Of a stretch of DNA of 64,000 nt, positions 1 through 64,000 are shown in pieces; position 1 is the stretch's first letter, and each line of letters begins with the position of its first letter. The position numbers were made by a program, and so were the translations under genes. The stretch covers positions 62,001 to 126,000 of the forward strand of contig MKVR01000002.1 in NCBI GenBank assembly GCA_001899235.1, given 5' to 3'. Under the pieces are notes generated by a model. It was not told the origin of the DNA. It saw only the letters and a list, made by a program, of their open reading frames with translations, and did no database searches. Origin of the DNA: Nitrosospira sp. 56-18. Lineage in GTDB: Bacteria > Pseudomonadota > Gammaproteobacteria > Burkholderiales > Nitrosomonadaceae.

Positions 1-741
1 ATAAACGGAACATTTTATTCGCTGCAAAGGCCGGAAAGCTTCGAGCGTTGGTATCACGATACCCCTCCCGGCTTCGTTTTCAGCATCAAGGGTCCGCGCT
101 ATATCACCCATATCCGGCGGCTGCACGATATCTCCGGTCCTCTTTCCAATTTTTTTGCATCAGGCATTTTCAACTTGCGGGAAAAGCTCGGCCCCATCCT
201 GTGGCAATTCCCACCCAGCTTTCGTTACGATCCCGAAAAGATGCGGGGGTTCTTCGCGCTTCTGCCCCGCGATACCTCCCAGGCCCTCAGCCTTGCCAGA
301 CACCGGGAGCCCCATATGACCGGCCGCGTGCACTTGGCGATAGACGCCGCGCGTCCGCTGCGCCACGCGGTCGAAATTCGGCACCAAAGTTTTGTCGATG
401 AATCCTTCGTGCAACTGCTGCGCGAGCACAATATTGCATTGGTAGTGGCAGACACGGCCGGAAAATGGCCTCATTGCGAGGATGTAACGGCGGATTTCCT
501 CTATCTTCGCCTGCACGGCGACAAGGAAATCTATGCAAGCGGCTACACCGATGAGGCTTTGTCGTGCTGGGCTGCGCGCATTCGCGCCTGGCATTCGGGA
601 TCCTGCCTTGACAGCCCCCACCTGATATCGGATGCGTGCCCCGGCCGCTCCACCCGGGACATTTATTGCTATTTCGATAATGACGTGAAGGTGAAGGCGC
701 CGTTTGACGCCGAAAAACTGATTGCCCGGCTTGCTGCATAA
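1..741 (+). CDS. DUF72 family protein (YecE-like), 5' end outside window
   Basis: The reading frame is open from base 1, so the start lies upstream of the window; the stop is TAA at 739-741. The visible part begins NGTFYSLQRPESFERWY and contains FSIKGPRYITHIRRL and GPILWQFPPSFRYD, which match the core of the DUF72/YecE family, a TIM-barrel-like fold of unknown biochemical role. The C-terminal part (YLRLHGDKEIYASGYTDE, then YCYFDNDVKVKAPFDAEKL) is also typical of the family. It converges with the KGG-repeat gene that follows. Family assignment is firm; the function is unknown. Confidence 0.88.
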   Translation: MNGTFYSLQRPESFERWYHDTPPGFVFSIKGPRYITHIRRLHDISGPLSNFFASGIFNLREKLGPILWQFPPSFRYDPEKMRGFFALLPRDTSQALSLARHREPHMTGRVHLAIDAARPLRHAVEIRHQSFVDESFVQLLREHNIALVVADTAGKWPHCEDVTADFLYLRLHGDKEIYASGYTDEALSCWAARIRAWHSGSCLDSPHLISDACPGRSTRDIYCYFDNDVKVKAPFDAEKLIARLAA

Positions 742-773
742 ATACCGGGACTATCGAAAACAATACCTATGAA

Positions 774-792
774 GAGGGGCTTTCACCCCCTC
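774..792. terminator. Hairpin between convergent genes
   Basis: GAGGGG (774-779) and CCCCTC (787-792) can pair over a 7-base loop. The site lies between the convergent DUF72 and KGG-repeat stop codons. There is no good T tract on either strand, so it is only a candidate bidirectional terminator. Confidence 0.3.
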
Positions 793-824
793 ACTTTCAA
801 GCCGGACTGCCGGCGACCGGACTT

Positions 825-1226
825 CTAGCGATTCTTCCCGCTGGACGAGGATGAGCCGGAACCGCCGGCGTGGCTTCTACCGCGCGATTCACCACCTTTT
901 TTGCCAGCTTCGCGAGCCTCGTCCGAGCTGAATTCGTGCGCAGTGCCCTTTTCATGAGCTGCATGCCCGCCTTTCCGGCCGGCCATACGCGCCTCTTCCG
1001 AATCGAACTCGTGAGCAGTGCCTTTTTCGTGGGCAGCCTGTCCGCCTTTCCGGCCGGCTGCACGCGCCTCTTCAGAAGTAAACTCATGGGCGGTGCCTTT
1101 CTGGTGGGCTGCCTTTCCACCCTGACTGGCTATTTCACGCTGCCTGCCTACGTCCATCGAGGCAAAACCCCGCCTGCTCTCGCCAGCGCTTCTGTCACTG
1201 CTGTGTCTATCTTTATCTGAGATCAT
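825..1226 (-). CDS. KGG-repeat stress-induced protein (GsiB/Con-10-like)
   Basis: This is a 133-residue hydrophilic protein with the start RGFASMDVGRQREIASQGG. It then has three tandem copies of a unit of about 22 residues (GTAHEF-[ST/DS/SS]-[ED]EAR.AGRKGG.AAHEK). It ends in a low-complexity Gly/Ser/Arg tail. KGG repeats (stress-induced bacterial acidophilic repeat motif) occur in desiccation- and stress-induced proteins such as GsiB and fungal Con-10. The ATG at 1226 is preceded by GGAG. A shorter paralogue lies at 2917-3189, and both share an upstream element. Biochemical role unproven; probably a protective, intrinsically disordered protein. Confidence 0.85.
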   Translation of the reverse strand: MISDKDRHSSDRSAGESRRGFASMDVGRQREIASQGGKAAHQKGTAHEFTSEEARAAGRKGGQAAHEKGTAHEFDSEEARMAGRKGGHAAHEKGTAHEFSSDEAREAGKKGGESRGRSHAGGSGSSSSSGKNR

Positions 1227-1370
1227 GGTGAGTCTCCTGTTTCAAGGGATGGTTTTTTCCCCGGAACAGCCAAAAATATCGATATCGGCGCTAAACCCGG
1301 GAACTTTATCTCGTTTATTGCTATTAAAAGCAGAGAGTGATGCCATGGTAATGAGCTGGATTGCCAATGT

Positions 1371-1388
1371 TCTGTTCGGCAGCATACA
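1371..1388 (-). promoter_or_regulatory. Conserved element upstream of KGG-repeat gene, copy 1
   Basis: The 18-base string TCTGTTCGGCAGCATACA (plus-strand sense) lies 145 bases upstream of the KGG-repeat start codon. An identical string sits 134 bases upstream of the second KGG-repeat gene at 3323-3340. The rest of the 345-base interval 1227-1571 holds no convincing gene. Shared position and orientation suggest a common promoter or regulator site. Confidence 0.5.
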
Positions 1389-1571
1389 GAACCGGGGCGG
1401 GGCTGGCTGCAGCGGAAGCCAGTCCCGCCTCCCCTTCACCAGATTTGACTTGACAGCATGTCAGCAACGGCGATATATAGTATGAAATACAAATGTTTGA
1501 TCCTTCCAAATGGATGAGGCTCGTGCGGAATCACTGTATCGGCAAAACCCTGATAATGAGGAGTATTCAAA

Positions 1572-2519
1572 ATGAAATTAAAATGGATATTGGGATTCGT
1601 AACGGCAGTTGTCTTTAGCCTGGGATTGAATGGGGCTCAAGCCGAGGAGCAACAACCCGACGCAACCATTAAACTGGAGGCAACTTCGTTTGCGCTCGGT
1701 TTTGGCTTCAGTTGGGGCAACGGCACGCTAACTTACCGGGGGAAGGACTATCCGGTGGAACTACAAGGATTTTCGCTTGTTGACATTGGCATTTCCAGTA
1801 TCGACGCGGTCGGCAAGGTATATGGCCTGAATAACCTCGAAGACTTCGATGGCAATTATGTAGGAGCTGATGCCGGATTGACGCTGGCAGGCGGCGGCTC
1901 CGCCGCCGCATTGAGAAATCAGAACGGCGTAAATATCGTGTTTGTGTCTACAAACAGAGGCCTGGAGTTTGCCCTGGGTTTCAGCAGCGTGTTCATGAAG
2001 ATCAATGTGCCGGAGAAGACGGCAGCAACCTCATCAACTGCTCCTGCCGATGCGTCTGCCGCTGCCCCCGTCGCTGCCCTTGCTCCCGTCTCTGACGCTT
2101 CCCCCGCTGCTGCTCCCACCACGTCAGAAGTGCCTGACAGGATACGCTTTGCCTCGGATGAGCTGTTCGATTTTGATAAAACCATGTTGAAGTCGGGACC
2201 ATCGCGCGATCAACTGGATGAACTTGCGCTCAAGTTAAAAACGCTTCGTTATGATTCGATCAATATTGTCGGTTACACGGACCGCATTGGTTCTGAAGCC
2301 TATAACAATCAGCTTTCCCGAATTCGCGCCAGAGAGGTCAAAAACTATCTGGTATCGAAAGGAGTGGATCCTGAGAAAATCAGTATTGAGGGCAAGGGAA
2401 TGGCTGATCCAATCACTGGTGACACATGCAAGGGCAGCGACCGGAACCCGACTTTGATCGCCTGCCTGCAGCCCGATCGCCGCGTCGAAGTCCAGGTGAA
2501 CGGCATGCAAGCGAAATAG
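1572..2519 (+). CDS. Exported OmpA-domain protein with EipA/DUF1134-like N-terminus
   Basis: A 315-residue protein with a signal peptide (residues 1-24, cleavage near AQA-EE). The N-terminal domain (about 30-140) is Gly-rich and resembles EipA/DUF1134-type envelope proteins. A linker rich in Ala and Pro (about 145-190) follows, then an OmpA C-terminal peptidoglycan-binding domain from about 193 (FDFDKTMLK, VGYTDRIGSEAYN, LSRIRAREVKNYL, PDRRVEVQV). The domain order suggests a periplasmic or outer-membrane-associated protein anchored to peptidoglycan. The ATG at 1572 is preceded by GAGGAG. The OmpA domain is certain; the N-terminal assignment is tentative. Confidence 0.85.
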   Translation: MKLKWILGFVTAVVFSLGLNGAQAEEQQPDATIKLEATSFALGFGFSWGNGTLTYRGKDYPVELQGFSLVDIGISSIDAVGKVYGLNNLEDFDGNYVGADAGLTLAGGGSAAALRNQNGVNIVFVSTNRGLEFALGFSSVFMKINVPEKTAATSSTAPADASAAAPVAALAPVSDASPAAAPTTSEVPDRIRFASDELFDFDKTMLKSGPSRDQLDELALKLKTLRYDSINIVGYTDRIGSEAYNNQLSRIRAREVKNYLVSKGVDPEKISIEGKGMADPITGDTCKGSDRNPTLIACLQPDRRVEVQVNGMQAK

Positions 2520-2916
2520 ATCCGAGTTCCCCCGCGGAACGTTGCAGATAAATCGGAATAGTCATGAGGCACGCGACAATGGTCGCGGCCTCCAGCATTG
2601 CGATACCAATGAACGGCGCGACTGGCGCATCTACGCCGACCCGGAAAGTGTTGCCGCTGCCGGACTGACAGGGAAAATTTATGCCGCACAGTTGCTGCAT
2701 TGCCCTGGCCGCGCTTATCGGGACATGTCAACTCATCATGTCAATCCATATGGCCGGCCGGCTTGATCCCGACATGAACACCAGACTGACTGATATTGCC
2801 GCAATTTGCCGCAATTGAAATGGCGGCTGGCGACCTGCGGACTGCCCGCCCACTTCCTATCCTCAATACACCTCAGTAACTCAGTAATACATCCCAGTAC
2901 TTCCTGGCGGCGCCTC
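2520..2916. other. Intergenic stretch without recognised feature
   Basis: About 400 bases between the OmpA-type gene and the second KGG-repeat gene. Short open frames exist but none has a ribosome binding site or a recognisable protein. I see no terminator with a T tract. Confidence 0.5.
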
Positions 2917-3189
2917 TCACCTTTGGCGGACTGTGCCATGAACTTCCCCACGAATTGCAGACGCAGCGTTTTTACGGCTGGATGCACCCCTTCCGCGAGC
3001 CTCTCCACCCTTCCTGCCTGCCGCGCGCGCTTCTTCGGACGTAAATTCATGGGCAGTTCCCTTCTCGTGCGCCGCTTTGCCACCCTTGCTTGCTATTTCG
3101 CGCTGCTTGGCTTCATCCATGGAAGCAAAGCCTCGTTTGCTCTCGCCGCCGCCTCTGTCATTGCCATTTCTGCCTCTATCCGAAATCAT
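2917..3189 (-). CDS. Short KGG-repeat stress protein, paralogue
   Basis: A 90-residue paralogue of the protein at 825-1226. The first 60 residues (RGFASMDEAKQREIASKGG, AAHEKGTAHEFTSEEARAAG) align closely, but only one full KGG unit is present. The tail after RGRGASSRKN is unrelated and may have been altered by a frameshift. A good GGAGG site precedes the ATG at 3189. The gene shares an upstream element with its paralogue. Probably a stress- or stationary-phase-induced protective protein. Confidence 0.75.
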   Translation of the reverse strand: MISDRGRNGNDRGGGESKRGFASMDEAKQREIASKGGKAAHEKGTAHEFTSEEARAAGRKGGEARGRGASSRKNAASAIRGEVHGTVRQR

Positions 3190-3322
3190 GATGCGCCTCC
3201 TGTTTGAGCAACGAAGAACTTTCCCGGCGCGGCCTCTGCCTGAGCAACAAGGCCCCGCCGGTCTTTATCCGCTCCTAACAATAGCGGGATGATGGGCATG
3301 CTAGCGAACACGGATGAACCGC

Positions 3323-3340
3323 TCTGTTCGGCAGCATACA
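3323..3340 (-). promoter_or_regulatory. Conserved element upstream of KGG-repeat gene, copy 2
   Basis: Second exact copy of the 18-base string found at 1371-1388. It is 134 bases upstream of the start codon of the short KGG-repeat gene, in the same orientation relative to its gene. Confidence 0.5.
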
Positions 3341-3493
3341 TAGAGCACATATGACGATGGCCTGTAAATTCAGGCGAAACGCATACTCCTGGTTCATCGC
3401 ACCTGCTTCATCGAATGCGGGAAATATCATTTAAAAAAAAGTGAAAGTGCGAACCATGAATGATTTGCCCGGCGAGAAACGGCACAGTCAACC

Positions 3494-3845
3494 TTAAGGA
3501 AGCGCTGAACAAATCTCCACTGGCGCGGCGGTGGCTTTGCGGGATGGGATGCGCGAAAGGCGACGACGCGAATGGTGCGACCGCGCAGGGCGGAGCAGTG
3601 TCTTCCAGAGAAGATGCGACCCCGTAGCGGGCTGCTGGCGCCCCATGTATGCTTTGGCGCGCTCTGGCATCCCCGCCGCTGCCCGATCCCCGCTTTCGCG
3701 GGGTCCCTCGGGCCACGCTCTGGGGAGCCATGGCGTTGCGCTCCTTGGCATCGTAGTCCCAGCTACGACCTGCGTCGCGCGCCTTATGATCATCCCGATT
3801 TTACCAGCAACGCGCTCAGCGAGGATTTGTTCAGCGCTTCCTTAA
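3494..3845. mobile_element. MITE-like element with terminal inverted repeats
   Basis: The left end reads AAGGAAGCGCTGAACAAATC (from 3496) and the right end (to 3843) is its reverse complement, with TTAA at both outer edges (3494-3497 and 3842-3845). The about 350-base interior has only overlapping open frames without ribosome binding sites or recognisable domains, so it is non-autonomous. A diverged copy of one end lies at 6983-7032. The end sequence resembles those of IS5-type elements. TTAA may be a target duplication or part of the repeat. Confidence 0.6.
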
Positions 3846-3855
3846 TATACAGGTA

Positions 3856-3892
3856 CGGGGTATTTGACTCATACCCCGATGAGGTATATATT
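3856..3892 (+). promoter_or_regulatory. copA promoter with CsoR-type operator
   Basis: CGGGGTAT (3856-3863) and ATACCCCG (3871-3878) form a perfect 8-base inverted repeat with a 7-base spacer, a G-rich palindrome like those bound by CsoR repressors. The spacer contains TTGACT (3864-3869), which with TATATT (3887-3892, 17-base spacing) makes a good sigma-70 promoter. A repressor bound here would cover the -35 box. A csoR-like gene lies downstream in the same unit. Confidence 0.65.
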
Positions 3893-3960
3893 GAACACAC
3901 ATACATCATTCCAATGCGGCTTGATGCAGTCGAATAAAGATCAGTCATGCGGGATTACTC

Positions 3961-6384
3961 ATGAGTTCGCTTACTTTCAAGCAAATAGAACTGCCTATCG
4001 AAGGCATGACTTGCTCAGCCTGCGCGGCGCGGATCGAGAAAACCCTGAACAAGCTTCCCGGAGTGCATGCCAACGTTAATTTCGCCAGCGAAAAAGCAAG
4101 TGTGGAGTTCGATGAGGCCAGGACACAACCAGAAGAACTTGTCCGTTCAATCGAGAAAACCGGTTTTCACGTGGTTCCCCAATCCGTGCAGCTGCAGATC
4201 ACAGGCATGACATGCGCGGCATGCAGCGGCCGTATAGAGAAGGCGCTGGGCGAGCAGCCCGGCGTTACCGCCACTGTCAACCTTGCCACCGAGGTGGCAA
4301 ATGTCAGCTTCATACCCGGCACGACATCAGTGGATGGCCTCATCGCCGCGGTAGCCCGGGCAGGCTATGGCGCCAGTGAAATCACTGAAAGCAGCCGGGC
4401 AAAAGAGAAAGCGCGAAGAATGACCGCTTATCGGACGGAACGCCGGATGTTCTGGATTTCCGCCATCCTTGCCCTGCCCCTGATGGCCCAGATGATTCCC
4501 ATGCTCTGGGGCGAGCATGCCGAGCTGCCGCGCTGGCTGCAATGGGCGCTGGCGACTCCGGTGCAGTTCTGGGTAGGCAAGCGCTTTTATACAGGGGCCT
4601 GGCATGCGCTGCGTGGCGGAAGCGCCAACATGGATGTGCTGGTGGCGTTGGGCACCAGCATGGCGTATTTTTTCAGCGCAGCCGTGACCCTGGTGGGAAT
4701 GGATCAACATGTCTATTTTGAAGCAAGCGCAGCCATCATCACGCTGGTGCTTCTGGGCAAGCTGATGGAAGCGCGGGCAAAAGGCAGGACCTCGGCTGCG
4801 ATAGAGCAACTTGTCAGCCTGCAACCCAGGATAGCCCGAATAGAACGTCAGGGCGAGATCATCGAGGTGGATGCGGGTTCGCTTAAGGGGGGCGATATTT
4901 TTATCGTGCGTCCGGGAGAGAACTTCCCGGTGGATGGCGTGGTGATCGAGGGCGCTTCCAACGTGAATGAAGCGATGCTGACAGGAGAAAGCCTGCCTGT
5001 TGCAAAACAGGCAGGGGCGAAAGTGTATGCGGCAACGACGAACCAGCAAGGTTTGCTCAAATGCCGCGCTACCGGGGTTGGTGCGCACACCCAGCTTGCC
5101 GCCATCATACGACTGGTCGAAACGGCGCAAGGGTCCAAGGCGCCCATCCAGCGCATGGCCGACAGAATCGCGGGGATATTTGTCCCTATAGTGGTCACGC
5201 TAAGTGCGCTGACCCTGATCTTGACATGGTGGCTGGGTGGCGGATTCGTGCCGGCACTCATCAACGCCGTGGCGGTAATGGTCATCGCCTGCCCCTGCGC
5301 ATTGGGATTGGCGACCCCCACCGCCATCATGGTCGGCACGGGGCGGGGAGCCCAGGCCGGTGTGCTGGTCAGGAATGCCGCTGCGCTGGAACTGGCGGAA
5401 AAAATCCAGGTGCTGGTAGTGGACAAGACCGGTACGCTGACCGAAGGCAGGCCCGTGGTTACCGATATCGTTGCAGCAGGATGGACGACAGAGCAAGCGC
5501 TGATGCAGGCAGCCGCCACGCTGGAGCAGGGATCGGAGCATCCCCTGGCCAGAGCGGTAATGGAACGTGCTGGCGTCATGGGTATTCGTCCCCAGCCAAT
5601 GAGCGATTTCAATGCCATTCCCGGTGGCGGCATCACCGCCCGAGCCGATGGGGTGAAATACCTGCTCGGCTCGCCCAGCTTCCTGCTGGATCACCGTGCA
5701 GGCATCGATGCCGGCACGATCGCCAATCTCCAGGCCGAAGGCAAGACCGTCGTCGGCCTGGCAGCGGAAGCGTCAGCCCCGCCCGCCGGGAATAAACCTG
5801 CTGGAACCACGGTTCTGGGTTATATCGCCATTGCCGACCGGCTGCGGCCCAGCTCAGCGTCGGCAATATCGCGGCTTCAGGCACTTGGCATCGAAGTCGT
5901 CATGCTTACCGGCGACAACGCCGCGACTGCCGCTGCCATAGCGAAACAGGCGGGCATAAGCAACTACCGCGCGGAAGTGCTGCCGCAGGACAAAACAGCC
6001 GAGGTCGACCGCATGAAAGGCAGTGGCAGGCTCATCGGAATGGTGGGAGATGGCGTCAACGATGCGCCGGCGCTGGCGGCCGCCGATGTGAGCTTCGCCA
6101 TCGGCGCAGGTTCCGACGTGGCGATCGAGGCGGCCGACATCACGCTCATGCGCAGCGACCTCATGAGCGTGGCAGACGCCATCTCGCTTTCCCGGGCCAC
6201 GCTGAGAAAAATCCGCCAGAATCTTTTCTTTGCCTTCATTTACAACATATTGGGGATACCGCTGGCGGCCGTGGGGCTGCTCAACCCTGTCATAGCGGGC
6301 GCCGCGATGGCGATGAGTTCGGTATCCGTGGTCAGCAACTCCCTGCTGCTGCGCCGCTGGCAGGCAGGCGGCGGAGGGGATTGA
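3961..6384 (+). CDS. copA: Copper-translocating P1B-type ATPase
   Basis: A P1B-1 ATPase of 807 residues that would export Cu(I) from the cytoplasm with ATP. Two N-terminal metal-binding domains carry GMTCSAC (Cys18, Cys21) and GMTCAAC (Cys85, Cys88). The membrane ion site is CPC at residues 444-446. The phosphorylation motif DKTGT starts at Asp488. TGES, SEHPLA and GDGVNDAP (from about 696) are all present, so all catalytic signatures are intact. It is first in a unit with a CopZ-like chaperone and a CsoR-type repressor. The ATG at 3961 has only a weak ribosome binding site. Confidence 0.97.
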   Translation: MSSLTFKQIELPIEGMTCSACAARIEKTLNKLPGVHANVNFASEKASVEFDEARTQPEELVRSIEKTGFHVVPQSVQLQITGMTCAACSGRIEKALGEQPGVTATVNLATEVANVSFIPGTTSVDGLIAAVARAGYGASEITESSRAKEKARRMTAYRTERRMFWISAILALPLMAQMIPMLWGEHAELPRWLQWALATPVQFWVGKRFYTGAWHALRGGSANMDVLVALGTSMAYFFSAAVTLVGMDQHVYFEASAAIITLVLLGKLMEARAKGRTSAAIEQLVSLQPRIARIERQGEIIEVDAGSLKGGDIFIVRPGENFPVDGVVIEGASNVNEAMLTGESLPVAKQAGAKVYAATTNQQGLLKCRATGVGAHTQLAAIIRLVETAQGSKAPIQRMADRIAGIFVPIVVTLSALTLILTWWLGGGFVPALINAVAVMVIACPCALGLATPTAIMVGTGRGAQAGVLVRNAAALELAEKIQVLVVDKTGTLTEGRPVVTDIVAAGWTTEQALMQAAATLEQGSEHPLARAVMERAGVMGIRPQPMSDFNAIPGGGITARADGVKYLLGSPSFLLDHRAGIDAGTIANLQAEGKTVVGLAAEASAPPAGNKPAGTTVLGYIAIADRLRPSSASAISRLQALGIEVVMLTGDNAATAAAIAKQAGISNYRAEVLPQDKTAEVDRMKGSGRLIGMVGDGVNDAPALAAADVSFAIGAGSDVAIEAADITLMRSDLMSVADAISLSRATLRKIRQNLFFAFIYNILGIPLAAVGLLNPVIAGAAMAMSSVSVVSNSLLLRRWQAGGGGD

Positions 6385-6419
6385 ATCGTGAAAATCATGA
6401 AATGCAAAGGAGTGCGGAA

Positions 6420-6629
6420 ATGCAAGCGGAAGTCATGAATATCGAAGGGATGACATGCATGGGTTGCGTCAATAGCGTCAAGAACGTGCTGGAGAAGATT
6501 CCCGGCGTGGCCGGCGTGGAAATATCGCTGGATCAAAAACAGGCAACCATCCACTATGATGATGCCGCAGCTAACACGGATCAGTTCAGGAAAGCAATCG
6601 GAGATGCCGGGTTTGAAGTCGTCATCTAG
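6420..6629 (+). CDS. copZ: CopZ-like heavy-metal-binding chaperone
   Basis: A 69-residue single HMA domain with the Cu(I) site GMTCMGC, probably handing copper to the adjacent CopA. I chose the ATG at 6420 because AAGGAG (6407-6412) lies 7 bases upstream; an in-frame TTG at 6381 overlapping the copA stop would give 82 residues but lacks a good site. The order copA-copZ-csoR supports a copper-responsive operon. Confidence 0.88.
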   Translation: MQAEVMNIEGMTCMGCVNSVKNVLEKIPGVAGVEISLDQKQATIHYDDAAANTDQFRKAIGDAGFEVVI

Positions 6630-6921
6630 AAAGGGGCCCCGCGAATCCCTGGCAGTGGTGCAGCCAGGCAAGGAAGCCTTGATCAAGCGCCTCAACCGTA
6701 TCGAGGGCCAGGTACGGGGTGTCAACAAGATGGTATCGGAAGACCGTTATTGCGTTGACATCCTGAACCAGATCTCCGCGCTGAAATCCGCGCTCGACGC
6801 CGTGGCCATGCTGCTGCTGGAAAATCACACTCATGGCTGCCTGCAGGGAGCCATCAAGTCGGGCAAGGGAGACGAGGCGATAGACGAACTGATGGCAGTG
6901 GTGCGGAAATTCGCGCGTTAA
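6604..6921 (+). CDS. csoR: CsoR-family copper-sensing repressor
   Basis: A member of the CsoR/RcnR (DUF156) family: KRLNRIEGQVRGVNKMV, then RYCVDILNQISALKSALD and NHTHGC. The Cys, and the His four residues before the second Cys, reproduce the Cys-His-Cys Cu(I) site of CsoR rather than the RcnR nickel/cobalt or FrmR formaldehyde sites. The start is uncertain: ATG 6604 overlaps the end of copZ, and GTG 6655 is possible. It probably binds the palindrome at 3856-3878 and releases it with Cu(I). Confidence 0.85.
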   Translation: MPGLKSSSRKGPRESLAVVQPGKEALIKRLNRIEGQVRGVNKMVSEDRYCVDILNQISALKSALDAVAMLLLENHTHGCLQGAIKSGKGDEAIDELMAVVRKFAR

Positions 6922-6982
6922 CCATTTCATGATTGCTTGTCAGCGTTGCCCGGTTTGAGAAAAGCCAGGGGAACTGCTGCGC

Positions 6983-7032
6983 GAGGAAACGCTGAACAAA
7001 TCTTCGCTGGCGCGACAGTGGCTTTGCGAAAT
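6983..7032. repeat. Remnant of the MITE-like element (left end)
   Basis: Fifty bases starting GAGGAAACGCTGAACAAATC closely match the left end of the element at 3494-3845 and continue into its interior (CTGGCGCG, then GTGGCTTTGCG). No right end is visible nearby, so it is a solo fragment just upstream of the cytochrome genes. Confidence 0.6.
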
Positions 7033-7081
7033 CCCTACACTCACGGATCAACCCCGTGAGCCCTGATCCAGAATAATTTGC

Positions 7082-7897
7082 ATGCGAGTGAAGGGTAAAT
7101 CGAGAACAGAAAAGATGGTAAAAAAATCTGTATTGTTTTTTTTCGTGGTTTTGGCGGCCGTGCCTGGGCTGGCTCTGGCGAGGTCAGATCTGCCCGATAT
7201 TCCTTCCGCCATCATCCCGGTCAACGCACCGGACACGATGGCGGAAAGGGTAAAAGCCTGCACCGTTTGCCACGGCCCGGAGGACAAGGAAGGCAGGGAC
7301 GCCTACTATCCGCGTATCGCAGGCAAACCGGAAGGCTACCTGTTCAATCAGTTGCGCAATTTCCGGGATGGAAAACGCCACTACCGGCCGATGGCACTGC
7401 TGCTGGAGGATTTACCTGACCGATACCTGCGCGAAATGGCGGCGTATTTCTCATCCTTGCGGCAGGCGTTTCCACCCCCGGAGCCGATGAACCTCTCCTC
7501 TTCCGAAATCAGGCTGGCACGCAGGCTGATCACCCAGGGTGACCCAGCCCGAAAAATTCCCGGATGTGTGGAATGCCATGGGAAGGACCTGATGGGTACG
7601 GCGCCTTATATCCCGGGTTTGCTGGGCCTGCCACGCGTTTATATCATCGCGCAATTCGGAAACTGGCAAAACGGCGGCCTGATGCGCGGCCAGACTCCCG
7701 ACTGCATGTCGGAAATCGCGAAGCAGCTCTCGACGGATGAAGCAGGTATGATCGCAGCCTGGCTGGCGGCGCAACCTGTGCCGGAGGCGCTCATGAAGAG
7801 GCCGGACACAGTAGCCACCCTGCCGGAAAAGCTGTCCCGGCGCTGCAGCAGCATCCTTCTGCCGTCCGGTACGCTCCCCCCTGGAACCATCCAATGA
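7082..7897 (+). CDS. Dihaem cytochrome c (c4/c553-like)
   Basis: An exported c-type cytochrome of up to 271 residues with two haem sites, CTVCH (60-64) and CVECH (162-166), in two homologous halves as in cytochrome c4. A signal peptide follows the internal MVKK (ATG 7115), which may be the true start. The downstream gene overlaps by 4 bases, so the two are co-translated. The conserved GKPEGYLFNQLRNFRDGKR motif is typical of class I cytochromes c4. Likely a periplasmic electron carrier, perhaps passing electrons with the trihaem partner to a terminal oxidase. Confidence 0.9.
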   Translation: MRVKGKSRTEKMVKKSVLFFFVVLAAVPGLALARSDLPDIPSAIIPVNAPDTMAERVKACTVCHGPEDKEGRDAYYPRIAGKPEGYLFNQLRNFRDGKRHYRPMALLLEDLPDRYLREMAAYFSSLRQAFPPPEPMNLSSSEIRLARRLITQGDPARKIPGCVECHGKDLMGTAPYIPGLLGLPRVYIIAQFGNWQNGGLMRGQTPDCMSEIAKQLSTDEAGMIAAWLAAQPVPEALMKRPDTVATLPEKLSRRCSSILLPSGTLPPGTIQ

Positions 7898-9225
7898 AAC
7901 GCACTGTCATCGCCTCTCTGGCAGGAGCAGCCATAAGCCTGGCCATATGGCTCGCGCCTGAAGGCCGCTCCTCCATTCATGCGCGACCCTCGCAGGCGCT
8001 AATGGCACCCGTGGTGGAGGAGCAGGCAGACACCGCGGCACAGCCGGCATTGGCGGGCCTGGTCAGCCGCGGGGCCTATCTCGCGCGCGCAGGCAACTGC
8101 ATGGGTTGCCATACGGCCCGGGCCGGAGATGGAGCGGCTGGCCGCCCGTATGCTGGGGGCCACATTCTCGCCACCTCTATCGGAACATTTGTTACTCCGA
8201 ACATCACTCCCGATACCGAGACCGGTATCGGTGGCTGGAGCGAAGAGGATTTCTGGCAGGCGCTGAATGCGGGTAAGTCACGAAACGGCGCGCCGCTGTA
8301 TCCAGCCTTCCCCTACACCGACTATACAAAAGTGACGCGTGAGGACGCGAATGCAATCTTTGCCTACCTCCAGTCGCTGCCACCGGTAGTGCAGCACAAT
8401 GCACCCAACCGAATCGATTTTCCTTTCAATTTCAGGCCGCTTCTATATATCTGGCGCGCACTCTATTTCACTCAGGGGGTATATCGTCCTGCTTCCGGAG
8501 AAAGCGATGAATGGAATCGTGGCGCCTATCTGGTACAAGGGCTCGGTCATTGCAATGCCTGCCACACAACCCGAAATCCACTGGGCGCAAGCCAGGGGAA
8601 CGTGCTGGGCGGCGGCCAGATCATGGGATCAAACTGGTATGCGCCTTCGCTGACGTCATTCCAGGAGGTCAGCACGGCCGACTGGACCATTCCGGAAATC
8701 ATGCGATTGCTGAAGACAGGACTGTCATCGCGGGCAGTGACTACCGGACCAATGGCCAGTGTCATCAGCGACAGCCTGCAGCACCTCACCGATGCCGACG
8801 CGCGCGCGATGGCGGTATATCTCAAGTCGCTTCCTCCGGGCGCACCTTATTCGCGGGGCGCCGCCCCGGCGCTGACCGAGGAAGTGGACAAGCAGCTCCG
8901 GCGCGGCGGGGAAATCTACGAGACTCACTGCCTCGACTGCCACGGAAACTTCGGACAGGGGCAGCCCGGAGTCTATCCCGCGCTGGCAGGGAATCGCGGC
9001 ATTACGCTCGCCTCCCCCATCAACGCCATACGCAGCATCCTCAATGGCGGCTACGCGCCGGTAACCGCCAGCAATCCCCGTCCCTATGGCATGCCGCCAT
9101 TTGCGCAAATCCTTCCTGACGAAGAAATTGCCCTGGTCTTGTCGTACATCCGCAACGCCTGGGGAAACCGCGGCAGCATGGTTACTGCGGTGCAAGTCGA
9201 CCGAAGCCGGAAGGGGGCGCAATAA
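7894..9225 (+). CDS. Trihaem cytochrome c, dehydrogenase-subunit type
   Basis: A 443-residue exported protein with three haem motifs: CMGCH (69-73), CNACH (220-224) and CLDCH (346-350). Spacing and flanking sequence (GGHILATSIGTFVTPNITPD; LPPVVQHNAPNRIDFPFNFR) match the membrane-bound cytochrome c subunit of alcohol/gluconate-type dehydrogenases. It begins in an ATGA overlap with the dihaem cytochrome. No dehydrogenase large subunit is adjacent, so its electron donor is unknown. Confidence 0.9.
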   Translation: MKRTVIASLAGAAISLAIWLAPEGRSSIHARPSQALMAPVVEEQADTAAQPALAGLVSRGAYLARAGNCMGCHTARAGDGAAGRPYAGGHILATSIGTFVTPNITPDTETGIGGWSEEDFWQALNAGKSRNGAPLYPAFPYTDYTKVTREDANAIFAYLQSLPPVVQHNAPNRIDFPFNFRPLLYIWRALYFTQGVYRPASGESDEWNRGAYLVQGLGHCNACHTTRNPLGASQGNVLGGGQIMGSNWYAPSLTSFQEVSTADWTIPEIMRLLKTGLSSRAVTTGPMASVISDSLQHLTDADARAMAVYLKSLPPGAPYSRGAAPALTEEVDKQLRRGGEIYETHCLDCHGNFGQGQPGVYPALAGNRGITLASPINAIRSILNGGYAPVTASNPRPYGMPPFAQILPDEEIALVLSYIRNAWGNRGSMVTAVQVDRSRKGAQ

Positions 9226-9264
9226 CCGCAGAAAATTCAGGAGCAGGAATAGCTGCGGCCGCTC

Positions 9265-10680
9265 TCAGTCCACGCCCCCATTGGAGGAAAACCGTTTCAG
9301 GTACTTCCTGATTATGACCATGCCGGGTATCTTCCCGGCCTGGTTGAACACGACATAGTTGATCAGGCCATGCACTGCGAGGGCAATCAACAGGCCTTCG
9401 AAAATCCCCATCTTGTAGACCAGCAGGGCGCAGGCTACCGCAAGCATCAATGCGTACTGGCCGTAATGCGCCACGCGCCACAATCCTGCAATCATTTTCC
9501 ATCCTGAAAAAATCATGATCGCCGCCAGCGAAAACTTCGGCAGGTATTCGAGATACGCCGTGTTCAGAACAAAGAAAGTGACAACGATCGCGATGACCAG
9601 CACCGAAAATTTGGTCATCGCTCCGGCCAGCTTGTTCGTGGTGCTTTTGGCCAGACCATCGAGATTGGTCATCCCCCCAAAGAAACTCGAACCCATGTTG
9701 GCTATCCAGATCGCAAACAGACTGTTGTTGGTATTGCACTTGCGCCCCAGCGGATCTATTTTCTCGATGGCTGCATTGCTCATCACCTGCTCGATGACGT
9801 TGATGACCGCCAGCATGGCGGCGAAACCCACGACGTATAGCCAGGTCAGCGCTCCGCTGAAATTCGGCACCGGCAACTCGAGCCCGAGATCCACGTCATC
9901 CACATGCACCATCGGCATTGGCAAATAGCGCGCCAGCACGATGCTTGCGCCAACAAGCAGGAAATAAGGCACGGCGGGCTGGGTATTCTGCAGCCTGGAA
10001 AACAGCCATGCGAAAATGGCAAAGCCGGATATCGATATGAGCATCATCTGGATTCGGGCAGCATTCCAGAATATATCGGCGGTTTCCAGCTCGGGGGGAA
10101 TTTCATAAGTAAAGGTGAAAAACTTGACAGCTATCGTCAAGCCAATTCCCGCCAGCAGCCCTTCCACCAGATAACTGGGGACGGCCAGCAGAATATAGCG
10201 CTGCCAATTGAATTTCCATATCAATGCCTGCAGGCTGGCAGTCAGGAAAATGACGAATGCCATGTTCTCGATTCCAAAGCTCGCAATGCCCAATGCCAGG
10301 ACGGAGGCCAGTCCTGCGGCAACGCCGGGCACGCCGACGAAGTTGCCCGGTTTGAAAAAGGCACAGACCCAGCCTACCAGGCAGGCGAATACCACGGTGA
10401 AGAGGGCAACCTTGATGGGATAATCCGACATCAACGCGATCCCGACAGATAGCGGAACCGCCATTGCCCCCGTTATGATTCCCGCCAGCAAGTCCCGCGC
10501 AAAGAACCGCATCTGGAAGGCCGGCGATACCGATCGAGGAGTAGCTGGCGCCGGGCGCCTGGGCGTCTTGCCCGCAAAATCACGGTTTTGCAAAGGAACG
10601 GGGATCCCCCGGCTTCCCGGCGAGGACATGTTATCGCCTTCCGGGCGAACTGCCCGGTAATTCGGGCCGAAATCCGGCAT
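9265..10680 (-). CDS. SulP-family anion transporter without STAS domain
   Basis: A 471-residue integral membrane protein. The SulP core begins about residue 58 (RDLLAGIITGAMAVPLSVGIAL) and continues through many hydrophobic segments (VGVPGVAAGLASVLALGI; SSFFGGMTNLDGLAKSTTNK). It ends shortly after the last membrane segment (KYLKRFSSNGGVD), so the usual cytoplasmic STAS domain is absent. Substrate may be sulfate, bicarbonate or another anion. The start at 10680 has GAGG 7 bases upstream; MSSPG at 10629 is an alternative. Confidence 0.88.
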   Translation of the reverse strand: MPDFGPNYRAVRPEGDNMSSPGSRGIPVPLQNRDFAGKTPRRPAPATPRSVSPAFQMRFFARDLLAGIITGAMAVPLSVGIALMSDYPIKVALFTVVFACLVGWVCAFFKPGNFVGVPGVAAGLASVLALGIASFGIENMAFVIFLTASLQALIWKFNWQRYILLAVPSYLVEGLLAGIGLTIAVKFFTFTYEIPPELETADIFWNAARIQMMLISISGFAIFAWLFSRLQNTQPAVPYFLLVGASIVLARYLPMPMVHVDDVDLGLELPVPNFSGALTWLYVVGFAAMLAVINVIEQVMSNAAIEKIDPLGRKCNTNNSLFAIWIANMGSSFFGGMTNLDGLAKSTTNKLAGAMTKFSVLVIAIVVTFFVLNTAYLEYLPKFSLAAIMIFSGWKMIAGLWRVAHYGQYALMLAVACALLVYKMGIFEGLLIALAVHGLINYVVFNQAGKIPGMVIIRKYLKRFSSNGGVD

Positions 10681-10945
10681 CGGCGACCTCGGGTATCCGG
10701 GGAAACGCGGGATCTTTACCGCCGTATCCCGGTATCGTTTCCGGGCTGCAGCATGAGAAGAAATTTTTCAAGCTGTGCATAGCATCGATATGTTTCGGCC
10801 TTGGCTGAGCCATGACCAGCATCTACTGTCCGTGAGCTTTCCGGCGTTGGGTTGGTGGAGGGAGATGGGTTGTTTCATCGGAAAAGCAGGAGAACCGCTT
10901 TCATTATTTCCACTCCTTCCAGTAATACTTCATTTTCAAATGGTG
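10681..10945. other. Intergenic stretch upstream of SulP gene
   Basis: With the terminator that follows this is part of a 468-base gene-free interval. An open plus-strand frame at 10775-11107 lacks a recognisable protein and runs through the terminator, so I do not call it. Confidence 0.4.
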
Positions 10946-10976
10946 ATAAAAAAACCCAGTTTAAAACCGGGTTTCC
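10946..10976 (-). terminator. Rho-independent terminator, minus strand
   Basis: On the minus strand AAACCC and GGGTTT (10969-10974 and 10952-10957) pair around a short loop and run into a stretch of seven T. It lies about 170 bases after the stop of the TonB-dependent receptor gene and probably ends that transcript. Confidence 0.6.
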
Positions 10977-11148
10977 CACAGTATACCGGCAAATCCCCGG
11001 TTGCGTCAGCGGTATTATCTGCAAAATGGTTTTCCGCTGCACCGCTAACTTCCCTCATGGCTCTCGATTTGATTGCCCGCGCGCGGCAAGGTTCGTTCCT
11101 CTCATGAACTTTCTGGCAAAGCCGCAACAAGTGTTAACGGACCCCGGA

Positions 11149-13410
11149 TTAAAAAACATAGCTGGCGTTGATTCCCACCATATAATTGCGTCCCGGTGCT
11201 GGTTCGTAGAACCGTCCGTTACTCTCGTTGACGATAACCGATCCCACATACCGGATATCCGAAATATTGTCGATCCGGACAAACTCGCTGAATTTCCATC
11301 TGCCGTGCTGATGGGTATAGGCAAACCGCATATTTGCCAGAATATACTGTTTTGCAGCTTCCGCATTGATGTCATTCGCGAAAATCCTGTCCCGGTAAAT
11401 GGCTTCCAGCACCGCTGAAAAGCCGGGCAACCCCCGCCGCCATGCGAGCTCCCCATAGGCGGTGTTGCGTGGCACCCCAGGCAGAAAATTGCCCGCAACC
11501 ACGGTTGCCATGGGTGACGATGGCGAGGAGCGGTAGCTGTAGGCGTCGCGGAAAGTGGCGTGGAGATAGGTATAGGAGAAATAAGCAGAGAGACTGGACC
11601 CGAAACGGGAATCGGCGGAAAGTTCAACCCCATGCCGCATGGTGTCAGACGCGTTCTGAAATGTTGCCCGGCCGCCGGAATTGGTGGCAGGCAGAATCTC
11701 GCCGGAAACGCGTGTTTCGAAAAACGCGAGATTGATGCGCGTAGTATCCGCCGCCAGCCATTTGAGACCTGCCTCGATATTGTTGCTCCTGCTGGGGCGC
11801 AAGGCAAAGTTGAGGCCGCTCGCGCCATCCGGCCGGTAGCCGAGCTCCGCAAAAGTGGGCGTTTCGAATCCCCTGCCGGTGCTGACATACAGATTGAGCA
11901 TGGGAGTGGCTTCATATAAAAGCCCCAGCACCGGATTCAGGTTGCGATAACTTATGCTGCCGCTGTCATCGGGATTGCCGGGGCCGATAAAAAAGTCCTG
12001 TGAACTGAACTTCACCTCGGTATTGCGAAGCCCGGCTGAAAGCCGCCAGGTGGGCAGGAATTGCCATTCGCCCTGGATATACTGGCTGAAACTGGTGACA
12101 GTGTTGTTCTCGTTGCGGCGCAAATCGCCCCGGACGCCCAGGACGGAGCCGGAAAAATTTTCGAACCCCTTGCGCCGCTCTCTGGAGCCCTCGTAGTCGA
12201 TACCCGTGGTCAGCGTCAGCGGCCGGGGGCCTTCGCCGCGGTAAGTCCACCTCAACCCCAATCCACCAAATTCACGATCCAGGTCGACTACGCCGCCCGA
12301 ACTGGTCACCGGAATCTGCGCACCGGCGGGCACCGCAAGAAACTGGAGAATCTGCCTGGTCCCGGCATAACCGATCAGCTTGATGGAATGCGCAGCGGAA
12401 AACCGGTAATCGTAGACTGCGCCGCCCTGGGTGTTGTCGATGCTTTTTCGCGTGTTGAACAAGGTTGCGGTGGCGTTGGCCTGCCGCGGGTTGGCGAGGA
12501 CCTCGGCGCGCGTGAGACCCAGCGGATCCTGCGTATTTCCCTGGTGAAGCTCGTTGGCGACCAGCATCAGCGTGGCGTCCTGGCTGAAACGATGGGTCAG
12601 CTTGGCGCTAGCCTGGTAGCGCGTCGCGGCGCTATGTTCGCGATAGCCGCTGGTCTGGAAGCGGGAAATATCGGCCACGTAGTTGAACGGCCCGCGTGCC
12701 GCGCCTGCGCCTGGACCGCCGGTTCCACCCAGCGTGCCGCCGAGCTTGATCTCGCCACGGCTGGTGCCGTAACTTCCGCCCAGCAGCGAGCCGGACAGTG
12801 TCGTGCCCGGTGGTCCATCCTCGGTGAATGCCTGTATCACGCCACCCGAAGCATTGCCGTGGATGGCGGAGAACGGGCCGCGCAAGACCTCGATGCGTTT
12901 CACCGAGCCCAGGTTGATGGTAGCCGCCTGGCCCTGTCCATCCGGCATGCTGGCAGGAATGTCATCCACCACTATCCGTATTCCCCGAATGCCAAAAGTG
13001 GATCGGGCGCCAAAACCGCGGCTCGATACCTGCAGGTCCTGCGCATAGTTCTGCCGGTTCTGGATGACCAGCCCCGGGATACGGAACAGCGCTTCCGTGA
13101 GGTTGACTCGCGGCTGGGCCTCCTGGATGACGGAACCTTCCACTGCATCGACGGACATGGGCAGCATGAAGCTCGATTGCTCCACCCGCGTCCCGGTAAC
13201 GACAACCGGGTTGAGCGCCGGGACAGCCGGCTCAACCGTGGAAGGCCCCGCAGATGGCGAAGCCTGTTCCTGCTGTGCGAAGGCAAAGCCGGAGGCCAGC
13301 AGCATAGTGATACCCGTCGTGATGCTGGCGCACAGCCCGTGATTGTGCCGATCGATCAAATCGCCTTTACATCTCCCTAAAGCTGATATAGCATTGAGAC
13401 GCATTCTCAT
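11149..13410 (-). CDS. TonB-dependent outer-membrane receptor
   Basis: About 750 residues with a long signal peptide ending FAFAQQ. A TonB-box-like NPVVVTGTR follows. The plug domain contains LTEALFRIPGLVIQNRQNYAQ, SSRGFGARSTFGIRGIRI and KRIEVLRGPFSAIHGNASGGV, and a beta-barrel ends in the terminal aromatic NYMVGINASYVF. It would import a ferric chelate or another large ligand with TonB energy. The start is uncertain: ATG 13410 or 13404, both inside a Fur-like palindrome. No transport or regulatory partner is adjacent. Confidence 0.92.
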   Translation of the reverse strand: MRMRLNAISALGRCKGDLIDRHNHGLCASITTGITMLLASGFAFAQQEQASPSAGPSTVEPAVPALNPVVVTGTRVEQSSFMLPMSVDAVEGSVIQEAQPRVNLTEALFRIPGLVIQNRQNYAQDLQVSSRGFGARSTFGIRGIRIVVDDIPASMPDGQGQAATINLGSVKRIEVLRGPFSAIHGNASGGVIQAFTEDGPPGTTLSGSLLGGSYGTSRGEIKLGGTLGGTGGPGAGAARGPFNYVADISRFQTSGYREHSAATRYQASAKLTHRFSQDATLMLVANELHQGNTQDPLGLTRAEVLANPRQANATATLFNTRKSIDNTQGGAVYDYRFSAAHSIKLIGYAGTRQILQFLAVPAGAQIPVTSSGGVVDLDREFGGLGLRWTYRGEGPRPLTLTTGIDYEGSRERRKGFENFSGSVLGVRGDLRRNENNTVTSFSQYIQGEWQFLPTWRLSAGLRNTEVKFSSQDFFIGPGNPDDSGSISYRNLNPVLGLLYEATPMLNLYVSTGRGFETPTFAELGYRPDGASGLNFALRPSRSNNIEAGLKWLAADTTRINLAFFETRVSGEILPATNSGGRATFQNASDTMRHGVELSADSRFGSSLSAYFSYTYLHATFRDAYSYRSSPSSPMATVVAGNFLPGVPRNTAYGELAWRRGLPGFSAVLEAIYRDRIFANDINAEAAKQYILANMRFAYTHQHGRWKFSEFVRIDNISDIRYVGSVIVNESNGRFYEPAPGRNYMVGINASYVF

Positions 13411-13413
13411 TAT
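13393..13413. promoter_or_regulatory. Fur-like palindrome in divergent region
   Basis: ATTGAGACGCATTCTCATTA contains the perfect inverted repeat TGAGA-N5-TCTCA (13395-13409) and resembles the GATAATGATAATCATTATC-type Fur box in its AATGAGAATG half. It lies between the TonB receptor gene and a small plus-strand gene. It overlaps the best start codons of the receptor, which is unusual for an operator. Confidence 0.4.
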
Positions 13414-13424
13414 GGAGATAAAAA

Positions 13425-13679
13425 ATGAGTACTGAGGCACCTACGGACATACAAGCATTTGAAGCCTGCGGAACCGCGTTGAAAGCCCTGGCGGTCGCCC
13501 TGGGCTGGCAGATAGACCCCGTCCGCCTGCATGCGGACCTCCAGGCCATGGCCGGGCTCGCGAGACAAAAAGGACAGGGAGCCTCGGCCGGCATGATAGA
13601 CGAAATGGCCAACGCGGTGAAGACTCAGCTGCTCACCACCAGGATGAGCATAGAGCGCACCATCATTCCCTTGCGCTGA
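13425..13679 (+). CDS. Small conserved-looking hypothetical protein
   Basis: An 84-residue frame with a proper ribosome binding site (GGAG at 13414-13417, 7 bases before the ATG). The protein (FEACGTALKALAVALGWQID; LHADLQAMAGLARQKGQGAS) is a plausible amphipathic helical protein without signal peptide or known motif. It is divergent from the TonB receptor and directly downstream of the Fur-like palindrome, so it could be iron-responsive. I do not recognise the family. Confidence 0.5.
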   Translation: MSTEAPTDIQAFEACGTALKALAVALGWQIDPVRLHADLQAMAGLARQKGQGASAGMIDEMANAVKTQLLTTRMSIERTIIPLR

Positions 13680-13837
13680 TTGGACCCAACGTCTCCGTCC
13701 CGGCTTCCATTCCCGCCCTGGACAGAAGGTTCATTGCTTGCGGCAAGGCCGGAATACAGGAAGCCGTAACAGCAAACCAGTGACCCATCCGGCCAGGATG
13801 AACTCCGCGGCGCAGCGCCGCTTTCAATCAAGCCGCT

Positions 13838-14344
13838 TCAGTGCGCGTGCGGGGGTGGCACGGAACCGTCCTGGTCGTAGGTCGTCAGCTTCGCTCCCGT
13901 CGGAGCAATAATGGTGGCGATCAGGCGCGCCGGTACCGTTTTGCTGGGGTTTTCCATATACGAATGGACGCTTCCTGGCGGCTCATTCCAGCTATCGCCG
14001 GCGCGATATTCTATAACTTCCCCATTGTTGAGCTGGGAGCGAACCGTGCCTTCAAGCACGTGCACGAATACGACACCGGCATGGCGATGACTGCTGGTGC
14101 TGGCTTCGGGTGCCAGGTACACCATGAAGGCAGTCAGCGTCTGCTTGGGATCGTCCGGCAGAACCTGCGCGGTCACGGCCATGAGTGTGACTCCCACCGA
14201 TTTTGTATCTCTTGCGCCAGAAGCGCCGGAACGCGCGTCGTCTGCATTCGCCATTCCCGCAACCGAAAGGAAGCCCGCCATTATCGATGCCGCGAGCAGC
14301 CTGGCATATACCATGATATTGGATTCAACCAATCTGAATTTCAT
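13838..14344 (-). CDS. Exported cupin-domain protein
   Basis: A 168-residue protein with a signal peptide (cleavage near MANA-DD) and one small cupin domain. The cupin motif 1 residues are in SSHRHAGVVFVHVLEGTV and motif 2 in GDSWNEPPGSVHSYMEN, giving His ligands for a divalent metal. The tail is PPPHAH. Cupins have many roles (dioxygenases, isomerases, binding proteins), so the activity is not predicted. Periplasmic location is likely. Confidence 0.82.
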   Translation of the reverse strand: MKFRLVESNIMVYARLLAASIMAGFLSVAGMANADDARSGASGARDTKSVGVTLMAVTAQVLPDDPKQTLTAFMVYLAPEASTSSHRHAGVVFVHVLEGTVRSQLNNGEVIEYRAGDSWNEPPGSVHSYMENPSKTVPARLIATIIAPTGAKLTTYDQDGSVPPPHAH

Positions 14345-14817
14345 CGACCCTCCTCCTCGACAATTCTCATATCACTTTAGCCGTAAGCCAGGCTAAGGAT
14401 TTCTCCAGCGCTTCCTAAAGCGTCGCTTCAAACGGGAATCGCTCGACGGTTAAAAGCATTTTCAAGTTTATCACGGCTTAATAACCGATAGATAATCAGG
14501 TTTTATATTCCCGCAACGATCTGCTATTTTTATGGTGCGGCGCAACATTGGCCGTAACACAGATAACGGAAGAACGATCGATTGAATGGGAGAATGGGAT
14601 AGAGGTCCGTGAGCGCGTCGCCATCGCATGGGTGCCGGGCGGCAGCGAAGGCTAGCACCGAGATGAAAAGACAGTACCAACGGCGCGGCAATCCTTGGCG
14701 CGGCAAAACGGGTTTGCGTCCGGAATACCATCGAGCCAGCGCCGAAAAGTGATCGAACTCTGCTGGATATCGCCCGGCCGCTCAAAGCCGGTATCCAGGA
14801 TTTGCGCCGCTTGCACC
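14345..14817. other. Intergenic stretch, possible repeat-end fragment
   Basis: About 470 bases without a convincing gene. CAGCGCTTCCTAA at 14406-14418 resembles the right terminus of the MITE-like element and may be a relic. An open minus-strand frame at 14471-14785 has biased composition (Arg, Pro, Ser) and no recognisable protein. Confidence 0.35.
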
Positions 14818-15198
14818 CTAACTCATTTTCCGTCCGGGGCGCAGCACCAGACCTGATTTAGGGGATGTAAAGAATGCTCGCCCATCACGCCACCCCAGGC
14901 CGCCTACATGGTGCCGCCTGCCGTACCGCCTGTGGCCAACCTTCTTTTGATGAGCCGGGGTGCGGGAGTATCTGCTGTCGCTGATGCGGAAATCAGGCCA
15001 GTATTCATTCTTCGCCGGCAGGCCATGCTCCCATGTGCCTCGTCCACCGCCCCAGGTCTGGGCATCGTCCGATGCATTCAGCAGCCAGAAATAGACTCGC
15101 TTCAGCCACTTCGCACGGAAGCGAGTCCCTGCCAGATCCGTGTAGCCTCCCAAATAGTACAGCGTCCATGAGGCTGCCCATCCGATGAATTTACGCAT
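14818..15198 (-). CDS. Hypothetical protein, possibly frame-disrupted
   Basis: A 126-residue frame. The first half (MRKFIGWAASWTLYYLGGYT, then FRAKWLKRVYFWLLNASDD) looks like a real protein. After about residue 65 the composition changes to His, Arg and Gly-rich, which suggests a frameshift. No strong ribosome binding site precedes the ATG. I do not recognise a family. Confidence 0.4.
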   Translation of the reverse strand: MRKFIGWAASWTLYYLGGYTDLAGTRFRAKWLKRVYFWLLNASDDAQTWGGGRGTWEHGLPAKNEYWPDFRISDSRYSRTPAHQKKVGHRRYGRRHHVGGLGWRDGRAFFTSPKSGLVLRPGRKMS

Positions 15199-15365
15199 GA
15201 CTTTTTCCCGAAAAATTCATGCTGCGGCGAAAACCGCAGTGAGAAATATCATACGAGCATGGATGCTGCCAGCAATTGGACTCTGGTACTAAGAATGGTC
15301 TGCGAACTCCTGACAAAGGGCTAAAAAAGGACTGAGCGTATTGCGATGCCCTCTTCCCGCTTCTC

Positions 15366-16085
15366 TTATTTCCCTGAAGCCGGAAGAATGAAAGTCAGCG
15401 TGGCGCGATGGCGTACCGCCTCATAGTTTTTTCCTTCAAATTCCCCCGGCTGGGTTTCCCGGTGAATGACCTCCAGCACATATTGTCCTGCCGACCCGGT
15501 TGATATCGTCGCCTTCCCGTTTTCATCCGTGGTTTGCTCTTGAGTGGAAAGATTCGGGCCATGTATTTTGATCGTGGCTTTTACCAATGGCGAATTGTGG
15601 AAATAAACGGTGAACGTCCTGGATGCACTTCCATTCGTCGACTCCGGCAGGATATCGAGGCCAAGCTCCGGCTTGCCTGGCGCCTTTACTTCAAATGAAC
15701 TATAGCGGGCGTAAAACATTGGCTTGACAACGCCATGTCCGTTCTTGCTCCAATCCTTGACTTCGTATCCGCGCTCTTCGGCGATCACGGTCGATGCGCC
15801 ATGCCGGATTACGCCAAGATCGAAATGATCGGCTCGCCGGGTTACTTCCAGCGCCTTTCGCTTGCCGCCCGCCTCTATGGTCCATGCTTGCGGTTTTTTG
15901 ATTTCATCCAGCCTTCCCGGACTTTTCTCCCTTTCTCCTTCCTGGTATTCGCCGAAAAAAAGACGGGATTGATGCGACCCATCCTGTTCGATCCATATGT
16001 AATGCGCGGAGGCGGGAAGCGCGGCAAAGAGCGCGGCAAACACAAAGAAAATAAACCGGGTGCAGGAAATGGCATTGGTTGGCAC
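15366..16085 (-). CDS. Exported DUF4198 (NikM-like) protein
   Basis: A 239-residue protein with a signal peptide (cleavage after LPASA, then HYIWIEQDG). The N-terminal His of the mature protein is typical of DUF4198 proteins, which include periplasmic components near nickel/cobalt transporters. An Ig-like C-terminal part carries NSPLVKATIKIHGPNLS and GKATISTGSAGQYVLEVIHR. It lies a few kilobases from a putative NikR-controlled locus, so a role in nickel or cobalt handling is possible but unproven. Confidence 0.75.
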   Translation of the reverse strand: MPTNAISCTRFIFFVFAALFAALPASAHYIWIEQDGSHQSRLFFGEYQEGEREKSPGRLDEIKKPQAWTIEAGGKRKALEVTRRADHFDLGVIRHGASTVIAEERGYEVKDWSKNGHGVVKPMFYARYSSFEVKAPGKPELGLDILPESTNGSASRTFTVYFHNSPLVKATIKIHGPNLSTQEQTTDENGKATISTGSAGQYVLEVIHRETQPGEFEGKNYEAVRHRATLTFILPASGK

Positions 16086-16232
16086 GATTACTCCTTTCAG
16101 AAAATAAGAAACCGTATTGGATTGTCAGGAACCAGGACCATATATCTACTATTACACAAGCCAGCTACTGTACAGGGTATCAGGAACGGAAAGCAAAACC
16201 ATTCCGCCTTCTGCGAACCGCCGCTGCGCCGA

Positions 16233-16673
16233 TCAATAATTTGGATTCTGCATCATCTGGGTATTTGGATTTTGCATCATTTGCGGTGTCGCTGGGGCGG
16301 GAGGTGAAGAATCCACCTTGCTTCTTGCCGCGGTCGCATCCGCGTTGACTTTCTGGATCGCTTCGTTTATTTGCATCTGTTCGGCGTTTGCCGCGTGGTT
16401 GATTGCCGCCGCATCTGCATTGGCTTCCTTGATCAGGCAGTCATTATATGACTGCAACTGCTTTTGCCAGACATTGACCAAGCCAACGCTCCGGTTATAC
16501 GCCTCCGGGTTCGTCGATTCGATGACTGGGGCCTCAGGCCGGGCGCCACATCCGCGGGGTGCCCAGCTTCCGTTCTCCAGCGCTCCCGCATGCGCCGCCA
16601 AGGAAGCACCCACTGCCAATCCGGTAGAGGTGATGATGAGAAGGACTTGCTTCATCGTTTTGAATATCGTCAT
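16233..16673 (-). CDS. Exported small protein with C-terminal QNPN repeats
   Basis: A 146-residue protein with a signal peptide (residues 1-28, ending AAHA-GALEN). The middle is helical and Ala/Asn/Gln-rich (CLIKEANADAAAINHAANAE). The C-terminus is an imperfect tandem repeat, MMQNPNT-QMMQNPNY. The ATG at 16673 has GGAGGAG just upstream, so I prefer it to an earlier in-frame start at 16727. Two Cys residues may form a disulfide. Function unknown. Confidence 0.7.
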   Translation of the reverse strand: MTIFKTMKQVLLIITSTGLAVGASLAAHAGALENGSWAPRGCGARPEAPVIESTNPEAYNRSVGLVNVWQKQLQSYNDCLIKEANADAAAINHAANAEQMQINEAIQKVNADATAARSKVDSSPPAPATPQMMQNPNTQMMQNPNY

Positions 16674-16874
16674 GTATCTCCTCCAAAAATATTCATTCTG
16701 CTTATTTTCCCGGTTCTTCATTCTCAAGGAAGCGCCGAGAGGAGCATATCATTATACGCTGGGGCGTACGTAAGGAGATTTTAGAAGTGAATGGCGGACA
16801 GCAGATGTTGAAATCATGTCGCGTCTCAACCCATACCTCTGGATTGCGGTCCCCGACAGGAAGTCGAAGTGATG

Positions 16875-17834
16875 CTAAAGGGGCTTGCGAGCCGGCTCTC
16901 GTGGCTTTGGCGTGCCAAAGCCCTCGTCTTCCGCCGATTTGCCCGATTCGAGATGGGCTTCGGTATGGGGATGCGAATGGATCAGATCGCCGTGGCGATG
17001 AAGCGTCACGCTCAGCGCGAATTTTTGCTGCGCGAGCTTCGCCAGTCCCGCCAGGCAGAACAACAGCGCGCCAAACAATACGATGGCCGCTCCCGAGGCA
17101 ACATTGAAAATATAGCTCAAATACATGCCGGCGACACCGGTCACGGCGCCGATAAGGCAGGCATAGAGCAGCATGCGGCTGAAGCTGTCTGTAATCATAC
17201 GTGCAGTCATTGCCGGCGCAATCAAGGTAGCTGCAATCATGGTGACGCCGACCACGTTCATGGAAGCAATGACGGATAGCGTAAGAAGCAACGAAAAGAT
17301 CAGATGGACGGCCCCGGTCCTGATTCCGAATACCCGTGCCGCTTCATTGTCGAAGGTGGAAAACAGCAACGGGCGATACAGCAAAATGACGGCAGCGATA
17401 TTGACCGCGGTAACGCTGCCAATGACGACCAGATCGCCATGGGTAATTCCGAGAATATTGCCGAACAACGCCGCTTCGAAGCTCAACCCGGAAGTGCGCG
17501 CCTGGCTGATGATAGCAACGCCAAAGGCGAACATGGCCGTCGTGACGATGCCAATAGCCGCATCCAGCTTGACCTTGCCGCTCCTGGTGATCCGGTCGAT
17601 CAGCAGCGCGGCAACCAGTCCCATTACCCCCGCACCGGCATAAAAATTGAGGTTCAGGAAAAAACCGGCTACCGCACCGCCAAATGCGGCGTGTGATAGC
17701 CCGTGCCCTACGTAGCTCATGCCCCGCAGTATCACGTACACGCCGATCAGGCCGCATAGCGCGCCGATCATCAGCGCCGCCAGCAGAGCATGCCTGAAGA
17801 ATTCATATTCCAGCGGTTCGAGGAGAATTTCCAT
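16875..17834 (-). CDS. Metal ABC transporter permease (ZnuB/MntB family)
   Basis: A 319-residue integral membrane protein of the ABC-3 family. It has the conserved GMSYVGHGLSHAAFGGAVAG and IASMNVVGVTMIAATLIAPA. The C-terminal tail beyond residue 275 is His-rich (HRHGDLIHSHPHTEAH). It starts in a TAATG overlap with the ATPase gene and is last in a binding protein-ATPase-permease unit. The family transports Zn, Mn or Fe; here the operator region suggests nickel control, so the metal is open. Confidence 0.92.
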   Translation of the reverse strand: MEILLEPLEYEFFRHALLAALMIGALCGLIGVYVILRGMSYVGHGLSHAAFGGAVAGFFLNLNFYAGAGVMGLVAALLIDRITRSGKVKLDAAIGIVTTAMFAFGVAIISQARTSGLSFEAALFGNILGITHGDLVVIGSVTAVNIAAVILLYRPLLFSTFDNEAARVFGIRTGAVHLIFSLLLTLSVIASMNVVGVTMIAATLIAPAMTARMITDSFSRMLLYACLIGAVTGVAGMYLSYIFNVASGAAIVLFGALLFCLAGLAKLAQQKFALSVTLHRHGDLIHSHPHTEAHLESGKSAEDEGFGTPKPREPARKPL

Positions 17835-18667
17835 TACTGGGCATCTCCCTTGAAACGCAGCGGGGTATTGTTGGCGATGAGGAAATGGCCCTCATGCCTG
17901 ACTATGACGATATCTCCGCCATAGGTCCTGGTCAGGATATCGGCGGTGAAAATATCCTGTGGCCGGCCCTGGGCTACGATGCCGTTATTGAAGCAGATCA
18001 CCCATGGCAAGTGGGAGGCTACCGCGTTCAGATCGTGCGTGGTAAGCAGAATGGTGATGCCTTCACTGTTGATATCGCCTAGAAGATGCAGCACTTCATG
18101 CTGAGTCTTGATGTCTACGCCTGAAGTAGGCTCATCCAGCACCACGAGCCGGGGATTGCTGATCAGCGCACGCGCGAGAAATGCTCGCTGGCGCTGGCCG
18201 CCGGAGGTATGCACAATGTGGTGGCGCAGGCAATCGTGGATTCCCAGTCGATGCGCGAGGTCGCGGACTCGCCGGCGCTCTTCCCTGCTGGGCCAGGGCC
18301 AGACGCGCCCGCTGGTGTAGAGGCCCATCAGTATGACTTCTTCCACTGTGACAGGAAAACTCCAGTCCACACTCCCCAGTTGCGGCACATAACCGACCAG
18401 GCCTGGCCGGATGGTGGCTGCGGCCTGCCCGGCCACACGCACTTCGCCCGAGAAAGCCGGCATAGTGCCGAGGATGATCTTGAGCAGCGTGGTCTTGCCG
18501 CATCCTGTTGGGCCGACAATACCGGCGAATTGACCGGCGTGAATATCCAGCGACAGGCGGGTAAAGACGACATTATGCTCGTAGCCCGCGCTCACTCCGG
18601 TCAGGCTTACCGCAGGCTTCGTCCCAGGATCTCCTGGGTCAAGGCGCGATATTGCTCGTGTCGACAT
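17834..18667 (-). CDS. Metal ABC transporter ATP-binding protein (ZnuC family)
   Basis: An ABC ATPase of about 277 residues: Walker A GPTGCGKTT, signature TSGGQRQRAFLARAL, Walker B LVVLDEPTSGVD and the switch His in TTHDL. It energises import through the adjacent permease. I chose ATG 18667, which overlaps the end of the binding-protein gene by 29 bases; ATG 18691 is also possible. Confidence 0.92.
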   Translation of the reverse strand: MSTRAISRLDPGDPGTKPAVSLTGVSAGYEHNVVFTRLSLDIHAGQFAGIVGPTGCGKTTLLKIILGTMPAFSGEVRVAGQAAATIRPGLVGYVPQLGSVDWSFPVTVEEVILMGLYTSGRVWPWPSREERRRVRDLAHRLGIHDCLRHHIVHTSGGQRQRAFLARALISNPRLVVLDEPTSGVDIKTQHEVLHLLGDINSEGITILLTTHDLNAVASHLPWVICFNNGIVAQGRPQDIFTADILTRTYGGDIVIVRHEGHFLIANNTPLRFKGDAQ

Positions 18668-19643
18668 TCGCCACGCAACCGTCATTGCCACCCAGCGCTG
18701 CCGTCATGATCGCCATGTTATTGGCCATCATGCCGATAAACGAATCATTCGGCGCCGCAGGCAACTCGTCATCCGAAAGCTCATCTATGAACTTGACGCC
18801 GGTTTCCCGGGCAATCTGGGCCATGACTTTGCTCGGAAAAACCTCGGAACCGAAAATTGCCGGTATTTTTTCCTTCTTTATCTGCTTGATGATCCGCGCG
18901 ACATCCCTGGGACCCGGTTCCGAAAAATCGGACGGCTGGATGGCCGCCACCACGGTCATGCCATAGCGCGGGGCAAAATAGGCAAACGAGTCATGATACG
19001 TGACCAGCTTGCGATTTTGCGAAGGTATGGTATTGACGCATTTGAAGATCGCCTGGTCCAGTCCCCGCAGCTTGCCCAGGTAGGCCGCCGCATTTCTCGC
19101 ATAATCCTCCCGGTGCGCCGGGTCGAGCCCGGCTAGCGCGTCCCGCGCAATTTCCGCATAACGCATCGCCAGCGCGATATTGGGCCACAAATGGGGATTC
19201 GGATGCCCCTGTTCCCTGGGAAAGCTGAAATCGTACCGCCAGTCTTCCTTGCGCAGCGCACGATCGCCGAGTCGCAAGATGGAAACGCCACGATTCTTGA
19301 CCTTCTCCGCAAGCTTCACCGTAGGCAGTTCCAGATCCAGCCCGTTCACGATGATGATGTCCGCTGCCTGCAGGATCTTGGCATCGGCCGGCGTCGGCTC
19401 GAAGGTATGGGAATCGGTTCCATCGGGAACGACCCCTGTCACCTCGGCGTAAGTACCCGCCACGTTCCGGACAATATTGGTGATGGGTGCGACGGTAGTA
19501 ACGACACGGATCGTTTTTTTCGGATCGGCCGCCTGGGTCACGCTAGAGAGCAGAAACGGCAACAACGCCGACAGGAGGAAGGGGCTGATGAGTCTGATGA
19601 AAAACCGGGTTATCAATCCATTCATGGTTGTTCCAACTGGCAC
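18639..19643 (-). CDS. Metal ABC transporter substrate-binding protein
   Basis: A 334-residue cluster A-I (ZnuA/PsaA-type) binding protein with a signal peptide (cleavage near TQA-AD). Candidate ligands are the His of DSHTFEP, the His of NPHLWPN, Glu in GSEVFPSK and Asp in DELSDDE. It lacks the His-rich loop usual in ZnuA, which leans away from zinc. It is the first gene of the ABC unit and diverges from a TonB receptor across a set of NikR-like half-sites. Confidence 0.92.
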   Translation of the reverse strand: MPVGTTMNGLITRFFIRLISPFLLSALLPFLLSSVTQAADPKKTIRVVTTVAPITNIVRNVAGTYAEVTGVVPDGTDSHTFEPTPADAKILQAADIIIVNGLDLELPTVKLAEKVKNRGVSILRLGDRALRKEDWRYDFSFPREQGHPNPHLWPNIALAMRYAEIARDALAGLDPAHREDYARNAAAYLGKLRGLDQAIFKCVNTIPSQNRKLVTYHDSFAYFAPRYGMTVVAAIQPSDFSEPGPRDVARIIKQIKKEKIPAIFGSEVFPSKVMAQIARETGVKFIDELSDDELPAAPNDSFIGMMANNMAIMTAALGGNDGCVANVDTSNIAP

Positions 19644-19680
19644 CGAATACCGATGCGCTAGTTTAGCGCTCCTCCGAAAA

Positions 19681-19743
19681 TATGAAAAGATATAAATATT
19701 TCATACATTCGATAATGTATGATAATATCAGAAATATTCATAC
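19681..19743. promoter_or_regulatory. Array of NikR-like half-sites between divergent transporters
   Basis: The interval reads TATGA-N15-TCATACAT-N6-ATGTATGA-N15-TCATAC, four half-sites in a nearly symmetrical arrangement. TCATACAT (19701-19708) and ATGTATGA (19715-19722) are exact reverse complements. GTATGA/TCATAC are the half-sites of the E. coli NikR operator (there spaced 16). A nikR gene lies downstream at 22498. The sites lie where both divergent promoters would be. Confidence 0.6.
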
Positions 19744-19911
19744 GATTGCTTTATCACATTGAATTCCTGTGATTTCTTCATCGGTCTCTGAAAAACTAGC
19801 GTGAGCGCGGGCACCACAGGCAGGTAAGCCGTGCAAATGCTGAAATATTGGGAAGGCCGCTGGCTGCCAGCCGCTTGCCGGACATAAAAATTATAATTTT
19901 TCGTGTGCAAT

Positions 19912-22242
19912 ATGCTTCTGAGCAGAACGTCCGGAATATCGTCCTGGTATAAGACCGGGATATCAACCCTGCCCATCCTTATACCATTACTGGTTTTTTC
20001 TCCGAGCGGAATCAACGCTTATGCGCAAGAAGTTCCGGGTGCATCCGGAAAACCCATGCCGCCTGAGCGCATTGACCCAGTGGAGAAACAGGATTCACCT
20101 GCTGCCGTCCAACTCGCCGATACCGTCTCGCAGAATGCCTTGCGTCCCGCTAAACCACGAAACGACGGCGCAACCGCGCAACCCGTGGTCAAGCTCAAGG
20201 AAGTGGTGGTACTGGGCAAAGAGCGCGGGACCAGCCTTGTAGGCGAAACCCAATCCGCGTCCCAGGGATTCATAGGCCAGGAGCAGATTAAAAATCGCCC
20301 GCTGTCACGCGTCGCCGAAGTGGTTGAGTTCATTCCCGGCATGATTGCTACCCAGCATAGCGGCGATGGAAAAGCCAACCAGTATTTTTTGCGTGGATTC
20401 AACCTCGATCATGGCACCGATTTCGCCACATTTATTGACGGAGTACCCATCAACCTGCCCAGCCATGCCCATGGCCAGGGCTACATGGATCTCAATGGCC
20501 TGATTCCGGAACTGATAGACAATGTTCAATATGGGAAAGGACCTTATTATGCAGATCAGGGAGATTTTTCCGCGGCGGGCCACGCCAAGATTACCACCTT
20601 CAACTCGCTTCCCCAGGGTTTTGCCAAGTTTACCGGTGGCTCTTTCGGCTTCTACCGAGGGGTGGCAGCGAATTCAAACAGGGTAGGAGGTGGCGATGTG
20701 CTCTACGCCATCGACGTGAATACGTATAACGGCCCCTGGGTGCTGCCTGAACATGCTCTCAAATTCAACGGCATGCTCAAGTATAGTGTCGACTATGGCA
20801 ACTGGGGCGCAAGCGTCGGAGCTCACGCATATCACGCGAAATGGCGTCCGACCAACCAGATTCCGCTGTTTGCGGTAACTGAAGGCCTCATCAATCGCTT
20901 CGGAAACATAGATCCCACCGATAACGGCGAAACCGGGCGCTATACGCTTCACGGCAACTGGTGGCAAAAAGAAAAAGACTATCGCCGGGAGGCCTCGTTT
21001 TATCTGGTCAGGTACAATCTCAACCTCACGTCCGACTTCAGCGGTTTCGTCAATTCCGTCGCCGACAACATAGTGCTTCCTGGCGGAATAATTCCCAGCG
21101 ACCAGGTGAATCAAACGGATTCCCGCATCTATTTTGGCGGCAGGGCACAGCAAAGCTGGCTAGGCAACATCGCTGGTTTCGACATGGAAAATACGGTTGG
21201 CATCCAGGTCCGCAACGATTTGAATCGCGTTTTGCTGAACAATTCCAATCGGGGAGTCGTTTATCATAATGTAAGCAGGGATCAGGTCACGGAAACGAGT
21301 ATCGGCCTGTATTTGCAAAATCAGACATTCTGGTTGCCCAAACTCAGGACCATTGCGGGCCTGCGAGGTGACATCTTCAATTTCAACGTACATGCCTATA
21401 CTGTTCCCCAAAACTCCGGCAACAAGACGGATGGACTGATGAGCCCCAAGCTCAGCGTTGTTCTAGGGCCTTGGTATAACAGCGAGATTTACTTTAATAT
21501 CGGTGAAGGTTACCATTCCAACGATGCCCGCGGCGTCACCGCGACGGTCAATACCAATCAGATTGGCAACAATAATTTTGCGCCTCAATTGGCCGCCAAC
21601 GGGCTTGTGCGCGCGAAAGGCGCGGAGGTGGGTTTCCGTACCGAAGCTATCGAAGGCTTAAAGTCCACCCTGGCAATCTGGTATCTGCATTCAGCGTCGG
21701 AACTTGTATTTAGCGGAGATGCGGGCACCACGGAAACAAGTGGCGCCAGCACCCGCTACGGCATCGAGTGGGCCAATTTTTACCGGCCCTCCAAGTGGCT
21801 GATCCTCGACGCCGATTTCTCATTTACCCATGCGCGCTATGATCAGGCTCAACTGAACCAGGCGAGCGATCCCTCAAACCAGGCGTATGGATTCCACATT
21901 CCCAATGCCGTGGGACGCACCATCAGCGCGGGGGCGACATTGAATCTGCCGCATAACCTGTTTACCACGCTTCGCTTGCGCCATTTCGGCGATGTATCGG
22001 TGGATACCAACAATCCCGTCAAACCCTACAGCACGACGATCGTCAATCTCTCGACCGGATATGAGCTGGCCAGAAGATTCAAGATCCAGCTCGACGTATT
22101 GAATCTGCTGAATGCTAAAAACTTCGATATCGCATACTACTACGGATACCAGACGAGTCCATCGGCTATGGCAAGAGATGGTCTTGTCTTCCACCCGATT
22201 GAATCGCGCATGTATCGTGTCAATCTGACATATCAGTTTTAA
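19912..22242 (+). CDS. TonB-dependent outer-membrane receptor, putative metal uptake
   Basis: About 776 residues. The signal region ends NAYAQE, then a plug domain with VKLKEVVVLGKERG as TonB box, FLRGFNLDHGTDFATFIDGV and INLPSHAHGQGY. A large barrel ends in RMYRVNLTYQF. The HGTDF/SHAHGQ motifs mark a receptor subgroup distinct from classical siderophore receptors. It is divergent from a metal ABC transporter and followed by nikR, so a nickel-chelate substrate is my inference. The start could also be GTG 19903. Confidence 0.9.
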   Translation: MLLSRTSGISSWYKTGISTLPILIPLLVFSPSGINAYAQEVPGASGKPMPPERIDPVEKQDSPAAVQLADTVSQNALRPAKPRNDGATAQPVVKLKEVVVLGKERGTSLVGETQSASQGFIGQEQIKNRPLSRVAEVVEFIPGMIATQHSGDGKANQYFLRGFNLDHGTDFATFIDGVPINLPSHAHGQGYMDLNGLIPELIDNVQYGKGPYYADQGDFSAAGHAKITTFNSLPQGFAKFTGGSFGFYRGVAANSNRVGGGDVLYAIDVNTYNGPWVLPEHALKFNGMLKYSVDYGNWGASVGAHAYHAKWRPTNQIPLFAVTEGLINRFGNIDPTDNGETGRYTLHGNWWQKEKDYRREASFYLVRYNLNLTSDFSGFVNSVADNIVLPGGIIPSDQVNQTDSRIYFGGRAQQSWLGNIAGFDMENTVGIQVRNDLNRVLLNNSNRGVVYHNVSRDQVTETSIGLYLQNQTFWLPKLRTIAGLRGDIFNFNVHAYTVPQNSGNKTDGLMSPKLSVVLGPWYNSEIYFNIGEGYHSNDARGVTATVNTNQIGNNNFAPQLAANGLVRAKGAEVGFRTEAIEGLKSTLAIWYLHSASELVFSGDAGTTETSGASTRYGIEWANFYRPSKWLILDADFSFTHARYDQAQLNQASDPSNQAYGFHIPNAVGRTISAGATLNLPHNLFTTLRLRHFGDVSVDTNNPVKPYSTTIVNLSTGYELARRFKIQLDVLNLLNAKNFDIAYYYGYQTSPSAMARDGLVFHPIESRMYRVNLTYQF

Positions 22243-22497
22243 AATTGACGCTCCTTCCTTGGGAGTATATGGACGAGACTCGCAAATCCGCTCCATAAAA
22301 ATTAATCCATATTTACCGCTGCAAGCCGGAAATCAATCACAAATCATGCAACGCGGGTATAACTCCATGGTAAGCTTTCTCAATGTCGACATTCCATATG
22401 GGAGAGCTTTCTTCCATGTCGATGGCAACCACGTTGAATCCGGCTATTTTCCCGGGACCGCGGATATTCCATTCCACCTGATTGAATACTATGTACC

Positions 22498-22959
22498 ATG
22501 GAACGCCTCACCATATCGCTCGATAACCAGCTCTGCGAGCAGTTCGACCAGTTCATACACGCGCGCGGATACACCAATCGCTCGGAAGCGATGCGCGACC
22601 TGATACGCGATGAACTGGAGGCCGCGCGCCTGGACAAGGGAAACGAGGGACACTGTATCGCCACTCTCAGCTACATCTACAATCACCACGAGACCGATCT
22701 CGCCAGCCGCGTTACCGCGGTGCAGCATGACCATCACGACTTGACGCTGTCCAGCATGCACGTGCATATGGATCACGACAACTGCCTGGAGGTGGTCATT
22801 CTCCGCGGCGATATCCGAAGCGTCGAAAGTTTCGCCAATACGGTGATGGCGACTCGCGGCGTCCGGCACGGCAAGCTGCATATGGTGCCGGTAGAAATCA
22901 GGCACGAGCAGCATTCTTCCTCCTCCGTGCCCCATACGCACAGCAACCCTCTCACCTGA
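22498..22959 (+). CDS. nikR: Nickel-responsive transcriptional regulator NikR
   Basis: A 153-residue NikR. The N-terminal ribbon-helix-helix (MERLTISLDNQLCEQFDQFI, then RSEAMRDLIRDEL) binds DNA. The C-terminal ACT-like domain holds the nickel site: His in QHDHHDLTLS, then MHVHMDHDNCLEV with the His-X-His and Cys of the square-planar site. The extreme C-terminus is extended by HEQHSSSSVPHTHSNPL, also His-containing. No strong ribosome binding site precedes the ATG. It probably acts on the half-site array at 19681-19743. Confidence 0.95.
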   Translation: MERLTISLDNQLCEQFDQFIHARGYTNRSEAMRDLIRDELEAARLDKGNEGHCIATLSYIYNHHETDLASRVTAVQHDHHDLTLSSMHVHMDHDNCLEVVILRGDIRSVESFANTVMATRGVRHGKLHMVPVEIRHEQHSSSSVPHTHSNPLT

Positions 22960-22995
22960 TCCCATAACCTGACCATAGCGCGGAACGGAATACGC

Positions 22996-23754
22996 ATGTG
23001 CGATGCGCATCATAGGGACGACAAGGCCAACGGGATTGCCGCGGCTTCCCATGACCGGCGACGGTTTCTCAGGACGGCAGCCGCCGTGAGTTTCGGGACA
23101 GCGCTTGCCGCGGCCGCGGCAAGAACAGGATTTGCCGCAAAAAAGAAGGGACCGCTGCCTGAAAATATCATAGCGCCGGATGCCGCGCTGGAAAGATTGA
23201 TGGCTGGCAACAACCGGTATGCATCGGGACAATCCAGGCCGCTGAATTTTACGAACGAACGCGCCCTGCTGGTTGGCGGACAGAACCCTTATGCATGCAT
23301 ATTGAGCTGTTCCGATTCGAGAGTAAGCCCGGAGTTCTGCTTTGACGAGCAACGGGGCGACCTGTTCGTGGCACGCGTAGCCGGCAATTATCTAACGACG
23401 GATTTTGTAGCCACCCTGGAGTATGCGGTTGCCGTGCTGCATGCACCCCTGATCATGGTGCTGGGCCATCAAGGCTGCGGAGCGGTGGATGCCGCCATCA
23501 AGGCGGTGCAAAACAACGAGCAGTTTCCCGGCCACATCCAGTCCCTGGCAAGCGCGCTGGCCCCCGCGGTCAGGGCTGCCAAAAACATGCCCGGCGAACT
23601 GTTCAGCAACACAGTCAAGGTGAATGTCATCCGTACGGCGGAAAAACTGAGGAAACAGCCGCCCATTCTGAGCAGACTGGCCTCAGAGGGGAAAATACTT
23701 GTAGCGGGCGGCGTTTACAATCTTGAAACGGGAAAGGTCGACCTGGTCACCTGA
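22996..23754 (+). CDS. Tat-exported beta-class carbonic anhydrase
   Basis: A 252-residue beta-carbonic anhydrase that would interconvert CO2 and bicarbonate. Zinc ligands Cys105, His158 and Cys161 (SCSDSR; GHQGCG) and the Asp107-Arg109 dyad are present. The N-terminus has a twin-arginine signal (HDRRRFLRTAAAVSFG followed by an Ala-rich hydrophobic stretch), so it should act in the periplasm. It follows nikR after 36 bases, in a locus with metal transporters. It might supply bicarbonate for autotrophy or pH balance. Confidence 0.93.
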   Translation: MCDAHHRDDKANGIAAASHDRRRFLRTAAAVSFGTALAAAAARTGFAAKKKGPLPENIIAPDAALERLMAGNNRYASGQSRPLNFTNERALLVGGQNPYACILSCSDSRVSPEFCFDEQRGDLFVARVAGNYLTTDFVATLEYAVAVLHAPLIMVLGHQGCGAVDAAIKAVQNNEQFPGHIQSLASALAPAVRAAKNMPGELFSNTVKVNVIRTAEKLRKQPPILSRLASEGKILVAGGVYNLETGKVDLVT

Positions 23755-23860
23755 GCACAGCCGTTTCGCTGCCGGCTCACATTCCGCGCATTCCGCCCGG
23801 ATTTACCCCCAACGCGTTTAGCGATGGCCCATCCAGGGGTTTCCGAAGAAAGAATGGAGC

Positions 23861-24166
23861 TCATCGCGAGGCCTCCTTCTCCTTGCCTTCTTTTCCCCCC
23901 TCCAGTATGTGAACAAAGACCTCTTCCTTCCTGATCATTCCCAGCTCGCTCCGGGCACGCTCCTCGATAGCTTCATGGCCCTGCTTGAGGTCCCGCACCT
24001 CCGCATCCAGCGCGGCGTTGCGGATTTGAAGCTCCTGGTTGATTTCGTGTTGCGTCCGTATCTGCTGGCCAACCTCGCGTACCTTGAGCCAACTGCCCTT
24101 CCCCAGCCACAACGGATACTGCAGCAGGACAATAAAAGCAACCAGCACAAGACTCAATACTTTCAC
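23861..24166 (-). CDS. ftsB: Cell division protein FtsB
   Basis: A 101-residue bitopic protein of the septum-formation initiator (DivIC/FtsB) family. An N-terminal membrane helix (VLSLVLVAFIVLLQYPLWLG) is followed by a coiled coil (REVGQQIRTQHEINQELQIR) and the conserved EERARSELGMIRKEEVFV. The eno-ftsB order is common in Beta- and Gammaproteobacteria. It would act with FtsL and FtsQ at the divisome. Confidence 0.93.
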   Translation of the reverse strand: MKVLSLVLVAFIVLLQYPLWLGKGSWLKVREVGQQIRTQHEINQELQIRNAALDAEVRDLKQGHEAIEERARSELGMIRKEEVFVHILEGGKEGKEKEASR

Positions 24167-24213
24167 AGGGCATCCATTGGTCAGCTATCCGCTTGCCTGC
24201 AGTTCTCGCAAGA

Positions 24214-25653
<1,440 letters not shown>

Positions 25654-25717
25654 CTAGCTCGTTCTCTTCCTGCCGAACAAGGGGTCGCCTCGACGACGCC
25701 AAATTCATGGATTATGC

Positions 25718-29029
<3,312 letters not shown>

Positions 29030-30226
29030 GTGATTAATCAAAAGCAAAATCCTTCGTTCTTCCGCCGTCGTTTCCACCAAATCCTGGCAGCCTGTGCAGT
29101 ACTTGGCTCATTACCGGCAAGCGCATACATACCAGATTTAAATGATAACTTTCAGTTGCATAACATAACCGCCACGCCCGTATATACATGGACTGCAACC
29201 GCCACCGGCAAGGTGCCTGTCAACAACGAACTCAGACCGAGCTTCGAGGTGAATTACGATTTATCCCCTTTGGAAGATGCCCTTCGTCGACGACCGGGTG
29301 CTGCGCCATTCAAGGTTACCGAAACCTTCTTGCTCGTAAATGCTGAGACCGCCCCTGACACGGTCGTAAAAGCCACTGTGGCCACCACGACAATTACTGC
29401 CAAAAACCAGAGCTTCATTTATAACCCGAACTGGGGCACGACCACACTGGGCAACGAACTGGCGGCCAGCGGAAACAATACGGCAGAATATCGCATCGAG
29501 CGCAGGCGTCCTTTTCTAAATGAGAACAGCAACATAGTTACGCTTTCTGCCGGCGCTTTGGCCGGGGGTGCCGCCTCTCCAGAGCGGGGGAACTCTGCCG
29601 GCATCGTATACAATGCCAACGGCGGAGCCCAGGCAGCAGCGTTAGCTGCTCCAATCGGCGCCGATATTCCTCCCGTAACCGTCTCGTTTGGGGCGCCTCT
29701 GGAGGTCTTTGCCCTCAGCAGTGCCGGGGGCGATCAGGTGCTGATCAAGGGCTTCAATGATACCGGTTATACCTTGCAGTTAGCTTCCTCCGGTGCGCAA
29801 GAGCGTGTGCAAGCTAACGCAACTAACGATGATTCCACGATTCAATTTGCCTCAAATGTGACGTTTAACGATATCTGGTCGGCCAACTCATCTTCCATCG
29901 GTGAGTTCGCTTCCAGCGGCGGCGTATGGGCCGCGTTCGATGGCACAAATCCCTCAATCGCCTATAACGCCTTTACCACTGGTGGACGGCCAGCCATTCT
30001 GCCTGGCGACGGTGGAGTTGTTTCATTTGATTTGTCCAGCAACCATACAGCTGGCAATAATGCATTATGGCTGTTTTTCAACACGCCTTCATCCAGCTTA
30101 TCTGGAGAACCGATCGGCTTCCTGATCACCCCGATACCTGAGCCTTCCATCATTACATTATTTACTGCAGGTCTATTTGTCACATTCGGTTATGGATATT
30201 CGCGGAGACAACAACACGTGACTTGA
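29030..30226 (+). CDS. PEP-CTERM sorting-domain exported protein
   Basis: A 398-residue secreted protein. The signal peptide (about 1-31, ending PASA-YIP) and the C-terminal tripartite sorting signal are both present: IPEPS, a hydrophobic helix (IITLFTAGLFVTFGYGY) and SRRQQ. PEP-CTERM proteins are processed by exosortase and are linked to exopolysaccharide and floc formation. The body is rich in Ala, Asn, Thr and Ser. The GTG start at 29030 is supported by AAAGGAG 7 bases upstream. No exosortase gene is in the window. Confidence 0.85.
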   Translation: MINQKQNPSFFRRRFHQILAACAVLGSLPASAYIPDLNDNFQLHNITATPVYTWTATATGKVPVNNELRPSFEVNYDLSPLEDALRRRPGAAPFKVTETFLLVNAETAPDTVVKATVATTTITAKNQSFIYNPNWGTTTLGNELAASGNNTAEYRIERRRPFLNENSNIVTLSAGALAGGAASPERGNSAGIVYNANGGAQAAALAAPIGADIPPVTVSFGAPLEVFALSSAGGDQVLIKGFNDTGYTLQLASSGAQERVQANATNDDSTIQFASNVTFNDIWSANSSSIGEFASSGGVWAAFDGTNPSIAYNAFTTGGRPAILPGDGGVVSFDLSSNHTAGNNALWLFFNTPSSSLSGEPIGFLITPIPEPSIITLFTAGLFVTFGYGYSRRQQHVT

Positions 30227-30430
30227 CGCAATCGCAACGATCAGCAGTCTGTCATTTGTTTCACGAAAGGCTTTGTGGATCAAAGCTTCAGACCGGAGGA
30301 AGTAAGCGGTCAACCGCCGGATTTAGGATTAATGGGTAATAAAATTTCGAAAGGATAATTTTGCGATACTGAACAATCTGGCCTGGAAAAAATTTCACGG
30401 CCACTTAATTTGAACAGGAGAATTTTGAAT

Positions 30431-30727
30431 ATGCCTAAATCCACGAAAAAGAAATTGAAATCCCTCATACCTCTCAAAGGCCAGGATCGGGAGCGAATGG
30501 GCCGTTTATTCGAAGAAATCACGGGCAAAGTGCAGGAAATGAGCGCCATAATGAATCGGCTACATGGGACGCCGGTTCATTGGTCAAATTTCAGAATCTC
30601 ATCTTCAGGCTCACCGGAAGCGGATGGCCCTTCCGTACTTATAGTCGTGTGCAACGAAGATACGGGAGAATGCGGCTGCTACGATCATGAAGCGGGAACA
30701 TGCGGGCCTTGCCCGGATCTCGGCTGA
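30431..30727 (+). CDS. Small protein with Cys-rich C-terminus
   Basis: A 98-residue protein. The N-terminus is Lys-rich (MPKSTKKKLKSLIPLKGQ) and the last 25 residues contain five Cys (VVCNEDTGECGCYDHEAGTC, then GPC), which could bind metal or form disulfides. ATG 30431 has AGGAG about 10 bases upstream. I do not recognise a family. It stands alone between the PEP-CTERM gene and a DUF5996 gene. Confidence 0.6.
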   Translation: MPKSTKKKLKSLIPLKGQDRERMGRLFEEITGKVQEMSAIMNRLHGTPVHWSNFRISSSGSPEADGPSVLIVVCNEDTGECGCYDHEAGTCGPCPDLG

Positions 30728-30872
30728 CACAGTTTCACAGTGTGCTGATAGCGGATGAGCAGCCGGTCCGCCTGTCCACGGCGATCGGCCTGTATCCGAG
30801 GGTCAAATGGTTAATCGACGACGCGCGCGATGACAGCATGATGCAGTGTTTCTTGATTGAAGAGGAACGATC

Positions 30873-31814
30873 ATGACAGCAGAAAACGCGCCTGATACAC
30901 GCGATGCATGGCCAGAACTACAACCGCTGGAAAACTGGCAGGATACCTGCAGCACCGTCCACATGTGGACACAGATCGCCGGCAAAATCCGGCTGACGCT
31001 CTCTCCGCATATCAATCATTGCTGGGGTAGCACGCTGTACGTCGCCTCGCGTGGCCTGACGACCTCGCCTGTTCCCTATGGGTCTTTCACGTTCGCCATC
31101 GATTTCGACTTTGTCGAACACAGGCTGCTCATCACCACCTCGTCAGGGGAACAGCGGGCATTTCCTCTGGGTCCCATGATCGTGGCCGAGTTCTACCGCA
31201 AAATCATGCGGGCGCTGGACGAACTGGATATCCACGTCAGGATCCTCGCCCGGCCGGTCGAAATGGAAGTGGCGATACCCTTCGAGAAAGATACTCAGCA
31301 TGCAAGCTACGATGCCGATGCCGTCAATCGCTTCTGGCGGGCGCTGGTGCAGGCCGACCGCGTCCTGAAGGAGTTCAGGGCGGGATTCATAGGCAAGGCA
31401 AGTCCGGTACACTTTTTCTGGGGAGCGTTCGACCTGGCGGTGACGCGTTTTTCCGGAAGAACCGCGCCGAAGCATCCGGGCGGAGCGCCCAACGTCGCGG
31501 CGTGGGTAATGGAAGAAGCCTATTCGCATGAAGTGTCCAGCGCCGGCTTCTGGGCGGGTGCCGGCCTGGGCGAAGCGGCCTTCTATGGCTATGCCTATCC
31601 GGCTCCTCCCGGCTTCGACAGCTACCCGGTCCAACCGCAGGCCGCCTATTTCCATGAAAAACTGGGTGAATTCATCCTTCCCTATGAAGCTGTGCGCACC
31701 GCGGAGCAACCTGATCGGGCATTGCTCTCGTTTCTGCAGACCACCTACGATGCCGCCGCCACCCTGGCGCATTGGGACCGGGCGGCACTGGAACGCCATC
31801 CCCCCGCGCCGTAA
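30873..31814 (+). CDS. DUF5996 family protein
   Basis: A 313-residue protein of the DUF5996 family, seen in WPELQPLENWQDTCSTVHMW, HINHCWGSTLYVASRGLTTS, HFFWGAFDLAVTRFSGR and EAYSHEVSSAGFWAGAG. These proteins are widespread in Proteobacteria and Actinobacteria and have no known function. GAGGAA precedes the ATG at a good distance. No signal peptide or membrane segment, so it is cytoplasmic. Confidence 0.85.
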   Translation: MTAENAPDTRDAWPELQPLENWQDTCSTVHMWTQIAGKIRLTLSPHINHCWGSTLYVASRGLTTSPVPYGSFTFAIDFDFVEHRLLITTSSGEQRAFPLGPMIVAEFYRKIMRALDELDIHVRILARPVEMEVAIPFEKDTQHASYDADAVNRFWRALVQADRVLKEFRAGFIGKASPVHFFWGAFDLAVTRFSGRTAPKHPGGAPNVAAWVMEEAYSHEVSSAGFWAGAGLGEAAFYGYAYPAPPGFDSYPVQPQAAYFHEKLGEFILPYEAVRTAEQPDRALLSFLQTTYDAAATLAHWDRAALERHPPAP

Positions 31815-32058
31815 ACCCATGAGTACCTATCCGCCTTGCCACAACACAAGGCGGAAGCATGCTGCATGGGGAATGGCTCAGTAGCTGTCCCGCCGCCGCT
31901 GCCCGCTCTCATCCATGGAAAGATACCGGCACCGTCCGGCAATATCCGTCGCAACCCGCCTTGGAAGCAGCCGAGCCAGGGCCGCCTTTCTTCTGTCCTT
32001 CTGTATGCTGACTGCTGTTCATGCCGACATTCAATACGGGCGGGTTGCACCGATGCGC

Positions 32059-32064
32059 TATAAT
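32059..32064 (+). promoter_or_regulatory. Candidate -10 element upstream of ccmA
   Basis: TATAAT stands 23 bases before the ccmA start codon, in the context CGCTATAATGCCGG, which recurs upstream of guaB. A clear -35 at 17 bases is not seen, so this is a weak promoter call. The remaining interval 31815-32087 shows no gene. Confidence 0.4.
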
Positions 32065-32087
32065 GCCGGTTTTTTTGGCCCGAATAA

Positions 32088-32708
32088 ATGCCGGTGCTGC
32101 AAGGAAAAAGCCTGGAGTGCGTGCGGGGCGACCGCCGCCTGTTCCATGGCATAGATTTCACCCTCGAGTCCGGCGGGCTGATGCAGGTCCAGGGGCCCAA
32201 TGGCAGCGGCAAAACCAGCCTGCTGCGCATGCTGTGCGGGCTGGCGCTTCCCGCGCAGGGCGAAATCCTGTGGGATGGCACGAGCATTCGCGCGCTCAAG
32301 GGAGAGTACTATGCCGCGATGACTTATCTGGGCCATCTGGGCGGCGTAAAGGATGACCTGACCGCGATCGAGAACCTGCGCGTTTCCAGCGCGCTGGCTG
32401 GCGTCGATATCGATGAAAAACAGGCGCACGACGCCTTGCAGCACATGGGGCTGGGCGGCCGGGAACTGCTGCCCGCCAAGGTCCTGTCGCAGGGGCAGCG
32501 GCGCAGGGTGACGCTGGCGCGGCTGCTGGTTTGCGGCACGGCATTGTGGATACTGGACGAGCCGCTCACCGCTCTGGACACGGCCGCGGTCAAACTGGTG
32601 CGGGGCCTGATGGAGCGGCATCTGGAGCATGGCGGGATGATCGTGATGACCACCCACCAGGAACTCGAAATTGCCGCCGGCGCAACCCAGCAACTGAAGC
32701 TCGCCTGA
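32088..32708 (+). CDS. ccmA: Haem exporter ATP-binding protein CcmA
   Basis: A 206-residue ABC ATPase of cytochrome c maturation System I. Walker A is GPNGSGKTS, the signature VLSQGQRRRVTLARL and Walker B LWILDEPLTALD. With CcmB, CcmC and CcmD it drives release of haem-loaded CcmE. It heads the ccm cluster, with only 1 base between it and ccmB. Confidence 0.96.
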   Translation: MPVLQGKSLECVRGDRRLFHGIDFTLESGGLMQVQGPNGSGKTSLLRMLCGLALPAQGEILWDGTSIRALKGEYYAAMTYLGHLGGVKDDLTAIENLRVSSALAGVDIDEKQAHDALQHMGLGGRELLPAKVLSQGQRRRVTLARLLVCGTALWILDEPLTALDTAAVKLVRGLMERHLEHGGMIVMTTHQELEIAAGATQQLKLA

Positions 32709-32709
32709 C

Positions 32710-33369
32710 ATGTTTTTCTGGATAATCCGACGTGATCTCCTGCTTGCCATGCGGCGGCGCTCGGACGTCCTGACGACACTATTCTTTTTCATTATCGTGG
32801 TGAGCCTGTTTCCCCTCGGCGTGGGGCCGGAAATGAACATGCTTCGCACCATGGCCCCCGGCGTGGTCTGGGTGGCGGCGCTACTGGCCTCGATGCTGTC
32901 GCTGGGACGGATGTTCGCCAGCGATCATCTGGACGGTACGCTGGAACAGATGCTGCTCTCGCCTCAATCGTTATCCATGCTGGTGCTGGGCAAGGCACTC
33001 GCCCACTGGCTGGTTACCGGGGTGCCGCTGGTGCTGATGGCCCCGGTGCTGGGGATACAGTACGACCTTACGGGAGAGGCGCTGCTGGTGCTGACCGTCT
33101 CCCTGCTGCTGGGCACGCCGGTGCTGAGCCTGATCGGCGCCATTGGTGCAGCGCTGACCCTGGGGCTGCGCGGCGGCGGTGTCCTGGTTTCGCTCCTGGT
33201 ATTGCCGCTCTATATACCCGTCCTGATTTTTGGTGCAGGCGCGGTGGAAGCGAGCGCTGCTGGCCTGGGGGCCGGGGCGCATATGTCCCTGCTGGGAGCG
33301 TTCCTGCTGGCCTCCGTGGTGCTGGCGCCCTGGACCGCGGGCGCATCGCTGCGCATCTCTATGGAATAG
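32710..33369 (+). CDS. ccmB: Haem exporter permease CcmB
   Basis: A 219-residue membrane protein with about six hydrophobic segments. FASDHLDGTLEQMLLSP and KALAHWLVTGVPLVL are CcmB signatures. It pairs with CcmA. After it a 252-base gap precedes ccmC, so ccmC may also have its own promoter. Confidence 0.95.
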   Translation: MFFWIIRRDLLLAMRRRSDVLTTLFFFIIVVSLFPLGVGPEMNMLRTMAPGVVWVAALLASMLSLGRMFASDHLDGTLEQMLLSPQSLSMLVLGKALAHWLVTGVPLVLMAPVLGIQYDLTGEALLVLTVSLLLGTPVLSLIGAIGAALTLGLRGGGVLVSLLVLPLYIPVLIFGAGAVEASAAGLGAGAHMSLLGAFLLASVVLAPWTAGASLRISME

Positions 33370-33621
33370 GAATACGGCCCGTATGGCGCAGAGAACCGGA
33401 AGGAACAGGATCGGCGGCAATGTGGCAGGAGAGATAGCCCCGGGAAAAAGCGCCGCCGAGCCTTTCCGCCGGGGCTCTTCCCCGAATAACTCGCTCACCG
33501 GTGTCCCGCGGCGACGTGCACGATTCATGAAGAAACCAATTCTGAATTCAAGATTTTTAGGTTAAAATTGCGAGTTACTCACTGAAGCACTGCATCCAAG
33601 CTATGGTTTTTAGTATTTGAC

Positions 33622-34368
33622 ATGGCGATAAACTGGTTCAAATATTCGTCTCCCGCGAGTTTCTACTTTCTCGCCGGCAAGATGATTCCGCTGTTTTCCA
33701 TCGCTGCGATCGTCTTGGGCGCGGCAGGGCTTTATATCGGTTTTTTCGTGGCTCCGACCGATTTCCAGCAGGGGGAGGCCTACCGGATCATTTTCATCCA
33801 TGTGCCCGCCGCCTGGTTGTCCATGTTTCTCTATGTCATCATGGCAATATGGTCCGGCATCGGCCTTGCCTTCAACACCCGCCTTTCATCGATGGTCGCG
33901 ACCGCCATTGCGCCGACGGGAGCAATGTTCACTTTTCTCGCCTTGTGGACGGGCGCGCTGTGGGGCAAACCCATGTGGGGTACCTGGTGGGTATGGGATG
34001 CGCGGCTTACGTCCGAATTGATCCTGCTGTTCCTGTATATCGGTTTCATGTCCCTGCAGGCCGCAATAGATGATCCGCGCCGCGCCGACAAGGCCGGGGC
34101 CATGATTGCCCTCGTAGGGGTGGTGAACATCCCGATCATCTATTTCTCGGTGAAATGGTGGAATACGCTGCACCAGGGCGCCACCGTCAGCCTGACCCAA
34201 TCGCCGAAGATGGCAACCACGATGCTGACCGGCATGCTGATCATGTCGCTTGCCTGCTGGATGTATGCCATCGCGGTGATATTGATACGCACCCGCGCCA
34301 TCATCCTGGAACGGGAACGTCATACCGCCTGGGTGGGAGAATTGCAATTACAGGGAGCCACACGTTGA
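33622..34368 (+). CDS. ccmC: Haem-handling protein CcmC
   Basis: A 248-residue membrane protein with six helices and the tryptophan-rich haem-binding motif WGTWWVWDARLTSELILLF. Flanking His residues serve as haem ligands. It loads haem onto CcmE. No good ribosome binding site precedes the ATG. The next gene, ccmD, overlaps its stop codon. Confidence 0.95.
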   Translation: MAINWFKYSSPASFYFLAGKMIPLFSIAAIVLGAAGLYIGFFVAPTDFQQGEAYRIIFIHVPAAWLSMFLYVIMAIWSGIGLAFNTRLSSMVATAIAPTGAMFTFLALWTGALWGKPMWGTWWVWDARLTSELILLFLYIGFMSLQAAIDDPRRADKAGAMIALVGVVNIPIIYFSVKWWNTLHQGATVSLTQSPKMATTMLTGMLIMSLACWMYAIAVILIRTRAIILERERHTAWVGELQLQGATR

Positions 34369-34562
34369 ACTGGGCCAGCATGTCCGATTTTTTTTCCATG
34401 GGCGGGTATGGGCTTTACGTCTGGGGCTCCTATCTCGTGGCGATTGTCTGCATCGCCGGGGAGGTTATTCTTGTTTTTAACCGCAGGCGAACTTTGATGA
34501 AGCATCTCAGTCTGATTCATCAGTCAAACAAACAAGAGAAAATAAATGAAACCGCGTCATAA
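34365..34562 (+). CDS. ccmD: Haem exporter protein CcmD
   Basis: A 65-residue one-helix protein, with [20 protein letters not shown] then a membrane helix and a basic [10 protein letters not shown], as in CcmD. I use the TTG at 34365, which overlaps the ccmC stop and has GGGAG 7 bases upstream; homologues often begin MNW. ATG 34380 is the alternative. It stabilises the CcmABC-CcmE complex. It overlaps ccmE by 17 bases. Confidence 0.85.
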
Positions 34563-34992
34563 AAAACTGGCAATTATCGCTTCCGGCGTGACGGCACTGG
34601 GGGTTGCCTCGATACTTGTGCTGAACGCGTTCCAGAGCAATCTCGTATTCTTTTTCAGTCCCAGCCAGGTGGCCGCCAACGAAGCTCCCGTGGGAAAAAG
34701 CTTCCGGATCGGCGGACTGGTGGAAGAAGGCAGCGTCAGGCGTCAGAATGACGGCGTGACCGTGAATTTCGTTGTAACCGATACGGCAAAAGTGATTCCG
34801 GTGGTCTATACGGGCATTCTCCCCGACCTTTTCAAGGAAGGCAAAGGCGTGGTGGCCCAGGGAAAACTGGCAAGCGATGGCGTTTTCCGCGCGGATGAGG
34901 TCCTTGCCAAGCATGATGAGAACTATATGCCTCCCGAAGCGGCCAGTGCGCTCGACCAGGCGGAAAAGGCCCGAAAAACGGTGATGCAATAA
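34546..34992 (+). CDS. ccmE: Haem chaperone CcmE
   Basis: A 148-residue periplasmic haem chaperone anchored by an N-terminal helix ([19 protein letters not shown]). The OB-fold body contains [12 protein letters not shown], and [11 protein letters not shown] holds the His that binds haem covalently and the conserved Tyr. It passes haem from CcmC to CcmF. Confidence 0.96.
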
Positions 34993-35100
34993 GCGCTGGA
35001 GAGGATTCGCATAGCAGGCCGGCAGGATTTCTGTAATCGCTCCTTTCTTCCATATCCGAAATATCCGAATTTTTCCAATTCATAACGGACAGCCACTACC

Positions 35101-37140
35101 ATGATCCCAGAACTCGGTAATTTTGCTCTGATCCTTGCGATGCTGCTGGCGCTGATACAGGGCACCCTGCCCATCATCGGCGCGGCGCGGGGAATTCCCT
35201 CATGGGTTGCGCTGGCCCGGCCGGTGGTGCAGGGACAGTTCGTATTTGTCGCCATCGCCTTCTTCTGCCTCGCCTATTCGTTCGTCAACAATGATTTTTC
35301 CGTGATGAACGTGGCGCAGAACTCCAATTCGAAGCTGCCCCTGGAGTATCGTTTTGCAGCCACCTGGGGTTCCCACGAAGGTTCCCTGCTGCTGTGGGTG
35401 TTGATGCTGGCGACCTGGTCGGTCGCCGTAAGCGTATTCAGCCGCCGCCTGCCGGATGACATGGTTGCCCGCGTGCTGGGTGTCATGGGCCTGGTAAGCG
35501 TGGGATTTCTGCTGTTCCTGCTGTTCACCTCCAATCCTTTCGACCGGCTTCTGCCCGGCGCGCCGGAAGGCAGCGACCTCAATCCCCTGCTGCAGGATCC
35601 GGGCATGGTGTTCCATCCTCCCATGCTCTACATGGGTTATGTAGGTTTCTCGGTGGCATTCGCCTTCGCCATTTCCGCCTTGCTGAGCGGACAGATGGAT
35701 GCAACCTGGGCGCGCTGGTCACGTCCCTGGACCACGGTTGCCTGGCTTTTCCTCACCATCGGCATCATGCTGGGGAGCTGGTGGGCATATTATGAACTGG
35801 GCTGGGGCGGCTGGTGGTTCTGGGATCCGGTCGAGAACGCATCCTTCATGCCCTGGCTGGTGGGCACCGCGCTGGTGCATTCACTGGCTGTCACGGAAAA
35901 ACGCGGCAGCTTCAAAAGCTGGACCGTGCTGCTTGCCATCTGCGCATTCTCGCTGAGCCTGCTTGGCACCTTCCTGGTCCGCTCGGGCGTCCTGACATCC
36001 GTCCATGCTTTTGCCACCGATCCGAAACGCGGTATTTTCATCCTGGCCTTCCTCGTGATCGTGATTGGCTTCTCCCTGCTGCTTTTTGCCTGGCGCGCGC
36101 CGAAAATCGGGTTGGGCGGCAAATTCGAGCTGGTCTCGCGCGAGTCTCTCCTTCTCGCCAACAACCTGCTGATGATGGTGGCTGCCGGCAGCATCCTGCT
36201 CGGCACGCTTTATCCGCTGATCATGGATTCGCTCGAACTCGGCAAGATATCCGTCGGCCCGCCCTACTTCGAGGCAGTATTCGTGCCATTGATGACACCC
36301 GCGATTTTCCTGATAGGCCTCGGTCCGTTGGCACGCTGGAAGCAGGCCAGCCTGCCCGAACTGGCCATACGGTTGCGCTGGGCTTTCGCGGTGAGCCTCA
36401 TAACCGCGCTGCTGATGCCTTTCGTGATGGGAGAATGGAAGCCCTTCGTGAGCTTCGGCCTGCTGCTGGCCTTCTGGGTCATCGCCAGCATCGTCGCCAG
36501 CATACTGCACAGGGTTCGCAGCAGCGGCAAGGAAGGGGTTTTCGCGAAGCTGGCTGCCCAGTCCCGCAGCTACTACGGCATGCATTTCGCCCACTTGGGC
36601 ATAGGGGTGTTCATCATAGGCGTGACCCTGGTCGGGGGCTATGAAACGGAGAAAGACGTGCGCATGGAAATCGGCGATACGGTCGAGGTCGGCGGCTACA
36701 CCTTCCGTTTCAATGGAGCCAGCAAATCCCAGGGACCTAACTATATTGCCGATATCGGCAACATGGATGTACTGCGTAACGGCCAGAAAATCCAGGCCAT
36801 GCAGCCGGAGAAACGGGTCTACAACGCTTCCGGCATGGCCATGACGGAAGCGGCGATCGATACCGGCATTTTTCGCGACCTCTATGTCGCACTGGGCGAA
36901 CCGCTGGAAAACGGCGCCTGGGTGGTTCGGGTCTACCACAAGCCATTCGTGGACTGGATCTGGTTTGGCTGCCTGCTGATGGCGTTCGGCGGCGGGCTGG
37001 CCGTATCAGACCGGCGCTACCGCCTATCCTCGCGGAAGGAACGCGAGCCCGCGGATGACAAGAAAGCTTCCGGCAAAAAAGCGCCCTCCGGCAGGAAGGC
37101 TCCGGTTGCGCCCGTGATCGCGCGGAGCGGGAAGGTCTGA
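35101..37140 (+). CDS. ccmF: Cytochrome c haem lyase subunit CcmF
   Basis: A 679-residue membrane protein of the haem ligation complex. The WWD domain reads WGGWWFWDPVENASFMPWL. NSNSKLPLEYRFAATWGSHE and GVLTSVHAFATDP are also conserved. A Lys/Pro-rich tail follows the last membrane segment (KKASGKKAPSGRK). It shares one base with ccmG. Confidence 0.97.
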   Translation: MIPELGNFALILAMLLALIQGTLPIIGAARGIPSWVALARPVVQGQFVFVAIAFFCLAYSFVNNDFSVMNVAQNSNSKLPLEYRFAATWGSHEGSLLLWVLMLATWSVAVSVFSRRLPDDMVARVLGVMGLVSVGFLLFLLFTSNPFDRLLPGAPEGSDLNPLLQDPGMVFHPPMLYMGYVGFSVAFAFAISALLSGQMDATWARWSRPWTTVAWLFLTIGIMLGSWWAYYELGWGGWWFWDPVENASFMPWLVGTALVHSLAVTEKRGSFKSWTVLLAICAFSLSLLGTFLVRSGVLTSVHAFATDPKRGIFILAFLVIVIGFSLLLFAWRAPKIGLGGKFELVSRESLLLANNLLMMVAAGSILLGTLYPLIMDSLELGKISVGPPYFEAVFVPLMTPAIFLIGLGPLARWKQASLPELAIRLRWAFAVSLITALLMPFVMGEWKPFVSFGLLLAFWVIASIVASILHRVRSSGKEGVFAKLAAQSRSYYGMHFAHLGIGVFIIGVTLVGGYETEKDVRMEIGDTVEVGGYTFRFNGASKSQGPNYIADIGNMDVLRNGQKIQAMQPEKRVYNASGMAMTEAAIDTGIFRDLYVALGEPLENGAWVVRVYHKPFVDWIWFGCLLMAFGGGLAVSDRRYRLSSRKEREPADDKKASGKKAPSGRKAPVAPVIARSGKV

Positions 37141-37661
37141 TGCGTTTCCTGCTTCCGCTGATCGCCTTTATCGTCCTGGTCGGGTTCCTGCTCGTCGGCC
37201 TCAATCTGAATCCGCGGCAGGTTCCTTCGCCGCTGATTGGAAAGCCTGCTCCCGAGTTCCAGCTGGAGGAGCTCCATGCATCGGACAAGACGCTCACATC
37301 GAAGGACAATCTCGGGAAGGTATGGCTGCTGAACGTATGGGCCTCCTGGTGCGTGTCATGCCGCGAAGAGCACCCGCTGCTGGTCGAACTGTCCAAGGCC
37401 GGGATAGTCCCGGTCTACGGCCTCAACTACAAGGACGAACGGGATCTGGCCCTGCAGTGGCTCAGGCAGTTTGGCGATCCCTATGTAGCGAGCGCCAGGG
37501 ACCCGGAAGGCAGGACAGGCATCGAATACGGCGTTTACGGCGTGCCCGAAACCTATGTCATCGACAAGAACGGCGTCATTCGCTACAAGCAGATAGGCCC
37601 GGTGACCGTGGATGCGCTTCAGAACAAGATACTCCCGCTGGTGAAGGAACTGCAAGGATGA
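37140..37661 (+). CDS. ccmG: Thiol:disulfide oxidoreductase CcmG/DsbE
   Basis: A 173-residue thioredoxin-fold protein with an N-terminal membrane anchor (FLLPLIAFIVLVGFLLVGL), active site WASWCVSCREEHP, and the cis-Pro region GVPETYVIDKNG. It keeps apocytochrome CXXCH cysteines reduced. The stop overlaps the ccmH start (ATGA). Confidence 0.96.
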   Translation: MRFLLPLIAFIVLVGFLLVGLNLNPRQVPSPLIGKPAPEFQLEELHASDKTLTSKDNLGKVWLLNVWASWCVSCREEHPLLVELSKAGIVPVYGLNYKDERDLALQWLRQFGDPYVASARDPEGRTGIEYGVYGVPETYVIDKNGVIRYKQIGPVTVDALQNKILPLVKELQG

Positions 37662-38155
37662 GCGTTCCAGGGTTTTCAGGCTTGAATAAATTTCTCCTGT
37701 TATTTGCGCTCTTATTTCTCCTCCTGCCTTACGGCTGGGCCAAGGAAGCCGCGCCTATCGCGGAAGACCCGGAAATCGAGCGGCGCATGATCGCCCTGTC
37801 CGAGGACTTGCGTTGCCTGGTATGCCAGAATGAATCCCTCGCCGGTTCCAGAGCGGATTTTGCCAACGATCTGCGGCGTGAGATACGCGAGCAGATGAAA
37901 GCGAACAAGAGCGACAAGGAAATCGTCGATTTTCTGGTCGCGCGCTATGGCGATTTCGTGCTCTACCGCCCGCCGATGAAACCCACCACCATCCTTCTGT
38001 GGTTCGGTCCCTTTGTATTCCTGATAATCGGCGCGATAATACTGGTCGTCTATCTCAAGCGCCGCCGCAAGCAGATCGAAGAACCCATGCTATCGGAACA
38101 GCAACGCAAGCAGGCTGAAGCCCTGCTGGAGGAAAGCAAGGGTAACAACGCATGA
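37658..38155 (+). CDS. ccmH: Cytochrome c maturation protein CcmH
   Basis: A 165-residue protein with a signal peptide, the redox motif LRCLVCQNESLAGS, and a C-terminal membrane segment (LLWFGPFVFLIIGAIILVVYL). It works with CcmG on apocytochrome. Overlapping start and stop codons on both sides indicate tight translational coupling. Confidence 0.95.
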   Translation: MSVPGFSGLNKFLLLFALLFLLLPYGWAKEAAPIAEDPEIERRMIALSEDLRCLVCQNESLAGSRADFANDLRREIREQMKANKSDKEIVDFLVARYGDFVLYRPPMKPTTILLWFGPFVFLIIGAIILVVYLKRRRKQIEEPMLSEQQRKQAEALLEESKGNNA

Positions 38156-39489
38156 CGTCATTCTGGGTTGTGGCCGGCATATTCATTGTCGGCGCCTTGC
38201 TGTTTGTCCTGCCTACCTTGCTGAGCAAACGGAATCGTGAAATCGGCGGGGAGCGCGACTCGACCAATGTCTCGGTTTATCGGGATCAACTGGCCGAGCT
38301 CGACAATGATTTGCGCAGCGACATCCTTACCAGGGAACAATACGAGCAGAGCAAGCGGGAACTGCAGCAGCGGATGCTGCAGGATGTCCCGCAGGAGGAA
38401 ACCACGGCTACCGCGATAATGGGCGGGAGCCACAAGAATGTAGCCACGGTAGCCTTGACAGTCCTGGTGGTGCCGCTGCTTGCCGTGTCCCTGTATCTTT
38501 GGCTGGGGAATACCAAAGCGCTGCTGCCCCAACCGGCGGCTGAGCAAATGCCGATGGCGGGCATGGGGGAAGAGGAAGGCGGCCATGCGAACATTTCATC
38601 CGTGCTGGAGAACCTGACGGCGCGCCTCCGGGAACAGCCGGACGATGTGGAAGGCTGGCTCATGCTGGGACGGACTTATGCCATCATGCGCCGTTTCACC
38701 GACGCGAAAAGCGCCTACGAAAGGGTGATGGCGCTGTCCCCCGACAACGCCGAATACATCACCGACTATGCCGACATCGTGGCGATGGTCAATGACGGAA
38801 GCCTGATAGGCAAGCCGGAGGAACTGATCAACAAGGCCTTGCGCCTCGATCCGGGGAACCCCAAAGCCCTGGCATTGGCAGGTACCGTCGAATTCGAGAA
38901 GAAGCGATACAAGCAGGCAGCCGGCTACTGGGAGAAATTATTGGCGCTGGTCCCGCCGGGCACTCAACTGGAACAGTCCATCCGCGACAGCATTGCCGAA
39001 GCGAACTCACTCGCCGCCGGCAAGGGTTCCATCGCCGCAGGCAGGATGCAGGAGCAGTCGCCTCCCGGCACTGGCAGCCAGACCACGCCACCGGGACAGA
39101 ATCGATCTGCGTCCGCCGCGGCCGCGGGAACTGGGGGAGCATCCTCGGGTACGCTTTCCGGCAAGGTGACGCTGGGCCCGGCCATGGCTGGCAAGGCTTC
39201 CCCGAACGACAGCCTGTACATCTTCGCACGCGCCAAGGTCGGTCCCCGTGCGCCTCTGGCAACCTTGCGCCTGCAGGTCAAGGATCTTCCGGCAAACTTT
39301 ACCTTGAACGACTCCATGGCAAGATCCGGCGTGCAGCTATCGACCTTTGGAGATGAAGTCGTGGTGGGCGCCAGGATATCGAAATCCGGATCTCCCATGC
39401 CCCAGCCAGGCGACCTGCAAGGGCTTAGCCAGCCAATCCGGGTCGGCGCATCGGGAATCAGTGTCGTAATCGATCAAACACTGCCCTAA
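38152..39489 (+). CDS. ccmI: Cytochrome c maturation protein CcmI with TPR repeats
   Basis: A 445-residue protein. Two N-terminal membrane segments flank a cytoplasmic loop (DQLAELDNDLRSDILTREQY). TPR repeats at about 145-270 (EGWLMLGRTYAIMRRFTDAK; KALALAGTVEFEKKRYKQAA) chaperone apocytochrome. An Ala/Gly/Pro-rich linker precedes a C-terminal periplasmic domain (SGKVTLGPAMAGKA; DSLYIFARAK). Last gene of the ccm cluster. Confidence 0.93.
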   Translation: MTSFWVVAGIFIVGALLFVLPTLLSKRNREIGGERDSTNVSVYRDQLAELDNDLRSDILTREQYEQSKRELQQRMLQDVPQEETTATAIMGGSHKNVATVALTVLVVPLLAVSLYLWLGNTKALLPQPAAEQMPMAGMGEEEGGHANISSVLENLTARLREQPDDVEGWLMLGRTYAIMRRFTDAKSAYERVMALSPDNAEYITDYADIVAMVNDGSLIGKPEELINKALRLDPGNPKALALAGTVEFEKKRYKQAAGYWEKLLALVPPGTQLEQSIRDSIAEANSLAAGKGSIAAGRMQEQSPPGTGSQTTPPGQNRSASAAAAGTGGASSGTLSGKVTLGPAMAGKASPNDSLYIFARAKVGPRAPLATLRLQVKDLPANFTLNDSMARSGVQLSTFGDEVVVGARISKSGSPMPQPGDLQGLSQPIRVGASGISVVIDQTLP

Positions 39490-39516
39490 GAAGCCCTGAA
39501 CAGGAAATCCTGAACT

Positions 39517-39551
39517 CCGGTGTTGCCATATTGGCAAAATGGCAATACCGG
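39517..39551. terminator. Hairpin between convergent ccmI and ctaA
   Basis: CCGGTGTTGCCAT (39517-39529) and ATGGCAATACCGG (39539-39551) pair over 13 positions with one mismatch and a 9-base loop. It lies 28 bases after the ccmI stop and upstream of the ctaA stop. There is no T tract, so a terminator or RNA-stabilising role is tentative. Confidence 0.4.
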
Positions 39552-39719
39552 GAATTTCCGTATCCCTCCCCGCGTCGTTGCTTGTCCCTCCTGCAGCGAG
39601 AAGTCCGGTTTCGGGCTCGCCCCGAATATATCCATATCCCGCTTTTCCGCATATGTACGCGCATATGTACGGTGAGGAACGTGTTGTCGGTCTGTCCTCC
39701 CGCGCGGTACTCCATCCTC

Positions 39720-40730
39720 TTATCCCAGCCGGTGCCTCACCCACAGAGCCGCGGTAAACAACAGCAAGGCTCCGGCCTGGTGGGCTGCCGCCAGGTGGAG
39801 TGGAACCACCAGCAACAGCGTGGAAATTCCCAGGCTTATCTGCACCACCAGCATGAACAACAGGAAATTGCAGGCCATGCGGGTGGAACCGGCGAGTGGA
39901 ACACCTCTGGTTTTAAACCAGAATATCGGGACCAGAATCGCCAGCATCCAGGCGATCAGCCGATGGTCGAATTGTACCGTTGCCATGTTATCGAAGAAGT
40001 TGCGATACCAGGGCTCCAGCATGAATATCTCGGGCGGTATAACGTGCCCGTTCATAAGGGGAAAGGTGTTGTAGGCGAGGCCCGCCCGGATTCCGGCCAC
40101 GAATCCCCCCGACAACACCATAATGAATATCAGCACGGTAAGGAAAGTGGAAAAACGCCGCAACTCGTGGACTTTGCTGTTGACAAGAGATGAGTCTGGG
40201 CGGGAAAGCAGGCCGAGCGCCACCCAGAACATTGCGGCGTAAATGATGAACGCAAGCCCCAGGTGGGCTGTCAGGCGGTATTGGCTGACATGGGGGTTGT
40301 CCACCAGGCCGCTCTTTACCATGTACCATCCCATCGCCCCTTGCAGCCCCCCCAGTACGAAAATGCCAGCCAGCTTGAGGCCAAGCGGCCCATCGATGCC
40401 CTTCCTGGCGATGAAATATAAAAAGGGAATGAAAAATGCCAGACCAATGACACGCCCCAGCAACCGGTGAAAGTATTCCCACCAGAAAATGCCCTTGAAT
40501 TCTTCCAGGCTCATTCCGAGGTTGACTTTCTTGTATTGCGGTGTCTGATGGTATTTTTCAAAAAGTTCGTTCCAATCCTCGCTGCTGAGAGGAGGAATGG
40601 TTCCAATGAGAGGCTGCCATTCGACGATGGACAGCCCGGAATTGGTAAGCCGGGTGACGCCACCCACTACCACCATGGCAAACACCAGGGCACAGCAGGT
40701 CAGTAGCCAGGCTGCGATTTGTTTTTTCAT
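39720..40730 (-). CDS. ctaA: Haem A synthase (COX15/CtaA)
   Basis: A 336-residue membrane protein with about eight helices. It oxidises the C8 methyl of haem O to give haem A for aa3-type cytochrome oxidases. Conserved segments are [49 protein letters not shown] and [15 protein letters not shown] with haem-ligand His residues. It converges with the ccm cluster. Confidence 0.95.
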
Positions 40731-40812
40731 ATGAAATAGAACTCGCTATACCTATTGTTGGTGCAGATGCATGATGAACAGATAGGCCGGAAAACCAGAC
40801 CGGCTTGCATCG

Positions 40813-41256
40813 CTACTTTGCACGCATCAGGCGCTGTTTTTCCCGCACCCACTCCTTCTGCTTCTCGGACTCCCGTTTGTCATGCTGTTTCTTCCCCTTG
40901 GCGAGACCGATTTCCAGCTTGATCCTCCCCGACTTATAGTGCATGTCGAGCGGCACCAGCGTATAGCCGGCGCGCTCCGCTTTCCCGATGAGCCGTTTGA
41001 TTTCATCCGCGTGCAGCAGCAGCTTGCGGGTACGGACCGGATCAGGCTTGACATGGGTGGAGGCAGCCAGCAGCGGGCTGATATGACAACCGATAAGAAA
41101 CAGCTCGGCTTTACGGATGATGACATACGCTTCTTTCAGCTGAACGCGGCCTGCACGGATCGCCTTGACCTCCCAACCTTCGAGGACCAGGCCTGTCTCA
41201 TATCTTTCCTCGATAAAATAATCATGAAAGGCTTTTTTATTCTGGACGATACTCAT
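40813..41256 (-). CDS. smpB: SsrA-binding protein SmpB
   Basis: A 147-residue SmpB with [20 protein letters not shown] at the N-terminus, [20 protein letters not shown], and a basic C-terminal tail ([17 protein letters not shown]). It brings tmRNA to stalled ribosomes. Divergent from ratA, as in many Proteobacteria. The ssrA gene is not in the window. Confidence 0.96.
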
Positions 41257-41353
41257 GCAGGAGAAGAAAAAAGGTGAGTTCCACGCGGAGTTGGTGTATT
41301 TTAACAGCTTTCAGCGCTGTCCCGCCGGACGGGGCGGTTTATCTTTTTATCTT

Positions 41354-41791
41354 ATGGCTGACATTGAAAAGTCGGTGCTGATCGGTTACTCCGCGAGCCA
41401 GATGTTCGCGCTGGTGGATGCAGTGGAAGATTATCCCAAGTTCCTGCCATGGTGCGGAGGTTCATCGGTCGAACCGCAGGACGAGACTGTTACCCATGCC
41501 ACCATCATGATCGATTATCACCACATCAAACACAGTTTCACTACCGAGAACACCCGGCATCCGCCGGAACTGATCAAGATGAAGTTGCTGGATGGACCTT
41601 TCCAGAACCTGGACGGACATTGGCGCTTCGTCCCCTTGACGGACAACGCTTGCAAAATAGAATTTCGTCTGCATTACACGTTTTCGCACATCTTCCTGGA
41701 AAAGCTGGTAGGCCCGGTTTTTTTCATGATCGCCAACAGTTTTGTCGAAGCCTTCATCCAGCGTGCGGAAGAAGTGTACGGCAGTTCGTGA
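41354..41791 (+). CDS. ratA: RatA-family START-domain protein
   Basis: A 145-residue protein of the RatA/Coq10 family: KSVLIGYSASQMFALVDAVE, YPKFLPWCGGS and VGPVFFMIANSFVEAFIQRA. In E. coli RatA was described as a toxin that blocks 70S assembly; the family also includes ubiquinone-binding Coq10. The GTG of the next gene overlaps its stop codon. Confidence 0.92.
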   Translation: MADIEKSVLIGYSASQMFALVDAVEDYPKFLPWCGGSSVEPQDETVTHATIMIDYHHIKHSFTTENTRHPPELIKMKLLDGPFQNLDGHWRFVPLTDNACKIEFRLHYTFSHIFLEKLVGPVFFMIANSFVEAFIQRAEEVYGSS

Positions 41792-42081
41792 ACCGGCATA
41801 TCGAGATCGAAGTCGTTTACGCCCTGCCGGAAAAACAGGTCATGCATCAAATTCGCGTGCCCGATGGCACCACCGCACAACAGGCAGTACGGCTTTCGGG
41901 AATTCTCGAAGTGTTTCCCGAAATCGATCTTTCCCTTAACAAGATCGGCATATTCGGCAAGGTGGTAAACCCCGGGAGGCTTCTGCACGATGCGGACCGC
42001 GTTGAAATTTATCGGGCGCTGGCCGTCGATCCCAAGGAAGCACGCAGGCGTCGCGCCAAAAAAGGCGCTGCCGCTCGATAA
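41788..42081 (+). CDS. RnfH/RatB-family ubiquitin-like protein
   Basis: A 97-residue beta-grasp protein (HIEIEVVYALPEKQVMHQIR; KIGIFGKVVNPGRLLHDADR; VEIYRALAVDPKEARRRRA). The GTG start at 41788 overlaps the ratA stop (GTGA). The ratA-ratB pairing is widespread, but the role of this small partner is not established. Confidence 0.9.
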   Translation: MNRHIEIEVVYALPEKQVMHQIRVPDGTTAQQAVRLSGILEVFPEIDLSLNKIGIFGKVVNPGRLLHDADRVEIYRALAVDPKEARRRRAKKGAAAR

Positions 42082-42089
42082 CAGCCTGA

Positions 42090-43658
<1,569 letters not shown>

Positions 43659-43876
43659 CAGAGTAGCCGGCAGCAATGCAGAGCCTGTTCCCGGAAAGCG
43701 ATGAAGGCGCGCGAGGGCAAGTGCAAGGGCAGGTGCAAGCACGGGCTTGAAACCGGCCATGCCGGATGCCGCATAGGCAAAACCTGCCGCTCGCCTAAGA
43801 ACACCATATCCCGCCGCCCTGCCCTGGAATTCCCTATTCCTATATTTGAATCTTCCCCTGGCTATTACCCGCAACC

Positions 43877-45439
43877 GTGCATCAGAAAATCCTTATCCTC
43901 GACTTCGGCTCCCAATATACCCAGCTGATCGCGCGCCGCGTCAGGGAAACGAACGTTTATTGCGAAATCCATCCCTGTGACGTCGATTCCGGCTTCATCC
44001 AAGGGTTTGCGCCGGTTGGAATCATCCTTTCAGGCGGACCTGCCTCCGCTATGGAGGATGAAACGCCACGGGCGCCGCAAATCGTTTTTGAACTGGGCAT
44101 TCCTGTCCTCGGCATCTGTTACGGCATGCAAACCATGGCCGCGCAACTGGGTGGTTCCGTCGAAAACGCCCGGATACGCGAATTCGGCTATGCCGAGGTG
44201 ACAGCCGCCGGCCAAAACAGCTTGCTGCGCGACATTCGGGACCGTACCGGCCGGGAAGATAACGGAATACTCGACGTATGGATGAGCCATGGCGATTCCG
44301 TGACCGCGCTGCCGCCGGGATTCCAGGTGATGCTGCGCAACGCGGCCACTCCCATAGCGGGAATGGCGGACGAGGTACGGAAATTCTATGGAATACAATT
44401 CCATCCGGAAGTGACCCACACCTTGCAGGGCAAAGCGATCATCGCCCGGTTCCTGCACGACGTTTGCGGTGCGGGTCATGACTGGAATATGCCTGACTAC
44501 GTGGAAGAAGCAATCGGCAGGATCCGGTCGGAAGTGGGCGCGGATGAAGTGATTCTGGGCCTCTCCGGCGGCGTGGATTCGTCGGTGGCGGCAGCCCTCA
44601 TCCACCGCGCAATCGGAGCGCAGCTTACCTGCGTATTCGTCGATAACGGCCTGCTCCGGCTTGGCGAAGCGGAACAGGTAATGAATATTTTCAGCAAAAA
44701 CCTGGGCGTCAAAGTCATTCATGTCGATGCCGGCGAAGCATTTCTCGGCCAATTGTGCGGCGTGGCGGACCCTGAAAAAAAACGGCGCATCATCGGGCGG
44801 GAGTTCGTCGAGGTATTTCAGCGCGAGGCCGCCAGAATCCCCAATGCCCGCTGGCTTGCCCAGGGAACGATCTATCCGGATGTGATCGAGTCCGCAGGCA
44901 GCAAAACGAAAAAAGCGCAGGCGATCAAGTCGCATCACAACGTGGGCGGCTTGCCCGAGACCCTGCATTTAAAACTGCTCGAACCCTTGCGCGATCTGTT
45001 CAAGGACGAAGTCCGGGAGCTTGGCCTTACCCTGGGGCTGCCGCACGATATGATCTTCCGCCACCCGTTTCCCGGTCCGGGACTGGGTGTCCGCATCCTT
45101 GGCGAGGTCAAGCCGGAATATGCTGAACTGCTCAGGCGAGCCGACGCAATCTTTACCGAAGAACTGCGCATCTCCGGCTGGTATGAAAAAACTTCCCAGG
45201 CTTTTGCCGTCTTCCTGCCGGTAAAATCGGTGGGCGTCATGGGCGATGGGCGCACCTATGAGTACGTGGTGGCGTTGCGGGCGGTCCAGACGGAAGACTT
45301 CATGACGGCCCACTGGGTAGAGCTTCCCTATACCCTGCTTGCCAAGGTCTCCAACCGTATCGTTAACGAAGTTCGCGGCATCAACCGGGTAGTTTATGAT
45401 ATCTCCGGAAAACCGCCTGCAACGATTGAGTGGGAATGA
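43877..45439 (+). CDS. guaA: GMP synthase (glutamine-hydrolysing)
   Basis: A 520-residue GuaA that converts XMP to GMP. The N-terminal glutaminase has GICYGMQ with the catalytic Cys and FHPEVTHT. The ATP pyrophosphatase motif is [14 protein letters not shown], and the dimerisation domain ends PPATIEWE. The start is a GTG (43877). It follows guaB and ends at a clear terminator. Confidence 0.98.
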
Positions 45440-45485
45440 TCCTGCCCTGGCATGGCCAGGCATTTGAAGGCATAAAAAGCCGCTA

Positions 45486-45511
45486 AGCCCGCGTAATTGC
45501 GGGTTTTTTTG
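45486..45511 (+). terminator. Rho-independent terminator after guaA
   Basis: CCCGC (45488-45492) and GCGGG (45499-45503) pair over a 6-base loop, followed by a run of seven T. It lies about 50 bases after the guaA stop codon. Confidence 0.85.
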
Positions 45512-45590
45512 TAATTTGGTCTGGCATAATCTGGCAACCTGAGGAAGCGCCAAGCAACGTTTGAGCATGGTTTTTATCAAGTTATTGTTT

Positions 45591-46088
45591 TTATTTATAA
45601 AATAAACTTTTTTTCCAGGGCGTGTTAACACTACGGAACGCTTCAACGATCAAAGCGAAGTGAATGAATCCGACAAACATGACGTCAAGTTTCTCGAAGC
45701 GCGAGAAGATGCGTCGAAAACCCTTGAGTCTGCGGAACAAGCGTTCAATTTCGTTTTGGCGGCGATACATCGCGCGATGGTATTCCCAAGCGTTGATTCG
45801 ATTGCTCTTGGGGGGAACTACCGGCACAAAGCCAAGTTCAAGCGCCAGTTGACGTGTTTCATCACCCTCATAGGCACGATCCATCAACAGATACAGGGGA
45901 CGGCTGAGTGGACCGAGCCGATTCAGCAATTCACGGCCTTCGGGTGCATCGTGCGCTTGCCCTGGCGACAGCGCGAACGTTATAGCCGTTCGAGCATTCG
46001 CGGCAACCATATGAATCCTGGTGCTCCATCCTCCGCGCGATTTGCCGATGGATTGGGGTCCGTTTTTTTTAATGCCCCAGGTGAATGA
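45591..46088 (-). pseudogene. 5'-truncated IS5-type transposase
   Basis: The C-terminal half of a DDE transposase: KSRGGWSTRIHM, FALSPGQAHDAPEGRELL, LMDRAYEGDETR with the second Asp, and the Y-2-R-3-E-6-K signature in YRRQNEIERLFRRLK. The N-terminal half with the first Asp is missing; the frame meets a stop just upstream of 46088. GAGGAAGCGCCAAGCAACG at 45542 may be its surviving terminal repeat and resembles the ends of the MITE-like element at 3494. It is inactive. Confidence 0.8.
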
Positions 46089-46179
46089 CCGGGAAGGTCT
46101 TTATGTGGTGGCAAAGCCAAACTACAAGCCGAGTTGAACGCCAAGAACGAACCAGCGCAAGGGGCGTGGTCGATAGTGC

Positions 46180-46227
46180 TTGATATGCTTGAATGCAGTT
46201 CGTATAATTGATTTCACGGAAATCAAT
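46180..46227 (+). promoter_or_regulatory. Toxin-antitoxin promoter and palindromic operator
   Basis: TTGATA (46180-46185) and TATAAT (46203-46208), spaced 17, form a strong sigma-70 promoter. ATTGATTTC (46207-46215) and GAAATCAAT (46219-46227) are a perfect 9-base inverted repeat starting in the -10 box. This is the expected site for autorepression by the ribbon-helix-helix antitoxin. Confidence 0.7.
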
Positions 46228-46241
46228 AGGAGATTGCAGAC

Positions 46242-46490
46242 ATGAAAGCAGTAACGATCAGGAATGTGCCGGAAGAGGTGCATCGAGCCATCCGAGTGAG
46301 GGCGGCGCAGAACGGCCGTACATTGCAAGCCGAGATGTGCGACATATTGGCTGCCGCCGTGAAGCCGGAAGGCCGGGTAAAGCTGGGTGACTTGCTAGCA
46401 AGCATCGGGCGCAAGGTGAAATTGACCGACGAAGAAATGGCGGTTTTTGACCGTGACCATTCACCAGCCCGCGCAGCGAGTTTTGAATGA
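46242..46490 (+). CDS. FitA-like ribbon-helix-helix antitoxin
   Basis: An 82-residue protein whose N-terminus (MKAVTIRNVPEEVHRAIRVR, AAQNGRTLQAEMCDIL) is an Arc/FitA-type DNA-binding domain. The C-terminal part would mask the toxin. AGGAG precedes the ATG. Its stop overlaps the start of the PIN-domain toxin gene (ATGA), and a palindrome at 46207-46227 is the likely operator. Confidence 0.92.
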   Translation: MKAVTIRNVPEEVHRAIRVRAAQNGRTLQAEMCDILAAAVKPEGRVKLGDLLASIGRKVKLTDEEMAVFDRDHSPARAASFE

Positions 46491-46906
46491 TTTTGCTGGA
46501 TACAAACGTTATATCGGAGCAGTTTCGAGCCGTGCCCAGTGAAACAGTGATTGACTGGTTGAATCGTCAACCGTTGGAAACGCTTTATCTGGCGTCTATG
46601 ACGGTGGCCGAACTGCGGGCCGGTGTTGCCCTGATGCCCGGTGGCAAGCGCCGGACAGTGCTTAGTGACAGCATTGAACACCAAGTGTTGCCGGTATTTG
46701 TGGGCCGGGTGTTGTCGTTTGATATGGCTTGCACACGCGCCTATGCCGATGTGCTGGCTGCAGCCCGTAAGGCCGGCAGCGGCATCGAGGCGGCTGATGC
46801 CGTCATAGCGGCGATTGCTCTGGATAGCGGTTTTAGCGTGGCTACAAGGGACGTAAGCCCTTTCCTGGCGGCCGGCGTGAAAGTAATCAACCCGTGGCAG
46901 GCATGA
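46487..46906 (+). CDS. PIN-domain toxin (FitB/VapC family)
   Basis: A 139-residue PIN-domain ribonuclease. Acidic active-site residues are Asp5 (MILLDTNVISE), Glu in MTVAELRAGV and the Asp residues of IEAADAVIAAIAL and VATRDVSPF. The family cleaves RNA, often tRNA, when freed from its antitoxin. The pair sits beside a transposase remnant, so it may have been acquired. Confidence 0.93.
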   Translation: MILLDTNVISEQFRAVPSETVIDWLNRQPLETLYLASMTVAELRAGVALMPGGKRRTVLSDSIEHQVLPVFVGRVLSFDMACTRAYADVLAAARKAGSGIEAADAVIAAIALDSGFSVATRDVSPFLAAGVKVINPWQA

Positions 46907-47205
46907 AAGTTCGCATCCGCTGGCGTATTTCGCCATCAACCAAATTGATAACGGCTAAAGCTGGCGTGCGTCCGTGAGAACAGTGTGTACTGTGAGACTC
47001 ATCCAAGCGATGGATATACCTTTGCTTTCCTGGAGATCCAGGGACATTATCCAAGCTTCATTCTGGATATCCGAGACTTGATACTTTCCTCGTGTATGCG
47101 ATGCGATACGCTGAAGATCTCTCTTTCTTTCAGTGATGAATTGCTCAAACGCCACCCGTCTCGCCCTTCAAGAGCAGGCATCAATCTATTGCATCACCTA
47201 TTGCG
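46907..47205. other. Intergenic stretch after toxin-antitoxin pair
   Basis: About 300 bases with no recognisable gene, repeat or terminator. Confidence 0.4.
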
Positions 47206-47355
47206 TCACAGCGGCCTGCGTCCGCTGATGATTCTCAGCAGAACAGCCACGATCGCAATGACGAGAAGAATATGAATGAAACCACCCATGGTATAGGAGC
47301 TTACCAATCCGAGTAACCACAGGATTATTAAGACAACGGCAATAGTGTAAAGCAT
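47206..47355 (-). CDS. Lmo0937-type small membrane protein
   Basis: A 49-residue protein that is almost entirely membrane-embedded: MLYTIAVVLIILWLLGLVSS, YTMGGFIHILLVIAIVAVLL, then RIISGRRPL. This matches the Lmo0937 family of tiny stress-associated membrane proteins. AGGAG lies upstream of the ATG at 47355. It neighbours a CsbD-like gene and a BON-domain lipoprotein gene on the same strand, a common stress cluster. Confidence 0.88.
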   Translation of the reverse strand: MLYTIAVVLIILWLLGLVSSYTMGGFIHILLVIAIVAVLLRIISGRRPL

Positions 47356-47660
47356 GATCGCCTCTCCTTATGGTGAGCCTGTCGGTGAACCGGCAGCCCG
47401 GCAATTATTTTCAGCCGGGGGCATCATCAAGATTGCCGTGTGTTCACCGCTTCTTCTGCCTGGAATGAAAGTTGCGGCTTCCATTCCTTTCCGTTTTCCT
47501 GCATTCGCCTACCAGCTCTCGGGCAGTTTCCCCGCCTCTGCCTTTCCTGGTAACCAGATTTTTAATTGCTCCGGGTGCCCGCTCATCGAGCGCCTTTACG
47601 AGCGGCCACCAGGAGTGGGGAGTAGGAGCAGGACTGCTCGGCTTCAGCCTATGCCGGCGA
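47356..47660. other. Intergenic stretch between small stress genes
   Basis: About 300 bases between the Lmo0937-type and CsbD-like genes. No gene or clear terminator is visible. Confidence 0.4.
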
Positions 47661-47867
47661 TCAACTATCCTTCTGTTTGCGCTCCCAGACAGAAATCTGC
47701 TTTTCGGCCTCTTCCTTGGTGATCCCATAGGACTCCTGGATCTTTCCGGCCAGTTGATCACGCCGCCCGGCAATGGTGTCGAGGTGGTCATCGGTCAACT
47801 TTCCCCATTGCTCCTTCACCTTGCCCTTGAATTGCTTCCAGTTGCCTTCCACTTGATCCCAGTTCAT
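47661..47867 (-). CDS. CsbD-like stress protein
   Basis: A 68-residue CsbD-family protein (MNWDQVEGNWKQFKGKVKEQ, WGKLTDDHLDTIAGRRDQLA, then GITKEEAEKQI). The family is induced by general stress in Bacillus and many Proteobacteria; its function is not known. AAAGGAG precedes the ATG. Confidence 0.93.
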   Translation of the reverse strand: MNWDQVEGNWKQFKGKVKEQWGKLTDDHLDTIAGRRDQLAGKIQESYGITKEEAEKQISVWERKQKDS

Positions 47868-47913
47868 CTTCAGCTCCTTTCGTGTATATATTCAAGATGG
47901 TTAGAAACTAAAA

Positions 47914-48501
47914 TTACTTTTTGACCGCCAACTCGTTGATGACGTTTTTTACTCCCTCCACCCCTTTTGCGACTCCCGTTGCACTGTCGATCTGGGCCTG
48001 GCTACCCACGAAGCCGCTCAGCTGAACCTGGCCGTCCTGCGTAACCACGCCGATCTCCGCACCCTGCATGCCCAAATTGGTCATCAGCGCCGCCTTGACC
48101 TTGGTAGTGATAATGCTGTCATCAATCTTTTCGCCAACGGTAGTCTCCGTGGTTTTTACGTTCATGTTGTTCTCCACGCTTTTTACTCCATCGACCCCCT
48201 TGGCCACGGTGACAGCCCGATCGATCTGGCCCTGGTTATCCACGAAACCGCTCAGCTGGACTACTCCCTTGCTTGTCTCAACCTTGATATCGAAACTCTT
48301 CACATCCGCATCGGCCATCAAGGCAGATTTCACCTTGGTAGTGACGGCGCTGTCATCTATTTCCGTTCCAACTGTCGTTTTTGCCTCCGGTTGCGGCGCC
48401 GCGGACGGGGCGGTTTTTTCGCCGCTTTTCCCGCAGCCTGCGATAAATAAACCGGTGACCAGCACGATAGCCAGAGCAGCAAACCTATTTGGTATAGACA
48501 T
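47914..48501 (-). CDS. Lipoprotein with two BON domains
   Basis: A 195-residue lipoprotein. The lipobox is LFIAGC at about residues 18-23. Two BON domains follow (SAVTTKVKSALMADADVKSF; SIITTKVKAALMTNLGMQGA), each with the VQLSGFV core, as in OsmY-like periplasmic stress proteins. I chose ATG 48501 (GGAG 8 bases upstream) over the GTG at 48516. It is upstream of csbD on the same strand. Confidence 0.9.
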   Translation of the reverse strand: MSIPNRFAALAIVLVTGLFIAGCGKSGEKTAPSAAPQPEAKTTVGTEIDDSAVTTKVKSALMADADVKSFDIKVETSKGVVQLSGFVDNQGQIDRAVTVAKGVDGVKSVENNMNVKTTETTVGEKIDDSIITTKVKAALMTNLGMQGAEIGVVTQDGQVQLSGFVGSQAQIDSATGVAKGVEGVKNVINELAVKK

Positions 48502-48960
48502 GTTGTTTTTCTCCACAGTAAAGGTTGAAAATGCCAGTTCTCCCGCTCATCGGTATAAGCCTAAATCCAGCAATTGACCGCTCGTTTCAGTTTGGAGTCA
48601 CGATCCACAAAGACTCTCCGCGGTACTCGACGTTCACCTGTATGGTCAGTTCGCTACAGGCGGATTTAGGATAAAACGATAGAAAGCAGCCAGCAGGTCA
48701 AAGAATCAGCTCGCTATTACACCCCCGCTGTCGGCTGACTATCGATGCCTGCAATAGTGCTCTCCTTGCGCCTATTGCTCAGTGCGTTGGCACACATAAT
48801 CCAGCAGGGATTGGAATGGACATTGATTGCCTCTGGCATCCTGCCTGCGGAGGCGTTCGATAGGCTGGTGTGATGACTTTCCGGGATGCCGTGATAGCCA
48901 TGCCCGTTTCCTGTTGGCCCGGCTGGCAGTCGAGCCAAAGGAGCGCGGCAGGAAATCCAG
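48502..48960. other. Intergenic stretch, no recognised feature
   Basis: About 460 bases between the BON lipoprotein and the sulfate-binding protein gene. Open frames here lack ribosome binding sites and recognisable domains. Confidence 0.4.
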
Positions 48961-49965
48961 CTATGAATTGCCCTGGATCTTGTCGAAAAAGGCACCAGGG
49001 GCAAAATGGGTGAGCTGTGCCTGCTTCCAGCCGCCAAAAACGTCGTCGATGGTAATCAACTCCAGCGGTGGAAGCTGGGCAGCGTATTTGGCCGCTACCC
49101 TGCTGTCCCGAGGCCGATAAAAATGCCTTCCGGCAATATCCTGCGCCTCTACCATATGCAGATACTCGATGTATGCCTGGGCGAGTTCCTTTCCTGCCTG
49201 TTCATCTGTTCTCTTTAGAGCCACGCTCACGGGAGACTCCGCCATGATCGAGACGGAAGGCGTGACGACCTCGAATTCGCGTCCGCCAGAATCTTGCGCA
49301 AGATGATGAGCCTGATTTTCCCATACGAGCAACACATCGCCAGTACCGCGTTCAGCGAAAGTCTTGATCGAGTCCTCCAGACTGGGATCACGTGTCTTGA
49401 CGTTTGCGAACAGGCTTTTCATGAACTCGAATGCCTCCGCCTCGTCCGCGTTCGTGCTCGCGTTCCGGGCCGCGTATCCCCATGCCGCGAGATAGTTCCA
49501 GCGGGCATCCAGCGAAGTTTTGGGGTCCGGCGTGACGATCTCCACGCCAGGCTGCACCAGGTCATTCCAGTCTTCGATTTTCCTGGGATTGCCTTTGCGC
49601 ACCAGAAATACCACCGCGGTGGTAAAAGGCCGATTTTTCTGTAGAGAAGGCTTTTGCTCCCCCGGCAATGAAAATCGGCTATTCTTTTTCAATGCATCGA
49701 CATCCAGGGACAAGGCAAGCGTGACGACATCGAGTCCATCCAGTGTGGCGCGTATCGGAACCCCCGATTTACTCCGGGCCTGATTCAGTGCAATCGGGAC
49801 GCCCAGGCGCGCTTTCCAGAGTCTTGCGAAGGATCTGTTGAGATCATCATACATTTCCAGCGTTGGATTGGCCGGACGTTTGCCATGCAAAGCCGCTACC
49901 GCCGCACCCAGACTGAGCAGAAGAATGGCAACTGCAAAAATAGCGCAAGAACGATATGTACGCAT
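48961..49965 (-). CDS. Sulfate ABC transporter substrate-binding protein, orphan
   Basis: A 334-residue periplasmic protein of the Sbp/CysP family: LDGLDVVTLALSLDVDALKK, VVFLVRKGNPRKIEDWNDLV, GVEIVTPDPKTSLDARWNYL and GTGDVLLVWENQAHH. It has an N-terminal signal (CAIFAVAILLLSLGAAVAAL). No cysT/cysW/cysA genes are adjacent, so its transporter is elsewhere or it has a sensing role. Confidence 0.9.
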   Translation of the reverse strand: MRTYRSCAIFAVAILLLSLGAAVAALHGKRPANPTLEMYDDLNRSFARLWKARLGVPIALNQARSKSGVPIRATLDGLDVVTLALSLDVDALKKNSRFSLPGEQKPSLQKNRPFTTAVVFLVRKGNPRKIEDWNDLVQPGVEIVTPDPKTSLDARWNYLAAWGYAARNASTNADEAEAFEFMKSLFANVKTRDPSLEDSIKTFAERGTGDVLLVWENQAHHLAQDSGGREFEVVTPSVSIMAESPVSVALKRTDEQAGKELAQAYIEYLHMVEAQDIAGRHFYRPRDSRVAAKYAAQLPPLELITIDDVFGGWKQAQLTHFAPGAFFDKIQGNS

Positions 49966-50234
49966 GTTTCTTTCCCCCAGACCGAAAGATCAAGAAAGAA
50001 AAGCTAGCATCCGCATGTTTCAGCAGCATTGCGGGAATAAGAAACCAGGATTCCTCGCTCTCCGCAATGCCGGGCGGGAGACGCCTCTTCAAGCTGACAA
50101 ACCATAATCGCCATCCCTTACAGGGGATTGAAATTATTATTGTTTGACTGATCCAAAAGGCGGTATACACAAATTTCTGTACTATGGTAAAAAGCGGGTA
50201 GCAGCAGCAACAATGGACCGTGGTACCCAAAACC

Positions 50235-52322
50235 ATGAATATCAAAAATTTCACCAAGCTTACCAATTTTGCTCTGCCGCTGCTGCTGCTGACCATGGGC
50301 GTGCTGGTATTTCATTCCCTGAGCATTCGTGAAGATATTACGGAAAATGAACGGCACCGCTACAAGGCGCTGCTGCTCGCCAATGAACTGCTGCAAAGCT
50401 CCGATGACCTCACCAGCATGGCCCGCGCCTATGTGATCACCGGCGCTCCCATCTACCGGCTTTATTTCCAGCAGATACTCGACATCCGGGCTGGAAAAAA
50501 ACCGCGGCCGCTCAATTATTCCGCTACCTACTGGCATCTTGCCGCCGCCGGAAAACCGCCTACGGTCGAGCACGTCGAAGCAATCTCGCTGGATGAAATG
50601 TTTCGGCGCTCGCACTTTCGCGAGGAGGAATACGACCTTCTGCACCGCGCGCTGGAGAATTCCAACCAACTGGTCAACTTTGAAAAACGGGCGTTTGACG
50701 TCGCGGAAGGCCTGTCCGACGACGGACGCGGCGACCCGGTAAAAGAAAAGCCCGATCGGGAACTGGCGATACAAATGCTCGTCGGGCCGGAATATCTCGC
50801 CGGGAAAGCGGCCATCATGGAGCCGATACAGAAATTCATAGAGATGTTCAGCAGTCGCATGGAAACCCAGGCGAACCTGGGAGTAGCACGGCTCGAACGC
50901 CAGATCATTTTTGAAATGGCGGTCATTTTCGTTGCGCTTATCGCCACCATCGCCATCATTTTTTATACCCGCCTAGGCATACTGCAACCGCTGGCGGAGC
51001 TCGCCCGCCAAGTGGCGGGGATCACGAGAGGAGCTCGCCCGAACCGTTATGGCGAGCCCACTGAAAACGAAGTCGCCAAGCTGGGTGAAGCATTGGCGTT
51101 GGCCGACGCGGAGAAACGTCAGCTTCTCGAAAACGAGCGTATCGCGCGTAACGAGGCGGAACGGGCAAGCCGGCTCAAGGACGAATTCCTGGCCACCCTC
51201 TCCCACGAGCTCAGGACGCCGCTGAACGCGATCCTGGGCTGGGCTCAGCTCATCCTGAGCGGGAACATGAAACCGGAGGACGTGCACCGGGGCCTCGAAA
51301 CCATAGAACGCAACGCACGCGCGCAGAACAAGCTCATCGAAGATCTGCTGGAGATGAGCAGCATCATCTCCGGAAAAGTAAGGCTCGAGATGAGGGAAGT
51401 GGACGTGATTGACCTGGTCAGGGCCGCGATTGAGTCGGTCAATCCTACTGCACAGGCCAAAGGTATCGCTCTATCGGCAAAAATCGGCTGCCGGCACGGC
51501 CTTATCTGGGGCGATCACAACCGGCTGCAGCAGATATTCTGGAATATCCTCTCAAACAGCATAAAGTTCACTCCAAAGGGCGGCGGGATAGAAGTTTTGG
51601 CCGAGCGGGCGGGTTCCTACCTGGAAATCAAAATCAACGACTCGGGCCTGGGAATCGCCCCTGATTTCATGCCCTATGTGTTTGATCGTTTCCGCCAGGC
51701 GGACCCCTCCCTGACCCGCCAGTTCGGCGGCCTTGGCCTGGGACTTGCCATCGTCAAGCAACTGGTGGAGCTCCACGGAGGAATGATCAAAGCGGAAAGC
51801 GAAGGCGTGGGAAAGGGAGCGACCTTCACCGTATGCCTTCCGCTGGCAAGCACGGGCGGCAATACGCGGGACAGGGAGAATGAAGCTGTTCTCAAACCCG
51901 GCGTTCAGGTAGCCAGCAACCTCATGCTCGCTGGAGTGCACGTGCTGGTGGTCGATGATGAGCTGGATTCGCTCGAACTTATCAAGGGAATACTGACCAG
52001 ATGCCATGCAAGCGTATTCACGGCTGCCAGCGCTAGCGAAGCATTGCGGCGCCTCGAAACCATATGGCCGGATGTCATGGTCAGCGACATCGGCATGCCG
52101 GAAAAAAACGGATATCAGCTCATGCAGGAAGTGAGGAATCTTCCTGAGGAGAAAGGCAGAACCATTCCCGCCATTGCGCTTACGGCATTTGCCCGGCCGG
52201 AAGACCGGACCAGGGCGATCGAGGCGGGCTTCCAGCTCCACCTCACCAAGCCTGTCGAAGCGCTTGAGCTGATCAATGCCATACGCGGGTTAACGAGACA
52301 TCCTGAGCCAGGTAAAAATTAG
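50235..52322 (+). CDS. Membrane hybrid histidine kinase / response regulator
   Basis: A protein of about 695 residues. It has an N-terminal membrane helix (FALPLLLLTMGVLVFHSL), a periplasmic region of about 180 residues, a second helix (IIFEMAVIFVALIATIAIIF) and HAMP. The HisKA domain has the phospho-acceptor His in ATLSHELRTPLN. The ATPase domain carries the N box WNILSNSIKFTPKGG and the G boxes DSGLGIAP and GLGLGLAIVK. A C-terminal receiver has DDE and the acceptor Asp in VSDIGMPEKNG. No DNA-binding output is present. The signal is unknown. Confidence 0.93.
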   Translation: MNIKNFTKLTNFALPLLLLTMGVLVFHSLSIREDITENERHRYKALLLANELLQSSDDLTSMARAYVITGAPIYRLYFQQILDIRAGKKPRPLNYSATYWHLAAAGKPPTVEHVEAISLDEMFRRSHFREEEYDLLHRALENSNQLVNFEKRAFDVAEGLSDDGRGDPVKEKPDRELAIQMLVGPEYLAGKAAIMEPIQKFIEMFSSRMETQANLGVARLERQIIFEMAVIFVALIATIAIIFYTRLGILQPLAELARQVAGITRGARPNRYGEPTENEVAKLGEALALADAEKRQLLENERIARNEAERASRLKDEFLATLSHELRTPLNAILGWAQLILSGNMKPEDVHRGLETIERNARAQNKLIEDLLEMSSIISGKVRLEMREVDVIDLVRAAIESVNPTAQAKGIALSAKIGCRHGLIWGDHNRLQQIFWNILSNSIKFTPKGGGIEVLAERAGSYLEIKINDSGLGIAPDFMPYVFDRFRQADPSLTRQFGGLGLGLAIVKQLVELHGGMIKAESEGVGKGATFTVCLPLASTGGNTRDRENEAVLKPGVQVASNLMLAGVHVLVVDDELDSLELIKGILTRCHASVFTAASASEALRRLETIWPDVMVSDIGMPEKNGYQLMQEVRNLPEEKGRTIPAIALTAFARPEDRTRAIEAGFQLHLTKPVEALELINAIRGLTRHPEPGKN

Positions 52323-52384
52323 CTGAAGGCAGCGTGCAAGACGCTCTGAAGACGATCTTAGGACGCCCTGTTTTCCGTAGCCAG

Positions 52385-53656
52385 TCAAAAATTGTTGACG
52401 ATGATCTTGCCCCCGGAAATAACCAGATCAGGATATTCCAGAATTTTCGGGTTGCGAGTGGGATCGCCCTTCACTGCGATGATGTCGGCCGGAGCACCCT
52501 GCTGCAAAGTACCCAGTAGCGGCAGATCCAGTTGCTGGCCCGCTTTCGATGTCGCGGCGCGCAGGACGTCGATCGGTCCCATCTTTCCCATCTGCATCAT
52601 GTAAAGAAGTTCCTGCGCGTCGATGCCCCTGGGGATATCGGGATGCGCAATTTCCGCGCCATACAGGAGTTGCCCCCCCAGACCCGTCCAGATGCCTGCA
52701 TTGCCCGCAACACCGGAGCACCTGGACAACGTATCCAGCGTGGTGACGATCCTTACATTTTGCGCCACCGCCTTTTTCAACAGTGATTCAGGAATGGGGT
52801 CGCAAGGCACATGGGCCCATTCATCCACACCCGCGTCGATGGCTATTCGCGCACCCCGCTCCTCCGCGATGTGCGCCGTCACCTTTCGATTGTTCCTGTG
52901 CGCTTCATCCACGATCGCCTTCACTATGTTTTCCGGCAATAGCGGCCACGCCGATTTCGGATGGAAAGCATGGTGGGCATGCTGGGGATGGGCATGCGCA
53001 GGTTTTGCGCCGGCATGGCCGTGATCGCCATGATCATGACCGGCGCCATGCCCGGATGACCAGGGCGCCCCTGCTTCGCCACCGGGTTCCAGCGCGATTT
53101 TAATGACGACAGCCCCGCCGCGAACAAGATCGCGAACGGTTGCCCGCGCTTCTTTCTCCGTGGAAACGGCCACGGCAATATCCGCGTCCTCCCCCAGCAT
53201 GGGGATGGGATAACCTCCCGGTGCGGTGATAATCGGCCCGGATGTCAGCACGCGCAGACTCCCGTCGCCGCCATACGGCTTATGCAGAGGCCCTCCCACA
53301 TCCCGGATCGTCGTGATTCCATGCTTCAGCACGGTATCCGGGGGAACATGCTGAAATGCGAGATGCGCATGCAATTCAATGAAACCCGGCAGCAGCGTGG
53401 CGTCCCCCAGGTCAATGACTTTTGCATGGCTGGATCCGAAGGATTCACGCGGACCGATTCGCGCCACCTTTCCATTTACCAGCAATACCGACGTATCGGC
53501 CCTGATGTTATCGCCATCGAAGACCCGCGCGGCGTGCAAAATAATGGATTCATGATCCGCTTCCTGCGCCATGCCTGGAGGTGAAATAAAAACGGCCATC
53601 GCCAGGACCAGGCATGGCATGATCCGGCTGATCGGTTCGAAGTGCATATTCATCAT
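52385..53656 (-). CDS. Exported amidohydrolase with His-rich insert
   Basis: A 423-residue amidohydrolase-superfamily protein with a signal peptide (cleavage near GMA-QE). Metal-site residues include His96-X-His98 (FIELHAHLA), Lys186 (VVIKIAL) and His in VTAHIAEE. It resembles imidazolonepropionase-like amidohydrolases. Residues 203-232 are an insert with 11 His in 30. It is last in a unit after the GH88-like gene, 9 bases apart. Substrate unknown. Confidence 0.85.
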   Translation of the reverse strand: MMNMHFEPISRIMPCLVLAMAVFISPPGMAQEADHESIILHAARVFDGDNIRADTSVLLVNGKVARIGPRESFGSSHAKVIDLGDATLLPGFIELHAHLAFQHVPPDTVLKHGITTIRDVGGPLHKPYGGDGSLRVLTSGPIITAPGGYPIPMLGEDADIAVAVSTEKEARATVRDLVRGGAVVIKIALEPGGEAGAPWSSGHGAGHDHGDHGHAGAKPAHAHPQHAHHAFHPKSAWPLLPENIVKAIVDEAHRNNRKVTAHIAEERGARIAIDAGVDEWAHVPCDPIPESLLKKAVAQNVRIVTTLDTLSRCSGVAGNAGIWTGLGGQLLYGAEIAHPDIPRGIDAQELLYMMQMGKMGPIDVLRAATSKAGQQLDLPLLGTLQQGAPADIIAVKGDPTRNPKILEYPDLVISGGKIIVNNF

Positions 53657-53665
53657 TTCATTCCT

Positions 53666-54811
53666 TTAAAAGTGATTTGGGTCGCAAATGCCAGCAAGAA
53701 CCGAGACTGCCGCCATGAGAAAAAAACTTCCCCAGGCCGACTCGACCAGTTCATTCCTTCCTGGATGAGTTTTATAGCAGCAGCCCCGGAATATTCCTGG
53801 AGCCGGCTCGTCTCCACATCCGGCATGATCATTATTCCCGGCGAAGCCACTGAAATACCGGCTGCGGATGATTGCCGCAACTTGCCGCAAGGCCGCGTCA
53901 TGCCAGCGACCGCCATCCGGGGTCAGGTCAGCCAGGGAAAGCATCGCCAGGGACGCGATTACGGTTGACGAGGGATCGCGGGGCTGTGCCGGCTGGTTCA
54001 GCCGATCCGGAGGAAAGGGCGCCGGACGCGAATGCTTCCAGTACTCGCAGGCAGAGCGGGCATGGGTCAGATAAGGTTCTCCCCAACGTGCCGCCGCCCG
54101 CGTCAACCCCAGCATGGCCCACGCCTGGCCGCGAGACCATGCGCCAGCATAATCAACCGGCCTGAAACCACCATCCTGGAAGCAGGCACCGGCATGAAAC
54201 GCGCCGCCATGGGCATGGCAGACGGCCAGCAGGGTGTCTGCATGACAACGGGCTATATGGCGATAAGCGGCATGCTCGCTGTGGTCCAGCAACTGGATCA
54301 GGGCGGCAAGCGTATCTATCGTTACTCGCTGGTTTCCCTCGCTTCCGCCGCCCATCCCGGTGCCAAGCGGGATGCAATCCATTTGCGGATCATAGGAAGC
54401 GGCAGTGGCGGCTGCAGCTTCCCTGGCCAGTTCCCGTGCGTCGATATCACCGAACCAGAGATCGCCAAGGGAAGCGCCATACCAGAAGATCAGGCTGCGG
54501 TTGATGGAATCGGCATCGATTTTCGAGGATAGGCGCCTGCAGATATCGGATGCCTTGCGCCTGTCCGGCGCGGCCCCGGTTATCCGCGACCGCAACCACC
54601 ACCAGCCGCCCCAGAATCCGCCGACCCAGGAACCTCCCATGGAAGTAGCCCACTGGCCGGCACTCCCCGGCGAGTAAAGGGGAAAGCCGTCGGCGCAACA
54701 CGAATCGATGGCATCCATGCGGCGGATCATCAGTTCAAGTGCATGCACCATCTCCTTGCGGCTCAGCAGCGGCGTGTCCGCACTGCCAGCCTTCTCCTCT
54801 AAAATATGCAT
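53666..54811 (-). CDS. GH88/GH105-like glycoside hydrolase
   Basis: A 381-residue (alpha/alpha)6-barrel protein that resembles unsaturated glucuronyl/rhamnogalacturonyl hydrolases: GGSWVGGFWGGWWWLRSRIT, PVDYAGAWSRGQAWAMLGLT and PSSTVIASLAMLSLA. Asp residues in SYDPQMD and DYAGAWSRG are candidates for catalysis. No signal peptide is evident. It sits between an outer-membrane channel and an amidohydrolase gene, which suggests handling of an acidic saccharide. Confidence 0.8.
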   Translation of the reverse strand: MHILEEKAGSADTPLLSRKEMVHALELMIRRMDAIDSCCADGFPLYSPGSAGQWATSMGGSWVGGFWGGWWWLRSRITGAAPDRRKASDICRRLSSKIDADSINRSLIFWYGASLGDLWFGDIDARELAREAAAATAASYDPQMDCIPLGTGMGGGSEGNQRVTIDTLAALIQLLDHSEHAAYRHIARCHADTLLAVCHAHGGAFHAGACFQDGGFRPVDYAGAWSRGQAWAMLGLTRAAARWGEPYLTHARSACEYWKHSRPAPFPPDRLNQPAQPRDPSSTVIASLAMLSLADLTPDGGRWHDAALRQVAAIIRSRYFSGFAGNNDHAGCGDEPAPGIFRGCCYKTHPGRNELVESAWGSFFLMAAVSVLAGICDPNHF

Positions 54812-54824
54812 GGATAATATTTCC

Positions 54825-56321
54825 TCAGAAGACCAGATTGAAATCGATGTAGATCATGTCGATATCCTTTTTCCCTTGATAGATATTCTTGACGACATCG
54901 CCGCCGAAAGCATGCCCATAATAGAATCTCCATGACAATTGCTTGTTGAGCGTGTGTGTGAAACTGATATCCACCAATTGGCCCACATCGCTTTTGCCGC
55001 TGGAAGGCCTGCCTGAATAGCCGAATGCTCCCGAGCGCGATGTCGGTCCCAATCCGCCGTAAAACAGGTCGCCCGCATTATTGAGCGACAGGTGATGCGC
55101 ATCGATGGTTACACGGGTTTGCGCAGTGGGCGATACGATCATCTGAACATAAGCATCCTGCAGATTCATCAGGTTGTAGAAGGGCAGCTTGGCATAGGCG
55201 CGCCCGCTGGGAAGAGCCGTAAAGAAAGTTCTATGTTTATCGTCCTTCGCATTATTGTCGCCCGAGCTCAGGAAATAGAGCGCGCGCAGCCATGGCCTGA
55301 AAGGGAGTTTCGTCCACTGGTAACCGGCCTCGGCAGCGATCGCCCAGGCCTGATGATCCTGGTTGGTCCAATCGCCGAACTGGTAGGCTCCCCACAATAA
55401 TGCATCCATGCTTCCAGCATCCCTTTGCTGAAGGGTCAGCAGATGCGCCCCCAGGGTGTGGATATTCAGTTTCTGGCTATTCAGCCAGGGCCGATCCGTG
55501 CCGGCCCGGTTGTCTATCACCTGGGTATTACGCTTGTCGTCGTAATTCAAATAGAAAAGCCGGCCTTCGGTTCCGGGCAGCAAAGTGTCTTTCTTGCTGG
55601 TGAGCGCGGCATAAAAAAGGTTGATATCGCCGATTTCATCCTGTCCCTGGACGGTAAACCCGCCCTGGGTGGGACGAATGCCGGTCACCGTCATATTGAA
55701 ACCCGGTTGATCATAAACTGAGCTGAAGCCGTCGAAGCTTCGCCCCACATGAACCACATTCGATGCGAGGAGGCGTTGCGCGATGCGCGCCCTTTTTATT
55801 CCATCGAATTTGTCCACGCCGGTTCTGTATTCCATTCCATCCATGAATTCGAACCGGCCAATCTTCAGGAATGCTCCCGGCAGGCCCAGGGAATCGAATT
55901 TGAAGTCGAGGTAGGCCTGCCTCAGGAAAACGTTACTGGCGTTGGTGGCCTGATTCGCCAGAAAATAAGCACCACCCAGCCCCAGCGGCCCGCCGGGAGA
56001 AGCCACGGCGTTATCGGGCAGCCCGTATAGACCGATATATTGGGCCTGCGCATAACCATCGACATAGGGAGTAGTCAACAATGCGCCGAATCTGGCGCGT
56101 ACCGACCATAAGTCGTAGGCATTATTATTGTTTATCGCTGGACTGGGCCGGAAGTAATCCCACGCCTCGTAGCTGCCATAAAGCTCTCCCGTAAGGCGCA
56201 GGTGCGGATGGATCTGGCCCAGGGAAGATCTGCCTTCTTCCGCGCCGGGGGTGCCGTGAATTAGCAGCATGAAGCCTATTCCCATCCAAAGAATGAGCCG
56301 CTTTAATCGCTTCACGCGCAT
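54825..56321 (-). CDS. Alginate-export (AlgE-type) outer-membrane channel
   Basis: A protein of about 498 residues with a signal peptide (LILWMGIGFMLLIHGTPGAE) and a beta-barrel of the alginate-export family: DLWSVRARFGALLTTPYVDG, YLDFKFDSLGLPGAFLKIGR and ending DMIYIDFNLVF. It would let an anionic polysaccharide or oligosaccharide cross the outer membrane. It is first of three minus-strand genes. ATG 56321 is preferred to an upstream GTG at 56339. Confidence 0.85.
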   Translation of the reverse strand: MRVKRLKRLILWMGIGFMLLIHGTPGAEEGRSSLGQIHPHLRLTGELYGSYEAWDYFRPSPAINNNNAYDLWSVRARFGALLTTPYVDGYAQAQYIGLYGLPDNAVASPGGPLGLGGAYFLANQATNASNVFLRQAYLDFKFDSLGLPGAFLKIGRFEFMDGMEYRTGVDKFDGIKRARIAQRLLASNVVHVGRSFDGFSSVYDQPGFNMTVTGIRPTQGGFTVQGQDEIGDINLFYAALTSKKDTLLPGTEGRLFYLNYDDKRNTQVIDNRAGTDRPWLNSQKLNIHTLGAHLLTLQQRDAGSMDALLWGAYQFGDWTNQDHQAWAIAAEAGYQWTKLPFRPWLRALYFLSSGDNNAKDDKHRTFFTALPSGRAYAKLPFYNLMNLQDAYVQMIVSPTAQTRVTIDAHHLSLNNAGDLFYGGLGPTSRSGAFGYSGRPSSGKSDVGQLVDISFTHTLNKQLSWRFYYGHAFGGDVVKNIYQGKKDIDMIYIDFNLVF

Positions 56322-56386
56322 GCGCTCAAATTCTTCCACGTGGCCGATCCTGCTTCCCGTTTAGAAAAATCCGGTATCATAAAATC

Positions 56387-57184
56387 ATGGACCTGGTCTC
56401 CTCGAAGGATGGCACATCCATCGCCTGCTGGCACAGCGGCGCGGGAGAGCGCCTGCTGCTCGTGCACGGCACCTCCGGCGACCATCTGGCATGGACCCCT
56501 GTATTGCCCGCGCTTGAACGCCATTTCGAGGTGTGGACCCTCGATCGGCGCGGCCGCGGGCAAAGCGGCGATGCCCAGGGTTATGCGTTCGAACGCGAGT
56601 GCGAAGATGTCACCGCGGTCATGGACGCCATCGGGGGGACGGTGCATCTGCTCGGGCATTCCTTCGGAGGACTCTGCGCCCTGGAAGCAGCACTCCTGGC
56701 TCCCGGCATCGGCAAGCTCATACTCTATGAACCCCCCATCTCATTGGCAGGCAGTGGCTGGTCTCCCGCACTCGATGCGAAATTCGAAGCCCTGCTGGAA
56801 GCAGGCGAGCGGGAAGAAGTCCTGCTGCTTTTTTTTCGCAAGATCGTCAAAATGCCTCCCCATGAGATTGCCGCCATGCGGGCTGGTGTGCACTGGCCTG
56901 AACGAATTGCCGAGGCGCATACCATTCATCGCGAATTGCGCGGGATCGATCGCTATGTCTTTACGCCCCAACGGTTTCATCGCCTCAAAACTCCGGTTTT
57001 GCTCCTGCTTGGCGGCGAAAGCCCGCCCCGCCGCCGCCATATTGCGGAAATGCTTCACCGGGCGCTCCCCTCCAGCCGGATCAGGATCCTGCAGGGGCAA
57101 CAACATGGCGCGATAAGGACTGCGCCCGATCTGTTTGTCGATGCAGTGGTCCATTTTCTGGGTATCCAGGCAAGCGAGCGCTAG
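56387..57184 (+). CDS. Alpha/beta hydrolase
   Basis: A 265-residue alpha/beta-fold hydrolase. The oxyanion region is LLLVHGTSGDHLAW, the nucleophile elbow LLGHSFGGLCALEA (Ser), with an Asp in the LLLLGGESPP region less clear and a late His in GQQHGAI. Family substrates are diverse. Its TAG stop overlaps that of the convergent MFS gene within CTAG. Confidence 0.88.
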   Translation: MDLVSSKDGTSIACWHSGAGERLLLVHGTSGDHLAWTPVLPALERHFEVWTLDRRGRGQSGDAQGYAFERECEDVTAVMDAIGGTVHLLGHSFGGLCALEAALLAPGIGKLILYEPPISLAGSGWSPALDAKFEALLEAGEREEVLLLFFRKIVKMPPHEIAAMRAGVHWPERIAEAHTIHRELRGIDRYVFTPQRFHRLKTPVLLLLGGESPPRRRHIAEMLHRALPSSRIRILQGQQHGAIRTAPDLFVDAVVHFLGIQASER

Positions 57185-58395
57185 GCGGCGCGCGTGGCTG
57201 CGCCTGGCATCCCCGCCGTGCGCCGGCGAGCCGATGCCAGTGCCAGCGACAGGATGCAACCGCATAAAAGCACGCCAATCAGCATAAGCCATCCCGGCTG
57301 CGGATCTCCCGAATGGCTCGATAAGGCGCCTCGAAGCGGAGGACCCAATGCGAAGCCGCCAAAGAAGGCAACCGAAATAAAACCGGATGCCGTGGTCACT
57401 GCGCCAAATGCCGCATCTCTTACCAGCATGCTCATCGCTATCGCATTGGTTCCCACAGCGGCAAGTCCCATGCCGATGGCCCCGGTCCATAGCCGCCAGT
57501 GGCTTTCGGGGCCCGCGTGCATCGTCACCGCCACCGAGCAGGCCGAAATGGCAATCAGCGCAAGCAGAAGCAGCGACTCATCCTTGAGTTTTGCTCCCAT
57601 GGGTGTCAGGACTATCCTGGAGAGCATTCCCATCGCGCCAAAAACCGCGATCAAGGTGCCGGCAAGGGAATGGGACATGCCTTGCAGGGCGCCAAAGGTT
57701 GGCAGAAACGTGACGAAAGCGGAGAGCGATATGCCAACGCAAAACTGGATGCCCATCAACCGCAGCAATAGCGGATTGGGCCTGGAGAAAGTGAAGCTCC
57801 CGCCGGTCTTGCCGTGTTTCCCGGGAGCGAAAAAAAGCGTGGCAACCAGGAATAGCATGGCTACCGGAGCAATTCCGCCGAACGCCGCGCGCCAGCCATA
57901 TTGAAACGCGATACCTGGCAGCGCCAGGCCTGCGAACAGGGCTGCGACCTGAACACCGGATTGCTTGAGTCCTACGACTCCTGCTTTTTTCTCTTTGGGA
58001 ATTCGCTCCCCGATCAGCAGATTGGTGACCGGATTGGCAAGGGCTTGGCCGATTCCGCAGATCGCTGCTGCCGCAACCAGCCCATGAAAGCTGTCGATCG
58101 ACGCAATCAGCATGAAGGCCAGCGCGATGGCGAGAAACAACGCCATCAGCGCATGGCGCGAGCCGAGCCGATCGACGATGGCGCCCGCCCAGAACGACAA
58201 TACGGCTGCCAGGCCGAATGAGCTCATTACCAGGTAACCGAGCAGCGCCGGATCAAATCCCAGGTCACGGCTGAGCATCGGTCCAAGCGTGCTGACGGCA
58301 TACAGCATCAGCATGGGCAGGGCCATTGCGGATACCAGGACGATCCGGAACAAAATATCGGCAGCCGGCATATGCAAGCGGGTCCAGCGGGACAT
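57181..58395 (-). CDS. MFS transporter, putative exporter of cluster product
   Basis: An MFS protein of about 404 residues with twelve predicted helices. It has the motif after helix 2 in modified form (WAGAIVDRLGSRHALM) and AAICGIGQALANPVTNLLIG. I chose ATG 58395, with GGAGG 9 bases upstream; longer starts run into low-quality sequence. It follows the acyl-CoA dehydrogenase gene by about 150 bases, so it probably exports the product of the upstream genes. Confidence 0.88.
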   Translation of the reverse strand: MSRWTRLHMPAADILFRIVLVSAMALPMLMLYAVSTLGPMLSRDLGFDPALLGYLVMSSFGLAAVLSFWAGAIVDRLGSRHALMALFLAIALAFMLIASIDSFHGLVAAAAICGIGQALANPVTNLLIGERIPKEKKAGVVGLKQSGVQVAALFAGLALPGIAFQYGWRAAFGGIAPVAMLFLVATLFFAPGKHGKTGGSFTFSRPNPLLLRLMGIQFCVGISLSAFVTFLPTFGALQGMSHSLAGTLIAVFGAMGMLSRIVLTPMGAKLKDESLLLLALIAISACSVAVTMHAGPESHWRLWTGAIGMGLAAVGTNAIAMSMLVRDAAFGAVTTASGFISVAFFGGFALGPPLRGALSSHSGDPQPGWLMLIGVLLCGCILSLALASARRRTAGMPGAATRAA

Positions 58396-58547
58396 TAGCG
58401 CCGACGCCTCCATCCTGGACCCGCGGTTGCCTGCTGATGCCGGCACATCTGCAAGAGCAACGGGGAATATGTATATATCATATCTTGTCTCCCCTGCGGG
58501 AGCATGGCTTCCGTAAAGGGTTGGGGTTGGAAAGTGCGGCAATCGGA

Positions 58548-59750
58548 TCAGGCAAAATGGTATGCATCCTGCTCTTTGTAGAAATCGATGAGCCGCCGGC
58601 CCACAGAGCTGATAAGCGACTCGTCGGTGCCGTCGAGGATGCGTGAGGTGCGCGCTATCCTGAAAATACCTGAAAGGGGAGTCAGGTCGCTGATGCCTTC
58701 CGCGCCGTATAGTTGCACCGCTGAATCCGAAGCAAGGCACAAGGCTTGCGATGCTGCCATCTTGGCGACATTGATTTCGACATCATCGGCACGCCGGGCA
58801 TCGACCCCCCTCGCGGCCACCCGGATCAGTTCACGGGCACCTGCAATGGCCTGATACGCGTTGGCAACGTGCTGCCGCACCAGCTGTTTCTCGGCTAATC
58901 GGGCGGATCTGCCGCGCCCGGAATGGATTCGGGCGCCCATCAGGTCGAAGCACCGCTGCGCCAGTCCCACCCAGTTCATGGCACGGAGCAATCGCCCCAT
59001 GCCCAGCCGTCGCTTCATCAAATCGATGCCGCTGCCGCGCGCCCCCAGGAGATGATCCTCGGGGACCCGCACGCCCCTGAAAGAAATTTCGCCCTGGCCC
59101 AGTGAGCGTCCCATCATGCTGATGGGGCGTTCGAACCGGAACCCCGGCGAATTGGTGGGAACGACAATCATGGAAAGGGCGTTGCCGAGCGCGGTGTCTT
59201 CGCCGGCCGTGCGCGCCAGAACAGTGATAAAAGTGGCCCGTTCGGCGTTGCCGACAAACCACTTTCCGCCATCGATTATCCAGTTGCCGCCGGACAGGCG
59301 TGCGAAAGTCGTTATCAGGCCGGGAAACGACCCGCCATGCTCCGGCTCTGTCATTCCGTAGCCGGGAATGGCCTCTCCCGCCACCATGGGTTCCAGAAAG
59401 CGCCTGCGGATTTCATCCGTACCGAATTCCAGGAGCATATGCGCATCGAGTGCGGTATGGCCGCCAAAGATTGCTCCGGAGTATTCCGTACGCCCCTCCT
59501 GTTCGGCGACGATCAGATAGTCTTCGAGCGAGACGATTTTGCCGCCGTGGGAGAAGGGGTAAAACAACCCCCAGAGTCCGGCATGCCTGGCCTTCTCGAT
59601 CAGCTCCGACTGCAGCCGCGATGATGCTTCGCCGTCTTGGGCAAGGCGCGCCTCATTGGGTATGATTGTTTCATCCACGAACTTTCGCATCTCGATGGAG
59701 AGCGATCTGGCCAGCGCGGTATGGTCTGATTTGTTATAGGCTTGCGGCAT
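58548..59750 (-). CDS. Acyl-CoA dehydrogenase family protein
   Basis: A 400-residue FAD flavoprotein of the acyl-CoA dehydrogenase family. FAD-binding motifs include MTEPEHGGSF and NWIIDGGKWFVGNAERATFI. The end of the active-site loop reads RTSRILDGTDESL, with Asp in place of the usual catalytic Glu of YEGT, as in ACAD10/11-like members. It begins in a TGATG overlap with the AMP-ligase gene. It may oxidise the acyl substrate of the cluster. Confidence 0.9.
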   Translation of the reverse strand: MPQAYNKSDHTALARSLSIEMRKFVDETIIPNEARLAQDGEASSRLQSELIEKARHAGLWGLFYPFSHGGKIVSLEDYLIVAEQEGRTEYSGAIFGGHTALDAHMLLEFGTDEIRRRFLEPMVAGEAIPGYGMTEPEHGGSFPGLITTFARLSGGNWIIDGGKWFVGNAERATFITVLARTAGEDTALGNALSMIVVPTNSPGFRFERPISMMGRSLGQGEISFRGVRVPEDHLLGARGSGIDLMKRRLGMGRLLRAMNWVGLAQRCFDLMGARIHSGRGRSARLAEKQLVRQHVANAYQAIAGARELIRVAARGVDARRADDVEINVAKMAASQALCLASDSAVQLYGAEGISDLTPLSGIFRIARTSRILDGTDESLISSVGRRLIDFYKEQDAYHFA

Positions 59751-61414
59751 CAGTGCGCCTGGCGGGCAAGGCCGGGTACCGTCATGCGTTGGGCAAGCTC
59801 GATCTCCGCCGCTAATTGCTTTTTATCGATTTTCCCGGCGGGACTGAGTGGCAACTGCCGGTAATAACGCAGATACTCCGGAAGTTTGTTTATTTCCAGG
59901 CCCTGTTTGTGCAGGTAGCCAGTGAATTGCGATAGCGATGGACGCTCCATTCCCTCCCGTAATACCAGGCAGAGGCAGACCCGATGCCCCAGGTCCGGAT
60001 CGGCAACCGGTACACAGGCTGCGCTGACGACAGCCGGATGGGAAGCAGCAATATCTTCGATCTGAGCGGGGCTGATATTGACGCCCCCACGAATGATGAT
60101 CTCTTTTTTCCGCCCGGAGAGCACGAGATAGCCCTTGTCGTCGATCAGGCCAAGATCCCCGGTATAGACCCATCCTTCTCCATCCCGGTATCGTTCGTCC
60201 AATTCTGGCGCACTGACGTATTGCATGGGACTCAGCGGACCCCGGGCGGCAATTTCACCGATGCAGCCCCGCGGTATTTCCTGTTTCTGGTCATCGACTA
60301 TCCGGATGGAGCAAACCTCGGGATTGGGACGTCCTGCTTTGCGGAAAATGGTTTCCGGATCGTCGTCGAGCATGGTATGGCAATTAATGCCATCCGCCGA
60401 ACCGTACAAGCCGATGAAGCCGCATCGGAATGCCTCGGTACAGCGGCGGATGGATGCCTCATCGATTTTTGCCCCGCCGCTGATGATGGCGACCAGGCTG
60501 GAAGTATCAGCCTTGGCCAGCGCCGGATCCGCTGCGATACGCTGGAACATGGTGGGAACGCCCAGGATATGAGTGGGCCTCAGCTTTGCAATGGCTCGAA
60601 TGGCGATGGCAACATCGAATTGCGGCAGTACGGCAACCGATCCACCCAGCCAGGATAAAACACCAGACGTCGCAGTCGAGCCGAACGCCGTGCCCAGCGG
60701 CATCAGGTAGAGCCCGCTGAAAGTGCTTCCTTGGGGATGTATTCGCCGCAGAAAGCGCCCTCTTCCTCCGGCCAGCGCGTTGTGGGAATATGCAACCCAT
60801 TTCGGCTCTGATTCCGTTCCGGACGATATCAGGAAGCGAGCGGGCGAATCGGGATAAACCGCTGGTAATTCATCAGGTTCGATAGATTTCGCGCGAAGCA
60901 GATCTTCCAGCGTATGCCAGCCTTGCCGGGGGTTCCCATCCACGACCAGAATGCGAAGCGACAGCAGCGTCGGCCGCAGTGATTCGATCAATTCGCAAAG
61001 ATCGGTCTTTGTGTGTTCCTGCTCGACAATAATGACGCGTGCATCACACCGCCTCAGCAGGGACTGTATATCGAGGCGGCCGCGACCCGGCGGAAAGGGG
61101 GCGGCAATCGCGCCAAGCGCCGCGGCGGCGAGATCGATTGCGCAACACCGCCAACTGTTGGGAAGCTGGTATGCGATAACGTCGCCCGCGACAACCCCTC
61201 GCGCCCTGAAACCGTTCGCCAGCCGATGGACTTTGCTCAATAGCTGCATGTAGGTGACAGTTTCATCGAGGCTGATTACTGCCGGACCGTCGGGATGCCT
61301 CCACGCATGCTCGACAAACAGCTCATACAGGGATTTATTGGGATAGATTCCATCCCTGACCCACTGGCTGCGAACCTTCTCGGGAACCAGATCCACGATG
61401 CCTGAATGATTCAT
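59750..61414 (-). CDS. Acyl-AMP ligase (ANL superfamily)
   Basis: A 554-residue adenylating enzyme. The phosphate-binding loop is the unusual SSGTESEPKWVAYSH. GLYGSADGINCHT, YTGDLGLIDDKGYLVLSGRK and the C-terminal LPLSPAGKIDKKQL with the catalytic Lys are present. It would activate a carboxylic acid as acyl-AMP. The ATG at 61414 overlaps the stop of the CaiB/BaiF gene (ATGA). Close to the sulfur-carrier gene, it may provide the acyl group that is thiolated. Confidence 0.9.
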   Translation of the reverse strand: MNHSGIVDLVPEKVRSQWVRDGIYPNKSLYELFVEHAWRHPDGPAVISLDETVTYMQLLSKVHRLANGFRARGVVAGDVIAYQLPNSWRCCAIDLAAAALGAIAAPFPPGRGRLDIQSLLRRCDARVIIVEQEHTKTDLCELIESLRPTLLSLRILVVDGNPRQGWHTLEDLLRAKSIEPDELPAVYPDSPARFLISSGTESEPKWVAYSHNALAGGRGRFLRRIHPQGSTFSGLYLMPLGTAFGSTATSGVLSWLGGSVAVLPQFDVAIAIRAIAKLRPTHILGVPTMFQRIAADPALAKADTSSLVAIISGGAKIDEASIRRCTEAFRCGFIGLYGSADGINCHTMLDDDPETIFRKAGRPNPEVCSIRIVDDQKQEIPRGCIGEIAARGPLSPMQYVSAPELDERYRDGEGWVYTGDLGLIDDKGYLVLSGRKKEIIIRGGVNISPAQIEDIAASHPAVVSAACVPVADPDLGHRVCLCLVLREGMERPSLSQFTGYLHKQGLEINKLPEYLRYYRQLPLSPAGKIDKKQLAAEIELAQRMTVPGLARQAH

Positions 61415-63312
61415 TTGAAGCTCCAGGGAGAATTGACTTTTGTGTAAGAACCGGGACTGAGGCCTGGCTGCAGAAGTTCTATGCCATGCAGGTCTGCGAG
61501 GTCTTCGATAACCACGGCTGCCGGAACATCCGCCTCTCCGAGGATCTGGACCCATTCGTCCGCTGTCCTCGATAGAAACAGATCCCTCAGGTGCGAAAAC
61601 CCTTCTTCCTCCATGCCGACACCCGCTCCAAGGGTCGCTTCGAGGGTTTCAACCAACCGCGTCACCATCTTCCGGTCGCGGCACTCGACGGCAATTTTCC
61701 CCTGCCTGGTGGCATAGATGGCGTCGATCATGCTTTGCGGGGGCGGACTGATGCGGGATAGGTTGTACAAACCATCAAAATCATCCGCGCAAAGCAGCGT
61801 TGCTGCACTCATCAGTGACGACGTCACTCTCCCAGCGACATTATTCATGCATCGGTTGAGTAGCGCGACCGTGATTCCCTGTGCCGAAACCACGCCTCCG
61901 AGCACATCGAGAATGGTAAAAAGGGAACCGCAATGCGTACCCGAGGCTTCGGCGATCTTCCCGGCTACGCCTGAATAGGCCTGAGCCATGAAATCCGTAC
62001 CGGGCATTGAATTCGATGGACAGAGCGCCGGCCTGTCCGTTGCCCAGCCGGCGGCATAGGCATAAATCAGGGAAGGATTGATGGCAGTCAAGGCTTCCTC
62101 GTCCAGATTCAATAACAACGCCTTGCCCGGCGCCCAGTTATGCAGAAATACGTCGGCCCCCTGCGCCAGTTCCTTGATTTCCGTTTGTCCGTACGGAGAC
62201 TTGATGTCGATTTCCCGAATGGTTTTTAGCCGGTTGAGCGCATCGAAGCGAGCGGAACAGCCCTCGGCCATGGGCGGCATGCCTCGGAGTGGATCTCCCC
62301 CAGGCGGTTCTATGCGGATAACCTCCGCACCGAGGAGAGCGAGCAGGTGCCCCGCGAGCGGACCTTGTATCCTGCGGCAGGATTCGACGACGATGATGCC
62401 GCTCAGGGGCAGATCACTGGTGATCCTGCTCAATGGCCTGCCGCTGGGGTTTCCCTCGAAAACAAACTCCCACGGGCCTTGAGACCAGATGTGCCTGCTG
62501 TCGTCATCCCCTGCCCTTTCCTGGAGAGAACGCACCGGGCAAATAGCCATGCCGGTACTGGCACAGACCTGAGCAATGTGGTGATAGGTGAAATGCGATA
62601 TGGCATCGACTAATTCATCGGGCAGCGGGGACATGGCCTTCGCATATCGCATCAGGAAAGCTGTCCACCCCTTGCCGGCAGCCGCCGCACTTACGCCGAG
62701 TTCCGACCAGAATTTTTTCCAGGGTCCGGCATCGAGTGTTTCCAGCTCGAAAACGACGCCATCCAGCGAGGTGAAGGGAGGACAGGCCCGGCTTGGGACA
62801 CAGCCTGGCGACAGCCTCTCCGGGGATTCCGAGGCGGTTGCCCCCGCGATATATTGCCCCACGCTCAGCAGGGCCGCGGAAGCCATCGAAACATTGCTGC
62901 TGGATACCGAAAGGCCGCGCAACTGGCCAATGGAAGCGGCAGCGCCCCCCTGCAGCGCCAGTGCGGCGGTCAGCGTCGAAACGTAGCGGAGGTCCAGCGG
63001 CCGGGACTTGCCGCCGGCTCGTCCATGGACGGACATCAGCCCGCAAGCTGCCTGCATGGTATTTTCGGTCACTGATGCCTGTTTCGAAGCATCGTGCCAC
63101 CTCGTCACCCTGCACGCGACAGGCATGGTGAGGGGAGTTTCGAATTCAAAGGAAAACACCGCGTTGTCCGGACAGCTTTCGATCGATCCCACTTCCATGC
63201 CCAATGCGGCCGACTGGTAAAAAAGGGAAGAGGCCATGGCGGCAAAATCAGGCGCCGGGCTTTTCAGTCCCGTTATCGCACAGCCACTCAGCGCACGATC
63301 CGGATGATTCAT
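61411..63312 (-). CDS. Double-length CaiB/BaiF CoA-transferase-like protein
   Basis: About 633 residues, longer than the usual 400. The C-terminal half is a recognisable family III CoA transferase (LSGIIVVESCRRIQGPLAGH, LALLGAEVIRIEPPGGDPLR, DVFLHNWAPGKA) with the catalytic Asp in GTDFMAQAYSGV. The N-terminal half shows weaker CaiB-like features and no such Asp. ATG 63312 has GGAGG 10 bases upstream; ATG 63351, overlapping the previous gene, is also possible. It may transfer CoA or shape the acyl intermediate. Confidence 0.85.
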   Translation of the reverse strand: MNHPDRALSGCAITGLKSPAPDFAAMASSLFYQSAALGMEVGSIESCPDNAVFSFEFETPLTMPVACRVTRWHDASKQASVTENTMQAACGLMSVHGRAGGKSRPLDLRYVSTLTAALALQGGAAASIGQLRGLSVSSSNVSMASAALLSVGQYIAGATASESPERLSPGCVPSRACPPFTSLDGVVFELETLDAGPWKKFWSELGVSAAAAGKGWTAFLMRYAKAMSPLPDELVDAISHFTYHHIAQVCASTGMAICPVRSLQERAGDDDSRHIWSQGPWEFVFEGNPSGRPLSRITSDLPLSGIIVVESCRRIQGPLAGHLLALLGAEVIRIEPPGGDPLRGMPPMAEGCSARFDALNRLKTIREIDIKSPYGQTEIKELAQGADVFLHNWAPGKALLLNLDEEALTAINPSLIYAYAAGWATDRPALCPSNSMPGTDFMAQAYSGVAGKIAEASGTHCGSLFTILDVLGGVVSAQGITVALLNRCMNNVAGRVTSSLMSAATLLCADDFDGLYNLSRISPPPQSMIDAIYATRQGKIAVECRDRKMVTRLVETLEATLGAGVGMEEEGFSHLRDLFLSRTADEWVQILGEADVPAAVVIEDLADLHGIELLQPGLSPGSYTKVNSPWSFK

Positions 63313-63344
63313 ATTCCTGTTTCCCTCCATTGAGGCCGGCCGGA

Positions 63345-63620
63345 TCAGCATCCCCCGGCGACAGCGGGCAGGATGGTCAATAAATCTCCGTCCTTCAGGC
63401 TCGTGAGAAGGCCTTCGCGAAAACGGATGTCATCATCATTCACGTACAGGTTGATGAAACGATGCGCCTTTCCCTCGGCGATCAATTTCTCCCTGACGCC
63501 GGGATACTGCTGCTCCATCTGTTCGATGACTTCGAGAACGTTGAAACCGGTGATTTCGACGCGTTTCTGATTGTCGGTAAGAGGCCTCAAGATGGTCGGG
63601 ATATTCACGGTTACTGGCAT
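63345..63620 (-). CDS. ThiS/MoaD-family sulfur carrier with Gly-Gly-Cys end
   Basis: A 91-residue beta-grasp protein: MPVTVNIPTILRPLTDNQKR, HRFINLYVNDDDIRFREGLL and LKDGDLLTILPAVAGGC. The C-terminal Gly-Gly would carry sulfur as a thiocarboxylate, but one Cys follows it and must be removed first. AAGGAG precedes the ATG. A JAMM peptidase gene lies just upstream, the likely processing enzyme. It resembles CysO, QbsE and PdtH type carriers rather than MoaD of molybdopterin synthesis. Confidence 0.93.
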   Translation of the reverse strand: MPVTVNIPTILRPLTDNQKRVEITGFNVLEVIEQMEQQYPGVREKLIAEGKAHRFINLYVNDDDIRFREGLLTSLKDGDLLTILPAVAGGC

Positions 63621-63799
63621 GGCTGCTCCTTCCTGGAATTTTTAATCAATTTTTTAATCGGTAAAAAAGCTGCTATTGCATAATAAGTAGCTGCGTATCG
63701 AGGATCCGGGTTCAGGAAAGCCGGCCGGCATGTGCACGTTCATTCACGGCTTCCCCGGAATAAAAGGCAGAAATTGAAGCCAACGCGTAATTTGAACGC
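63621..63799 (-). promoter_or_regulatory. Gap upstream of sulfur-carrier gene
   Basis: A 180-base AT-rich gap separates the JAMM peptidase and sulfur-carrier genes, both on the minus strand. It could hold a promoter for the downstream genes; I cannot point to a convincing -35/-10 pair. Confidence 0.3.
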
Positions 63800-64000
63800 T
63801 CAGGTCATCGTTGCCAGTTCGCCATCCGATTGATACAAATTCAGCATCCTGATGCGCTCTTCGGTAACCATTCCGTCCGCGATGCGGAAGCTGCGAATTT
63901 CCTCCTCATACCTGGAATCCGTCGGAATAATCACGTAGTGGGCACTGGGTTCCATCGCATGCTTGACATCGGCATGGCTCGGATAGGCCGGTGCATGGGT
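63800..64000 (-). CDS. Mec-like JAMM (M67) metallopeptidase, partial
   Basis: The C-terminal 66 residues of a minus-strand gene cut by the window edge. The visible part reads THAPAYPSHADVKHAMEP, SAHYVIIPTDSR, EEIRSFRIADGMVTEERI. This matches the Mec/JAMM family around the S-X-X-D end of the His-X-His-X7-Ser-X2-Asp zinc motif; the two His lie just outside the window. Mec peptidases process sulfur-carrier proteins. The stop is TGA at 63800-63802. Confidence 0.8.
   Translation of the reverse strand, partial: THAPAYPSHADVKHAMEPSAHYVIIPTDSRYEEEIRSFRIADGMVTEERIRMLNLYQSDGELATMT

What the first reader, a model, noticed from the sequence alone, without database searches (positions are those of the whole stretch)
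57181..64000. Putative thiocarboxylic-acid (metallophore-like) biosynthesis and export cluster
Seen: minus-strand order JAMM peptidase, ThiS/MoaD-like carrier ending Gly-Gly-Cys, CaiB/BaiF protein, acyl-AMP ligase, acyl-CoA dehydrogenase, MFS transporter, with start/stop overlaps from the CaiB/BaiF gene to the dehydrogenase. Known: the pyridine-2,6-dithiocarboxylate (pdt) and thioquinolobactin (qbs) pathways use a sulfur carrier, a JAMM peptidase that trims it, an E1-like sulfurtransferase and an AMP ligase to make thiocarboxylates that chelate Cu, Fe and Zn. Inference: this nitrifier-like genome makes and exports a thiocarboxylated chelator, possibly linked to copper supply for ammonia oxidation. 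The E1-like gene and any ring-forming genes would lie to the right of the window.
Basis: partly seen in the sequence, partly recalled or inferred. Interest (0 to 1): 0.85.

Follow-up and report, generated by a model that had tools for sequence, protein, structure and literature searches.

The report
Copper-linked thiocarboxylate metallophore gene cluster
This soil nitrifier carries a conserved set of genes that most likely makes, exports and takes back a small sulfur-bearing metal-binding molecule, and the way the genes are controlled hints that the metal is copper, which its ammonia-oxidising enzyme is thought to need.

Summary
The order MoeZ-JAMM-carrier-CaiB-ligase-dehydrogenase-MFS is complete in 31 of 34 relatives fetched; two are cut by contig ends, one is interrupted. 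The CaiB-like protein is a two-domain type III CoA-transferase, as in the published 'thioacid cassette'. The ligase is aryl-acid-like and shares motifs with Pseudomonas pdt-type clusters, so a PDTC-like pyridine thiocarboxylate is the likeliest product.

New here: the unit extends left into the window. It lacks the extra pdt genes; ten sister loci carry a 'copper uptake system-associated' protein, though no nitrifier does. A 17-bp operator precedes the cluster in 15 of 15 Nitrosospira loci and, with one mismatch, 17 of 19 Nitrosomonas loci; it also precedes TonB, HMA-domain and copper-RiPP genes. Nitrifier CaiB groups with that of four methanotroph records.

Prior art: a 2006 survey listed this neighbourhood in N. 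europaea and N. multiformis as siderophore synthesis. Product, metal and function are untested.

The parts
63800..64000 (-). 3' part of the JAMM (JAB) metallopeptidase gene; the whole gene is C2:125800-126243. Beyond the window on the same strand: MoeZ-type E1+rhodanese gene C2:126450-127625, TonB receptor gene C2:127738-129693, tandem operator C2:129858-129891 (C2 minus 62000 = window numbering)
63345..63620 (-). sulfur carrier (ThiS/MoaD-like), 91 aa, ends Gly-Gly-Cys
   Evidence: ThiS 8.8e-14; best solved relatives 4n6e_B, 3dwg_C; C-termini of 105 relatives
61411..63312 (-). two-domain type III CoA-transferase (CaiB/BaiF family; PtmU4/QbsK/PdtI-like)
   Evidence: PF02515 216.6 bits, two stretches; Asp453 invariant in 17 of 17; 35 of 125 family genomes
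59750..61414 (-). aryl-acid-type AMP ligase (PdtJ-like)
   Evidence: PF00501 195 bits; best solved relatives PchD and DHB-AMP ligases; motifs shared with type A and type B loci
58548..59750 (-). acyl-CoA dehydrogenase family protein, proposed ring oxidation
   Evidence: PF00441, PF02770, PF02771; solved relatives
57181..58413 (-). MFS transporter, presumed exporter (start 58413 or 58395)
   Evidence: PF07690 130.9 bits; start from relatives
56387..57184 (+). alpha/beta hydrolase on the opposite strand, present next to many but not all relatives' clusters
   Evidence: PF12697
54825..56339 (-). outer-membrane barrel protein (PF13372 Alginate_exp), possible export channel
   Evidence: 104.9 bits; conserved neighbour
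53666..54811 (-). unsaturated-glucuronyl-hydrolase (GH88)-fold protein, 381 aa
   Evidence: 1.1e-10 to Bacillus UGL; model pLDDT 92.6; Foldseek 9.5e-17; in 35 of 35 CaiB-positive family genomes
52385..53656 (-). amidohydrolase with apparent signal peptide and His-rich insert (both by eye); also found with the receptor where synthesis genes are missing
   Evidence: PF01979

Best explanation
A biosynthesis, export and re-uptake locus for a small (hetero)aryl thiocarboxylate metallophore, most likely pyridine-2,6-dithiocarboxylate (PDTC) or a close relative, working mainly for copper. Steps: (1) MoeZ adenylates the C-terminal glycine of the carrier and its rhodanese domain supplies sulfur, giving a carrier thiocarboxylate; JAMM removes the extra Cys here. 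(2) The ligase activates an aromatic acid. (3) The two-domain CoA-transferase swaps the activating group for sulfur from the carrier, giving the thioacid. (4) The dehydrogenase, and possibly the GH88-fold protein, complete a ring drawn from primary metabolism (my proposal: the DapA product of lysine synthesis, so that no dedicated ring-forming genes are needed). (5) MFS, and perhaps the barrel protein, export it. (6) The TonB receptor takes the metal complex back and the amidohydrolase acts on it. (7) A tandem operator upstream of the receptor puts the locus under the same, unknown, regulator as copper-handling genes. Shown: gene content, order, conservation, family assignments, one predicted fold, operator distribution. 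Inferred: every catalytic step, substrate, product, metal and direction of transport.
For: Gene set and E1 gene. Order complete in 31 of 34 family loci fetched. Thioacid-cassette precedent PMC6006322. Aryl-acid ligase relatives; YGSADG(V/I)NC and SSG(T/S)E(S/A)xPK in 73 of 73 grouped ligases, pdt-type included. NF033672 copper-uptake-associated protein in 10 of 10 type B loci, 9 of which carry a homologue of this receptor. Operator in 15 of 15 and, with one mismatch, 17 of 19 loci; 4-13 exact sites in each of 23 genus genomes, reversed control 0 in each; neighbours include an HMA-DsbD_2 protein, TonB-ExbB-ExbD, TonB receptors, a copper-RiPP-like operon and, in G096, a CopA-like ATPase and CsoR-family gene between operator sites. 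CaiB of nitrifiers groups with four methanotroph records. Receptor plus amidohydrolase without synthesis genes in seven genomes.
Against: No expression, product or metal data. pdt genes L, M, P, E are absent; if L or M make the acid, the product differs. NF033672 in 0 of 125 family genomes. Of the Nitrosomonas (g3) genomes only G013 has a strong receptor homologue. The copper-RiPP family on the operator is described as protective, not acquisitive (PMC12452194). The operator also precedes riboflavin synthase/RegB-type genes and a kinase-like ORF. 75 of 105 carriers need no trimming by JAMM. The GH88-fold gene was seen in only 4 of 10 type B loci as held. A NikR gene stands beside the Ralstonia cluster.
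Confidence: 0.58

Rival explanations
1. Same chemistry, but the molecule is an ordinary iron or zinc metallophore, as PDTC is described for Pseudomonas; copper genes share the operator for other reasons.
For: PDTC is called a siderophore in the papers seen, and a title in a reference list concerns zinc use in P. putida. FecI/FecR-type genes precede the receptor homologue in G122; but the same regulator type is proposed for methanobactin uptake (PMC3621798).
Against: No convincing Fur box: the best of 34 loci has 5 of 19 mismatches (consensus recalled). Sister loci carry a copper-named protein, and operator neighbours include copper genes.
Confidence: 0.2
2. Same chemistry, but the secreted chelator protects against excess copper rather than feeding the cell.
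For: The operator also precedes an EGKCG/EF-hand RiPP operon of a type described as copper-protective, and lies next to a CopA-like ATPase cluster in G096.
Against: The operator sits in front of a TonB receptor gene here, of other TonB receptor genes and of TonB-ExbB-ExbD; uptake-only loci exist.
Confidence: 0.17
3. A nickel metallophore, for example for urease.
For: NikR (103.5 bits) beside the Ralstonia type B cluster. A NikR gene lies in the window at 22657-22887, about 30 kb away.
Against: Urease does not track the cluster convincingly: 26 of 35 CaiB-positive and 49 of 90 CaiB-negative family genomes have it. NikR next to the cluster was noticed only in L093.
Confidence: 0.05
4. No secreted product: the carrier, JAMM and MoeZ serve cysteine or cofactor synthesis (CysO/Mec-like) and the other genes serve acyl-CoA breakdown.
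For: The carrier's nearest solved relatives are ThiS/MoaD-family and CysO-type proteins.
Against: The sulfur-transfer trio and the acyl genes form one co-oriented block in loci from several proteobacterial classes; the CoA-transferase is of the two-domain type; the ligase is aryl-acid-like; a TonB receptor and an MFS gene accompany them.
Confidence: 0.04

Closest known systems
pdt cluster (PDTC) of Pseudomonas stutzeri KC, P. putida, P. kilonensis F113
   Same: Shares MoeZ, JAMM, carrier, CoA-transferase, AMP ligase (PdtF-J) and, in the pdt-type loci seen here, dehydrogenase, MFS and GH88-fold protein; ligases 54-69% identical over 32 type A loci
   Different: Lacks the genes that I match to pdtP, E, L, M (methyltransferase, second MFS, 807-aa and 840-aa proteins) and the AraC gene next to it; different TonB receptor; different operator. 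The letter assignment is mine, from the published order pdtCKPELMFGHIJON
Thioacid cassette PtmA3/PtmU4 (thioplatensimycin) and ytk
   Same: Acyl-CoA synthetase plus two-domain type III CoA-transferase; sulfur from a carrier (PMC6006322)
   Different: There the carrier system lies elsewhere in the genome; here it is in the operon; different acid
qbs cluster (thioquinolobactin)
   Same: Carrier, JAMM, E1-rhodanese, ligase, CoA-transferase
   Different: The ligase here shows only AMP-binding domains; QbsL's fused methyltransferase is recalled; xanthurenate-pathway genes were not noticed in the 34 kb read, which was not fully annotated
Methanobactin (chalkophore) loci
   Same: Works like: secreted chelator plus TonB re-uptake in organisms with copper monooxygenases; FecI/FecR-type regulation in some uptake loci
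   Different: Not a member: no peptide precursor or MbnB-type gene was recognised in the cluster; different chemistry

Membership tests
Thioacid cassette / thiocarboxylate clusters | two-domain type III CoA-transferase next to an acyl ligase | tested here: met
   646-aa CaiB protein with two PF02515 stretches, overlapping the ligase gene; conserved Asp453, 17 of 17; PtmU4 itself was not aligned
Thioacid cassette / thiocarboxylate clusters | own sulfur-transfer system: E1+rhodanese, carrier, JAMM | tested here: met
pdt (PDTC) | core PdtF-G-H-I-J in order | tested here: met
pdt (PDTC) | pdtC, P, E, L, M genes | tested here: not met
   No match to the pdt-type P, E, L, M and AraC queries was searched for in the window itself; in the nitrifier loci the held upstream stretch shows other genes, and the queries hit none of the receiver or remnant loci. 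I therefore file it as pdt-like, not as pdt
pdt (PDTC) | product PDTC | not testable with these tools
   needs mass spectrometry
qbs (thioquinolobactin) | ligase fused to a methyltransferase (recalled) | tested here: not met
   only PF00501 and PF13193 in the ligase
CysO/Mec cysteine synthesis | carrier and JAMM linked to a cysteine synthase gene | tested here: inconclusive
   No such gene was noticed among the ORFs listed around the cluster, but no dedicated search was run; carrier sequence is CysO-like
Chalkophore (copper metallophore) | binds copper and is used for copper uptake | not testable with these tools
   indirect only:
Fur-regulated siderophore locus | Fur box upstream | tested here: not met

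The most novel reading that the evidence does not exclude
Ammonia-oxidising bacteria and some methanotrophs share a thiocarboxylate chalkophore, a second chemical class beside methanobactin, made by a pdt-related core without the Pseudomonas-type extra genes, controlled by a previously undescribed tandem operator of a copper regulon, with a glucuronyl-hydrolase-fold enzyme recruited into pyridine-ring formation; relatives that keep only the receptor and amidohydrolase pirate it.
Probability: 0.38. Interest if true: 0.85.

Novelty: new variant of a known kind. Interest (0 to 1): 0.66.

Why it matters
A 2022 review table lists N. europaea as having neither siderophore nor chalkophore biosynthesis (PMC9693385, passages), and a 2026 paper on copper needs of ammonia oxidisers does not use the words chalkophore or siderophore in its main text (PMC13003922). 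Yet 35 of 125 family genomes carry this locus, and N. europaea ATCC 25978 is among the named ones. If it makes a copper metallophore, it suggests how these organisms feed copper to ammonia monooxygenase, gives a concrete compound to look for in soil and wastewater, would explain a producer/receiver split within one genus, and makes an open question of nitrifier copper supply directly testable.

Tried and rejected
Fur boxes upstream of TonB and MoeZ: none convincing. Nickel/urease link: 26 of 35 against 49 of 90, not convincing. JAMM as a pure trimming enzyme: 75 of 105 carriers end in bare Gly-Gly, so its role in most relatives is unclear. NF033672 in nitrifiers: 0 of 125 (none of the 14 control genomes rang either, but the model rings in ten loci). 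AMO subunit (PF02461) in the own genome: no hit; read as an assembly gap because 16 of 23 genus genomes have it, including the single-contig G094, G096 and G105 with three copies each. Plasmids: 5 records with partial matches, best coverage 75%. DUF2946 beside the Methylosinus cluster: only E = 0.43, not claimed. A YcnI-like reading of a Methylococcales neighbour (L088:19883-20677) got no Pfam or NCBIfam hit and is dropped. Full-length annotation of the 34 kb around the cluster was not done. A second structure prediction was not run.

That the copper link is not in print rests (the last listed 30 of 599 papers) and on passages of the papers read; it is not exhaustive. Subscription papers on pdt (Lewis 2000 and others) were seen only as references.
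Full report
1. Observation. The window is C2:62001-126000 of a 3.29-Mb, 54-contig genome. Reading past the edge completes the JAMM gene and shows, on the same strand, a 391-aa ThiF+rhodanese protein and a 651-aa TonB receptor.

2. Distribution. The CaiB protein is found in 35 of 125 family genomes: 15 of the 23 genus genomes and 20 g3 genomes. In the 34 loci fetched around the other hits, the order MoeZ-JAMM-carrier-CaiB-ligase-dehydrogenase-MFS is complete in 31; L062 and L071 are cut by contig ends, and in L070 the ligase is split by about 8 kb. The receptor lies upstream of MoeZ in the own locus and in 14 of 14 other genus loci, but in only 1 (L058) of 20 Nitrosomonas loci as held. Genome-wide, G013 is the only g3 genome with a strong receptor homologue at E 1e-60 or better.

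3. The unit extends to the left. Behind the MFS gene come, in most nitrifier loci, an opposite-strand hydrolase, a PF13372 barrel protein, a 381-aa protein and an amidohydrolase. The 381-aa protein is present in 35 of 35 CaiB-positive and 5 of 90 CaiB-negative family genomes. Four of those five (G023, G024, G051, G076) hold remnants of the same cluster, with JAMM and carrier still nearby and no CaiB or ligase match; the fifth (G088) holds fragments. So it belongs to the pathway in this family. It is an unsaturated glucuronyl hydrolase relative by sequence (1.1e-10) and predicted fold (pLDDT 92.6; Foldseek 9.5e-17, TM 0.80). The residue aligned with Bacillus UGL Asp149 is invariant (Asp166, 29 of 29), while the position aligned with Asp88 is Ser or Ala in the rows of A2 by my reading (the roles of Asp149 and Asp88 and the D88N mutation of 2ahf are recalled). 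Such enzymes act by hydrating a double bond in a six-membered ring acid (recalled); I propose a related (de)hydration of a pyridine precursor. It was seen in 31 of 32 type A but only 4 of 10 type B loci as held, so it is not needed everywhere.

4. Chemistry. In PMC6006322 (passages and the Discussion read) a two-domain type III CoA-transferase with an acyl-CoA synthetase turns an acid into a thioacid with carrier-bound sulfur; the pdt, qbs and ytk clusters share the pair. The window's CaiB protein has two PF02515 stretches, and Asp453 is invariant in 17 of 17. The ligase's best solved relatives are PchD and other aryl-acid ligases. The aligned region that reads HNF in PchD reads TAF here; that this Asn binds an ortho hydroxyl is recalled. 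Of 76 ligases aligned, all 73 in the five groups carry YGSADG(V/I)NC and SSG(T/S)E(S/A)xPK. The same acid as in pdt, dipicolinate or a precursor, is the simplest reading.

5. Two kinds of cluster. A scan of one genome per species found 396 relatives, of which only the best 80 hits (79 loci) are returned, so the following counts describe the closest relatives only: 24 nitrifier loci, 4 methanotroph, 51 others. Of the 51, 32 carry one or more of a methyltransferase, a second MFS, an 807-aa and an 840-aa gene, in an order that fits the published pdtCKPELMFGHIJON of P. kilonensis F113 (passages): type A. Ten carry a small protein of NCBIfam NF033672, 'copper uptake system-associated protein', E 1e-30 to 7e-40 in 10 of 10: type B. 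Nine of these ten have a homologue of the window's receptor; none has the extra pdt genes; none of the 32 type A loci shows the receptor homologue or NF033672 in the stretch held. The other nine are six actinobacterial loci and L118, L134, L139. The nitrifier clusters carry the type B receptor (Nitrosospira) and no sign of the pdt extras among their upstream genes as read, so I call them type B-like, although NF033672 was found in 0 of 125 family genomes.

6. Tree. In a quick tree of 80 CaiB proteins the 25 nitrifier rows group with three methanotroph rows (28 rows, support 100) and with Methylosinus (29 rows, 80), and these with the Ralstonia, Rugamonas and Hahella type B loci (32 rows, 85). 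Type A and the other seven type B loci lie elsewhere and are mixed. Caveats: short search, several long rows, supports of 80 and 85 are moderate, and the sampling is the capped list. A PF02461 gene was found in the genomes of L127 and L133 but not in those of L087 and L088 (nine genomes searched, L141 not held). The L133 gene is PmoA-like by my reading, yet that MAG's cluster is 68% identical to the window's and could be a binning error.

7. Operator. Upstream of the receptor lies a tandem palindromic 17-mer, TGYGRCAATNTGYCRCA. Within 600 nt of the first gene it occurs exactly in 15 of 15 Nitrosospira loci (27 sites in 9,000 nt against 1 in 302,214 nt elsewhere). In Nitrosomonas it is exact in only 2 of 19 loci, within one mismatch in 17 of 19 (29 sites in 11,400 nt against 4 in 344,086) and within two in 19 of 19. 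Dinucleotide-type shuffles at two mismatches give on average 0.11 and 0.15 loci, at most 3 and 1. The pattern was drawn from the Nitrosospira sites, so the Nitrosomonas and genome-wide results are the independent ones. Each of 23 genus genomes has 4 to 13 exact sites, and the reversed pattern has none in any.

8. What else the operator precedes. In the own genome 9 sites lie at 7 places: this cluster; an HMA-DsbD_2 protein; a BNR protein with a TonB receptor; a thioredoxin-like-TonB-ExbB-ExbD operon; an outer-membrane and BNR pair; another TonB receptor; and a kinase-like ORF without evident metal link. I fetched the other sites of G094, G096 and G105 and part of those of G101 (20 regions): the TonB-ExbB-ExbD operon, the BNR-TonB pair and the TonB receptor of L155 recur in G094, G096 and G105; a PEP-CTERM protein joins them; the region L187 gave nothing recognisable. 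In G094 and G096 a site also precedes a precursor with EGKCG-type motif; in G096 it was tested: NF050137 at 19.7 bits (cut-off 19.5), EF-hands, followed by PF05114 and DUF2063 genes. PMC12452194 (passages) describes such EF-hand EGKCG precursors and calls the group copper-protective. In G096 three operator sites surround a stretch with an HMA-DsbD_2 protein, a P-type ATPase with two HMA stretches and a PF02583 repressor. Sites between riboflavin synthase and RegB-type genes in G094, G096 and G105 do not fit a copper-only story.

9. Receivers. G118, G120, G122, G123 and G101, G108, G112 have the receptor followed by the amidohydrolase but no matches to the synthesis genes in the stretches read (partial in G101). 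This places the amidohydrolase on the uptake side and suggests piracy. In G122 sigma-70-type and FecR genes precede the receptor. In G112 an MbnH-family-like protein stands next to it, far below its curated cut-off (94.3 against 362.85 bits).

10. Against. No expression or product data exist; copper-linked partners include protective ones; pdt L and M, whose function I do not know, are missing; the receptor is missing in nearly all Nitrosomonas; NF033672 is missing in the family; a NikR gene stands beside the Ralstonia cluster. My odds: thiocarboxylate synthesis about 0.85, a PDTC-type product about 0.55, a copper role of some kind about 0.6.

11. Prior knowledge. PMC1779556 (2006; passages and table row 4a seen) listed the PdtF-J neighbourhood for N. 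europaea and N. multiformis under siderophore biosynthesis. PMC9693385 (passages) nevertheless lists N. europaea as lacking siderophore and chalkophore biosynthesis. Of the 30 of 599 papers listed, only PMC1779556 held nitrifier names with several thiocarboxylate terms (one unrelated paper had a single mention). The existence of the locus is thus known; its copper-linked form, operator, GH88-fold member and producer/receiver pattern appear new within these searches.

Noticed in passing
Own genome C2:129858, C4:30290, C4:31378, C4:60574, C12:25314, C16:132505, C50:118095; L168-L187: A tandem or single 17-bp palindrome marks a small regulon rich in TonB systems and metal-binding proteins in 23 of 23 genus genomes; the regulator is unknown.
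   Followed up: partly
L156-L162: Receptor plus amidohydrolase without synthesis genes in seven genomes: possible pirates of the metallophore.
   Followed up: partly
L163-L167, L070: Clusters in decay: JAMM, carrier and the GH88-fold gene left without CaiB and ligase in four genomes, fragments in G088, and a ligase split by about 8 kb in L070.
   Followed up: partly
L042:7368-8363 (oriented coordinates): JAMM gene present as a tandem pair in one Nitrosospira locus.
   Followed up: no
L005:5293-6102 (-): PEP-CTERM protein upstream of the receptor gene with its own operator-like tandem (2 mismatches); by eye the mature protein would begin with His.
   Followed up: partly
L093:3220-3696: NikR gene (103.5 bits) next to a different TonB receptor in the Ralstonia type B cluster.
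   Followed up: partly
L099:2786-7752: pdt-type clusters carry an 807-aa protein without Pfam hit and an 839-aa protein with a class III aminotransferase half; their role in PDTC synthesis is open.
   Followed up: no
Own genome G000: No PF02461 (AMO/pMMO subunit) hit in an assembly rated 99.89% complete; 7 of 23 genus assemblies lack it, the single-contig ones do not.
   Followed up: yes
L175:4150-6699, L170:1282-3835: Nitrosospira genomes carry an EGKCG/EF-hand RiPP precursor with PF05114 and DUF2063 genes (tested in L175) behind the same operator.
   Followed up: partly
window 22657-22887 (+): A NikR C-terminal domain gene in the window, about 30 kb from the cluster.
   Followed up: no
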